The notes below the pieces were generated by a model. The model made no database searches, was not told where the DNA came from, and saw nothing but the letters and a program-made list of their open reading frames with translations. A stretch of 64,000 nt of DNA from Phytoseiulus persimilis (lineage: Eukaryota; Arthropoda; Arachnida; Mesostigmata; Phytoseiidae). The translations under genes were made by a program, and so were the position numbers. Location: NCBI GenBank assembly GCA_037576195.1, contig CM075103.1, forward strand, positions 1,240,001-1,304,000, written 5' to 3'. Below, piece after piece: positions 1-64,000 of the stretch; the stretch's first letter is position 1; each line of letters opens with the position of its first letter.

Positions 1-1749
1 AGCTGATCCCATCCAACTCGTTATCCGGGATCTGAAGGATCTCACGGAATGAGGAGGGCATGGGCATCGCGACACCTCACCGCTGGGAGCTACACGTCCC
101 CGGTTTCGAGATCTAAAAGTTGGAATTACGAGAGAATAGCCAGACTCTCCACTTGCTCTCCCCCAAACCCGTTTCGAGTGAGTTCTTGGCGTTCCGAATC
201 GAAAAAGAGGCCGATTGGGTTGAAATCGGTGTTCTCTCATTTCTCGTGTTCGCCGGGACCCTCGCGCGCTTGGACCAGTTTTTCGGGATCAGCGACGAAA
301 TTTCGATAGACGATGTGATCGATTGTGTCTCACGTAGGTATCGAGAAACGTTTCATGAGCTCGACAACGGACGCATGTCGATGATCGACTGTTCCTGCAG
401 GACTTCCCCGTGTTGAAACGAGTAGTTTCCGAGTTACCGTCCAAGTTCGATTGGCTGAGGGTTTCCGAAGGTCGCTTGGTTTCGTCGTGAGCTCGACGAA
501 ATCTTCCCGCGCGGTCCCGAGAGATGCGATTTCGATTCGCTTGGGTTCCGGAACAGGAGCGCCAAGGCCATATCCCAGCTGAGAGCACGAGGGTGCTGGA
601 ACCGAACTTCCCCCTCTGAATCCCTGCTCGAGGAAGCATCATTGTGACTGCGTAGATCACAACATTTTGAGGCGACTGCGTGGACAACCGAGCATTCCCG
701 TTTCCTGCTCCTCGCGGCTCAAGTTCGAGACTCCAGAGTATTCCGATGCGATACAAGTCCGTTCACGGCAGTTTTGGGAGCATGACCCCGATTCTATCAG
801 CCCTCGGTTGATCCAATTCTCGATGATGTCAACTTTTTTCTGCGCGATTGAGGTGTCTCCATCGAGGTTGTGCTATGTGGGCGAATGAACATCAACGGCG
901 AGAGGATAAGTAGGTAGCGTGAGCATGCCGCCCAATAACTTGAAAGCAGCTTGCAGCTCCTACCCGATTGAAGAAGCGTGGATAATGATAAGTGTCACAT
1001 CTCAGCGATGATTACCCACTGTGCTGTACGCGAGCCGATTTGTCAACTCCCGTCGAGATTGTCATTCTCGAAAATCTCCGGTGCAACCAAGAGAAAGCAT
1101 CAGCTGGTCCGCCCTCGAAATCAATGAAACAACTTCGGGCGACAGGAGAGTCATCCCGACAAGGAGACTGAACCGCGAGAATGTGAGTTCGACTCTCGAA
1201 GGACTTCTACCGAGTCCCTTGAGAGTCCCTCATCAATGAGAGTTCCGCTCTCGACGACAGATTGAGGCACGGTGGGAGGCAACGTTCATCGAAGCTCATC
1301 TCGTGTCATAGCGCAGTTGAACCTTCTCTCGCTCAGTGACCGAACTCATATCAAGAGCTTAAGTTTCTTGGAACATCGATCCACCTTGATGCTGTCCCGA
1401 AAGACGAAAGCGTTTCCAAGATGGCGTCGAAGAAAACCGCGGCGCCCTCTCACGTCACAGTGTTGAACTACTGTCTATAAACAGTAGAAGCTGGATGTTG
1501 CTGTGAGTGTGGTGATGTTAGAAGAGCACTCTACAGAGATAATCTATCCACACTAGCGTGCGAATGTGATTCCGCTTGGTGTTATAGCAGCTTCCTCGAG
1601 AACCTGGCTCATGGTGACCGCAATTCCGCGAAGTGAACTTGCAAGGATGTGCTGAACAAGAAAAGTGTGCGGCTTAGAACCTGACATCTCCGACCACACG
1701 ACTCGGCCGCTTCCACAAGCTCTGGCCGCGTTTGTTCGATACGCACGAC
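1..1749. other. 5' flank of PINCH, no gene recognised
   Basis: No reading frame here has family features or convincing splice sites. On the + strand the first 51 bases stay open in one frame and end in TGA at 50-52, so they could be the tail of a gene that begins outside the window, but 16 codons are too few to judge. The right part probably contains the PINCH promoter and 5' UTR. I saw no clear TATA box. Confidence 0.4.
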
Positions 1750-4642
1750 ATGGAATCTTCGCCGTTCAATAAACAGCACCAGGAGACGGCCCATCCTCTG
1801 TACGAAAACCTCGAGTCAGCGTTGGCCAACCTGTCTATCGAGAGCGAATACGATGTGGCGGAATACGGTGCTCTGGGTCCGCCTGTACCTCCTCGGAGAA
1901 ATCCATTACGAGCATCGACTCCGAACGGAAGCCTGAGCTCTGGATCTCTCAGAGAAAGTGGTTCATCTGGAGGAGGTGGGATTCCCGACATATCAGTGGT
2001 GGCAACTCCCGTAAAGTATGTACTCGAGAAAAATCCTAGTTTCGTGAATCGATGTTTAGATTCGAGCTCGCTCCGAGCGATGTTCTTCTTCTGTCTCGCT
2101 CCTCGGATCTAACGCAAACGTTTTGCAACTCCTCTTCCAACGCTTCAACCGCGCTCGTTCAGCGAACCTATTCTGTTTTATGGAATCGCCATCGGCGGCA
2201 GGAATTCCGGCTCCCGGCGCGACACAAACGAGCGTGGACGACGGCAACAAGAAGTGCTCACACTATCAAAGAATTTGTTCCACTTGCTGAGGAGTGCGAG
2301 CGTTGTAATTTCATTGAGACGATGTTTCGGCGAGATCACTCAGCATTTAGATCTGTTGGCGGAGATGAAAATTCTCTCAATCGCACTCGATTCCCACAGG
2401 ACTCAGGCATTGTTAACGGGGGAGTAGCCTCGAGCACAGTCTTAGTTTTTTTCTCCTTGTAACACTCTACGCTGACGATCTTCTTTCGGTCAATCGAGCT
2501 CCTCATCCCATCGTTGAACGGGAGTAGCAGAGCTGTGATTTCCTTTGCGGCACGAAGTGCCGGGCGATCTCTCTGAGATGATTGAACAACATTCGCACAG
2601 ACATTTCAATCGATAAGCCCACGTTCATTTCTGTGAACTGCTGAGAATCCGCAGGAAGTGGTGGAGGCTTGTTCGTCGAACGTGATCTGGTAATGGGAGC
2701 CAGATCACTTCACAGTTGGGCAGCGTGTTTGGACGGAGGCAGATCCTCCAAGAAATATTTATCCAGTCTCTCTGCCTGGTGATTCTCGCTATTCAGGGTC
2801 CGGAGTGTGCGTTCCGCCTCTCTATTTGTGGACTCTGATAGCGGAACGCAACGCATTCGATTCGTGGCTCAGTCGTTCGAGGACGTCCGATCATCGGGGA
2901 GTAATTCCTGCGTGGGTCATGATCGTTGCATTGCGAGTATCGCGTGGATCAGATCCAGTCGAATATAGCTGTGGGAATGTTCTTGCACATGAGGCCAAAA
3001 ATGCCGTGGCTGCAGCTGCTGCTCATTCCAGCTTTCAGATCGTCTCCAATGGCTTTGTCCGCATATTCCTCGGGAATCCCTTTGACCACTTTTTTGATTG
3101 AGCGCTCGTCTTCTCTTTACAGTGATCCTTCGAAGTCCATTGTGATGTCTCTGTCATCGATGACCTGTCATCGGTGTAATGAGGGATTCGAGCCGCACGA
3201 GAAAATTGTTAACTCGCACGGTGAAACCTGGCATCAACAATGCTTCGTCTGCGCACAGTGTTTCAAACCGTTCCCGGAAGGGATTTTCTACGAGGTACTC
3301 CAAGCTCCCTTGAGAATGACTCGAACATTGCAATTTACACAAGTCCTTGGCAGCGCTGCTAACAACGAGTCTGGTTTCCCTTGTAGTTCGAAGGAAGGAA
3401 ATACTGCGAACACGACTTCCACGTTCTGTACGCGCCCTCCTGTGGCAAATGTAATGAATTCATCATCGGCAGGGTTATCAAAGCCATGAATAAAAGCTGG
3501 CACCCGAACTGCTTCTGTTGTGAGATCTGCAATCAATGTCTTTCGGACAGTGGCTTCATCAAAAATGCCAACCGAGCATTGTGTCACGAATGCAATGCAC
3601 GCGAGAAAGCGGCCGCCATCGGCAAACACATCTGCTATAAGTGCCAGTGAGTGAAAACTTCGTTGGATCGGATTTTCCCCTATTTCAGTGATTCGGATAT
3701 TGTGGTACTTGAGCTGATCGGCTCGAAGACGTAACTATTGTTTCGTCTCCCTGCAGCGGTATCATCGACGACAAACCGTTGAAATGGCGAAACGAGCCGT
3801 TCCATGCTTATCATTTCAACTGCACCACTTGTGCAGTCGAGTTGACGTCGGACGCGCGTGAGCTCAAGGGCGAGCTGTACTGTTTGCGTTGTCACGATAA
3901 GATGGGGATTCCCATATGTGGCGCCTGCCGAAGACCCATCGAAGAACGGGTTGTCACCGCCTTGGGAAAGCATTTCCACGTGGAGGTTTGTACGGAGTGC
4001 ACAGTAGAGATGTGGAAGATTGTCGGTTTGAAAACGTATCGGATTCGATTTCCGAGTCGAAATGTTCATTGGTGCGAATTTTTTGCAGCATTTCGTCTGC
4101 GCCAAATGTGAGAAACCCTTCATGGGTCACAAGCATTACGAGAAGAAAGGCCTCGCTTATTGCGAAACACATTACCACCAACTTTTCGGAAACCTTTGTT
4201 ATACTTGCAATAAGGTTAGTAAGAAAACTTCCTGGACGCATTCACATGGGGAACGCTTCCAACTCAGATATTCATTTATGTTTTTTCGCTTGTAGGTTAT
4301 CGAAGGAGAGGTTTTCACGGCGCTCGAGAAAGCTTGGTGCGTCAACCATTTCGCTTGCTCGATTTGTAACGACAAAATGAATCAAAAGTGAGTGTACCAT
4401 CCAGTGCTTCTGACCCCGAAAGGCACTGGCATCGCTGATTCCCTCTAGAGGCGATTGTCAACTTCAAAGTATATCACATCGCCGCAGAATAATGAAGCGC
4501 TCGCATGTTTTTCAGAACCAAATTCTACGAACTTGACTTGAAACCGGTCTGCAAGCGTTGTTATGAGAAGCTACCCTCGGAGCTGCGGAAGAGAATACAG
4601 AAACTGCACAAGATCCCACCTAAAAAACAGCAAATGACATAA
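1750..4642 (+). CDS. PINCH/LIMS-type five-LIM adaptor protein
   Basis: Adaptor of the ILK-PINCH-parvin complex, which links integrins to actin; in the family LIM1 binds the ILK ankyrin repeats. Exons: 1750-2015, 3123-3294, 3387-3646, 3757-3985, 4089-4214, 4296-4387, 4516-4642. All phases agree and give 423 residues. Five LIM domains start at CHRC, CGKC, CYKC, CGAC and CYTC, followed by a basic tail ending PPKKQQMT. Stretches such as [18 protein letters not shown] and [16 protein letters not shown] are almost identical to vertebrate PINCH1 as I remember it. Human PINCH1 is about 325 residues. The extra part is exon 1, a 97-residue N-terminal extension before LIM1 with a proline motif (PPVPPRR), an LD-like stretch (LESALANL) and a Ser/Gly-rich segment. 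It joins in frame through a GTATGT donor at 2016. A canonical short form could start at the internal ATG at 3147. Family identity is very sure; the extension is inferred from phase only. Confidence 0.93.
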
Positions 4643-4985
4643 TCATGTTTGAATGGCTTGTTGACATCAGCATTTCCCCCCTTCGTAATCGTTGACGTTA
4701 TTAATGCGAGAACACGGCCTTCACAGCACGTTCTTGTCGATCCGTAACTTGACAGGCGAACATCATCAATTGTTGTGGAGCGACTGAGTTCTTTAACATA
4801 ACTCTGCATAAAGTATTCGGAGCGTAGTCAGTCGAAACAGTTTACCGCGCGGCAAAAGTTCATCTCTCATCGTCTACATCATCTGTGACTGGCTTGGCTG
4901 ATAAGCCAGCGCATCGAAGGCACAGGTTCGGAGATACTAGATGGCCGCCTCCAGGAGCGAACTCCAATCTGTACTCGCATGTGCA

Positions 4986-4991
4986 AATAAA
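4986..4991 (+). terminator. poly(A) signal AATAAA, likely PINCH
   Basis: A canonical AATAAA lies 344 nt after the PINCH stop codon on the same strand, and no other + strand gene is recognised nearby. Confidence 0.5.
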
Positions 4992-7189
4992 CCCGGAAAT
5001 TTAACATCAACTCCAGGCGCCTTACCTCTCCGCGATCGCTATTCAGAACTAGATCGTATCCGATAATCGGTGTCTTTCGCCTGTGAATACAGACGCAAAT
5101 TCAAGTTACCTGTCAAAAGCAACATCACTGTTGCTCACTTCCACCCTTTCAGTCAACCCGACTGGTAGCACGAGGCACTGTAAGAATCGGCGGAGAGTTC
5201 CTGCCAGCAGAGAGGTCCAGGCTTCGAAAGATGTCGTTTCCACGAGTTGTTCTACAGGGACGAATCCAAATCTCTTTGAACTGCAGGACGCGCTCTCCGC
5301 AACTCGTTTCTACGTTCCAGTGGTCAAGAACGCGTCAATTTATTCGAGTACGACGTCCGAGCTAGATTCTATGGGTCGAATGTGGCCAGAGCCAAGCCTT
5401 TGACGTCATTATGGCCAAGAAAATTCCGTCCACCTCACTCCAACTCCCAAGTGGGTAATGCTTGGGATTCGAACCATAACGCTGTGCGCACAGGGGAGAT
5501 ATTCTGCATAACCATCCAGAACAGTCGATCCTTCCCTCTGTAGCCACGTAATCGACTGCGCTCCGCATTCAAGGTAGAATCCGTTGATGGGCTTTTTCGC
5601 GATCGGTTGGCTCAAACGAGTTCACGAAGCCTCTGAGAATGAGGAGAATTCAGTTCCAATCAGGACCAGTTGTACCGATCGAGCATAAATTCCTGCTCCC
5701 GTCGTCGGAGACCGGAATCGTCGGAGACAGGCTACTCATTGGTCCGTCCTGACGAAGAGTATCCTCTGCGGTCTCTCGACTCCCTTCGAGCGCATTAAGG
5801 ATGCGTCGTTGAGTAATCAGTAGAGCTGGAACCTCACATCTGACGAATGCAATCGACGGGGGTGGACATCGGAACCAGATATTTACCCCATAGTTATTCC
5901 CGTGATCTTCCGTCGAACTCCCGGTTGGAGATTTCCGGTGAGGATCGCTCCAAAACGTCGAGGATAACCGCCACCCGCCGCTGGCCAGAATGAGACTCAT
6001 GAATGCCAGGATCCTCCTAATCATGGAGCTATTTCGTCGACAGAACACTCGAGAGGCGAACATTGCGCCGGGACCATATGGATACGGAACATCCTTCTGT
6101 TCGACTCGTTTGAACTATTCAGACGAATCCACCAGCCAAGGACGTCGTCGTTCAAGTCGCATCTCTCTTCGTCAGATGTCACCTCAGACGTGACAGTCGA
6201 GGTGGTCATCGCAGTTGCAACCCTCCCACTTCATCAGATCCAGCGACCTCCTCGCGATGAGGGTCCACATGGTAGCGCTTGATACCGCTAACTTGGCAAA
6301 AGCGTCAAACCACTCCTCAGACCGCAGACTCATCCTTAGATGACAGCTTTGACACCATGGAACAAGTCAGCGGCCCTGCTCTTCTTTCGAGAATATCGCA
6401 TCCATCGCCAACGGGACGAGGCAAAAATATAGCAGAACAGAAGTTGGACTCCGAGAATGACATCTACAATAAAGCTCTTCGAATAATGGACACAGTACGA
6501 GCTGGCGCCGCGCCGTATCTATCACAGCCGTCCCCTGAATGATTCCGAAGATATTCTTCCAATGTTGCGGAGAGCTGAAAATTCGTTTCGCACGCGGATC
6601 GTCTCTGCTTCGACCAACAGATGGTCATGGTCCCGAAAATAGAGTTAAGTCGCCGAGGGAGTCACAAGCGCTCACGATGAATTCACTGAGGTCTTTCCAG
6701 TGTCCATACCGCGTCGTTCCTATACAAAGCCAGAAATGAATAGCCTTCGGGTATGCCGGAACTGTGACTTTGAGAAGGATTTTGTTCGCTCCTATGGCTC
6801 CTGAGTTCTGACCATTTACGTCTCCCTTCTCTGGACTTCTGATCGTCAATACGTCGATGCAATACGTTGACCGACCTCATCAGTCACACAAAATTCGTTG
6901 GTTCCTTTACAAGATCGCGTCCTCGATGCATTCACCCCGTAACCTTTCAGGGGAGCCGAACTCATCGCGGACGGGGCTTGTTGGAACTACCGTCGTCTCA
7001 GAGCCGCTGTGGCGTTCTTCTGCACCTCGACATCGAGCCTTGCTCCTGAGTAGGACGCGTCTTCTGATTCGATGTATAATGACTGGTTTCGATTGATCAA
7101 TGCTTCCCTCTGGTTCTTGTGTCCCCTAAAACCTCTCGGAACTGAGCTTCGAAAATCTGAATGTTCGGAGAATCCTTTCGCTGTTAACA

Positions 7190-7390
7190 ATGTCCCAAGC
7201 CATTCTAGGGCGGCTCACCGGGAAGGACATGGGCCATTCCCCGGAGGCTGGGGAGGTGATTCTTGGGTCGATTTGTTCATATTCTCGGGACTTTCAGGAG
7301 GTGGCTCCGGGGTCGATCTCACCGCACTCCTCGCAGTCTAAGACGGTAAATCCGGGGTGGGTGGGTCTGACCTTACTTCTGACAGACAAC
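7190..7390. repeat. degenerate repeat, same family as in IFT81 intron 7
   Basis: The block opens with TAGGGCGGCTCA and continues with repeats of GGGGTCGATCTSACC spaced about 46-54 bp apart, separated by GGAGGTGGCTCC-like links. The same opening motif and units recur at 16272-16780. It is a dispersed repeat with internal tandem structure. I found no coding capacity and no terminal inverted repeats. Confidence 0.6.
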
Positions 7391-9142
7391 ATGCGCAGAT
7401 CAGCCGAATAAGGAGATAGTTCACCAATGGTGCTGACCCGTTCAAGAGGTAGGAACGTACCTCCTGGCCAGGAATGCCGGGTTATGCTTGCATACATGTA
7501 TGATCGGGATACGCATCTCAACCATGAGGCGCACCGCCCTGACACTATGCTAGCGAGAATCGGTGGCCACTCTAGAAGGTCTCATGACACAACATGTGAG
7601 CCAATGTGTGTCTGTCAGCAGTAGACTCCCGGTGCAAGGGACGGGTCAGCTAGCGTAGTCGCCCGAGGGCCGGCTAGTTATTCATATATCAGAGCTCTGT
7701 TATTCTCTCCGCAATGGTCGGAAATTGATCCTTCAATTATGAGGAGATAGCGTCCGAACACCCGTTATGAAACGCATAGAGAAAGTATCGACATGTCTGC
7801 TATATATGGAAATATCAAATGGCCCAAGAAATTGTACAAATCACTCCACAGTTTTCAAGCCTTACACTGTTTAAGGTTGTGGGAGAGGAGGGGGAACTAA
7901 TCACCTAAGGCGGCTGATTGATATGCGAAGGTGTGAACTGGACACGACAGCGCCTAGAATCCATCTCCACGGGCCGGAATATCACGGAAATACTTCGACG
8001 TCCCTCATTTGGATTGTTTCCAAGACCGATACGCCTGCTCTTGGTGGAAAAAATTGAGCCCTGCACAGAGCTGCTCGAAACAACACAATACAAGAGACTT
8101 CCATAGATTCGGTGCATCGCTCAGACCTGATGCTGATGGGGAGAAAGCCATTGCTAGATGACAGGATGACTTCAACAACGGTAACTGTAGTGAGAATAGA
8201 AAACGTCGCCGTCATCTGAGATCATGATGCGATCCCGGTCGGAGTGGTAGGAACAAGCTGATAAGTATCGCTAATCTCCACCTTTGGAGCTGACTCCAAC
8301 GAATTTCGCTGCGGTCCATGAGCGGGAGATCGGTGCTGCTATGGGGAATGAAGACTGGTAAAAAATCCTCTCGTGTCAAGAGAGCATTCTCTCCGCCTCC
8401 GTCGGCCGACTGCTTACAGTATCTAATATATTTCTCCCACCTCTCGCCTTTGTTCGGCATTAATCCCTCGGGCGGTCGCTGAGTGCGGCAAGACATATTC
8501 AAAATACCTGTTCCGAATGGGAACTTTTGAAACACGTCAAGCGCACCGGTTCAATCCTGATTTTCCACATTGTCGTCGACTGGCAGGCTGGGAGCGTCTA
8601 GCCATGACCTCACGCTCTGCCTTCCAGGACAGAACTATTGAGTTCAAAGTTCGAGCTAACTAAAATCCCCATAGCCTGTGCGACTCATTCTGCACATGGG
8701 GCACTCTTTTCGCCGCGGCAGCAGTCTGACGTGAGGAATCGTTCAACTAGATGCCCCAGCTGCCCTGAAGTTCACGAGCTTAAGCGATTCCGAAGAGCCC
8801 AGATCCACCGTGCGAGCTCGGAGGCGGTCAAATTTTCAGTCGGGTGTCGCGATTCAAATCGACAGGCCGCCGAAGCATGAAATTGTACCCGCAGTGGCCA
8901 GAATCGACGTCCACGAGAGTCGCGAGGAATTTTCAACTCACAACATAGGCAGATATTTCAAGCGTTCCTACCCTTTCCTCGTGGCCGCCGTTCTCGAAAA
9001 GTAACTGGTGGCTGTTTGCGTCCCTCTAGAGTTGATCCCAGCTGAGTCAGTTGCGGGAACGGCCTCCGGCGCATCTCTGTTCTACCGAGAGATAAGTTCG
9101 CTACATTTAGAGCAGTATGTGAGTTGAAAATACGCCAAAACA

Positions 9143-12100
9143 ATGCGGTTCTACTGTGCAATTCTGCTGTTTACCTCTCGTACACTATGTGGCCCCGCTC
9201 CGAGTACCGAGATTCCAGGCGAACCATTTATCAGTGAGTATTATGTTCATTGAAGACACTGCTTTGAGCTCGTCGAGGGAATGGGGCATGATTGCACCGT
9301 CTTCGGGCGGAATTCCACCCTGAACTCTTTCTTTTGGAACTGGTGATAGGCCTCCTCCCGGAACAAAGAGCAACTGAGGCAACCGTCCCACTCCCGGACA
9401 CGATCAACGGGTTCCAGCATCGGAGCAGATAAGGCTCAGTGCATCTGTGTCTGCTGAGGTCAATGCCGAGCCCTTGAATTGATTCCATTCTCGAGCAACG
9501 AAGAGATGAGAGTTACCCTATAGCAAAACGATCCAGTCGGGAGGAACTGTCAGTTCTCTTGGAAAGCTCCAGGGTTTTTGATTTTTCGCTCATGCGTTCA
9601 CTCGCCTTGATAATCACAATGCTCGTAAAGTTGCTGTGGGTACGTTCGGAATGGGATGTTTGTCTTATAGACTTCCCGGACCGAGAGTTTCGATTTTCAC
9701 AGATTGTCGGCCCTCGCAATGTCGACCCTTCCGGTCTGGATGAAGTCATCTAAGCATCCCTGAATCGCTCGGATGTTGTTATATAATTTCATTCGAAGCA
9801 GTTCTCCGCCGGGTTCTGTGAAGATGTCCTCGAGCGTAAGAATCGAAGTATTCAAAAAGTCTATGATCTCTTTATTCTAGGAGAGATCCAGCTTGGTGAG
9901 AAAAAAAACTATTTCGCTTTTGTCAATGGGGACGGTGCGCTCAATCTTACATACGAAGGTGCAGAGAGGTTGTGCGCCCGGTACGGAGGGGAAGTGTGGG
10001 ATATCAATGACGGAGAGCTACTCGTCACTGGGGATCGAAGAGCTGATCAGCAAATTGCGCGGACAGTTCTGGATGAACTTCGCAAGCAACCTGAAGTTGT
10101 GAAGGCGCAACTCCCGAACGAGGTCCTCTCCCGACTCAACGTGGTTTTCGGGAATAGAGATGGTTTGTAAGTACCACCCCTCATCTGAGGTGAGGCTCCC
10201 CCCAGAAGAGCTCGTGAATCGAGGAACTCAACCCTCTCGTATATCAACACGAGTAGCCATCATTACATAATCACAGTGGAGAACGCCTTTGCAGAGAAGA
10301 TGGGAAATGCAAGTGGTACCTCGCCGGACCTTACACTAATGATTTCTACACGTTCACTTACTACGATCCATGTCCAAAGAAAGATGAGCCTGGCGCTCTC
10401 TCCTGGTTCGTTTGCCAAAAACCTGAGGGGACGGCTTCTTCAAGTGAGCCACCCACTGACCGAACGACGCTAACACAAGCACCAGAACCGATACCGACCA
10501 GCCCGTCATCCGCAGCGGATATACCAATCATTGAGGACATACATGATACAATCGTGAGTTCTGATTTCGAGCACAGCACTGTTGACCCAGCGTGTCCACA
10601 ACGGGGCATTCTTGCAGCAGAATTCTCAGATACCTACCCTGCTCGATCTCAATCGATGCCCCGATTTGGAAGAATATTTTGTGAAAGCGATTGCGTTCAG
10701 CGTCGCGAAACATCTTAGACTCAACAGGCAAAAATTTTTCGTTCCAAGATTAATGCGACGGACGCCACCGAGTTGATCGGAAATGTCACCGAAGACATCG
10801 GAAAACTCGAAGAGCCTGTCAAGGGACTGAGGGAATTTCAAGAGGATTTCATCGTGAAAATCGTCGACCTGATAGAAGAGGACCGTGAGTTCAATCATAT
10901 TCGATGTCACTTGGAATGATGATGAAAACACCGGGATACTTGTTGATCGTCCTGAGAATCTGTCACGGTGAACTAACCTCCTGGACGAGCAGTTACTCGC
11001 ACCCGAGATGGTTCTCAATAGACTCTCGATTCCAATTCCGTTCCCTCCTCATTGAAGCGAATAAAGCATCCGACGCCACGAGAGTTTTGCTCAGCGATAC
11101 CGTCCCAGAGATTGCGAGCAAGATAGCGGACGGAACAGAATTTGTCAGCGTCCTCAAGTTCGTGTCGAACATCACATCGCGGATCTCGAAATTCACCAAC
11201 GAAAACACCACCATAACCAACAAGGGGTCGGGATCGCCGGTACCTTATCTTTTCCAACATGTCAAAGTCGAAAGGAGCCGAGCGTTCGAATCCACTGTGG
11301 AGAGCTCCAGAGTGGAAACGGAATTCACAGGTACTGGCAATGAGCCGTGTCATCAGGAATCGTTTACGTATTCTGAGAGACGCGATCGTAGATAGTGCGA
11401 AGCTCGCACACTTCCAGCGTCCAGTTCTGATACACCTGACGGAAATTTCTGTCACCCAGGAGAAATTGGTGACGAAACAATTTTAACGACTCACATGGAG
11501 TTCCAAAACACAAGGCTTCAGACGGAAATGATCAGCGGCACGTACAAGGGAACCGAGACGTTCTCGAGCGACTTGGTCGAATTTTCCGCTCGGTTCAGAA
11601 ATGGAACGCCTTACAATGTGTCTGTGGATCTTTTCTTCGAACGGCAGAGCAAGCAGGCCAAGAGAGTCGCCACCCATGAGTGCGTCTTCTACAACGTCGA
11701 GGAGGGGTAGGCGGGGCTCACTTACAACGAGATTTGCATGACCTTAGTTGCCCTAATCAACCATTTACAACAATCGTTCTGCCAACAGGATACTCGATGG
11801 CACGGGCTGTGAGTTCGTAGAGGTGACTACAGACGGTAGAGTTCACTGCCTTTGCTATCACACAACCACGTTTGGATCGATTTTCTCACCTGAGAGCTTC
11901 ACCGACAGTCTCGAGATGGCTCTGGACATCTTCAGCTTCATCAGTAAGATACATGAGAGCTCTCCAGGTCGAGAGGAGTTTCCTCAGTATTCACATGCAA
12001 TGGGCGCTCATCGGATAACCCATATCCCCTGTTCCTTTTCCAGTCGATCCCTTCAGTTTGACAGCTCTTCTGTTATCCATTCTTGTCTTCAGCCTAGTTC

Positions 12101-13559
12101 GGTAAGCGATACTTCTCACCCGTCGAAACACACCACAAAGGTTTCTTTCCGTTAGAATTCGCACAGATGATCTCGGCTGTCAGAAAAATTCGCGTTTATT
12201 TCCAGACAAATACGAACGGTGCTCACGGTGATACACCTGAACCTCTGCATTTGTCTGTTCGTCTCCGAACTGATCATCGTGATGCACAATTTGGTGTACA
12301 TATCCTCTGAGGGCGTACGTCATTCCCGCGTTCTCATGTATCATTCATTGTAAAGAGATCAGGCATTCGGGTCAGCGGAATCAACTACGGCACTCTCATT
12401 ACAGTTCCGATGTAACCCGTACGTGGGAGCGCTCGTACACTACTCGTTTCTGACAATCATCGCTTGGTCGACATTGGAAGGCGTGTACATCCTACAGCTC
12501 ATGATCGTTGTCTTCAAGCCACCCGAGTCGCACACACGCTACTACCTTATGATCGGTTACTTGTTGCCAGCTTTATTCCCATTGATTGGAGCGATTCTGG
12601 GAACAGAATATACGACTCAATCAGGCCAGTTGTGCTTTCTCCACAAGGAAACTCGTGGACTCTTCTGGACCTTCCTCGCTCCGCTGATGGTACGACCCCA
12701 CCATTTAACAATGAAGTTTTCCCACCGACGAGAACGCTGACATTCTGCGGGTGGCCGAAAACCTCCTCATATTAGGGATCGAATCGCTCCGCGGCTCCGA
12801 TTCCTGTCTTCAGTTTCGTCGATGGCGACGATCTTGCGGCGAGTTTCCTCAAATGCTTCCATTTTATAGATCATGCTGAGCGTGAATGTGGTTGCGCTAT
12901 CGAGCGTGATGTACCGGTTGTGCACGGTCAGTCGCAACGTGAAAACTGTACGATCGGAGCTCCTTCGGTACCTTCGTGGCGTGCTCTGCATGACAGCCCT
13001 GCTCGGTCTCCAATGGGGACTGGGGGTGATTTCTCTTTCTTTCGACTGGACTCCGCTCAAGTTCACTTGCATCTTGCTCTTCGTCTTCCTCACTCTCGCC
13101 CAGGTACTCAGGCGGGATCTGACGGAATAATCTCCTGTTTCCAAGAAATAATTCCCAAGTCGACACTGACTGCTAGTCCGCTTTACAGGGTCCCTTGATC
13201 TTCGTGGTTCACATCATGCTGGTGAAGGACACCCGTTACGCATTAGCTCGATACCTGTCGAAGAGGGGACGATTCTCGAGATGCCTGGCGGTGAGAACTG
13301 ATTACCGATTTGAGGGGATCTCAGGACTCGATGGTTACTCGGGCTTTTCGATGAGGGTTGCAAAAGTCAACTGTGCCAACTTCCACAGAACTTCATTCGG
13401 CCTCCACCGCCTACAACTGAGATGCACTTGCATCGAGGAAGCAGCTCAACTAAAACCACAGAAGTCATGTCATCAAATCACTCATCCTCAGCTCCGCAAA
13501 CTCCAGTGGCGTCGGATAACGTGATCTTCAATCCATTGGGGAATTCTCAACGAGTTTAA
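9143..13559 (+). CDS. adhesion GPCR with N-terminal C-type-lectin-like domain
   Basis: Cell-surface receptor. Exons: 9143-9233, 9881-10166, 10277-10553, 10618-10680, 10728-10884, 11058-11330, 11460-11706, 11789-11943, 12044-12101, 12206-12314, 12405-12689, 12870-13103, 13189-13290, 13389-13559; 2508 nt, 835 residues, every junction in phase. Order: signal peptide (MRFYCAILLFTSRTLCG); C-type-lectin-like domain about 35-185 (YEGAERLCARYGG, ending ALSWFVCQK); Ser/Thr/Pro linker; helical GAIN subdomain A (about 240-380); GAIN B with a GPS at about 472-498 (CLCYHTTTFGS); seven TM segments about 517-775; 57-residue tail ending NSQRV. Family B2 hallmarks are seen: LEGVYIL in TM3, GYLLPALFP in TM4, LLGLQWGLG in TM6 and AQGPLIFVVH in TM7. 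Autocleavage would be His-Thr/Thr rather than the usual His-Leu/Thr. I see no EPN/QPD/WND sugar-binding triplet, so the lectin-like domain may not bind sugar through calcium. The ligand is unknown. Introns are 47-647 nt. The receptor class is sure; exons 4-7 are the least certain part. Confidence 0.85.
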
Positions 13560-13784
13560 GGATTTCGCGAGAGTGCAAATTCACTGTGCAAACTGTAAAA
13601 AACAATGTACATCTTCCCGTTCGTGAATCAACACGCTCTGCAGCCCCATTTGCCACCCGATCTGCCACCGAAAGACTGACCAGATGGAAGGCATCCATGT
13701 AGAACAGAGTCATTCTGTCACGGTAACGATGGGAGCGTTCGCTACCATTATACCGAGGGGAGGGAATGTGAAATACCAATAGAA

Positions 13785-13790
13785 TTTATT
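13785..13790 (-). terminator. poly(A) signal for IFT81
   Basis: TTTATT on the + strand is AATAAA on the minus strand, 88 nt after the IFT81 stop codon. It lies only 226 nt beyond the adhesion GPCR stop on the other strand, so the two 3' ends converge closely. Confidence 0.65.
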
Positions 13791-13877
13791 CAGGAACAAG
13801 GAAAAGCTAACATTAACAGCTCCTGAGATCTTGTTCTGATAATTTCCCCTCATTTCATCGAGAGAGTACACGAGGCT

Positions 13878-16800
13878 TTATATCATCGATAAGCCTTGAG
13901 ACTGCTTGAAACTGCGAATTTTGACGTCCAAAAGCTTCGCGAGGTCCGTCCACATCTTAAGTTGGTTGGCGAGATTGTCCTGGTTCTGGTTGACATCTTT
14001 TTGTCGCTCCCGCAAGTCTTTGGCTTCTGTCTCCTGTAATCGGCGAAATTTCGATGGAAGTCCAACATCAAAAGCTATATCACTGCTCTCGGGATCTCAA
14101 AAGATGAATGGACATGATCACCTGGTCGTAAATGGTCGAGTTGACTTTCTCGCGGAAAGTTTGTTTCTTCACTTTGGGATCCGAACTTTTGTAGGCGGCG
14201 AGCTCGGCTTTGATCATGAACTCCATCCTGAGCTCCTCCAGCCTTCTTTCTCGATTATTCAAATGATACTTCGATTCGTGAGATGCAACTCGTTCCCTTG
14301 AAAGCGAAATATCCATTTGAACCGATGTACCACAGATCGCTTCGTCGAGAACTGGAATGGGACGTACCTCAACTGTTGGACATCCAATTCCAACTTCGCC
14401 ATCGAGGTATCCAGTCCCATTGCGCATGAGTTGTACGTATTTTTCTTGTCTTCGTACTCTTCGTGGAGCTCGAGAATCTTTTGACGCAAAGGTTTGAGTT
14501 CCTGCAAAGCGCGGACAGAAAGTCAGCAGCTCGAAATTTATGAAAGTGTCATCCTGAGCTGAACTCCATTCCGTTGGAAATTTTCCAGGAAGGACTGTAG
14601 GGGTAAAATTCGATCCCAGATTTGAGCTCTGTCCTGCTTGGGAATTCGTCTCAGCGTGGGGGCTCGTGACTTGGATTGAAGTGCAAGGGAAGGGGTCCTA
14701 CCTTTATCAGCGGTGCCAACTCGGTTTTCTTTGCGGCAATATGGGCATTTAGTTGCTCGACCATCTGGGACATCTCTTCAAGAGTTGCTCCCTTTTGCTG
14801 ATCCAGACGAGCCTTGAGCGTCGAGATGTGCTCAAGTTTACTCTGGGCATCCGAGTATCCCCCCACGCCTGAAATGAACGGATCATCAGAAAAATCTCAG
14901 GCATGCCAGACCGCTGGAGCTGTCATGGTTGGAGGAGATTCGCCATCACCTTTCGTGTGCTCGGCCGTTATGAGATTTTCCGTGGCTTCCTTTTCACGCT
15001 GTAAGAGCTCATCTTCCTCAGCGGCGAGTTTCTCCGTTTCCGCTCTCAGTTCTTCGAGGTCCTGTTTGTATTGCTTGTAGGTATTCGTCTTGGCTCTGAC
15101 AATTGAAGGAGAGACTCGGTCATTCGATAGAAAAACCTTCAAGACGCTCTCGATGTTGCAGAAATCGAGTTCACGATCAAGTGTAGCCTTTCGGCATATG
15201 CTCAAATGTGCTTGTGACCGCAATGATCTTGGATGTAGTTCAAGTGAAGTCTCTGTACTTCACTCTATGCTTGTCATACGGGAACGACCTGGAACGCACC
15301 ATTCCGGCGTGTTCAGCGGTCGTGTGGGATTCGTCTCTCGGACCAAGCTATACCCCGACCGGCCCGCGATGAAACGGATCGATTGCTCAAAACGACGCGG
15401 AACAAGGTTAAACCCTTTCTTGTCAAACGGAGAATCCTAACCCGTTCCGCTATAGCAAGTTCTAGAGTTTAATGATCGGCGCTCCAATCACATCAATCGA
15501 TTTTCTCACATTCCAGGAAACCTTCAAGAGAAGAACTATGCCGTATATACGAAGCTCGGAGGGGATTCCCGAACTTCTTCGATAGAACATTTATCCCGGC
15601 CCATTTGCAGCGTTCGAGATTATGGAGACGGAGAATCGAAACGAAGCCACAGTATGCTAAGCACATCGTCAGATTTGCCCTCCAGGAGAGAGGCATTCCC
15701 TACGTTGTTCTCGAAAGGATGAATTCGTGCGTGTCTTTGCCGCCAGAGATTAGAACGAATGAGAAGTACGAAACCAACAAGGTTTCAGTTCGAGCAGATG
15801 GAGTGACATCGGTACGTGGGAGGCCACAAACGACAGTGAATGCCCGCAACTGGGCTGACCAGCTGTTTCCGTTCTCGGTGAATCGTTCTTTCCGAGATTA
15901 CCTGGACGATCGGAAATGTGATCTTCAATCGGTCGGAGAGCCCGATTCCAGTCCCTGCGAATCGCCGTTAGTTGACGGCGTGATCGGCGACGACGCGTAC
16001 AGTTTCTTTCGGATACCAGAGCTGCTAGACAGCAGTACAGCTTGTCCAGCTCTCGAAACGTATATAGAAAAGTTGCTCAATTGGGATTCGGGTTTGTACT
16101 CGGGTGAGGAATAAATCCAGGAAAACAGAAATCTTTGTGTTCATCTGCAGGGGCTTCCGTCAGACTACGCTCATTTCTACGTATGGAAATCCAGGATATT
16201 TTCGTTTGTTTGTTTTTTCATTTGTCCTCGATGAATTTCTACGCAAAAGCTCGGAACGACGTGGCATGTTGTAGGGCGGCTCATAAGGAACGACATACGC
16301 CACCGATTCCGGGGTCGATCTGATGGTACTTTTGAGTCTGAGGAGGTGGTTCCGAGGTCAATCTGATCCAGAGTTGGGCAGATTCGAATCAAGCAACATC
16401 GAATCAAAATTGATTCGAATCAAAAGCCGTCGAACCAGGCTGATTCGAATCTGCCCAACTCTGATCTGATCATACTTTTGACAGCCTAAGAACGCGGCTC
16501 CCAGAGTCGGTCTGACAATACTCTTCGAAATCTTGGAGGACATTATATCGCCGATCTGACCGTATGTACCAATTGGAGTCAAAGGAGGTGTTTTCAGGAG
16601 CAATCTGACCATACTTTGCGGAATCTGGGAATGGTTCCAGGGTCAATGTGACCATACTCTCCAAGGTCTGAGGTTGTGCTCCCGGGGTCGATCTGACCAT
16701 ACTTTTTGGGGTCCGTGGAGGTGATTTGGAAGTCGATCTGATATCCGCGAGGGCCAACGAGACCGTCCACGAGAGCACACACGCTCGTCCACGAGGGCCT

Positions 16801-19522
16801 GAATGGCCGTCTAGATGACTCTTCGGGACCTTCTAGGATAGCAAGCTCCGAGAAGAGTTTTAGGAGCACCCGATCAAGAAGCTCAGTGCCATATTCGAGT
16901 AGGCGATGCGCGATCCACGAGAAGGGCTTCAGAAACATCCGAAGAAACGATTCCGGGAAACTGAAGCGCGAACCACAAAACGAGCTCCTGGCACACACGA
17001 TGGATCGGTTCAGTGTCGAATTCATGAAACTGGAGCAAAACCCACGGGAGAGCCTCCAAAAATCGCCGACAGACATTTTTCGCTATATTTTCGATTCGAC
17101 AGATATTCTACCGTTTCATTCGAAATTTTCTATCAGTACAGAGCAAGCTGCAATACAGGTTGTCATTCGCGATCGTGCACATGGAAGCATGTTCAAATCG
17201 ATAACAGGCTGTTTTTGCGACGGTTGGGTCATTACTCCAATGCGAGCGGGCTCAACATAACGGGACGCAATCCGGCCGCCCTCCTCGTCGGCTCGAGAAG
17301 ATACGACGTCGAGGGCAACAACGACGAAGACAACCGCTCCGAACAGGGCAAGGTCTTGAAGCGGATCGTCTCGATTGTTTTCTGTACTCCTCAAACTCCG
17401 CTTCTCATGGGAATCATGCATAGTATCATGCACGAATGAGGGCCATCATCTTGGCCCGAAAACTCTTGGAACCGACACGCTTCGCGGCCAAGAAAAGAAC
17501 AGACAGGACGTCTGGGGTCGGAAATGTTGTTCTGTGCCTCATTCCTCCTAAAGGCCATCTCAGTATCATATGCCCACGGACGTAAACAGAGGTCGTTACA
17601 AGTTAGGAGTCTGACCGACAGGAATCACGAGATATCTTCCGACGAGAGCGGCATGACCAGGACTGAATGAATCGAGGAAGCAGCTCAGTACTCTTTCGCG
17701 CCGTCGGACTGATCTCGCTCACCTCAACTTCGTGACATACTGCTTGAACTCTTCTCCGCGCAGAACAGCGTGGGTATCAGCGTAGGCTGCACTCTTCTGC
17801 CGCTTGTCTTCGAGATCAGAATGGACCTGAGCGAGTTGGGCTTGGAGCTGTTCCATCTGCTCCGCCGCTGCTTCTTTCTTCCGAGAAACGATTGCCGCCT
17901 GGGGAGACGCAGGTTCGTCGTTATTGGTTTCGACTCGACAGTCTCCTCGTCAGTTTGTTGAATTTCGCTCACCTGTTGACGGAAGAGTATCTGCTTCTCA
18001 TCAGGATCACTCCTGCGCATCTTCTTTTCGTACAGTCGACCAACTTCGCTGTTCATTTCGGTCAGTTGATTGTTGATCTGGGGGTGGTTTGTTTCATCAG
18101 AAAGGTATCCAGGGAGAACGCTCCCGAGTTCAGAATTATCTTTCTTTCGCAACCAGTCGAGGTCAGCACAACCTTTTCTATGATTTCCTGTGTCATAGCG
18201 GGCTCGGCCACTGCTCTCTGTAAATCTTTCAGCAGCAGACGACCTGACCTGACCTCCCTCGGCAACTTCTCGTGCACAAGATAACCGTTAGCTTTTACTT
18301 CTTCCGTGAGTTTCGCCAACAGACTTTCTGGGGTGGCTCCGACCGCAGTTTGTCTCTCTACTTTGACCTGTATTAGAATTCCAGAATCAGTTCCTGTAAC
18401 CATTTCGTTTGGAGAACATGCATGATAAATCACTTCGGTACCATCTGCTGCAAGCGATTGAGTTTTTGCTCGCTATGAGCCAGCGTGTCTCGCTGCATCA
18501 TACGGTCCTGGGCTAGCCCCTCAGCCCTATCCTGCTCGGCTCGGAGCTTCGCAGCAGCCTCCAGCATCGCATCTTTGTTGTATATATTCGAAACTCTTCG
18601 CTTCACACGATCGATCTTCCGACCCAACTGCTGTCTCTCCTCCTCCATGTGTTCCATATCCTTCTGAATTTCTTGCAAGCTCTGTCCGGACTGTAAGATT
18701 GATTTTCTTGTCAATCAATGCGGTAATATATCTCCTACGCGACTCGTGCAAAATTCGAACAAATCAGTAGGAGACAAATGGAATATTGAAGCCAGCTGAG
18801 CACGATATTTGGGGGTCCAATTTCACGCGTTCGGGCTTGTGTCGGGGTTACGTACCTTGCTCAAACTCTCGTACTCTTTATGGATTGATTTGAACTGATC
18901 GATGAGTTTGTCATATTCGTCCTGGATGTCGACCAAATCAGCGTCGCCCTCCAGATCGGGACTAATTTCGACTTTCATTATGTACCTGTGGAATCGTATA
19001 GCATTACCTCTGAAGGATCCGCCGCGGCTGGGATAGGGACCCTGCAGAAGTTTCGTACCTCGCGACGTATGCTCTTTTCTTATGATGTTCGAGGTTTGCG
19101 AGAATGAATGCCAGTATGTGGTACACGATTCCTTTGTCGCCGTGCACAAGTCCTTGACGAAATGCACTCAGCGAAATGTCCGACGGTGGTTTGTACTTCA
19201 TCACGCGGAGAAGGTTGAGGGCCTGGGTGTTGAATGTTTTCTTGAGTCAGGTGGTCTCTCCCAGTTTTTCTTCGCAAACCTATTCAGGGTAACGAGGCGA
19301 CGCGAAAGACTGCGTCCTGGAGACACCTACTTTGATCGAGAGTTGTTCGGCATCGTCGCTACGCAAGTCGGATTTTGCTTTGGGATCCACGTAAGCGAGA
19401 ACGTCAAACAGCACTTGGAGCAATTGGTCAGACCTTAAGGCATCGAAACTGATCAAATTGAATTTCTTCTCGAACGGGGGATCGTTCAGCTTGGAAATGA
19501 CGAATTTGACTTGCTCCGTCAT
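13878..19522 (-). CDS. intraflagellar transport protein 81 (IFT81)
   Basis: Core subunit of IFT complex B; with IFT74 it binds tubulin for transport along the ciliary axoneme. In arthropods this mostly means sensory-neuron cilia. Exons on the minus strand: 19522-19331, 19222-19059, 18985-18856, 18690-18442, 18367-18173, 18077-17973, 17898-17723, 15095-14950, 14868-14702, 14501-14368, 14296-14122, 14033-13878. Phases close to 662 residues, against 676 in human. The N terminus (MTEQVKFVISKLNDPPFEKK, then NLISFDALRSDQLLQVLFDV) matches the CH-like tubulin-binding domain. Later landmarks are KKRAYVAR, EPAMTQ, SRKKEAAAEQ, LRGEEFKQYVTKLR, GATLEEMSQMV, YNSCAMGLD and the final LKMWTDLAKLL. The rest is coiled coil. 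Intron 7 (15096-17722) is 2.6 kb while the others are 71-200 nt; it holds a MITE, tandem repeats and an antisense ORF. The intron 5 donor is a weak GTTGTG. Ortholog assignment is very sure. Confidence 0.95.
15719..16114 (+). CDS. unrecognised ORF nested antisense in IFT81 intron 7
   Basis: I do not recognise this protein. It is 131 residues from the ATG at 15719. The frame stays open upstream to an acceptor-like site (ATTTGCAG, ending 15610), so the ORF could be the last exon of a longer transcript. Composition is protein-like and acidic near the end (ALETYIEKLLNWDSGLYSG, then EE and stop), without signal peptide or clear domain. The TAA stop overlaps an AATAAA hexamer (16110-16115), which is early for a poly(A) signal. 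It lies wholly inside an intron of IFT81 on the opposite strand. An ORF of this length can arise by chance, so expression data would decide. Confidence 0.3.
   Translation: MNSCVSLPPEIRTNEKYETNKVSVRADGVTSVRGRPQTTVNARNWADQLFPFSVNRSFRDYLDDRKCDLQSVGEPDSSPCESPLVDGVIGDDAYSFFRIPELLDSSTACPALETYIEKLLNWDSGLYSGEE
16272..16780. repeat. degenerate tandem repeat, unit about 44-50 bp
   Basis: Around nine imperfect copies of a unit containing GGGGTCGATCTGACCATACTT followed by a GTCTGAGGAGGTGG-like link. CTGA/CTGACC cores lie near 16317, 16361, 16465, 16513, 16555, 16603, 16647, 16693 and 16737. The left edge (TAGGGCGGCTCA) matches the left edge of the block at 7190-7390. One unit is interrupted by the MITE at 16369-16463. 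The minus strand of the array stays open over several units (YGQIDPG-like peptide repeats), probably by chance. Confidence 0.7.
16369..16463. mobile_element. 95-bp hAT-type MITE with perfect TIRs and 8-bp TSD
   Basis: Terminal inverted repeats of 22 bp are perfect: 16369-16390 starts CAGAGTTGGGCAGATTCGAA and 16442-16463 is its exact reverse complement. The element is flanked by identical 8-bp direct repeats ATCTGATC (16361-16368 and 16464-16471). An 8-bp duplication together with a CAGAGTTGGG-type end is the known signature of hAT elements. The interior is only 51 bp, A/T-rich, with more GAATC motifs and no ORF, so it needs a transposase in trans. The perfect TIRs and target duplication suggest recent insertion. 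Confidence 0.9.
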
Positions 19523-21659
19523 TTTGCTGGCTCAGCTGATTACTCTGGATTGAATGAGAGCGCATGGGATAGTCCGGATACTTGGAGTGTAGTTGCCAGG
19601 ACAACAGTCGTGTCCACATAACGGCTGTGGCGCCAACAGGAGCCGACTTCGAACTCTCCCCTGAACTCGACGCCTTCCGAGTCTTCGATTATGCGTGGTA
19701 TGAAGTTGATCCTGGGAAAATGCTATCAGTCTACGGGAAGATACTAGACCCACATTGAATCATCGGCGGATGGATTCCTGGATTCGGGCAATATCTTCTG
19801 CTCCCGTTGTAGCACATGTTCTCCAAGGTATCTCTTCAAGAGACGTCACTATTCACGATACAACAGGTTTTTTTTTTGAGAAAAGGGAGAGTTTATTCTG
19901 TTCGCGTTTCCAAGTATTTGTCTCATCTCCGCGGCTCAAGCACCGGTATCCCAGTTTTCCTCGGCAGCTCGTCCGGGGGACCCGTGTCCCAGGGTGTGTT
20001 TTTGGTTATATATCTGTAATATTCATGATGTGGGTCTCACTCCTGTTTCCAGTTCTCTAGACAATATAGCAAGCTGCGGCTAGTAAAGAATAAGTTATCT
20101 TATTTATTGGTCAGTTTTGATGATGATGAATCTCCGAAAATATCGGTGCGGCAGTGCTCGCTCAAATCGATCAGCCTCTGCAGAAACGCTCCGCGAAATC
20201 TTCATCCGGAGAGGTTGAGGAACTTATGGGGATGATCCACTTAGCACGCAAACTAAATCGGGGACGGTCCAGCTATTGAAGTTGGCTCTGATCTCTCGAA
20301 GAACCGAACATATTCCAGGTCATTTGTCGTGCATCAACCACTCCTCATTGGGATCGGTCTTCAATCAGCGTTCGAGAGAGCTTCGCTCTGGTGATAGGAT
20401 GTACTCGTTGAATCAAGTCTCTCGGTCACTACTTGATGATTCCCAAGATTGAAAATTCCATTCGTAGAGCGGTGATGACAAATTTAGCGGCCAAACTAGG
20501 AGGTTTCTTTGTATAAAGAAAAGTGCGACTCCATCGGACACATCCTAGGCCGCTCACATCAATTCTGCGAGCGGAAACCCAAATTTCGGGTGAGTTTTGA
20601 TGGGATCCGCATCCCGCGGAGCCGAAAACATTGGTCCGTTTCAGGTTGTTCAAAACCACAACCAAGGACATCCGGCAGGTAAAACTCTGATCCAGGCCAA
20701 CCCCATCGTCTAGGAACCAGATCTCTGATCAGATACTGATAGACCTGAATTGACAATTTTCGACCGATTCCGACGACAACCTTGGATTCAAGCCTCAACG
20801 GCTCTCCGGATGAAAAGCCGTCGCTGTATCCCAAAAGAACTCTGAAATTATCGCTCGTGGTTGACGCCTGGTTTCGTTGAATATGGGTTTTCGATAAGTG
20901 TCCGGATTTTGCAACGGTGATTGTCCGGTGGAGTCTTATCCCTACTTATATACAATCGTATTGCATAGAGTTACCAAAAGTGACGGGGAGAAGTAAAACT
21001 TCGAAAAGGTTGAACCTTTGAGAAGGATCCAGCCAGTTCGAGTGGAAATCTGATAAGTGATCGATTGACTAGTCACCGCAACAGAGCAGGAAATGTATCC
21101 GGACGTAGCAAGCCGATGTCGACCTCGAGTTCGCCCGCCGATTCAATGACGGGTCAGAAATTCGTGGCATTTCAAGCGGAGAAGAGAATGATAGGCAAAC
21201 GAGGCAGACGAACACAAATCTTGAACTCGTTTGCCGTCTATCAATCGTCCTCTGCAGATGTCCGATGGGTAGCCTGTTTGCGTGCAGCACTATGGGTACC
21301 CGTCTAGAATCAGGTCATTGTAATGAAATGAGTTTTAATCCCTCAGGTAACGCCGTCAAAGACAATGCGAATTGGCTTTGGATCGCCACGGACATAGTCC
21401 TCCGCTCATACCATAGGAATAACAAACAATTGCATCGAATCAGTTTCAGGGATCCTCCCGATTCCTTCACAATGCCGAAACCTTGTCAGCAAAAAAAGCT
21501 AGCTCGCCCGCCTCGTGAACGGAGTCGATTTCTCCGAAGTATTGAAGCTGTTCTTGAGCAGGGATCGACGTCGGCACTCAAAATTTCAAGGAACCAAACA
21601 TGGGGAAAACACAAAACATAAATCTATAAATGAGGTTGAATGAAGGAAAACGATTCTGC
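19523..21659. other. intergenic region, IFT81 upstream to R3HDM4-like 3' end
   Basis: The sequence just above 19522 should hold the IFT81 promoter and 5' UTR; I see no TATA box. A poly(T) run of 11 lies near 19867-19877. No frame between 19760 and 21659 shows family features. The R3HDM4-like 3' UTR enters from the right on the minus strand. Confidence 0.4.
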
Positions 21660-23061
21660 TCATCGTTTTGATCGTCGACGAGATTCGAGGTACTTCGAGA
21701 GGGGAATCAACGGACACACGAACACTTCGTCAGGATTTTTCACCAAGGTCCACCTTGTGCCCATATGGTCGAAACCTGGAATCAAAAAACGATACCTCCG
21801 GTCAGCGCTAGATTGAATCTTTCCCAGATGGCATCTTGCAACTTCCTCGAGAGCCCCGAAAATCGTTTTGCAACAAAAATTGAAATTCAAGAGAATGATA
21901 TTTCCACCCACTTCTCGATCGCAAGTTCATGTATTCACACGCAGCGTGCAGCAAAAGTCGGGAAAAGGAATTGTCCATATGGGTCTTGTAGACATCTGAC
22001 GGCGAAGTCTATCGAGAAACGTTCCTTTACCATGAATCCAACCCGGTTTAGGGACCTGAGCAATGTAATTATTAGATTGATATCAAAAACAACAACACCA
22101 TACGAGAATTGAACCCACATCGAAGAAGCTCTCCAAATCCAACTCTATTCTGCGAAGGAGGTCGGTCGGACATCTTTGACGCTTCAGTGTACGCTTCATG
22201 TAGCTGTCGAGACGGCTGTAGCAATCTTCCGCAGAGAATGCGTTCGCTGTTGAGAAGTAAGATCGAAAGTTTCAAGGCAAAGTTGAAAAGTATGTATGGC
22301 TCGGATACCTCAGATGATTCTCGTGCATCCCCTGCCTCAGGTCGCTTTCAAGGCAGATATCCCAGAAAGCTGCTCACTTGAGTTCGGTGATGCATTCTTC
22401 TTGGCATTTTGTCCTAGGTGATAATCGGTCTCGTCGATGTCCTCTGGTTCGGCAGTCAACATTGCGTTCCAGAGCTACGTAGGTAGAACAAACATTATAT
22501 TTCACCGATAGCTCGAATCAGGAGGCTGGACTACATGAGCAGTCCCGCAAGCGTAGTGACTCAGAAATTCATCGTGAGGTGAGCCTCAACTCACAGCAAC
22601 GTTGTCCTTTTCTTGTATCATTAACGTAAATACGGACACCGAATCCTGGATGAAGTCATAAATGGACACCTCGTTGAGATCCCCATCACCGGCCCAAGTA
22701 GCCCGCAACTGTTTCTCTGTAATGGCGCGAATCATCGATACGAAAGATCGAGTCAGCATTGGGTCGACCCGATGAAACTATGGAGGTAGGGACTGTTGGG
22801 GGCGAGCCACGCACCATTCTGAATTCGTCTCTGCTTCCGTTGACTTTTGTGTCCGACGAGACGAGAGCTGAGTCCCTCGACATCGCAGGAACTCAGAACT
22901 GGCTGAGATCGGCGCGTTTTCCTCCGCCGACGTGAGGTTTGACTTAGCTCCAGAAGCTCGCGTGCGTATCTGGCGTCATCGCCGCTTTCTATCAGGCTGA
23001 GAACGAGTCGTGAGATGAGAACTTCAGCGCTTGTTAGCCACGCGGTGCTCTCGTCTTCCAA
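21660..23061 (-). CDS. R3H domain-containing protein 4-like (5' end unresolved)
   Basis: Ortholog candidate of vertebrate R3HDM4, a poorly studied protein whose R3H domain is predicted to bind single-stranded nucleic acid. Minus-strand exons: 23061-22815, 22716-22595, 22474-22378, 22246-22119, 22008-21912, 21775-21660; all phases agree and give 268 residues. The C-terminal half matches the human protein as I recall it with the same spacing: LKRQRCPTDLLRRIELDLES, then FFDTSPSDVYKTHMDNSFSR, then LLLHAACEYMNL, against human LKRSRIP, FFSVSPQAVY and DNSFERLLLHAVCQYMDL. The end is LSKYLESRRRSKR. The first listed exon begins at an acceptor (CCTTAG) and has no Met, so at least one 5' exon is missing. 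A possible start exon is listed at 23393-23463. Family call rests on the R3H half; the N-terminal half is divergent and Arg-rich (SRRRRKTRR). Confidence 0.75.
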
Positions 23062-23392
23062 CTAAGGAACGTGGGAATGAGATTTTTTTTTGGGGAACGC
23101 AAATATTCCCAAGCGAAATCTCAACAAGTTAGCTCGGTGGACGGTTATCTCTCCCTATACAGCTGGATCGTAAGGCCATGTCGGCGATTAGTCAGGCAGT
23201 CGGATAATCGCGTCCGAACTGATTAGAGTTCCGCCATATTTCGCTGCGTTAGGAGTCGACCAAAGTTATCGACGCCGAAAACGCCTCTGGCTCGCTCATT
23301 ATCGAGCTCTGGCTCTCTGTGAATTGGAGTTCCAGTGGCAGTTCCCAGCCGCATCGAACAGAAAATTAGCGTAACCATCGAAGGACACTTAC

Positions 23393-23463
23393 TCTGACAG
23401 AGGATCTTCCTCAACACCTATTATAGGGTCTTGGAAACTCTTTCTGTTTTTTATGACACCCAT
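23393..23463 (-). CDS. possible first coding exon of the R3HDM4-like gene
   Basis: Minus-strand ATG at 23463 begins MGVIKNRKSFQDPIIG and runs to a strong GTAAGT donor at 23392 in phase 2. A candidate second exon follows an acceptor (AATTCACAG) and reads EPELDNERARGVFGVDNFGR in matching phase. I could not find a convincing donor joining it to the exon at 23061. It may belong to this gene or be fortuitous. Confidence 0.3.
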
Positions 23464-23603
23464 CTTTTGATAGGGGAACGAGCTCTCGGAGAGGATGCTA
23501 CGTTTCGGGTCAAAGGAACGATATGCTGAAGCGAGTGGCCAAGAGGTTTCCCCAGTTGCCCTGCAAAGGCAGGCTGTGCAGCTGACAACACCACACAACC
23601 CCG

Positions 23604-24126
23604 ATGGCACTGCCAGTACAGCAACAACAGCTAAACTACCACCCTACACCCTCACCACCGCCACAGAATGTAAACAAGATTTCTCCACTCCGCCGCGGAG
23701 CGCGGGAAGTTCGAAAACCAGTGTTCGGAGATGCGCTCCTGAGCTTCTTATGCCTCCCCTGGTCGGTCGGGCGACCCGAAAACTGTGTCCTCCACCAAAC
23801 AGTTTGTGTTCACGAACGAAGGCTATATCATTCAAGTGCTTCCTGACAAGCCGCGCCGGGAATCATCAGGGCTCTTTTGTTTTAAGAGAAGAGACATCAT
23901 CATCGGGGCTCGCTCTGCTGGCAAAGCTCCGGTTGGGCCGAACTCTCCGAGCGTTTTTTTTGAAGAAGATGTGTGCATAACCTCGTCCGATCCGAATATA
24001 ATACACACATATGAGAGTATGAAAGACTCGGCGGGAGAACAAGAATGGAGACCGACATCGAAACGGATCCGTCCCATCGAAAGACGTTCGCGTTCCCTCG
24101 CGAAGGAGTCAATGGAAAAACATTGA
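23604..24126 (+). CDS. unrecognised, possibly frame-broken coding region
   Basis: Two successive frames read like protein but do not join. From the ATG at 23604 one begins MALPVQQQQLNYHPTPSPPP and runs to 23846. Another, open from about 23741, contains SSTKQFVFTNEGYIIQV and FCFKRRDIIIGA and ends at 24126 (KESMEKH). No intron of workable length with GT/AG sites joins them, so either there is an indel, or one frame is spurious. It would be divergent from the R3HDM4-like gene, 140 bp away head to head. I do not recognise a domain. Confidence 0.2.
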
Positions 24127-24743
24127 CACACCGAAACGTCCACCAACGAGATCACTCTCTAGTGAAGTCCAATCGGGGTATCGTTTGAGCACCGCTTGAT
24201 TGATTGACCGAGCGATTGAAGCGGGAATAATCTATGATGCGTGCCGAGTAGTTTCATGAGATCAGCGAGAAGCAAGTACTTCTCCTGTTTGGCACCGATT
24301 CGTAGTGAGAGGATGTTTCACGCGGGGAACCGAGTCTTGTGAACGTGTGCCGGCGAGAAACAGACCCAGAGAGTCGCAATGATTCATCCAAGAACCACAT
24401 GATTTCCCTCCGAGGGCATTTGAAAAGATGTGGCGAGAGATGGCATCCGCTCCTTGAATACGGACCCGACCTGTAAAAGTCAAAACCGAGAGTGAAGCGC
24501 CTTCCTGGGAATATACACCCCTTGAGGATATCCTCCTACGATTCCCGGCCCAGACAGCCCATTCGGGAATATGCCTCTGTCAACGGATTATTCTCTTATT
24601 TCATCACGGCGAGGCTCTCATTGATGGAATCATTGGTGTCTTCAGCGCTCTTCTTACGTCCATCATGAAGACCGAATCAGCGCTTCGATTGATCGAATCC
24701 GGACCCCATAGTCACGCGTCTGATCGAATATGAGATCTAACCA

Positions 24744-25233
24744 GTGGAGAGCCCTGAGCGGAACAAACCCCCTCCAGTGTCTCTCAAGCAGCCTGTAAAA
24801 ACCAAGTATGCGTCGCAATGTGAGGGTTCCGTGGAAGATGAGGGAGGTCAGCGAAGGGTAAGCGACTTCCAAGATGATTCCGCTGGGCTAATAACAGCCG
24901 AGAATGTGTGCAACAATTCAGCGCATGTTACTTCTAACAAACGGAGGAGCGAAGAGAATCCAGAGATTGACTTGGTTTCGACCGAGATCAAGCAAGTCCA
25001 TTCTCTGGTGTGTGAGCAGAGTCTGCGTCTCTCAGCAAAGCCACTTTGAGCTCGCTCTTACAATAGACTCGTTCCGAGACGGCGAGCGATTCTCGGGGAT
25101 CCGAATCGAGAGCAGCAACTCAATGGAGCAATTGGCAAGCCGAAACGATTCGGTGTCTATGTGTATGCCCCATTCCACGAGTTATGGCTCGCTCGGATCT
25201 CTTTTCCGCGTCCGCCGCTTGAGGCAAATTTGA
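24744..25233 (+). CDS. unrecognised two-exon C-terminal fragment
   Basis: A frame from an acceptor-like CCAG (about 24743) to 24995 (ERNKPPPVSLKQPVKTKY, later ENPEIDLVSTEIKQ) joins in phase 0 across a 40-nt intron (24996-25035, GTCCAT to CTCTCAG) to 25036-25233 (LALTIDSFRDGERFSGIRI, NSMEQLASRNDSV, ending RVRRLRQI). It looks like a disordered, Ser-rich, hydrophilic tail with possible basophilic kinase sites. The upstream exons are not found and the donor is weak. It may be linked to the ORFs at 23604-24126. Confidence 0.3.
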
Positions 25234-26164
25234 CTTCCCGCTAACCGCGGAGGATCAATACGAGTTGTGCACTGTTGTGGAACAGAAGAGTCGACACCAC
25301 TCATCCTGTGAGACCGGTTGATCATCGGAACCTGCGGCCAATCATGGTGAGATGAGGAAACTCGTTTCACAGGAGATCTCGAAGTCTCGCATCTGATATC
25401 TATCCCCGAGTATCTTATGTTCTCCTTGGACTCCAGATGAGTTCTAGGATAACAGGGAAACAATCAAATAGGCCGGGAACCCGTCCAACTATAATGCAGT
25501 GGATAGAATCCAGGAACAGCAGCGCGGACCGTCCGGTATGCCTACAGAAAACTTGAAGCAACTGATCAAAAGAGATCCGTTCACCATCGGTTCGTTGATA
25601 GTTGTTAATTCCGACATCACGCCGAGAGTAGAAGAATGCAAAGCTTATACCTTATGCTCAATTTTTGGACGATAGCGGCGGTTTTGGAACCGGGAACACA
25701 TGTGTCCATGAAATCTTCGTCTCTATCTTGAGTATCGACCCGTGAGCTTGCATGCTTCTCATTCGCGGAAGTATCATTGAGAACCGATTGACTCGTTCTT
25801 GATGTTACGCACGAATCCCGCGGCGAATCAATGAACTCAATCCTCGACCGATGCTCGACCACGAGGAATGCGTAGGCTGCACCCTCTCAATCAAACCCAA
25901 TCGAGAACTTCATAGGGTGCCGATGTGTGCCCGACCGATCTCGTCGCCTCCTCAATGTTTGCTCAACTAGTGAATCGGGATGCTAAGCTAGCTAAAGGAG
26001 AGGACGAGTCGAAACAAAAAACTGGTGTGAATCGTGCGCGGTTAGTCCAAATGTTGCGTTGGTCTTCTGCGAACCGTAGAAACTGAGCGTGATCATGATG
26101 AAGGGGTCCGAGCTCCGCAAATCAGAGAGAGCGAATACGAGTGAGAAAGGGGTCTGGGATTGTG
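25234..26164. other. intergenic region upstream of CPE
   Basis: No gene recognised. The right end should hold regulatory sequence for the carboxypeptidase gene, whose core promoter is listed next. Confidence 0.5.
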
Positions 26165-26200
26165 TATAAAGTGCTCAAGAAAGTTGCGGCGAACGTCAGT
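26165..26200 (+). promoter_or_regulatory. TATA box plus TCAGT initiator for CPE
   Basis: TATAAA at 26165-26170 and the arthropod-type initiator TCAGT at 26196-26200 are spaced so that the A of the initiator (26198) is 33 nt after the first T of the TATA box, the expected geometry. The predicted transcript starts about 38 nt before the ATG at 26236. Confidence 0.7.
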
Positions 26201-26235
26201 GCTGGGCCGTTGAATCCCTGCACGAAAGCCCAATC

Positions 26236-27615
26236 ATGTTTCAGCTCTCAATCGCAGCGCTTCTTCTAGCCTCGGCTTCTGGTCTCGAAACTTCGTTCCA
26301 GTTCAAGCATCACGACAACCACGAGTTATTTGAAGAGCTACGTAGGGTGAATGGAGAGTGTCCTTCGATCACACGTCTCTACGAATTGAATCACAAGTCG
26401 GTGAAAGGTTGGTCGCTCAACGTTTTAGAGTTTTCCGGGAACCCAGGAGTTCATGAACCGCTTGAGCCTGAGTTCAAGTACGTGGGGAACATGCACGGGG
26501 ACGAAGTTCTTGGTCGTGAGCTCCTCCTGAAGCTGGCAGACGAACTCTGCAGACGTTTCAAAGCAGGCGACCCAGAAGTGCAACGACTCGTCAATACGAC
26601 GAGAATCCACATCCTGCCGGCGATGAATCCCGATGGCTGGGACATAGCGACGAGAGCTAGAGACCCTGAAAACAGGAGCTTCCCTTCACTGATTCGGTGG
26701 TGGACTCAACGAGACGAGCCAGCGGGTCGCGGCAACGCCAATAACGTCGATTTGAATCGTGATTTCCCAAACCTCAACCAGGAATTCCATCGTAACTTGA
26801 ACCGAGGCGGAGATGCGAGACTGCATCACCTGTTCGGGGGAAAAATCGATCGCCCATTGCAACCGGAGACTCGAGCCCTCATCGAGTGGATCCTGTCCGA
26901 ACCTTTCGTCTTGTCCGCCAACTTCCACGGAGGAGCGTTGGTTGCAAACTACCCCTTCGACGATACATCAGACGGTACCTCCAGAGGGTACAGAGCTTCA
27001 CCGGACGATGCCTTGTTCAGGGGCTTGGCTCGAGTTTACGCGGGAAATCATGCTGAGATGCGCTTTGGAAAAGCATGCAGGTTCGGAGACGACAACTTCC
27101 AGGAATCGGGAGGCATCACGAACGGCGCAGCGTGGTACTCGGTGTCCGGGGGAATGCAAGACTTCAACTACCTGGCCTCCAACGACTTGGAAATCACCGT
27201 GGAGCTGGGCTGCGTCAAATACCCACCAGCGAGTGATCTCCCGATGGAATGGAAGAGGAACGAACGTGCCCTCATAGAGTTCATGTGGAGAGCTCACCAA
27301 GGCATCAAAGGATTCGTCATTGACGCTTCAACGAAGAAACCGATACAAAACGCTGAAATCTCGGTTATAAGCCCTGGCGATGTAGGTGCCTCGAAACGTG
27401 CCAGATTCGCCGTCACAACCACCAAACTTGGCGAATTTTGGCGAATTCTGCTCCCTGGAAAGCACACTATTCGAGCGAACGCGGTCGGGTACCAGGCTGA
27501 GGAGATCGAAGTCACCATCCCGGAATTCGACAAAAACAGGGAAGCGACGCGGGTGACTTTCGAACTTAAACAGCAGGAAAGGTTTCACCTCGCGCCATCT
27601 GCGAGAGGAAGTTGA
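26236..27615 (+). CDS. carboxypeptidase E-like metallocarboxypeptidase (M14B)
   Basis: Zinc exopeptidase that removes C-terminal Lys/Arg from peptides; the E type does this in secretory granules during neuropeptide and hormone maturation. It is 459 residues in a single uninterrupted exon. Signal peptide about 1-16 (MFQLSIAALLLASASG). Zinc ligands are His87 and Glu90 (NMHGDEVLGRE) and His231 (SANFHGGALVANYP). Substrate-site residues lie in NVDLNRDFPNL (Asn174, Arg175) and Tyr312 (GGMQDFNYL). The catalytic Glu is 323 (EITVELGC). A transthyretin-like domain follows (about 353-446, starting GIKGFVIDA). Every catalytic residue is present, so it should be active. Closest family as I remember it is CPE, by FVLSANFHGGALVANYPFDD and NGAAWYSVSGGMQDFNYL. 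The tail after 447 is short (ERFHLAPSARGS) and lacks the amphipathic membrane helix of vertebrate CPE. The gene is intronless although its neighbours have 6-14 exons, which suggests a retrocopy origin. Confidence 0.92.
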   Translation: MFQLSIAALLLASASGLETSFQFKHHDNHELFEELRRVNGECPSITRLYELNHKSVKGWSLNVLEFSGNPGVHEPLEPEFKYVGNMHGDEVLGRELLLKLADELCRRFKAGDPEVQRLVNTTRIHILPAMNPDGWDIATRARDPENRSFPSLIRWWTQRDEPAGRGNANNVDLNRDFPNLNQEFHRNLNRGGDARLHHLFGGKIDRPLQPETRALIEWILSEPFVLSANFHGGALVANYPFDDTSDGTSRGYRASPDDALFRGLARVYAGNHAEMRFGKACRFGDDNFQESGGITNGAAWYSVSGGMQDFNYLASNDLEITVELGCVKYPPASDLPMEWKRNERALIEFMWRAHQGIKGFVIDASTKKPIQNAEISVISPGDVGASKRARFAVTTTKLGEFWRILLPGKHTIRANAVGYQAEEIEVTIPEFDKNREATRVTFELKQQERFHLAPSARGS

Positions 27616-27739
27616 AAAACTCATCCGGATCTTAATCGAGACTGACCTGACGGGAAAACAGCTGTGGAAAGCCCCCTTCGAAATATAGGAAAAATGAACT
27701 ATTCTGATTCCCAGGTACATGGGGCTCGCCGAACGTCCG

Positions 27740-27745
27740 AATAAA
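27740..27745 (+). terminator. poly(A) signal AATAAA, CPE
   Basis: Canonical hexamer 125 nt after the CPE stop codon, same strand. Confidence 0.75.
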
Positions 27746-30700
27746 GAATATTTATAAGCTGAGTGAGAGTTCTGTTTTCCTTGATCCGATCTCCGGGAAA
27801 ATGACCAGTCCAGGAGCGCCGACGTCTAGGCTCACGCTCGGAAATCTGCGCGGGATCTGAAAGCGGGATCGTGGAATACCACCAAGAGCCCCGTTGCTCT
27901 CCGGAAAGATGTCACAGCGACTAGGTGAGAAGTTGAGACCGGCTTCTCAGAGAAATCGGAGTGACCCGAAATATTAGAGCAGGGGTGCCAGCTGAGTTCC
28001 GATATCGCATTCTATTTCTCCACCCATCAGAGTTGGATTCTTCGAGTCACGCTCTTGGAGTCCGAAAATCGACACCATGTTCCTTCTTCGGTTCGATTCA
28101 GAATTTATGAAGGCTCCTCTGGCTTGTCGGAACTACACCTCCAAAGAGTCAAAGAATGATGCTCTCAACGGGCGTTGGAGGGTATCGTGGATGAAAAACG
28201 TTGGCCTAGTTGGCGGGCCACGAACTCTACGGAAGAAATCAGTCGTGCGGCCGTCAGTTCAAACATCATCACAAACAATGATGCATTGCATTCACGAGTA
28301 CAAATTCCCTGCATTGTGGAAAGAAATGTCCCACATTTTTCGCCTCATCAGAAGACCGTCTCAAATCGGTTCCATGCGTTTAAGCTTATAGCTCAGTGAG
28401 GGACTCAGATTTCCAATCGGGGATCACGTCATGGATAGAGCTCGGAAATCGAGTCACCATTGTTTGGACACCTCTGATCGTTTCATGAATGGGAGGGAAT
28501 AAGGGAAGATAGCCGGACGCACGATGCTCTCTTGCCATTAGATCTAAGAAATTTAGGCATCGAACACTTATTCATCAATCTTATTTCATGGATAGATGGA
28601 TGCTGAGGAACGATGGCCGTCATTGGAACATTTCAGCTCGACACCTCGACTTGGATCCCCGGGCTTTGTCTGCGCTCTCCACTGAAACTTCCGCGAGGCG
28701 GCAACCGAGCGGTCGTGCTCAGTTAGCACGACAGAAAAGCTACTCTGCTCTGCCTGCGATTCCAGCAGACTCCCCGCAGACGTGATTTGTGCGTTATCAG
28801 GTTGCCGGCCTAGTTTTCGGTGCAGGGCACCAGAATCATATAAGTAGATGGCGGAGAACTCGCCCAGGAGCTCGCTCCCATCATTCGATGTTGGACGCCA
28901 CCTGAGGTTGTGGATGCTGCCAATCGAACACGCCCGGATCTTTCAGGTCAGTCTATCACTGATGCGACAGAACACCTGGGAGAATCTTGTCAACAGTGTC
29001 GAACTTTCCTGTGCGGCGCTATGCACGACAATCGTCGGTCGTGCGCATTCGGCAATCTTGCTGAGATTAGGCCACGACTCTCATTTCTCGTGGCGATATT
29101 CGTCAATCTCAGCGCCGAAATTGCCTGTCTTTCGAAGATCTCTCGAACTCAGAACGGGCATTTAAAGACACTTTGCTGCGGTTCGAACTCTCAACACTGT
29201 AAGTTGCTCCCTTCTTGGCGTAGACTTGCTGTTTGGGTATGTGCGGGCGAGATGACTGACTTGGAATCCTCCAACATCAGATGCGTTGATATCAGAACAA
29301 CTTTCCCCCTGACACGCTATTTTGCGTGGAAAACGGTGCGTCAGATCTCCGTCATCGGGTGCGTTCTACCCCATCAATGAAATTCCTCGTTCGCTGCCAT
29401 TCTACGGCGACTATCGGACTTCCTGAGTGGAACTCTCCTTTCCAGACTCCTGCGATCCGCGACTTCCTTCTCGCCTCCCGGAAGGGAGCTTCCCAGACTT
29501 CGTCCTGATGGTCTCTGTACGTACTGCGCTGGCGATTTCCGCACTTGTGGTCACTTAAGTGGTCCTATGGAGTCTGGCATCGGCGGCTCGAGACTCGCGG
29601 ATGCATTACCGAACACGGGAGCTCAGCGAAATCACTATTCCCTCTGAGACTGCCGCGTCTCCCCAGCCAGGCGGACCCGCTCCACCTTTATATGAATCGT
29701 GAACCTCTAAGATTCCAGATCAAGTTCGGCGAGCCTACAGATATATGAGTACGCGAAGGAATATCGAAATAGGGAGGCCACATTCGAAGCGGCATATCTC
29801 CCTGTATAATTTGTCTAATCAGAGAACTCATGGGATGATTGCGGGAGACTGTTGGAAATACTGATCTGGTGGGCATCCGTGACATTCCACCATTTCTGGC
29901 GAGATCCCTCGACACTGGGAAATCTGATTTTCCAGAACGAGGCCCACTGGGTTCACCGGAGAATAAGGAGGGGATAACGTATGGGGATACAGAGTGGGGG
30001 CAACTTGTGAGAACCGCAGACTTTGCGAAAAAAAAACTGTTTCCGGTGATACCCGCGAGGGATGGAATCTCCGGCACCAAATGTATTATCATCCAAAATT
30101 GTGAGCATTTGGGGAAAGAGCCACACTATGGGATTGTCGCAAACAGCTATGGTCGAACTATGAATATCGTTAATTGATTCGAATCCGGCTCCCTCGAGGA
30201 GACATGGAGGGAAACGCGAAGAAGGCGAGATCCGGTTGAGTATTCAGCGATCCTCAGGCTGATACGATCGCACGCTTTTCTCGTGCTCGGGACTGATTCT
30301 CGCGCGGCACAGGCGCGCGGGATTGGTGTCCTCCCCCGCATCGAATCACACCCGAACGAACTCGATCGGCTGACATTTGGTCTCTTGGGCCGGTTGAAAC
30401 AGGTCGTCTAAAAAGGAAGGGCCAACTCCAAGACGCGCTGTCGAACGCAACTTTCGAACGATCGTCTGGTCTCGAACTATCGTATAATTCCGGATATAGG
30501 CCGAAGGAGAGAAATCACCGAGATATGATCGAGAGGACGAAGACTACTTTCACTTGAAAAAAAGAAGAATATGTATAATACAGGATTTCTTGTCTAGGGC
30601 GGGTTCAGGGTTCTAAGACCTCCATCCGAATCAGAATCACTGTGATTCGGGCGGATGGATGGAGCTATTCCTCAATCCACCGAGCCGGAGCTCGTCAATA

Positions 30701-33700
30701 GTACAACGAGGCTTGTTTTCAGGCGCTCACAATAGAGACCCACATCTTACGGGATAGATAGAGACCGTGTTTTCCACAGCCTATTCAATCCTGAATGCAG
30801 TTCTCAACGTCTGCCCCGAGCCGAGTAGAGATCGAAGAAGGAGATGTGGGAGGTGCTTGCGAGCCCATGTTATAATTAGTATCCTCATCCTCCGATCCGC
30901 ATCTCGCGGAATTACCTCCCACCAGAAGGGAAAGTCTTCTCTCGCATTGAACCGCTCCCCTGCAATAACGTCGCATACGTTCTGGTCGGGACGAAACCTT
31001 TTTGTTCGCTTGCTGTGCACGAAAGGAATGGGAACCGCTGCCACGCGCCCTCATCGACAAAGGAGAATGGTCTCGGATGGCATTCCCGAGGAGTTACCTG
31101 GAACGTGCTCACCCGGAGGGACAGCACAATGTTTACGATTCTCCACTGCTTCGCCTCAGGGGCGTTGGAGTCTTTTTCGGACAGCAAATGGACCAGAAAT
31201 TGTCTCACGAACGCGCGACTCAGCCTCAGGAGAGAATCCTTGCCATGGATACTTGAAGGACAAACAGCTCCCTGAGGAGGACGCACTTGCCGGCCTCTCC
31301 CCCGAAGCGATATCGAACTGAACTATGGTCAGTTCATCATCTGAATCGTACACTTCGAACCTAGAACACAGTTTTCTAGGATGGCTCCAAATACAAGAAG
31401 CACATCCTCAGAGATAATATCGGCGCTCGTTGCATCCGCGCTGTAGGGCACTTCGAGACGAGCTGGGGTCCGGGAGGTTATGTTCTCCCGAGAGACTTCG
31501 GGCGCGTGCCCGACCTGGTTCCTGCTCGGTGGCGTCTCTTGAATAAGTCCTTCCTCTGTTCAGAGAAGGACGGGAAGAAACGGAAACCTGCAGAAAAGCA
31601 ACGGATTCCGCCCGGAGGGCGAAGCCTCATACATTCGCAAAACATCACGGGATGGGAGGGCGGAAATGAGGAATTGGGGAGATTGATTCGTTTTCTTGTG
31701 TTTGCAGTCCCCGAGACCACTCTGGAAACTAAATCATGGGGAACGCTGTGAGATGAGGTAGAGCAAGAGAGCCCCGCATACGATTGCGGCAATCCGTAAA
31801 TGGAATGCTCAGTCACAGAAAGCGCCTTTTCTCCGTCCGGAGAGAGATTCGCCATGCTAACCGACAGCGGATTTCGCCGTCCCATGTGAGCTTGAGGGTA
31901 TATCACGTGATCCTGAGAATGTGTGAGTCCCAGGAGAGATCCAATGTCAGCCGGCTCCCTATCTCCACTTCCGATATCGATGGAGGGAATTCGATCGCTT
32001 AAATTCTTTCGACGAACAATCTGTTGTCGACGGGTCGCTTCCTGTTCGCCAGTTCCTCTGCGGAGGACAGAAGATGCGCAAAACTTCCTCGCAGCAACCG
32101 CCTGGTCGATGGTATCTTCATCTGGGAGAAAACTCTACTCTGGTTTGACAGGCGACTTCCGCGACTGAGAGAGCCGAGATTTTTTCGGCGAATACACCGA
32201 CCAGTTCTGACGTCCTGCTCGTTGATTGCCCTCAACATGCATGTGCACTCGTTCGCCATCTGTCGTGTACACTCCGCCCTGGCGGGACTTGCTCAGGATG
32301 AAAATTGAGGTCTCCAGAGATGACAAAGGGAGAGCTGGCCCAAAATCCTCCAGCTGGTCTCAGCCGTACTCATTGACGAGATTCACTCATTCTGTGCGCT
32401 CGTGTTGGGCTGTCTGCTGTCATATGAGAAGGTAATGCGTATTCCTGTCCTTGCCAAGTTGTTTCGAAAACAGCTGAATTCCAAGACTCGCGTCCAGAGC
32501 GATTAGGGCTGGATGGGATTTTACGGGATTTGTTCTGACAATATACATATTTAGCCGGTCACGCTCTCACCAAAAGTTATGCTTCATTCTGACCAAGCTC
32601 GGTCCCGCGAAATTTCATCACAATGAGCTTATTCCTATTGTTTGTTCGGCAACTCTCACGAACTTGCCATGAACTGTAACTTGCCAGTAACGAATGTCAT
32701 CCTCGTCGGAGTCATGAAAGGTGCTGTAGGAATTTTTCTCAATAAGCTAACAAGTGTTGAATCGCAGCCAGAGAAGAGACGGACTGGAATTTCAGTAAGT
32801 GAAAGCTTCCGGATTTCTTGCACGATCCTACCTGAGAAAAAGCGCCCAGCAGATGTCGCCGTCGCCCAAGTCGAGCGCTAGTAGCTGCGATCCGATTATG
32901 AATGAGCACCCTGTTTTTTCTCCACAATCTGCGGAGCATATTTTCCACTTGAATGGCTCAGCATTCCGAAAATGCCTGCGCCGCGAGGCCTCAGCGAGGT
33001 TCTACATTTTTTCGTTCAGCCTCGCTGAAACGAAAATTAGTCACAGCGTGAAAAAATCTGGGTCCCTGAGTGCTCCGTTGTAACGAGGTTTCACTGCATT
33101 CGAAAGTATATTCCGTTCATTGCAGCTGTTCGCCGCCGGCTAGGGATCGTTGGCGACTTGAGAACGACGAAAAGTCTCGGACTCAGATGTAGGGACAATG
33201 ACAAGCAGTAGCTGGCCCGAGGCGAGGTTCCGCCCAATGAGGGAAATGAAAGTGCCCCACAAGCCGCCGGGATCTTGGGCAACTCCCGATGAGAGTTGCT
33301 CGGGTCTTCGAAGCTTGCGCAATGAATTCAATAATTACGACCAAGTTGCGTGGATGTGTGTGACAGGGGATCCTTAGAATACTCTGAGAGAAAAATTCGC
33401 CACCACGTCAGGAAACTCAAATTACTGACGCCTCATAGCCCCCGAATGCTGGAGGATCGGATGGAGGTCCGAGAGTTCTGCATAGGTACCGAGCGACAAT
33501 CGATGCCGTGAAATTCCGCGAGGTGAGCCGCCGTGTTCCGAGCCGCCCCGCTTTCGCAGCGGCAAGCCATTGGTAACAAGTCAGAAGTGCTGCGAATTCG
33601 GGGGGCGAGCTTGTTTCCGGCTGTCGCATTCCGCGATGCTCGAGACCGCCGCAATCATTCACGGCGTTTTAGGCTTCTGAGTGGATTCCCCACAAGATTA

Positions 33701-36700
33701 GGAACTGTCGAGCAGGACTTGGGCTCGAAAAGTTCATCTTCGTTCCCCAGGGGATCTTCGACATCGGAGATATGATGCGCGACGCCGAGGCAACGGACGT
33801 TCGTTGCTCCTCCGACAAGGCATCTCAGCGAACGAGTTGCGCAGCGTTTCCATTGGCTCGATCCTCGCCGCATTTGCGACTGCATTTTTTGCAGCTATCT
33901 TTCTGGATCAATGGTTCTCTTCTGACTCTGCCAGCGAGATGCTATGGCTTGATAACATCACGCTTGTTGCGAGCGTCGAGTGCCGAAGAGAAAGTCTGAG
34001 ACATCCTTCCATTCTACCTGCTAGAGACGGCGACCGCGCAAATCTGTCTTCAGCGCAAGCAGGAACCATCTCTCCCTTCTGTCCTACCTCATCTCGACCA
34101 GGATACATTGATCCACAACGGTCCTTCCTGTTCGTACTTAATTCGAGGCAGTCTCGTAATCTGAAGATGGAGCCGTCACATTGCACCGATCTCCTTGCAA
34201 AAAAAATTCGATCCAAATGCATGATCCATGGGCTTCTAAGGAATTATCCCGATCGCTGCTTTAGTCTTCGGAAGTTTCGCCTAAGTTTGAGAGCTGAGAG
34301 ATCATTATTTGTTGCTCTGGTGAACTTGGAAGTCTTCTGGATCCGTCGCCTGATACGACGAAGAGGAGAGCTCGCGTCAAGCTGACAGCCGAGATTCGCG
34401 AGTTCCCATGAGTGCTAAGTTCAAGTGATTTCACAGACCTTCTGCCCCCGTGCTGACTTCCTCTCATCTCTGAGGAATCATCTCCCTCAACGACAAACGG
34501 CCCATCAATCACCGCTCGGATCTCCTGATTCTTGCATCGGTGAAGCTGAAAATCGAGAGCGAGCTGAGTAGAATAGGCTGATGCCGCACTCTGTTGTTTC
34601 CATAGGAGCTGTACCGTTGGTATCCAGAAAAAGCCAGATGCATGATGGCTCCTAGGTACTCTCCCGTCATCGCGGCCACTTCGATTCTCAAACACTCCGA
34701 TGAATACATGACTCCTTTCGAGTCTCTGCCAATACGTTTGGTCGAAAGGCTCAGGGGGCGCTGCGGGTTCATACCCTAGAGGGTTCATGCGCTGTGGAGC
34801 CGATCGAAGCACTCCTCGCTGGAGATGAGCAAATGGCGTGCTCTCATACCCAAATACCAGATCCGGCACCAAAATGAATATTCGTTCGTCGGCGTACTCA
34901 GAAAGAGTTTATTTGAAGCATTGGTATCGCAGAACCACGAGACGTCCGAAGACCATACACGGTTTCTTGCTGAAAAACGTATTCAGTGGCGGCGATCGCG
35001 GAAACCCTGGGCGAGTGACCCTGCCAGAGCCCCGTCCATGCTCCCCACGGCGCCCCTGAGGCTCTGGCAAGAGTTGGGAAACTCCCCCTAAATACAGTGC
35101 CTGTACTCGCTCGGGCAATAGGGGAAACAATGACCACGGAGCGTAGGAGCTGGAAGGAAAAAGCTCATGGATCCTTTAGCGAACAACCTGTCATCGGATT
35201 TCCTTGCATCTATCCCGCTTCTCAGACATTGCAATATTCGTTGTCCGGCAGCAGCGTCCATCATATTTTTAACCACATGCACATAATATACGTGGATAAA
35301 TATCAATTCGTTTCCCAAGTTTCAAATGAAACGTGGATTATTTGAATCCAATAACCAATTATTAAAAATCGAACAAAAACGTTTATTACGAAACATGGAG
35401 TTGTCATGATGTTTCGATGCCCGATGTTTCTGGGTATTGCAATCCTCTCACTCGAGTTCCTGTGCGCATTCCCTAATATCTGATGTGAGATGCATGCGTT
35501 ATCCCTTTCATTCGAATCGACGATCCTTCGCTGAAGCTGATCTCTCACGCGAAAGTTCCGGGGGGAGCGATTCAAATTCCCTGAACACTGTCTCCCTGAG
35601 CAGGCTGCGAGTCAGGAGACCTCCGTTTATCCTGTTAACGCTCGTGTGTTCCGATCGGAGATATTCCGGAAAATGGGTCCAGGAGAAACGGATCAGCTCC
35701 CTGCGACCCCGGGGTCCTGAATGACCGAGTCAGATGTCTCCCCAATGGGAAAGCGTGAACGGCGGGTCGAAAGTATAGGCTACAAAACGGATTGATCCCT
35801 GGTGAGATCTGATGTTTCGAGGGATTTCAGCAAGGATTCGGCAGACGAACCCTGCTACTCCTGATATCACTGTATGGGAGGATGTTGGGGAAGCAAGCTG
35901 TTTCCACGATGAGCATAAAAGATCTCCCCTTCTGAGAGAATCAATGTCTGCCAGTGCGGACGAGACACACAATACGGTTTCGGGCTAGGTGACAGATGCC
36001 GTGGGACTGCATCCGAGCCGCACTCATTACCCGACTCAATTCTCGCATCAGGGCTCTGCCAGATCCCTTGGACTTCTTGAGCAATAACGACGAGGAATAG
36101 CCCACGGTGACTTCCGCAGCGTTGCTCATCTCACCGAGTTCCACTAATGCCTTTCAGAGGAAACCCACTGGGCCGCTTGGGTAGGCGAGAATACCGTTCG
36201 CGAACTGGAACAACGATTAAGGGACTCCACACCTCTTTCTAGTTGGAGGCTTTCTCTCCGTCGCTTCGGCCTGACTGTCTGCATTAGCGAGAATGAAGAA
36301 CACCGGACGGGGCGAGCTTGCTGTCAACTCGGAAGATTGAGCAGGAGCTCGGGGAGGACGTCCGATCGAGGAATGTTTTTCTTTCCGGCGAAGCGCAAGT
36401 ACACGAGGAAGGAAAGGCGGAGAGCCCCCCCCCCCCCCCCCCGCACGTACCGCCGAAACGAGCTCAACCTCGCGTGGTACGGGATATGGTGAGACCCATG
36501 CTCATTGTAATAAGTGGTGTTTTACTCCGGACTCTAGTTCTTGCGGACCGTTTGGATTAATAGGCAGAGAGGCTGTGAACCCCGCAAGCGAGGCGAGTAG
36601 ACTAAATGCAGAGGAGGCCGGGCAACTCGCCGAATTGATCGTGATCTTCTCGCTCCTCATTCCGTATTTCGAGAACGTTCCGTGTCCACCAAAAAGGAGT

Positions 36701-37196
36701 TCCCCAGTGAATGTTTCCGTGTGCCATGAATCCGGAACACCTAACGGCCAAGGACGAACGACTTGTGCGAAAGCTTGAGTTCAACTCCATTCGAAGCGGC
36801 AGCGGGAACTGCGCGAGGGAATCACGCCGCGGGGTCACACCAGATCTGACGTCTGTTTTTCGTATCCTAAATCCTATTTCCGCTCTCGTTTGCTGCAAGA
36901 GCATAGTCTGTTGGGAGCTCCCCGTCACGGAGCATGGTTTCTTTCATGAATCGAAGAATGCATTCCCATGAGAAGAAATCCGACGATTCTGAACTCAGTC
37001 GGAGGCGATGTTCCGGCAGAGAGGGCGTCTGGATCTGACAGATTCAACAACTTTGAATTTGGACTCGCTGTGCAGCGAAATAGCGTCTGCCCCGCATTTT
37101 ACTTGCCAGCTCCTAAGACATAATGCACTCTGCCAAGATCTGCTACTCGGGCTTCAAGTGGGAGCGTTTCTCTCCTAGGAAAGTATGCCGAGCGGC
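27746..37196. other. large gene-poor region
   Basis: About 9.5 kb in which I recognise no gene. Several frames exceed 100 codons (for example 28910-29380 and 33804-34385 on +, and 34261-34872 on -), but they lack ATG context, domains and paired splice sites, and overlapping frames on both strands are equally long. A TATA-like ATATAAG lies near 28839 without an identifiable gene behind it. There is an 18-C homopolymer at 36425-36442. Confidence 0.4.
36425..36442. repeat. poly(C) tract, 18 bases
   Basis: Uninterrupted run of C on the + strand, directly visible. Such tracts vary in length and are often misread in assembly. Confidence 0.9.
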
Positions 37197-37210
37197 AGTA
37201 CTGGAGACTC

Positions 37211-37483
37211 TAGTCGGCTCGTTGGCCGTGTGGCATAAACCAACGCCTTGGGTGCCACGCTAAGCTAGCAATCGCGGGTTCGATCCCCGGCCGGGACAAC
37301 AAATTTCTTATGTGGTAAAAAGAGGATTTAATTCATATCAGAATTAAATCTGAACCATCTTAAGACCCAAGCCCACCGCCCGCAATGGGATTTGCGAGGC
37401 GATAGGGAGTGTTACTGAAGCAATACCGAAAGGTGAATCCGGGACACTCCTGAGGGCTGGCTGAGAGGTTCAGCCGAAAACAG
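37211..37483 (+). mobile_element. tRNA-derived SINE with 14-bp target-site duplications
   Basis: The element is bounded by identical 14-bp direct repeats AGTACTGGAGACTC at 37197-37210 and 37484-37497. Its 5' end carries Pol III promoter boxes: A box TGGCCGTGTGG (37223-37233) and B box GGTTCGATCC (37277-37286), followed by CCCGGCCGGGAC. The 5' part resembles a tRNA, but the acceptor arms (GTCGGC against GCCGGGAC) no longer pair cleanly, so it is not a working tRNA gene. The body beyond the tRNA-like part is about 185 bp, and the 3' end is GCCGAAAAC without a long A tail. The long exact target duplication indicates insertion by LINE-type machinery. Confidence 0.8.
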
Positions 37484-37497
37484 AGTACTGGAGACTC

Positions 37498-40090
37498 GGA
37501 GAAAACGTATATTCTGTGGCGGTCAGTCTTCTTTCGTCTGAGTCTCTCTGGCCACTACATGGAGTCGGCGTCGTAGCTGAAGCTTATGCTCCAGGTGAGT
37601 GGACTGCTGCGAATCATCCTCTATAGAGGCTTTCCCGAACAAAAGGAATCGTCAGCTCCAGGAACGCTCCCAGGTCATTCACTTAGCGGGAGGCAAGCAT
37701 ATTCTGAACTGGCGATCCTGGAGGCCCTGTTCTCTGCGAACATCGGTTTCTCGCTTTTCCAAGCTTATTGACGCTGTTCTCATCGCTAGGAGGTGTCAGA
37801 CAAGTGTTCCACCCCCATCTGTCACCATGGATGGATCGTGACCATCCTCCTTGGGCCAGAACCTCATTCATCGCTGCTGCCGCATGTATCGCAGACGACC
37901 ACGGACGAAGGTTTGACGAGTACGTTTGCAACTTCTCTGAGTGGAAATTCTCAGCCGACAGCTTGTTAGGTTCTCTTAAATTGCGGTCCTGAATCATCAA
38001 ACCCCGGAGTCGCGGGCAGGCATGCGTGCAAATTCAGCTCTCGAAAAGGCTGGCATTTGATCCTACAATGTTGTAACTTTTGTCATACCAGGCTCCAAAG
38101 TCCGAGCTTCATACCCGAGCACAGCTATGACGTTTTGTGTACGGCCCGCAATTCTCGAGGCTCAGCAGCTCGCTCCTGGGATCTCGACGCCTCTGGCGTG
38201 ACGGCGCAACACTTTGTGACATTTCTCCCGCTCAGCAGGTATGAGATGAAATTCTCGAATCGAAAAACACATGGACTTGATACGTAACGGTCCCGCGGGA
38301 CTCCTCCGGGGTCAAACGGGGTTCCACTAGGAGCAGCGCCTCTGTGAGCGGTTCCTGTGAGTCAAACTACTAGATTCTTCTGCGGAATGTTTTTGAGCTG
38401 CAATATTCGAAGCCTTGCGCATGCTGCGGACCAAGAAGCCATGTCGTCAGTCCAGTTCCATTGGAATGCTTCACGGCTAATGAGATCGGAGTGGAATCGT
38501 CCGCAAACTCTGAAAGGCAAATAACTCTGCAAAGGGGAAAAATCGCGAGGGTATAGGAGGCATTGTCCTGAATCGAGAATATCCCCTTTCGGAGCTCCCC
38601 CATTCAGAAACCGAGGGGCGGGGAAGAAAGAGAGGATCGCGTTGAAATTCTGTCCCGCTCAACAGGCGGAGGGAAGGAGTGAGTAGTAGTGTCGACTTTG
38701 GGAAGATATCAGAGTGGCCCCAGCGTCAAGGTCTCTCAGTGCCGGAGAATTGCACAATTGAAACCGAGGCTTTGTTGTCGGAAACTGAAGTGAGCTTCAG
38801 CACGTTCACCTCCGTGTGGAAAACTTCATTGCGTGGGCTCAGGCAAGATCCCAGGAAAAACTCGGCTAACAAATCAGGCTCTGCGGGGCCTGGCAGGGAA
38901 CCACAGGCCTAGATCTGAAGAATGAGTACTCTGTGAGTGCAAAGGGTCAACGGGGTGATTGTAACAATCGAATCGGCGATGCAACTCGAACCTGATCTCT
39001 CGGTCAGCGAATGAATGTAGAGTTTGGGGAAATATGATGCCTGTTTCTTGTTTCGCTTTGTTTTCGGATCTCTCATTCCGCCGCGGGCTCCGTGCCTTCG
39101 CATCTCACGTGATAGGGATTCGATCCATCGAGATTTACTGTAAATATTTCATTTCGACGGAGTTTCTTCCCCAATTCTCAAGTCGGAAGTGGATACCAAT
39201 TATCCAGTGTGAATAATTAGTAGACTTGACATCGCGCGAGCTGGCCGTTAGGAATACTTTCCAGCCAACGTTCATGGTGGAGCGCACGTTCGGGCCCCAA
39301 CCCCGCAAAAGTCGGTGAGCTCATGAACCTACTTGTTGAGTCCTTTTAATGTTGTCATCGTACACTGCTCACATTGCTGTTTGAGCACGATCGCCACTGC
39401 GTTCAGGCACGGAAGAGGGCGCTGCACACGATGGATTTTCCCTCTCCAGCGTGGGACCCACCCGAGCAGGGTGTTCATTTGCCTTCAGGGGAACAGGCTC
39501 CTCCAAGAGAAAGGAACTCCGAGTTCAACGCCGAACTTCAGAATCCGCTATCACCTCTACCGATTCAACGGATAATTCCTACATCGTGAACGAGGAGCAC
39601 GTTTCGAAGGTGAGTTTCCAGATTACGTCGAGAGGGTTCATCAGCCTTGTCAAACTATATTTCCCGCGGACTCCGCCGGTGATACTTGCATGCCCTACAC
39701 CTGTGGAATGCATCTGATGTGTTTCCCCGAAAGCGCGTCTCGTATTTCATTTCGCCAACTCTTGAAGGCTTCCGTTTGGTTATTCCCACCAGCACACTTT
39801 CAAATAACTTTCGGGATGGATCCGCCTTCGAACCGCCAGTTATTCTCGGTATTTTCCGAGTTCGAATCCTATCAATCGAAGCTCCATGGTGTTCCGGTCG
39901 CCCGGAGTCCGCTGGGGAAGATTTACTTATCAGAATCGAAGCTCTCGTTTTTCGGGGTGTTGTCGAGCGCGAACCTATCAGCCAGGGCTGCGGCCTTGCT
40001 GTCGTTGATTCCACGTTCGGGCCAACATCTTCCAATGGCCGAACCGGTGATCAACAGATGTCCCGAGTCTGATTTCGTTCATCATTACAG
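37498..40090. other. region upstream of G-gamma coding start
   Basis: Probably contains the G-gamma 5' UTR. A good donor (GAAG/GTGAGT at 39611) and the acceptor directly before the start ATG (CATTACAG, ending 40090) could define a 480-nt 5' UTR intron. Overlapping frames longer than 120 codons exist on both strands at 39655-40184. I cannot tell whether any is coding, and none matches a family I know. Confidence 0.35.
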
Positions 40091-43000
40091 ATGGCAAGCG
40101 CTATTCAGTCGCAGATCTCGCAGACAATCGCAATGCAAAAACGCGTCATGCAACTCCGCCAGGAAGCCACGTTGCAGAGAATAACTGTCTCAGCAGCGTG
40201 CGACGAGTGAGTACAACAACACTAACCATCTGGGAGAGACATCGGGTGGTTTCACCTTGCTCGGCAGCCGGAAACGGAACACACGAGCGGACGGATGATT
40301 CTTTGCTTCTCGAAGATCCGTAGCGGAATCATGCCTCCATGCGGAGTCAGTTTTTCTTGCTGACGAGGAGAATTTACTTCCGGCCGGCCATAACAGCGCG
40401 AGAGCCCTGGAACCTCCGAACAGAGGAGTTCAGACAATTGAGAACGATAGATGGCCGCGGCCAGTCCCTTTCAGAGCCCTTGGTTCTGCCGGGCGTCCGG
40501 TTCCAAGTTTGCTTTGTTGGGGTTATATTAACAGACGAACCAGTCGACGCACGCGCGGACGAGGGGTTCAATACGGAGTGAGCTCACTAAGGGTTTCATC
40601 GAAAAACCGCTTCGCGTTCCGGAATTCTTATCGTGTATCGCATGCGAACACAGCGCCTAGCTCTCGACCGCGTCCAATATAACGGTGTCGTCATCCAGAA
40701 AGAAATTCAAGCGGTCGTCCCGAGAGAGTTTTCTGTTATTTTTCTCGCGTATGCCTTTGCCGTCCGCGAACCAGAGGGGCTCGTAATGGGAACCGATCGG
40801 GTTGCGGCCGCTTGGCTCGGCAACCAAAGCCCGATCCCGAAACTTGGAGGACCCAGTTCGCCTGGAGCCGGAGTTTTCGCGAGCACCGAGTTGGCGCTTT
40901 TCCTCCTCCCTCGGGAGCTCTGCGGGTGAACACGCGCCGGCACAACGTAATTCTCGACGTTTTCTGCTGCACTGAGTCTGCGAAAGAATGAAAAGTTTTG
41001 ATAGTGGCCTTCTTTTGCATTAATCAATTCCCCGCTGTAGAGCAGCAGCAATTCGCTTCCACGACAGCATTCTTCGCTGGAGTTGAGCGGCTGCGTGTCC
41101 GGCTTGCCTCTCAAACTCAGATCAACGGCGGAGATGTTTCCTCGAAGTGCTTCCCCGTCTCGTGGCCAACCGCGTTCGCTCGCTGTGGTTCGAGGAGAAA
41201 CAACGCCGAGGACGACCTGCGGTCGGGGCGCGGTCCCCCCCTACCGGACGAATTCAGTGAGTCATTCGCATACCGCGCATGAGGATCCGGGGCCGGATTC
41301 GACACGGGAGGCCGCGCTGCTCCAGGCTCCATCCACCTCGGGCAGTCACAGGAAACCGACACAAACAAACCCCAGTTCGTTTACTGAAGAGCAGTTGCTG
41401 TCAGGGATCGTTCCACTCTCGAAGGGATTACGCTTGGAAATTGCTTCTGAGCCGCAGCCGAAGCCTTCGCGGCGCCGGTCTATTGTGGTCTGTGAAAGCT
41501 GATACGTTGCCGGGCCGGAGACACGGTCGCGAGGTTTCGGTGCGGATCTTTACGTTTACCTTCTGGAGGAAAGTCGAGCGCTGCAGACAACGATCGTCGA
41601 TTTTTGCCTTTCGGGAGCATGACGCTCCCGCGGTTGACCCTTCCCGGGTCGAGGCTTTTTCCCTGCGGCTGCACGGGCTCACTCTGCTCGACTATATCGC
41701 TCACGCGAGACGTCGTTGTCACCGTTGCCGCCGTCCGTGCAATTATTTTCCTTCGGGTCCTGATCTGCAGCGGGCAGACTCTAATAGCCTGCTGTCGCTG
41801 CGGTGGCCACCGCTGCGCCGTCGCTCTTCGCTGGAGTGTCCTCTGGCGCCTCGAGCTGAAAGAATCCTTACTGCTGTCGGACAGCGGCGAACAAAGGGAC
41901 ACCGAATACGTCTGATTTCAGATCTCCTCTTTAAACGAAAACTTCATAGTCTGTCTGGGGACAGATGCGAATCGAGCAGGCGAAGCCATTAAGCTGGCAA
42001 GGTTGGAGTGGAGATCTCGACGGCCGACTGGTTTCGTCTCATTCTATTCCACGCCCGGCATGAACGAACACCCGCGACAGCTGTTGCCGCTGCCAGGACG
42101 GCAACACGACGATCCGAACTTTTCCTGAAACTTCACGAGGGAACTCCGAAGCTTCAGTGCCCTCCTGACGCGGATCCTGTCGGGGCCCACCTATGAACTC
42201 GTAAATCCTGTGTGGACGTCGAGGAAAAAACCGACCGGGAGCAAACGCAACTTATGCAAGCCCGCGCACGGTCAAATAGATGAAGTGCACCATAAAACGG
42301 CGAAAAAATTCGCGCAAACCGGCCATGAGAGCATTAGCGGGAATTCCCTGTGCAAATATGATCAAGCGGAATGGATTCGCTCCGACGGAAATGCGATGGG
42401 AGTACAACGAGCGAGACGCTCTTGTTTCTGTTCTATGTTCCCTCGGCACCCGAACAAATTCCCGCTCCGAACGACCGAACGATCTCGTCTCACTGCGAAT
42501 GCGTTCATACGCAATCGAAAAAATCAGCTGAGCAGGGATCCTTTACCGAAGACTGTCGTGTGCAACCTTCCACGAAGTCATCGCCGCGACCGATCGACGA
42601 ACAGGGAACACGTTGCGGAAGAGTCCGAGGACCTCGTACTGCGCGACACTTGTCAAAGAGAACTTCCATTCGGTCAAGCAAAATAATGATGATGATGACA
42701 TGACCCAGATGTCCTGGAACTTCTTCATTTCCTGCCTTTTCGCATATTGGACAGCGTCAACAAAACATGCTCTTGTTCACGTGGTTGGGCGAGTTGCAAA
42801 ATATCATGTCTGATGCATGGTTGGGAGGATGGCTCTATCGAGAGCCGTGTACCTCATAAATCAGCTCTCGTTTCAACGATGATTGAAACACAGTCGCTAA
42901 TTACTCGCTGCGGAGTGTCCCGAACAGAGTCATCCACGGGAGTCATTCCGGTCCCTCTTGGAATGGGAATCTCCGACGAAAAGAATGGATCAGCCGTCGT

Positions 43001-46000
43001 CTGTTTGAGAGCTAGGCTCCGTTGCGGCTTCCAGGATGACGTTCCACAACCAACTGGCAGCTGCAAAATGAACCAACGAGCTGCGATCGCAACAGCTGTA
43101 ACCCGATGGCGAAGATGACGACAACGGACAGCGACAGTCGAAATCCACTTATTCGAGCTCCGATAACTCAGCGATCCAGCCGACGGGCCGACCGGCTGGC
43201 AGAGGAATAGCTAAACGCGTAAATGGATTACTCGAGGAAACTATCGACTCCGATCATCTTTTGGCAAACACGCGGTTTTGGAGTTTCGTTAAGCTCGAGA
43301 AGTTAGGGGAGGGCATGAAAAGGGAACGGGAACTGGCTCGAACGATTCTTTTTCCGTTCGGGCGTTACCCCTCCCCTCGTCTCCTGTCCAACCTGGAAGC
43401 TTCTTTTCTCTCGAGGATCGACCGAGGGGAAGGAGTAGTCGCAACCAGAGGCCGCCCTGTTGGAGACGAAGCTGAGAAACTATTTCGAGGACTCTTTTCC
43501 TCGATGAAAAAAACTGAGCCGTAAACGCGGAATTTCAACCGCTCGTCATCCCCATGAAACGCTTAAACGATTTTTCCACTCATTTGGGCAGACCCGCTCC
43601 CATGGACGGTCGTGGCGTCGGCCACGGACGGAAGCGGGGCGGAGCCTCATCAAAGAGCTGTAGCTCTCTGTGTTCCGCCTTGTTTTGGAGAGAGACGAGC
43701 TCGACGAGGTGATTGATTTTCAGGCAGAAAATGCCGCGCACTGACGTCTGCCCAAATCCGAAACGGGCGGATGGAGTGAGCGTCGTCGAATCAAATTGCT
43801 TCCGGGGATTCATCCGGAGAACCCTTCCATTGAAATTCTTGCACAACTTTGGATGAAACTCGCTCGGTGACGACGGATTCCTATCGGGCAGCAGCCGCGG
43901 ATGAAAGTTCCCGCGCATACAGCAACCTGATTGATGGCATTCCACAGAACTGGAGATTTTTGCCCGCTTGAGCGAATGGTTTTTTCCCAATGTGCGACCA
44001 GTATAGCTGAAATTTGAGAAAGCCCCACCGGGCAGCGGGCTGAACGTTGACTTTGATCTATTATGGCCCGTCCGAGTTGTTGAGGACGGCTTAGTGGGCC
44101 CGAGAATCGAGTCTCTCATCGACCACGGTGCGGCTACCATTACGCGAGTTTTCCTTGATCACCACCAACTCCACGCCATCCGAAACCGGGCGGTTTTGCG
44201 GCCTCAGCTCAGCCAGGAAGCTGAGAAACGAAGTCCGCTCGCCCACGAAGAAAAGCCGAGCAGGCCCAGAAGCTCTGGTCATGATATATCGCCGGTGATG
44301 AATAAATATTTTCATGGTCGATAAACGAGAGATGCGCCACAAACTCTGTGATGAATATCTGAGTGTTCATCCCGCTAAAACGGGATGGACACGCTTGCGG
44401 GCTCCGATCTTGGCGGAAGGAGCTGCATTTCGGCGATTGCGATGGCAACTGCTCGCGAGTTAGTCTCAAACGGACAGAGTCACGGGCTGATACTTGGGAA
44501 ATATGGACTCCGACGGACTGGGAGCTCCGAAGGCCCTGAGCAGCCCCAATCAACGTAGAAGCAATCCACGGGCTTCCACAGGTTCACAGAGCTCGGTCAT
44601 TTCTCCTCCGGCAAACCGCACTGTCGGTGGAGAAGTTCGAAGTTGATCCCGCTCTCGCGAGAGTCAGATTTCCACGGGGGTGCTTCTTGTGTGAGAGGAG
44701 CATGCGCAGCTTGATAAAAAGCCAACGAACATGGCCTGAACCCAAGGATTCCATAGTGGTGTTCCAGGGCGACTCGCAAAACTGATACAAAGCGTTCAGC
44801 CGCATGAGACCAAGACGCTTTCTTCCTGTTCGGGAGGATCTCGTTCTCGTTCACGTTTGGCGTGAATCCCCTTTCAGGGCTTCTCTGTCGCGTCATCCTT
44901 CCGAGTGCCGGGGAACAACATCTTCGGCTGTCGGTCCGCTCACGGAAACCGGCGATTTCACCACTGACTGCAGCTTCCGCGTTCTTGAACGGACGCTGAT
45001 TCCGCGTTTGTCTCTTCCATTTTTCACAGAGGCTGTAGTCTCTTGTTCTCAAAACCTGGCTAATGGAGACGACGGAGGACAAGCGGGCTCGGGGAAGAGG
45101 GAGTAACCCCGCGGTTACGATGAGCCACACGAGACCAATGCAGGCCACGAGTCGCTTGATTTGCGACAAAAGCAAACGCTCGCCAACGGTGGCGTTTGTT
45201 CCTGTTTCCTTCCTGCACCGCCTCATTCCTGTAGACCAAATCGAGTCTGCGTACTTTGTCAGCCCTACCTTGAACCCATTCAGCTCGAGGCATCCGTCTG
45301 AAAACCTGGCAGCCAGTTCCAGAGAGCCTCCCAGCGGCGAGCGCGCTCACCGGCTTATCAGTTAATTGAATATTCGCTAAAACACGGGATTGCTTCAGGT
45401 GCGGCCGCCGTGGCGCCTGCCCACCCGGTGCAGACTGCCTGCACCCGTCTCGAAGAGGAGGAAAAACCCATAATCTGATGTTGTTGTTGTTGTAACGCAC
45501 GGGATATTCGAGTGAGCTCATCGTCACGGCGAAAGCTCCGGCCTCCTCGCGGCCCTTCGGCACCACCTCCCGACAGCAACTATGCTCGACTGCTTGGCGG
45601 TGTTTGTGAACAGCCCTCATGAAGCCCTCGAACAGATTCTCTCGAGCGGCAATGAAATATGCGGTGGAGGAATGATATCGACGACATAAATCCGTGTTGA
45701 GTACGCGAGGGAGGAGAGCTGACGTAGTTTGAGGCTTCAGAGTGATGACAGCGAGAAGAAAAAAGGAAAAAAATCAGGCCGCCGGCGCTTCATTTTTTGT
45801 CTCCTTGGCACAGATCAACTTGGCTCAGTTTCGCCGGGAGTTGGGACCTGCTGCTACGCTCATTCCGGTGAGTACGGTCCAAACTACGCGCAAGCTCAGG
45901 AAACTCGAGTGGATCTCGCGGGCCCTGTTGCTGGTTGAACGAATGAGGATTCAGACATCTCAGACACCTGTTTCCCTCGAGCACGGAACAAAGTTGACTT

Positions 46001-49000
46001 GCTCCATCCGGCTCGACCCGGTGGAGGGCTCAGCGAACGGAACGTTTCTCAAGAAGGATCCTCTGGGAAATGCAACTCGCTCCAGGAAAGCCATAATGCT
46101 CAAGCATCTCTGGCGAGCAATTACACATCGGGCTCGTCGGAACGGTTGATGAGGCGTTTGAGGGAGTTGCGGTCTAAATGCGGCGAATGTGACGTGGATT
46201 TCCGAAGGGGAGGAGACTCAGAAATTCGTTGGAGCAGTTTTGACGGCCGAGGGCCGCGATCGGCGTTTCGTGAGGGAATGACGCAATGATCCAGGTCCGA
46301 GAGAGCGGTGTTCAGATCGCCTTGTTGGAATCGGGACTACTGAGAAACACCGACAGAAGGTTGCTCGATCGAACTCGCCCAACTTGCGGAGAGCGGTGGA
46401 ATTCAACGAACAGGCCCAGATTGCGCTCCGCGGGAAATCTACGAGAGTCGGACTCGGATCCGTGCACCTATCTCGCTTTGCCTGCAGAGGAGGATGAACT
46501 TTCGGAAGTTCCCGGTGGGAGGCTGTCTGGCGAGTGTAATGTTGCGAACTCGGCGATACAAGCTCCGTCCAAGGCGCCTCGATGTCTGACTGAGAGGAGG
46601 CAGAAGTTCTCCCGGAGAACGTTGTTCAATTCCAGCCGCTGCGAGACTCGCGTCCGGGTGAACACACTTGCTGGTGGCACCCGATCCCTCCGAGGGAATG
46701 GAACATACGTCTTCGACCGGGATGAAGATGCTGCAATCGCCATCCTTGTGTTTCTCACTTTGCTGCGTTCCTCCCACCGCGCTCCCGTTCAGCGCTTGCC
46801 TAACTCCTCGTGGAATGTCACCTTGCACAGCGGTCACTTTGAAAGTGCAAACTTTCGCGAACAGAGACTAGCAACGCAGGGAAAACAACATTGACGCGCG
46901 CAGAAGAGCTCCGGATGAGCGAGCGAGGCGTGAGAGGAGGAAGAAGAAAACCACGATAACAACCGGTCTTCATAAGCGCGTAACGGGTGAATAAACCCCC
47001 GAAGGATGGAGCGAGCGCGACAGCGAGCACGGAGCAATACACCGAAGCAAGGAAGAATAAAGGACGTATAGAAGAACCAACGGAAGCAGGAAAGCAAACA
47101 GAGTCTGAAAGGGACCGGACGAAGAGGAAAACACTTAGCTTAGTTGTGTTTATACCTCGCAGTAGAGCTCATTCGGCCAGTCAGAGACCGACGAGCGAAC
47201 CGCTTCCAGTTAGATGGCTGCTTCCAGGATTATGCCGATGACCGACGTGGGGAATACCGTCATGTTCATCGTTCGATCTACCGAGTCCGCGGGAGAATCG
47301 GGAAGCGAGAAATAGCCGGCGTTTCACCTAGCTGAGCTCCTCAGGCCATTCACTCGCGGAGCTCCTCCATTTTTTCTGCGCCTCGTCCGTCTGAGCCATC
47401 TCATGATTCTCGTCTAGCTCCCATCTCCCAGATTGTATCATCACCGTGGCTTCCGGTTCGAGAAAGTTATCGTCAACCGCGAAGACGCATTCCTAAAAGT
47501 TCGCTCAGTCCTCGAACTGAGCGAAGTGACTTCTTGCAGTCGAATGCGATTGTTTCCTAGCGAATCTGAAAGTATGTTATTCATTGGCAGCGTTCTACGC
47601 GGCGGCTGGTTTGCTCCGAACCCAAATCGTAACTGTGAAGAGCGACATCGCTCCCTGCAAAAGTCGGCCTCAAATATCAGCTCGCCCGCGGGGAGCCCAT
47701 CCCCGCGCGTCTTCGCGTCGCGTCGTTCGACATCGTAAGAGCAAGAAAGTACTGATTCCGATCGAATCCTCGGTCATCGCGGACGATCTACAGGGTCGAT
47801 TTCCCTTCCTTGTGATCCAAAAATATCTCCGATGAGTTTTTAGAACTAGTGAAGGTTCGCATCGATCAATGAACGTGACATCAAAGACCATGTCTGACGC
47901 ATCTTGATTCGCTCCTCGACCACGCGCCATTGCAGAAGGTTATCTTGGAACTCGGCCCTGCTTCGAGTGAGCGACGGCTGCCGGGACTTAGTGTGTCCCA
48001 AAAAAAAAAGAGCCAGCATCTCTCTCCGAGACCTCGTATCATCGACGTACATGAGAATCGTGTTTCAGCCAGATATGCGACGCTGAGATACCAGAGACTC
48101 TCAAGAGGTTTGAGAGAATTTCAAGGCATCGTTCAAACACACAACACAGGCTAGACTTGCTTTTCGGAGGATTTCGAAAGAAACCGGCCAGAAGGAGGAG
48201 CATTCTTATGAACGGAGGAAATCACAAAGATTCCTCGCGTTCTCGAGCTGATAGCTCGCAATGCATTCATTGCTAGGGCTACCATTGGATACAGGTGGGC
48301 TGATGCGGATGTGAATAAGGCATCTCGGGAAAACAGTGTGATCAGAAGTGATCGCTCCCCTGACTTCGTTCGAGGAGCACCGATCAGCTTCCGTGTCTGA
48401 GCGGCTCCAGTTGTACCGGATCGCGATTGAAGCCGAGAATATATGCACGGAAATCAGGATTCGTTGACAGTACGAGCAGCATTCTCAAACTTTACGTTTT
48501 TTTCCGTCCACAGCTCGGGGTTTCGAGCTCCGCGCTGCTGGACGGGGAGCTGTTGAACTTTATTGGAGCCTTTCGTGTTCCTGTCGTGGGCTCGCGAGAG
48601 ATCGAATGATTGAAGCTCATGGATTCGGAAAGGAGGGAATGACTCTAGTAATTTGACAGCGAACGCACAAACAGAACGAGGAACGAACGAAGAGACCCCG
48701 GTGCCAATTTTCGCGCCATTACCCGCGGCCAGCTTCGAAGTGCACCTGGTTGCTCTCTCCGGACTGTTGCAATCAGCTCTCCACAACAACCTATATTGAT
48801 TCTAGGAGTGCACCTGCCGTTTCTCAAGGGTGGAATGATCTGGAGCGGTAAACATCGTCAGGGTGGTAGCTACGAGACCCTCCTCAGGGCCGCCTGCGTG
48901 AATCAGCGTTGGTTAACAAAAAAGTTCCTGGCCTTCATTCGGCCGGAACTTCGCCAAGGTCCCATTTAATCCCGAATTGAGCCTTCGAGTCTTCCGTGGG

Positions 49001-50078
49001 AATTCCCGATTGTAGCTACCCGCTCCGTATTGGCCTACCTCAGAGCGGTCGGCCCTTAATCGATGTGAGTTGAGGCTCTCAAAAAGACCGTGCCCGATAT
49101 TCCGGGACAGGGCCTCGTTCCGATACCAGGGCCTAGAGCTCCAAATGGTTCTTTACCGCATTGAGTCGAGTCACCCAAAATACGCGGAGCTCTCGGACGA
49201 TTCAATTCCGAGATTGGGGCGCATCGGTGCCTCGCGTGGCTCAACTTTACTCTGAATGCAACGTTTTTGACGCTCGGATTAGACCGGCCACGATGCATTC
49301 AGCCCACAACTCATCGGTTGAGCCAACGAGGAGCCCGGATGTATCGAGAAGGAAACCGAACTCGTTGTCCAGGTCGGCCGGACGCTCGAAGTGCTCCTTC
49401 ATCCATGGCTGGAGGGGATCGATAGTCGCAAACATCAATCGTCCTCCTTGTTCCTCCTGGCGTTCCTCATACGTGATGTCGTACTCGCAGCGCAAGCTGT
49501 ATCCTGCGACGATTCCTCTCTACGGAATCCGGGCGAGATCTCAAATCGACGGCAGCGTCGTGGAGGGTCTCCGCTGGATCCTGAATTCCTGTTCGAGCCG
49601 AAGACGTGTTCCAGCTGCGCTTATGAGAGTTCATCGAGAACTCCGATAATCTCTGCGAGGTGTGAACTGACGACCTCGACAGAATCGCCTTCGGTGTCTG
49701 CTCCGGGCTTCGAGAGGAGAATAGTTCCTTTCAGTTTCTCCGATCGCGATATAAATCGAGAAACTTGAAGGAAAAAAGCTTGGAGAGAACTGTACGTGGG
49801 AGAGGATGTCATCATGACCAGTTCGTGAAGTGCACATTGTTAGCTGGCAGGGCTGACTGTCTGCACTGAGAGGGAATCGCGGAGGCCATCGAAGATACCG
49901 ACTCAAATAGTGTGAAGTATGTTTAACGGAACGAGCCCGCCATTCATAAAAACTAGCAGAATGTTTCCGCAGCCTCATCAAATATTGCTCTGAGCATCAG
50001 AAGAATGACGTGCTCGTGAATGGAATGCCTCAGTCAGAGAACCCATTCAAGGAAAGCAAATCTTGCGTTATCATCTGA
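40091..50078 (+). CDS. G-protein gamma subunit
   Basis: Partner of G-beta in the membrane-bound beta-gamma dimer of heterotrimeric G proteins. Two coding exons, 40091-40206 and 49973-50078, join in phase 2 to give 73 residues, the usual size for the family. Exon 1 begins MASAIQSQISQTIAMQKRVM and continues with QLRQEATLQRITVSAACD, the coiled-coil half that pairs with G-beta. Exon 2 reads LIKYCSEHQKNDVLV, then the conserved NPF motif in SENPFKESKSC, and ends in the CAAX box CVII, predicted to be geranylgeranylated. It most resembles the G-gamma1/5/10 type, but I would not fix a subtype. The single intron is 9.77 kb, very large for this window. The start ATG directly follows an acceptor (CATTACAG), so a 5' UTR intron is likely. 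Confidence 0.92.
40207..49246. other. G-gamma intron, GC-rich with many overlapping ORFs
   Basis: Most of the 9.8 kb intron. From about 40.5 to 47 kb it appears richer in G+C, and overlapping frames longer than 180 codons occur on both strands (for example 41279-41992 and 46286-46894 on +, 44597-45226 and 45060-45620 on -). They are Arg-rich and compete with each other, which fits stop-codon depletion by base composition better than genes. GATGATGATGATG lies near 42687 and TTGTTGTTGTTG near 45481. I see no transposase or reverse transcriptase motif. Confidence 0.4.
49247..49519 (-). CDS. terminal exon of an unrecognised gene inside the G-gamma intron
   Basis: After an acceptor-like site (TTCCGTAG) the minus strand reads 90 residues in phase 0 to a TAA: GIVAGYSLRCEYDITYEERQ, then RLMFATIDPLQPWMKEHFER, FGFLLDTSGLLVGSTDELWA and the end IRASKTLHSE. 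Composition and hydrophobic pattern look like a folded globular domain, much more so than the surrounding frames. A further frame upstream on the same strand (about 49745-49621, with KLKGTILLSKPGAD and SSHLAEIIGVLDELS) also looks coding, but I cannot connect it by a good donor. The family is unknown to me. It lies antisense within the last 730 nt of the G-gamma intron. Confidence 0.5.
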   Translation of the reverse strand, partial: RGIVAGYSLRCEYDITYEERQEEQGGRLMFATIDPLQPWMKEHFERPADLDNEFGFLLDTSGLLVGSTDELWAECIVAGLIRASKTLHSE

Positions 50079-50543
50079 GATCCGAATCGCAAGCTAAGGA
50101 TACCTGCCGATCGATTATCGAAGGAAGGAGATCCGCATAGTAAAGTAAGTAAACTTCTTGAAGACTGAGATTCATGAGTTCTCACTTGCGTTCCGGACGT
50201 TGATACAATATCTCTCTCTTTCCTGGAGCATGATAGATGCCTGTCATTGCGACAAAATTTCGAAAAAAAAATTGAATCACCCGATTTCAAGGGCAGCGAC
50301 ACGTCAAGTCTCTGTTGCAGTGCCCTGGGAACTCTGCTAGCTAGAGACATCGGTAACAAATGGAGAAAGTTTAAGGACAAGCTCACATTCAAATGGTGCC
50401 CTTTCAGGACTCACGTCCGCGCAATCCTGACTCTTCCATGAGCAAGTGTTCTGCGAGCTTGAGGCGAAAACGAAACTTATCAAAGAATTGATATTGGAAT
50501 CTAGGAGTTGTTTTACATACATCATGTATCAGCGAGTACTTTG

Positions 50544-50549
50544 AATAAA
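50544..50549 (+). terminator. poly(A) signal AATAAA, likely G-gamma
   Basis: First canonical hexamer that I see after the G-gamma stop codon on + strand, 466 nt downstream. Confidence 0.5.
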
Positions 50550-52445
50550 TTCGGTTTGAGTCAGTCGACTGTTTGGAATTTCCGTAGTTGAGTCGTTATT
50601 GAAGTCTCTGATCTATCGTTTATATTCACTATCCTCTTTCCAACACTAAGTTGGAAAAAATCCTCGCATTCTGCAGCCACAAATCCCGGGACGCTAGCCA
50701 TAACGCAGTCACCCGTAATGTCCAGGGCTACGCACCAGATGAGGATGCCAATCACACCGCAACTCTTGAACCCTTACGTTGAGATTCGGCCGGATGGAAC
50801 GACACGGATGCCGTGATCCTGATGGTCCTCGTATCCCTACCCGGCGATCCAGCGCTCGATCAAATTTCCCACCTGAGCTGAATTCATCCTGTGTATACAT
50901 TCTAAGTAACTGATCCCGCAGTCTGATCAGGCCATTTCCCGAACTCCCGCGGGCGAGCGACGAACTCGTCAATAATACGAGACGATTTCATACTCTCCTT
51001 TCTGCCTAATGGAGGAACCGGGGCCTTTCGACAGCAGAACCACTCCGACTGATCTTTGGACATCCTTCGAGTTAAGATATGCCGCGTTTCCGGGTTCAGG
51101 CGAACATGGGACGGGTTACATGTGCTCGACGAACACTGGGAAAAGGCGAGCGAGAACTAAGCAGTGTGCGTGGCTTTCCAGAATGTCTCGCTTTTTTCGG
51201 TGCCTCTTCGATACCAGTGCTGCACCAATGGTTCGGAGCTCATGGGTGGGCGCCTGTTCCATCGCCTGATCGTTGTGGCGAAACTAGCTATTTGGACCGA
51301 CCATGCATGGGAATTCTTCAACAAATTGGGTGTGCTCCTGCTGACCGTTGTGAACGACCGATTCCTCGAAGAGCCGCTTGTCACCGCTGACTGCCACCGC
51401 AAAGCGCTCTGGGCTGGGTATCTGAACCATAATCTTCCGTGACACCTTGGACTATTCCTCGCGAGGTCGTGAACTTCTGGCATCCAATCAATATTTTCTG
51501 ATAATGTGCTGTTCGATCAGGCGAAGTGCCCTAGACTTGAGCTTCTTCCTGCTGCCATGAACACGGGGAACTCAGTTCACCACTCGTGGAAGCTCTCGCC
51601 GAGCAAACGAGGGACCGATTCAAACGGTCGACTTTAATGTATGTTGGGAGAGCTCGACTTTTATTTGGAGCCGATCCTCTCCAAGGACGAGTGAAAGAAT
51701 TGCCGTTCGCGCGCAAATCCTCGAGTCGTTCTCTTTCTTCGCCTTACTTTCCGTCTTGAGACCGAGAAGGGATGGCTCATACTCATTGTTCAACCGACGG
51801 CGGGAGTATCTCTGGATTTTTGAACACCGATCCCGACTGCGAACGAATAGAACCATTTCCTCTTGAATAACGAAGCGGTTCGCTTCGCTGTTTGTAATAC
51901 AGAGACCACGGGAGACGGGAGTGGCCGTTTACGAAGCAGTTGAATGAAGCATATCAACCAGCCACTAGGGCAGAGCGCATGCTCCGCAAGAAGACTTATT
52001 TAGTATACAACCGACACCTCCGCAACCCAGCCAGCGACGCGAGGTGTATTTTAGATGCGCGAGATCAAGCCGCTCTCCTGTCGTATACACAAAACGAAGG
52101 ATAGCGTTTTCCGTCTCGAGGTCTTATCGTTGTCGAATGAAAGCCAGACTCGCGGAACTCGTTCCGCACGTTGTTCGTCGTGGCCTCCATCTTCGTCGAA
52201 GTTCCCCTGCCTGAGAATGACCGTCATCACTTTTCCCCACCAGATAATCTTTCTGGTACCTCTCCTAATAATCAAAATCACACGCTGAAGCGAACCAGAA
52301 GCTGGGAAGATATCGTAATGCAAAGCTCCTAGCAAGGAGTCCCATCACGTCTTCTCGGAAGACGATTCCTCAAATTCCTACAACTGCTAGGGGGGGGGGG
52401 GGGACAATTCCCCGCCTGACGCCGGGGGCGGAAAAGCGGTCAACA
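50550..52445. other. intergenic region, no gene recognised
   Basis: A frame at 51079-51390 (+) starts with ATG (MPRFRVQANMGRVTCARRTL) but overlaps a second open + frame and a minus frame of equal length. I see no splice structure or domain. A 14-G run lies at 52390-52403. Confidence 0.4.
52390..52403. repeat. poly(G) tract, 14 bases
   Basis: Uninterrupted G run on the + strand, 43 bp before the start codon of the next predicted gene. It could form a G-rich structure or be a length-variable site. Confidence 0.9.
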
Positions 52446-53560
52446 ATGCGGTTTGGAAACTTTCCCGAGAGTGGGAATCGGGTACGTGGGTCTACTGTGG
52501 ATGCAGAGAAGTCGTCTCCGATGATTTACGACCAGTTTTCCACTCGAGATGACCGGACAGCTCATGCTGGCATGCATCCACAGCGCGCGGACGCAGCGCA
52601 CCTACGGCAGGCCTTCGAATCGTCCGTGTTCTCAGGTGTCTTCCAGGAGAATGTGCGAGTCGTGGACGAGATAATCGCACGCTCCGAAAACGTCGACAAG
52701 CTTAAGCAATCAACTCGGCTTGCTCGAGGGGACAACTCGAGTCTTCGGGTCTTCCTTATTATTCTAATCTCTGATTTAGCGGGGTTCATCGACGGACTTC
52801 CCACAATTGTCCGCCGACGGGTATGCAGATGGCTTGGCTGAGAGGATTTGATTCATTGCGACCGCTTCGGCTGAGTCTCGGCGGAATGCAAACAGTATTA
52901 ACGCCGTTTGCAAGGCAGACGAGGTCGGATTTCCATTGTTCCACGGCAACGAATCTTACTTCGTGTGGGGGCAAAAATACCGGGAACCTTGGACAGAATG
53001 AGCCTTGCTGCTACCGCTGCGGCGACTGGTAAACGAATTCTTGTCGCCCACAGCCTCCGACGGACCCAACTGTGATTGGCGGTGGATTTGGATCCAGTCG
53101 AGGTCCGATTCGCTCCAGGGCGGGTTACAGCCAAGAAAGTTATTTGCTCGCGGGCGTATTGACATTTCAATCGAGCTGTATTTCAACAACTCCGAGCTTG
53201 GAGCTGAAAGAAGTTGCTCCTACCCAACACGGGCAGTATTTTACTTCGCCGCTTTTTCTCTCACCCATGGCAAGTGCTGCACGCTCTCGCCAATCCTTAT
53301 GGTCTCGCGCTTCGAATCGAGAACAACGCTTGGTTTCGCTCCAGGGGTGGGGTGAGACTCGGAATTTTGAAAAATGCGGGATCGTTCTCGCGAAGCTGTC
53401 CCCCGGAACGGCGAACGGAGAAGAGCAACAACGTTGAACGTCAACGGCCGCGGTCTCAGTCGCACAACAAGGACTGCGAAGCCTATCAGGCTCTGCAGTA
53501 GCTCCCTCCGGCAGGCTCCGCTCTCAAGCTGCTGCATTAGCCGTCTCAATTACCATGTAA
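52446..53560 (+). CDS. unrecognised three-exon gene
   Basis: I do not recognise the family. Exons 52446-52820, 53054-53351 and 53499-53560 join in phase (0, then 1) with donors GTATGC and GTGAGA and acceptors CGCCCACAG and CTCTGCAG, giving 244 residues. The ATG has a favourable context (TCAACAATG). Exon 1 reads MRFGNFPESGNR, later FESSVFSGVFQENVRVVDEI and a hydrophobic stretch FLIILISDLAGFIDGLPTIV (about 104-123) that could be a membrane segment or a buried helix. Exon 2 is Ser-rich (PPTDPTVIGGGFGSSRGPIR). No signal peptide. An alternative is that exon 2 reads through to a stop at 53437. The phase match is encouraging but not proof. Confidence 0.4.
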
Positions 53561-53803
53561 ATGAGGATATTAAGACTACTGTGGGCCTTTTTAAAACAGA
53601 TTGGAGACAAAATTAGAAGGGTGGGGATGACACTGGGCCCCTCCGTAGCTCGTCGATCCCGCCAGTTGATCCGAGGATGCGCGCGCAAATATGATAGTGT
53701 CGGAGTCGATTCATTTCTCGAAGAGTCGACGAATGCACTCTCTCAGACTTTATCGAGCAGCGAAGCAGAATTCGATGTGGGACGCGTCAAGGCGAAATTA
53801 TAG
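53561..53803 (+). CDS. small ORF of 80 codons, unrecognised
   Basis: ATG immediately follows the predicted stop of the preceding gene (TAAATG). It reads MRILRLLWAFLKQIGDKIRR and ends EAEFDVGRVKAKL. The N terminus is amphipathic and basic, and the rest is Ser/Glu-rich. It may be an unspliced 3' UTR ORF, an alternative last exon or chance; length alone is not significant. Confidence 0.2.
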   Translation: MRILRLLWAFLKQIGDKIRRVGMTLGPSVARRSRQLIRGCARKYDSVGVDSFLEESTNALSQTLSSSEAEFDVGRVKAKL

Positions 53804-54317
53804 AGAGCCGGCCGCCAAAGGCGAAGCCTGATTCCTCCATGGGACTTCGCGGTGGAGGACGATACATTCCTGCGGAGATATATAATTTTCATGGTCTCAT
53901 TGGGAATCCGTGATGGCAGGTTTTGGAATGAGCCTATAGAGTACGATTTTGGGGGACGAATCTGAACGATAGGCTCCCGTAAGGACGGGCTTTGGGCCCG
54001 GAACCGTGTTCAGAGCTGACTAGCGGAAGGACTCGGCTCACTGAACAATTTCTAGATCTGAGTCAAAAATATTGTCTCTTCGAAACTTGAACGGCCATCA
54101 TGGCGGCCGGAATTTCATCTTCCCTGATCGCGATTTGTCGAATGCAAATTCTGGAGAACCATCGATCGCGACTCTTGAAGATAGGATCGTGGACTGCACG
54201 GATTGCCCGTTTACCAAGCGACTTGTTCTTCTAGCATCGGATTCCCGAAAAACAAAACCCTGGAGCTCCCGGAAGATAGAGGGAGAGAGGGAAGCAGACA
54301 GAGTGGACCGATTTCAG

Positions 54318-54383
54318 CCGCATCGTGGAGTGGAACGACAGCAAAACAGGCCGCATCGTGGAGTGGAACGACAGCAAAACAGG
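54318..54383 (+). repeat. exact 33-bp tandem duplication
   Basis: Two identical adjacent 33-bp units (54318-54350 and 54351-54383) starting CCGCATCGTGGAGTGGAACG. The unit is a multiple of three and stays open in one + frame (PHRGVERQQNR twice), but the host frame (54072-54449) is not otherwise supported as a gene. Confidence 0.9.
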
Positions 54384-55416
54384 AGACTTCGTGAGATAGA
54401 AACGCTCCAAGGGGCTACTTGTGAAAGTTTATCTCCCCTTCCCAAATAGCCTGCATCATCGCGCCCTCAGTCCGCTGGTTTATGGCGACCTGATAGATGA
54501 ATGAGCACCAGATGAGGCTCTAAGCGAAATAGGAAGAGCTGGTCGTTCTTCGCCCTCCAAGCTGACCTGGTGGATTAGTGTTGGGTTTCAGCTGAGACGT
54601 CGATATACTTCCATCGTGTTCCAATGTCAGAGATTTAAACTTTTTGCTGTAGTCTCTGTCGACCACATTCTCATAATTTCTCTGTCGGACCGTTCATCGG
54701 ACGGAGTCTGTTTCTGAGGGAATGAATCTTGCCCTGACCAGGCTCTCGAACCTTCCAATATAATGCGAATAGTTTTCAGCGGTCTCGCAACGAAACCACA
54801 GAACGCGAGCGCCTGGAAGCAGTCTACGATAGCTTGTTCGATCATTTACGTGACAAGTTACGGCCTCCTCACAGCTGGCTACGGAGAGCCTGGGCGGTGC
54901 CCGGGATTCGGCACCACTGGCAAGCATTTCGCTCGGGTATCTTGATGATTCGCTACGAAAAGTTAATTTCTCAGCTCAGAGAGAGAGAGCGCGTTCGTGT
55001 GATCGAGTCGGCAGGGGTCGTCTGGCTGAGGTCTAGCTTGACGACTCGAATCCTTTTCGCCTGACTCTGCTCTCGCTGTCATGAAAAAAGGCAAAGGAAG
55101 GAGTCAGGGAATAGGAGAGCGTGACGAGCCCCTGTGTTCGAAACGATCGCATATCGCTGATCGATCGATTCGAACATCGGAGCTCGTGATGTTCGGGAGT
55201 AGGCTTAGCACGGAAATTCGGAGGATACGAATCGACTGGGGAACGCGTGCTCTACGCGCCAGCAAAGTGCTCAATTCTTTCCATACGAGACGCGAGCTGT
55301 GTGTGAATAAGTTGAAAGTACCAGAACTAATTTCCTAGTGACGTCCTGTTGTCAATTCCGATAGTGGAAAATGGAATTCAAGGAAGGGAAGTTCGCGTTT
55401 ATTCTTCGCCAGTTAT

Positions 55417-55439
55417 ATATATATATATTTTTTTTTTTC
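55417..55439. repeat. TA dinucleotide run followed by poly(T)
   Basis: Alternating TA from about 55414 passes into eleven T's ending at 55439. Simple-sequence DNA just downstream (on the minus strand) of a small predicted minus-strand ORF. Confidence 0.85.
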
Positions 55440-55453
55440 GGAAAAGGCGAAAA

Positions 55454-55459
55454 TTTATT
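55454..55459 (-). terminator. poly(A) signal on minus strand
   Basis: AATAAA on the minus strand, 32 nt after the stop of the small ORF at 55491-55676. Confidence 0.45.
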
Positions 55460-55490
55460 TGATGATAATGGTTGTATGCACTGCGGGAGT

Positions 55491-55676
55491 TTAGCCGATA
55501 CCGACTAGATTAGAAGACTCAGATAAAGAGCCGCTGACGGCCGCACTGTTGCCTTTCTGGACCTCAATGGACACACGCTGAAACAGGAACTCCGAGGCTA
55601 TTCTGTCTCCCGTGACAACTTCAATCATTACTATTGTTGCCGGCGTTGCAGATTTTGTGGACTCCATAACAGCCAT
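55491..55676 (-). CDS. small ORF or last exon, unrecognised
   Basis: From the ATG at 55676 the minus strand reads 61 residues: MAVMESTKSATPATIVMIEV, then FLFQRVSIEVQKGNSAAVSG and the end SSNLVGIG. The alternation of beta-strand-like and polar segments looks like a real fold end, and an AATAAA follows 32 nt downstream. The frame is open a little further upstream, to about 55720, so it could be the last exon of a gene extending to the right. Minus-strand frames near 56060-56290 (YIAIRYTSEKIFFLLASFDE) might be upstream exons, but I could not join them. No family recognised. Confidence 0.35.
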   Translation of the reverse strand: MAVMESTKSATPATIVMIEVVTGDRIASEFLFQRVSIEVQKGNSAAVSGSLSESSNLVGIG

Positions 55677-56489
55677 CACACAGCCCGACGTATGTTCAAT
55701 GTAGTGTTGTCCCACAGTTTAATGACCCCTAGTGCAGAGGGTAGTCACACGAGTGAGCCGAAACATGCCACATGTATGTATAGTGATGGATTCCCAGGAT
55801 TCACAGCCAGAAGCTGAGTTCGAAGAATCGGGAAACTCTAAGGGAAACTTAATCTCTCAGGATCTGAAATTAAGATATCCAACCTGGTTCCGACGACCTC
55901 AGATAACGACTCATCGGTAACTGCTTATTTTCACAATCATCTCAATCGCTCAAAGATCCGGTCACCTAGACGACAGCAAAGAAATCGAGAACTGGGCGCG
56001 TCGAACCCGTGGTTTGCTAGCCCACACTGACAAGTCTGTACTCTGAAATGAACGTTCATTCACCTCCGCATTACTGGTTTTCCACTCAAATCCGAGTCCA
56101 TCACGAATATGAACCGCCGCTGTATCTCTGAAGACCTCTGTGAACGGCGGCAATCATTCTTCGCAATCATTCGCAGAGTCCGGATGGGAGCGATGAAGGT
56201 ACTGTGTTCATCGAACGAAGCCAGGAGAAAGAATATCTTCTCGCTCGTGTATCTGATCGCGATGTATGAAACGCCCGATAACGTTAGCCAACCTCAGATC
56301 TCACGTGAATCCTGAAGATTCGTGGTTTATTGATGACGAGTAACCAAACCGTCCTTCAGAGATAATTGTTATTGAAGCTGGTCATACTCGAATCGTGATT
56401 TCCTAGGGAGGCGCCTTTTTTTCATCGCTTGTCCACTGACTTTTCACCTGACATCAGGTTCAAGCCTTGGTTTCGGGAACGACACCTTT

Positions 56490-56820
56490 CGACCCCGGAC
56501 ATTCCGACACGGGCTTTACGGCCGCAAGATATTTCGACTCTGAGAAACGTCGGCTCCGAGACTTCTCGGAGTGGACTTGCAGTGATTCTGGATGACTTCC
56601 GCGATCGAGAACGGACCGTTCTTCACCGCCGTAGCTTACAACGAATCATGAAAACCATGAGAAACACCGATGTACACATGAGCAGCATGCACAGTACCAT
56701 GCCCAGAGGAGCACCGCAATTCAGGACCGAAATGTCAGGGGCATCTCGGAGCGTAAATGTCTTGGCGCCAAAATGTCCGGGCCGAAACGTCCGTGGTCGG
56801 AATGTCATGTACCTTAGACC
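56490..56820. repeat. pair of degenerate inverted repeats (foldback-like)
   Basis: The left arm (about 56475-56545, with GACCCCGGACATTCCGACACG) is recognisable, with many mismatches, as the reverse complement of the right arm (about 56725-56815, with AATGTCCGGGCCGAAACG). Each arm itself contains sub-repeats of the type CGAAATGTCCGGG. This is the structure of an old foldback or long-TIR element with subrepeats. I could not define target duplications. Confidence 0.45.
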
Positions 56821-58867
56821 CGTAGAGTTGCATCGCGGAGTTCCGGCGTGCGAATTTTCAAAACTACGGCGCGGGAGGGTCCTATCTATTATCTCACGCT
56901 GGCTCTTCCGATGGACTCCATCGTGCATTTTTCCCGCTAGAGTTCCGCGAGAGAACCCGATGGGACAAATCGACCGAATTTACATGAACTCAAGGCACTG
57001 ACGGGGTTCCGCCAACGGGAGCCTGTTCGAGTGAGTACAACGAGAGTAGGTTTCTTCTTGGGCACGTACTCTGTTCGACGAGAAGCTCATCCAAGGATGA
57101 ATAGGGAGTTATTGCTGGCCGGTGCCCCGCGGGGATCAACATGAGGATTCCGGACGCTCCACACTTAGCAATCCTGTACATTTGCCCGGATAGGTTGCTC
57201 ATCTCTTTCCAGCCAGAGGCCAACGGGATATCCTCAATGCTTTCCGCAGCCTGTGCGGTCTCCTTCTTCCCCTCGTCCATCACTCCTTTGTGAAGTTGTC
57301 GAAGTCGTCGTCGAAGTGTATTGATAACGCAGCTCGGCGATGTCTATTTTCTCTCCGGGTGATATTGACCATGCCCAGGACGGCTCAAGGCGTTCGTTAC
57401 CGGTGTCGCTGAAGTCATCCGCGGACTCCGGGTTCTGAACGAGCAGCCCTCTTGCGATAATTTGATGGATTCTCCCGATTGAATTCACTTTCCCGGGCCA
57501 CCTGCCTGGAGTCGGCCGCTCTCTTTCGGGAACAGCTTCGCGGCCGGCATCTAATATTGCGGATATTGAAAAATGATGCATCGAGCTCTCGTGTCCGAGG
57601 GAAGAAATAAATCGGGGGCACGGCTATTTCTCGATGGCAGAACAGGAACAGTTTCCCCAGTGTAGGATTAAGACGTGACAGAAGGGTCTCGTCGACGATT
57701 GGGCAAACGAAAGGCGGCTCTAGAGTCCTTCCTCAGGCTTCGGCCGGACCGTTCAGCTTCCGAAATCCTCCCTAAGAGTTCAGTGCGTTCCTCATTTCCC
57801 TTAGCAGGTCCAAGGTAGGGGTACTCGACTCCTTAAAGCTGATTCCACGCCGAACGGGGAGGTTTGTCGCGCTAAATCCCTCACGGATGAGCCGAGAGGA
57901 GTAACTCTGAGGTGTTTCTTACGGAATCCGCGCTTCGCCGCAAGAAGAGACGTCGGTATCTCATCGTACGAGAAAAATCGCAGCTTGGAATAGATTTGTA
58001 AAGCTTCAGAAGTTTCCTTGGAATCGAATAGTCAAAATCCTCTAGTTATCGCGATACGAGTCCTCAGCAGTTCAACCAATGCCAGCCGTGTGCTGTCTGG
58101 ATGGGGTACGAACCGACGTTGGAGTTGGCGTGACTTAACTGTCTCCTGAAAGGCTCAAATTACTGAGAAAATCTTCGTAGAACTCGCCGTTCTCTGATTC
58201 GGATTATGAAGCTTCAAGTGTTCCGACAGGCTGAACACAGAGCTCGTCGGGAGGCCAGTCCACCGAGTCTGTCCCTTGTGCCTTATCGATCGATCATCCG
58301 TGTCAAAATCCTTACCCGCCGCATGACATCTCAATCTGAATGTCAGCCAATCTGGCCCATCGAGTTATTTTTGTCGTCGTCGGACCCGAGAACGGGACGG
58401 CTCCATGCGACTGTGACAGCGAACCCTTCCAGGAAGTCGAACCTCCCTCTCCGGGACCGACTCCGTGATCTTATTCATCAAAAAATGTGAGGTCATCGCC
58501 CTCGTTCGGATCAGACCGGTCAAGCGGTTGACGACGAGAAAAAGAGCTCGTCACCCATTCCGAGATGATCGCAGAACTTTGTTGTGCTTTCATGGCGCTC
58601 ACCGCACGACGGCACTCTGTCTTGTCTGGACACTCTTTGCAACTTCGAGAGCAGTTTGGGAAAACCGTCGTGAATAGATAGCGCTCTCGTGGAGCGCTGT
58701 CAGATAAATATTGAACGTATTCCGCCATTCCGCACGCTTGGCCTGCACGGACTGGGCAAACTGACATTCGAGTCCACACAGGCTTTCGGGGAAGATGACA
58801 CTGTTTCTTCTCGGAGCGGCAGACCCCGCTCTCCCGTTTCTAAGCCACGGAATGTAGCGGACATCCT

Positions 58868-59056
58868 CTATATACGGATGTTTGGACTGTTTTCGGCTTG
58901 TTCCATTCGGGTGGAGAGAAGATACGCTTTCCCACGCTCGGGATTCCGGGAATCATCTTCCATCGTACCTGTTGTACGTTTCATGTTGACGCAAACGAGG
59001 ACTCCTGCGATTACAGCAGTCCATGTGAACCTTTCCAAAAGAACGAACAGCTCCAT
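58868..59056 (-). CDS. possible signal-peptide exon of a small secreted protein
   Basis: The minus-strand ATG at 59056 reads MELFVLLERFTWTAVIAGVL then VCVNMKRTT before a possible donor (GTACGA). The hydrophobic stretch would serve as a signal peptide or membrane anchor. Downstream on the same strand (58800-58590) two frames carry Cys residues (LCGLECQFAQSVQAKRAEW in one, CSRSCKECPDKTECRRA in another), but I could not find a splice in phase with either frame. Unspliced, the ORF ends at 58868. Confidence 0.2.
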   Translation of the reverse strand: MELFVLLERFTWTAVIAGVLVCVNMKRTTGTMEDDSRNPERGKAYLLSTRMEQAENSPNIRI

Positions 59057-60183
59057 GGAATCGATCCAAAATGAGGTGTTCCGTTCGCCAACTCACTCGT
59101 TGAACGAGACAGGCCGTTTTTCCAGAAGTTGCGCTAAGAATCGTGCAGATTTCAACCCAAACATCGAGATAGCTGTGATATTTCCGTAACAAGAGTAGAG
59201 GTTCGCAAGTGCGTGCCGAATGTGAAGCGGGGTGAACAGTGCGCCTCGGGCACCTTTGTTTGAAGAAGCAACACAACTGTTTAGGAGCAGACCTGTTTCC
59301 TCTCTTCGGCCGTTTGAAAATAGTCGTCGTGAATAGAGAGAAGAATCCTCCCACGGCTCGGGGCCGCTTTTGAGCTCGACAAAAACTCCATTCGGGTCAA
59401 ATTGTCCAGACGTAACGGTACGATTTCACTCTCGCATTCATTCTTCCATTCTGCAGGGAGGAACAAATGCCGGAGTGCCGATTCGCCGTCATTTATGCCA
59501 TCTGGAAACATTCCTAGTTCCGGAGTTCCCCCACGAGGAGCTCTCCTAGCCGATTTTGAAAACCCACCGAACACTCTAAACAGCGATGCGAATCTGCCGT
59601 CACGGGATCGGCCGCGCCGAACATTTCCTCTTCGTCCGAGAGTAAGTTTCTGATCCCGTTGGTGGTAGCCATCTAAATGACTCGCTTTCTGAGCGTTCGC
59701 CCCCATCAGTCCAAAAGATTTTCGCTAATCTGGTCGTTAGTGAACATCTGTCGAACTCACCGTAACATTGCGTATTTTTATTCAAATTGACGCAGAGACT
59801 GTCTCAACTCTGGGCTATTCTCTCAATGTGCTCATAGCGAACACCCTCGGTATGCGTACCGTGATTCTCTGAATTCGGAGTACGACCAAGCTCGAGCGGG
59901 GACCGAGGGTCTCACCGGGCCGCAGAACCTCAAAGTCACGAGAACAAGTAACTTCAATAATGAGCTCCGTTCCATCGAGTCGTCTCGCAATTCGGTTGAA
60001 TGAGACGTAGTGACTGCCTTTTGAAAACGAGGGAGCGCTCGAATGGGAGCCAAATGAATCAGGGGAACTGAGATGCTTTCGAACTAGGGCAACTTGTTCG
60101 TCATTCGGTCGGGTCTAAGTCTCACAATTCTGCATATACCGACTCTACTAGGAAGTGCGGCAGAGTCGCCTATAATTAGCGAA

Positions 60184-60190
60184 TATAAAA
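60184..60190 (+). promoter_or_regulatory. TATA box-like element
   Basis: TATAAAA followed by AGC, with a TTCATT possible initiator near 60212-60217, about 31 nt downstream. It fits core-promoter spacing, but no gene can be assigned to it; the nearest + frame starts near 60283 and is not convincing. Confidence 0.3.
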
Positions 60191-60882
60191 AGCAGGGATA
60201 AGATCATGGCGTTCATTGGTTTCGTTACAATTCGTCTGACAGTGCACAATCCTCCAGCCTAGCCTGTATTGCGTATATCAACTTGAACGGGCACTCGACG
60301 CTGAGGCAGACCTCGCCTTTGATGGTCAAGGTTCTAAGACTACGTTTCTCTCCAAGCGTTCCCTCGAATGGCTCTGTGGACTTAAGGTGTTCAATCAGCG
60401 AGCCGATTGGATTGGATAACCACTACAAACATTCATCATTATCATCATCTAGACCTGATCAACAAACACGCCACACGGAGCTGGAGAAAGCATGAGTTAA
60501 AACCAGAATGGTCTCAAGCATTCAGAGGGGAAACCATTGTGAACGATCGATAGCGATTTTTCCGTCAGTATGACGACGTGATCATCCGGATCGACTAGCC
60601 AGCTCCGGATGAAATCAAAAACTGTGGAGGTTTTAAGGGTAGCCTCAAGATAAGTCGTTTCAACGGGGGAATAACTCTACTAAGTTGTCACATTAGACCT
60701 TTGAGAACGTCAGCCCGGGCTTTCGTCCTCCCAGGGTTTCGCTGATTCAGTCGGTGATTCCCTGTGAGATATTATCGAAAAATCATCCTCTGCGAACATA
60801 AGTGACGAGGCATGCGCAGCGCATATTGTCCCATGTGACAGCTTTTGAGTTCAATGATTGAGTACGAGTCGATCCGAGGCGT

Positions 60883-63714
60883 CTACATGGCCGTTATGAC
60901 GGTGTCTTTGCTTCCTTTGTTTTCCTGTTTTCGCATCGCGCGAAGATCATCCAAGGATAATTTTTCGACCACCGTGGCGCCGACGGCATCTCCAAGGACA
61001 TTTATCGCTGTGCGGAAGCGGTCTCTGAAATGCAGGTTCGTTAGGGATCATGAAAACGTGGGAGCCTTCTGGGGAGGGGGGATGTCCGCCTGCTTCTCGT
61101 TCGAGCCACGTGCGACTGCCGAACGAGTTGCTTCCATTCATTCCGGGAAACTCCGATTCTTCCCAATCAACAGAATGAGCTCATGTTCGCCGAGGCGAGA
61201 ACCGCTGTCTTCATCCATGCCAGAGAGAAAGAGAAATAGATGAGCACAAGGTTGAACAAAAAAATTCGGAACTCGTTCCGAGCTAGGTTCGAACTCACAG
61301 GAACCAATCGACAACTATGATAAGCGTAATATCATCCGCTGGCAAGCCGACTGCGTTGAGGACCATGACCATAGTAACCAGTCCGGCTTGAGGAATACCC
61401 GCTGCTCCAATACTAGCGGCAGTAGCTGTAATGCTGTTGAGGAAAAAAGAGAACTTTCAGCGGAAGCGGCCTTGGATCACTCGAAGTTCTATTTCGGGGT
61501 ACATTTTCATAGGCCGTGGCGCACGGTCTTGCTCATGAAATTGTTGAGAAATCACTGCTATCATAACGACGCATCATTCGGATGCTCGGAACACGGATGG
61601 GAAATCACCTATCCGATCGGAGCCGAGTCCAGTTTTCGGAGTGCGATGGTTCGAAACAGCAAAGCAAGCTGAACTTCTGTGCGACAGCAGCAGGCTCCCT
61701 CAGAATGCTCGACATCTAGTTGATATTCACCGTGAATTTATCCACCGCTGCTGAATTATCTCAGGTAGGAGACGACCAGCTGGCACCGTGTGTCGACAAC
61801 GACAGGCCTGCTGTATGACGCCGGCCCCTCAACCTGGTGTCTGAACTCCGTCCTCCGTGGCGGAGGAGGCACAGGCACGCACGCTCGCTTGCATTCCACA
61901 TGGAAAATTCGTTCCCATGGACAGAGTTCGGGATGCGGGCCGCGAAGCTGCGATCCGATCACTGAGGCAGTTCCGAGCTCTGATCACGTCGGAGTGATGA
62001 AAGAAACTATTCAACGGTTCTCTCCAATTTATTGAGGTCAGAATCGAGCGAGACAAGCCAATGAGTATGCTGAACAGGAACGAGATGCTGAATGATTCGG
62101 AATCGGTGAACACGCAACGGTGTCAGTCGAAGCTTTGATCGTAGAGAAACGGGTATTCAGATCGACGACTCGAGAACACGTCTCTACCGTCCAACACGGA
62201 ATGCAGAACAACGCTCACAAGATCGACAGCGACGTTCGCGAGCTGCAGGACACTACCGATGACATTCCCGACGCCACCTCGGAAGCCGAAAAAGCCTTCG
62301 TCGTTGACATCGCTCACCGTGCCGACGACATCCTGGATGCCTCCTGTGAGTGCATCAACAACGCCACCGAGTCCCCTGTAACGAACTCTCGGTCCGTAGC
62401 GCCTCCTCTGGAAAGCCTTCTCGGGCGTTGGAAGCGAACCCTCTTCGATTAGAGTCGGGGATAGCTCGGAGCCGCCTCTGGCTAGCGGGGAGCCGGAGAT
62501 GAATGATCCCTGAGCGAGCAACAGACACCAAAACATGAACTGCCGGGCGGGATTCCGCCGAGAGGGCATGACGGGTAACATCTGTTTCAGGTTCTGTACA
62601 GTGTAAGCAGCTCCGACACGAGAAGCTCCTTCACTGGGGCAAGCGATGTAAGGTCACCCGTTCCGATAAAAAGTAAGGAGATCGACCGACCAGCCGCACT
62701 CGCTCGCACAAGCCGACGGTGATGGCTCCTCAGATGACTAGTCGCGTTTTCTCAAAACCCTGAGCGAAGTTCTCAACTGAATTGCAGTCCCGGCGAGCTC
62801 AGAATCGGAGCGTTGCTAGGCTGACTCGTCGTGTTTTTTTGGAGTCGATGTCAAAGCTTGATGAAAACGGCGAGAGCGAGAATGAATTATCCCAAAGAAG
62901 TGGAGCGAGCCCACTAGAGGAAATATTTGACCACGATATGAAATTATGCTCTAGCAGGACCGAGCAACAACGGAATTCAGAATTTCCAGGTCAAGGGGAG
63001 CTCTCATCGCCCGCTGTGACCTGCTTTCCCGCGTTGGACCAGCGGTACGAGAAGTCAGTTTGTGCGGCGATAAGTCTTTTCACATCCTTTTCTCAGGGCG
63101 GCTCGCCCTCATTGTCACCCGCCCGATGTCCATTATGGGAATTGACTGGGATGAGTTCGTTTGCGGCGAGGAGTGACTGGAACTCACTCTGTTTGGCTCT
63201 CTTAGGTGCCTCCAGCTACAATTCCGAAAGTTTCATCTACACTCGAGCGTCGTCCCCGATGCTTTCTCGTAAGAGAATACCCTTTCCTCGGGATACGAAC
63301 GATTCGAGTGGTATCACTGGTGGACAGTTTGCCTCGACTCCTCACCGAGGCGGAGAAGAATCCTCAAATGAGGAGAGTTTGAAACGTTTCGAGGGACGCC
63401 CCGATCCACCCGCTGGTGGTGGTGGTGGAGGAGCGAACCTGATACTGCCCTTGAAGTCTGATCTATCCCCCCTTCTCTCAAAGATTATCGATTTCTATGG
63501 AAACGAGCACGCGGCTTACCTGATGGCAATAACCTTGCCCACGTCAAGAGGCACGCGGCGTACTTGCGCGATGAAGATAGCGGCCACAGCTTCGTAGAGG
63601 GCGGTGCCATCCATGTTGATTGTGGCTCCGATTGGAATACAGAAGCGGACTACTTTCGGATCGATCTTGACTTTATCCTCCAGCGCTGCAATTGTTACCG
63701 GCAGGGTGGCAGAA
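60883..63714 (-). CDS. excitatory amino-acid transporter (SLC1/EAAT), 3' part
   Basis: Na-coupled glutamate/aspartate uptake carrier of the plasma membrane, used for transmitter clearance. Three minus-strand exons are seen: 63714-63520, 61433-61299 and 61024-60883, all in phase; upstream exons lie beyond the window. The first carries the start of the conserved core: [28 protein letters not shown] and VGKVIAI. The second holds [20 protein letters not shown] and [20 protein letters not shown] (HP2 region). The third begins [16 protein letters not shown]; its Arg in DRFRT is the residue that favours acidic substrates over neutral ones in this family. The tail is short and ends KDTVITAM. All core motifs are intact, so it should be functional. 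The 2.1 kb intron 61434-63519 contains a same-strand gene for a predicted secreted protein and a long antisense ORF. Confidence 0.93.
62029..62034 (-). terminator. poly(A) signal for the nested secreted-protein gene
   Basis: AATAAA on the minus strand, 88 nt after the stop of the ORF at 62123-62569 and inside the transporter intron. If used in the transporter pre-mRNA it would truncate it. Confidence 0.5.
62123..62569 (-). CDS. predicted secreted Gly/Val-rich protein nested in EAAT intron
   Basis: A single-exon ORF of 148 residues from the ATG at 62569. The N terminus has a basic start and a hydrophobic core ([10 protein letters not shown], then [16 protein letters not shown]), a likely signal peptide cleaved near residue 25. 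A Pro/Glu/Ser propeptide-like segment follows and ends in a tribasic site ([12 protein letters not shown]). The rest is rich in Gly and Val with amphipathic repeats ([40 protein letters not shown]) and ends [10 protein letters not shown]. There is no Cys after the signal. It lies on the same strand as the transporter, wholly within its intron, and has its own AATAAA 88 nt downstream. No family recognised. The layout (signal, basic cleavage site, hydrophobic Gly-rich mature part) recalls secreted structural or antimicrobial proteins, but that is only an analogy. Length alone is not significant; the combination of features is. Confidence 0.5.
   Translation of the reverse strand: MPSRRNPARQFMFWCLLLAQGSFISGSPLARGGSELSPTLIEEGSLPTPEKAFQRRRYGPRVRYRGLGGVVDALTGGIQDVVGTVSDVNDEGFFGFRGGVGNVIGSVLQLANVAVDLVSVVLHSVLDGRDVFSSRRSEYPFLYDQSFD
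62848..63597 (+). CDS. long ORF antisense to EAAT intron and exon, unrecognised
   Basis: The + frame is open from 62782 to 63597 (271 codons; 249 residues from the ATG at 62848: [20 protein letters not shown]). By my estimate an ORF this long is unlikely by chance in 64 kb. It is Ser/Glu/Pro-rich with a hexaglycine run ([12 protein letters not shown]) and no signal peptide or domain I recognise. Its last 26 codons run antisense through the transporter coding exon (63520-63714), so that part of the frame is probably a by-product. It could be a nested antisense gene that splices before the overlap, or a fortuitous frame. Confidence 0.25.
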
Positions 63715-64000
63715 CTGCAATGAGAATTGTGGAGGTTATGACTCGTAAAATTGGATCCGCTACCATTACTGCAGAGCAGACAGGAATGAGTCTTTCGAAG
63801 GGACACCCCCTCCCCCCAAGAAACACTTACGGGTCCCGGAGGACCTTTCTTCCATGCTTATCCACTAATTTCTCATCTGAATATCGGATGCCTATTGTCA
63901 TTGAGAGTGCCCAGTCTATGAAAAAAAAGAACAATGCGATGTCGTGAATTCACTTTCTATTGACAACTCGCGTGCACGAACTCAGGGTTGATGAATCCAC
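63715..64000. other. EAAT intron sequence at window edge
   Basis: Upstream of the transporter exon on the minus strand. A short stretch bounded by a strong acceptor (CTTTTTTTTCATAG) and donor (GTAAGT) at about 63832-63917 looks like an exon, but its translation ([20 protein letters not shown]) does not match the transporter segment expected just before SSATLPVT. It could be a cryptic or alternative exon. Confidence 0.3.

Follow-up and report, generated by a model that had tools for sequence, protein, structure and literature searches.

A minus-strand reading frame within a transporter intron

The window analysed here (the whole stretch of 64,000 nucleotides, C3:1240001-1304000 of a 181 Mb assembly) carries at its right end part of an EAAT-type transporter gene. 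This gene was recognised from five colinear matches to the Pfam SDF family (PF00375), all on the minus strand and running from C3:1326097 down to C3:1301244, a distance of about 25 kb. Two of the matches, at 63522-63719 and 61244-61447 (window coordinates, as used below), flank an intron whose boundaries were read by eye from the sequence, with the donor CAG/GTAAGC and the acceptor TTTTTTCCTCAACAG/C. The match at 61244-61447 includes two stop codons, because it overruns the ends of the exon. Inspection of the intron revealed an open reading frame (ORF) of 152 codons from its first ATG (62581-62123), which lies in its entirety within this one intron and on the same strand as the host exons. The initial annotation had proposed a gene in this position, on the host's strand and inside a transporter intron of 2.1 kb; the placement was borne out, and the intron (63519-61434) measures 2,086 bases. 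The features of the locus are as follows.

63520..63719, minus strand: host exon upstream of the intron, with SDF positions 254-319 at 63522-63719; 63719 is the end of the match and not a fixed 5' end of the exon
61434..63519, minus strand: host intron, GT-AG, phase 2, 2,086 bases
62634..62653, minus strand: possible 3' splice site, CCTTACATCGCTTGCCCCAG/T, with pyrimidines at 14 of 18 positions, through which the phase-2 host exon would read on in the frame of the nested ORF
62123..62581, minus strand: nested ORF, 152 aa, putatively a single coding exon, with a TGA stop at 62125-62123
62028..62033, minus strand: AATAAA, the sole one on the minus strand of the intron
61300..61433, minus strand: host exon on the 3' side of the intron, covering part of SDF positions 316-384, 3' end approximate

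A second in-frame ATG is present at 62569, which is the boundary given in the initial annotation and from which the product would be 148 aa long, and its initiation context is the better of the two, with G at position -3 where the first ATG has C. The AATAAA begins 90 bases after the end of the stop codon. The poly(A) signal that had been attributed to the nested gene does exist in the intron, at 62033-62028, although the position given for it (62029) was off by one base. The host intron has no ATTAAA, and no AATAAA on its plus strand. Among the 62 other window ORFs of at least 100 aa only two have an AATAAA within 150 nt downstream, which makes this feature weakly more than chance. A loose string search for promoter elements near the nested ORF gave nothing convincing.

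The protein was then compared with several collections. A profile search of Pfam and NCBIfam returned 0 families at E values up to 10, and a sequence search of the PDB returned no related solved structure, so that the protein, as initially annotated, belongs to no recognised family, and it had no relative in these collections. No relatives were obtained from the viral and prokaryotic contigs (viral_contigs and genome_contigs) with this single-protein query, which detects close relatives only, and a viral or prokaryotic origin of the gene was rejected, neither contig collection having yielded a close relative. In searches of the organism's own genome, among the best candidates scored, the protein found only itself and the intron DNA gave one match, also itself; a transposon or multi-copy family was rejected, since no further copy of the ORF was found in the genome. 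The protein search also gave three matches of low significance, all on C1 (E 0.011-0.084). These were rejected as paralogs and attributed to chance: all three belong to a single repeat and are interrupted by a TGA in the frame that matched, and tblastn of the nested ORF against the three loci, run with neither composition correction nor masking, did not reproduce the alignment and gave only an 11-residue one elsewhere. The repeat itself (L018-L020, C1:54.59-54.67 Mb) is at least 3.2 kb long, and its three copies are 97-99% identical and lie less than 150 kb from the end of C1. The genome, with four large contigs (C1-C4) and about 51% GC, had 0 matches to six consecutive TTAGG repeats, and a search for the tick histamine-binding family, whose control matched nowhere either, gave none. 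The searches for relatives covered the organism's own genome, family profiles, solved structures and viral and prokaryotic contigs, so that the lack of relatives says little about the age of the gene.

Coding statistics of the nested frame

The length of the ORF was rejected as evidence of coding, since 17 ATG-initiated ORFs in the window reach at least 152 aa; in simulated non-coding DNA, 0.25 to 0.55 ORFs of at least this length were expected per 2.08 kb, counting both strands. Coding character was assessed with a three-periodic third-order model trained on exon stretches that encode kinases and trypsins in this genome. The training set consisted of the best 30 of 147 kinase matches and the best 30 of 139 trypsin matches, minus three with an internal stop (L037, L070 and L079), giving 57 exon stretches and 12,516 codons in total. 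The non-coding model was derived from the window after masking of the carboxypeptidase, of the EAAT exons and of positions 62000-62700, the remaining window exons being left unmasked.

With these models the nested ORF scored 0.099 bits/codon, a value that no simulated ORF of 152 aa or longer reached (0/366 at the composition of the window and 0/798 at GC 0.555; 0/1,164 together). It ranked first by coding score of the 28 window ORFs of at least 130 aa, the carboxypeptidase being closest at 0.091, and these two were the exceptions among the 17 window ATG ORFs of at least 152 aa, as the remaining 15 scored below 0. In codon usage it was first in synonymous bias and second in total codon score among 63 window ORFs of at least 100 aa. 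When ORFs down to 80 aa were admitted (105 in the window) it came third, the higher scorers being a plus-strand ORF at 62201-62452 (83 aa) and a minus-strand ORF at 19280-19522 (80 aa).

Some of the other ORFs encountered in this survey deserve description in their own right. The carboxypeptidase (26236-27615) is an intronless M14 ORF of 459 aa with a signal-like start, a Zn-carboxypeptidase domain and a regulatory domain. The minus-strand ORFs at 19280-19522 and 18062-18403 are coding-like, with scores of 0.117 and 0.069, and are perhaps exons of some gene. A plus-strand ATG ORF at 62848-63597 (249 aa), which spans the other half of the intron and runs into the host exon, scored -0.184 and represents a long ORF arising by chance.

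In a scan of the intron with windows of 120 bases, the frame of the nested ORF was positive for windows beginning between 62617 and 62257; its remaining windows were negative, stop codons depressing those that lie outside the ORF. The other two minus-strand frames were negative in every intron window tested. Compared with real exons (the training stretches scored leave-one-out, for which the 10% quantile was 0.090 and the median 0.221), the nested ORF scores towards the lower end. Its signal was also uneven, with +8.2 bits in 62374-62303 and +8.5 bits in 62302-62231 (about +17 together), near zero in the N-terminal half and -5 bits in 62230-62159; single blocks of 72 bases are noisy, however, because the 72 bases beyond the stop, where no signal is expected, gave +3.6 bits in frame. 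The score depended on the training set, being -0.007 when only trypsin stretches were used and 0.119 when only kinase stretches were used, and 3 of 42 flank ORFs at other loci, which may include real exons, scored as high as the nested ORF. Overall, the nested ORF looks coding: its protein-coding character is supported statistically, by a signal that is uneven and model-dependent.

Features of the predicted protein

Three features were recognised in the predicted protein.

62507..62569, minus strand: signal-peptide-like N-terminus with a basic n-region, an FMFWCLLLA core and a potential cleavage point following AQG (residue 25)
62399..62407, minus strand: RRR, residues 59-61, a putative dibasic-type processing site
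62192..62374, minus strand: Gly/Val-rich part, predicted to form two amphipathic helices (at residues 70-96 and at residues 101-130); the coding signal comes mostly from its first 144 bases

Both the signal-peptide-like start and the Gly/Val-rich C-terminal half that had been ascribed to the protein were thus present. The start was judged by a home-made hydropathy rule using the Kyte-Doolittle scale rather than by SignalP. By this rule 10 of the 63 window ORFs of at least 100 aa, including the nested ORF and the carboxypeptidase, had a mean of at least 2.0 near the N-terminus, and the nested ORF was sixth of the 63, with five ORFs more hydrophobic; taken alone, its signal-like start is weak evidence. 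The initial annotation had also suggested that the protein could be effector-like, for which the evidence consists of the signal-like start and the orphan status.

Furin cleaves at the motif R-X-K/R-R. The tribasic sequence that had been proposed for processing is indeed found at residues 59-61, but it is not a canonical furin site, because P4 is Gln, and it would qualify as a site of the dibasic type only. A further dibasic site is found at residues 139-140. The portion following RRR is 91 aa long and contains no cysteine, and its predicted pI of 4.65 is unlike that of typical antimicrobial peptides, which are cationic.

A structure model made from the single sequence placed helices at residues 11-28, 53-58, 70-96 and 101-130, with low confidence (mean pLDDT 53.8, pTM 0.27; pLDDT 56-78 when residues 71-130 are taken in blocks of ten). 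For five stretches the hydrophobic moment of a helix (100 degrees) was calculated and compared with shuffled sequences; it was reached by 0.2% of shuffles for residues 70-94 and also for residues 75-92, by 0.5% for residues 104-121, by 4% for residues 102-133 and by 34% for residues 116-133. Counting of 18-residue windows that were hydrophobic, amphipathic and free of proline gave 26 for the nested ORF, six for the next ORF and 0 for 53 of the 63 ORFs, with thresholds that were chosen after the sequence had been seen. By this count the amphipathic-helix content of the nested ORF exceeds chance.

The predicted helix pair of the product would most plausibly bind lipid or membrane surfaces. With secreted amphipathic-helix proteins that are membrane-active or bind lipid the product shares two predicted hydrophobic amphipathic helices following a putative pro-region, although there is no sequence match between them. 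It also resembles lineage-specific secreted orphan proteins, in that it is short, has a signal-like start and had neither a family nor a further genomic copy in the searches, but differs from them in having no cysteines after the signal region.

Alternative readings and same-strand nesting

It is unlikely that the nested ORF is simply an open frame that arose by chance where the intron DNA is richer in GC, without any gene there. Frames of this length are certainly frequent in the window (17, of which 15 had negative scores), many ORFs begin with a signal-like stretch (10 of 63), no relative was found in the collections searched, and trypsin-only training took the coding score to -0.007. A chance frame would nevertheless have had to outscore every one of the 1,164 simulated ORFs of this length or longer, to rank first or second among the longer ORFs of the window and to contain 26 amphipathic windows, compared with at most six in the other ORFs.

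Another reading makes the ORF part of an alternative last exon of the transporter: the host exon would be spliced to 62633, and with the AATAAA in the intron as its end the transcript would encode a truncated transporter with a new tail. The acceptor at 62633 is a fair one that fits both the phase-2 host exon and the frame of the nested ORF, the frame is open from 62653, and 62653-62582 scored +2.7 bits. However, the correct phase has a one in three chance of occurring, the product would be without the last part of SDF (positions after about 319 of 387), and the signal-peptide-like start and the RRR site would be left purposeless; moreover, fly isoforms that end at intronic poly(A) signals are described in PMC3890989 as rarely expressed. 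We consider this reading very improbable. That the plus strand codes instead, the gene being the ORF at 62201-62452 (83 aa) or its extension, is barely credible: although under the same model this ORF, at 0.126, outscored the rest of the 105 window ORFs of at least 80 aa, the minus frame over the identical block reached 0.217. Among the 57 training stretches, 98% had a sense frame that scored above any antisense frame, so that the plus frame has the appearance of a shadow. In its 110-aa GTG-start form the plus-strand ORF had a sole Pfam match far below the cut-off (E 0.076), and, as noted above, AATAAA is absent from that strand of the intron.

The locus probably contains a small, independent protein-coding gene, an orphan with a secreted helical product, nested in the EAAT intron on the host's strand. 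Such a gene would be transcribed from its own promoter just upstream, and its transcript would end at its own AATAAA, while in host transcription the nested stretch would be removed along with the intron by splicing. From the Drosophila experiments described below, the host would be expected to ignore the nested poly(A) signal, because its 5' splice site already lies upstream. The product would enter the secretory pathway and lose its signal peptide, with a possible cut at the RRR site, and the mature remainder would be a cysteine-free, Gly/Val-rich pair of amphipathic helices.

The initial annotation regarded same-strand nesting as unusual, which does not agree with the Drosophila figures given in PMC3890989, where 727 of 1,651 nested genes have the direction of the host, so that nesting of this sort is common in flies. 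For human, the 227 nested pairs comprise 75 in parallel and 152 in antiparallel orientation (PMC2330155, Table 2), and the same source describes same-strand overlaps as under-represented relative to a random placement model; in a tick, a helicase gene lies within papilin on the same strand (PMC3160391). The related concern, that an inner poly(A) signal threatens the host transcript, has some foundation. In both Drosophila pairs tested, ytr-eIF6 and xl6-nop5, the host transcript was made without use of the nested poly(A) signal, which was used again in a reporter from which the donor site had been removed (PMC3890989), whereas at mammalian H13/Mcts2 interference is reported, the nested gene triggering early termination of the host (PMC13309782). 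These cases indicate that the arrangement is of a known kind and that interference is possible but not a rule. The two Drosophila pairs resemble the present locus in having an intronic gene that reads the same way as the host and carries a poly(A) signal of its own before the host's 3' exons; they differ in being expressed genes, whereas the inner gene described here is a candidate and, in the collections searched, an orphan.

A bolder proposal, which we think quite unlikely, is that the gene arose de novo from the transporter intron and encodes a secreted, two-helix membrane-active protein that this lineage now employs in interactions with prey, host or microbes. The same-strand arrangement is in itself ordinary. 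If real, the gene would add another orphan secreted protein hidden in an intron and missed by gene finders that disallow nested genes, and its value would lie, once the orthologous intron can be compared across related species, in being a candidate for de novo gene birth.
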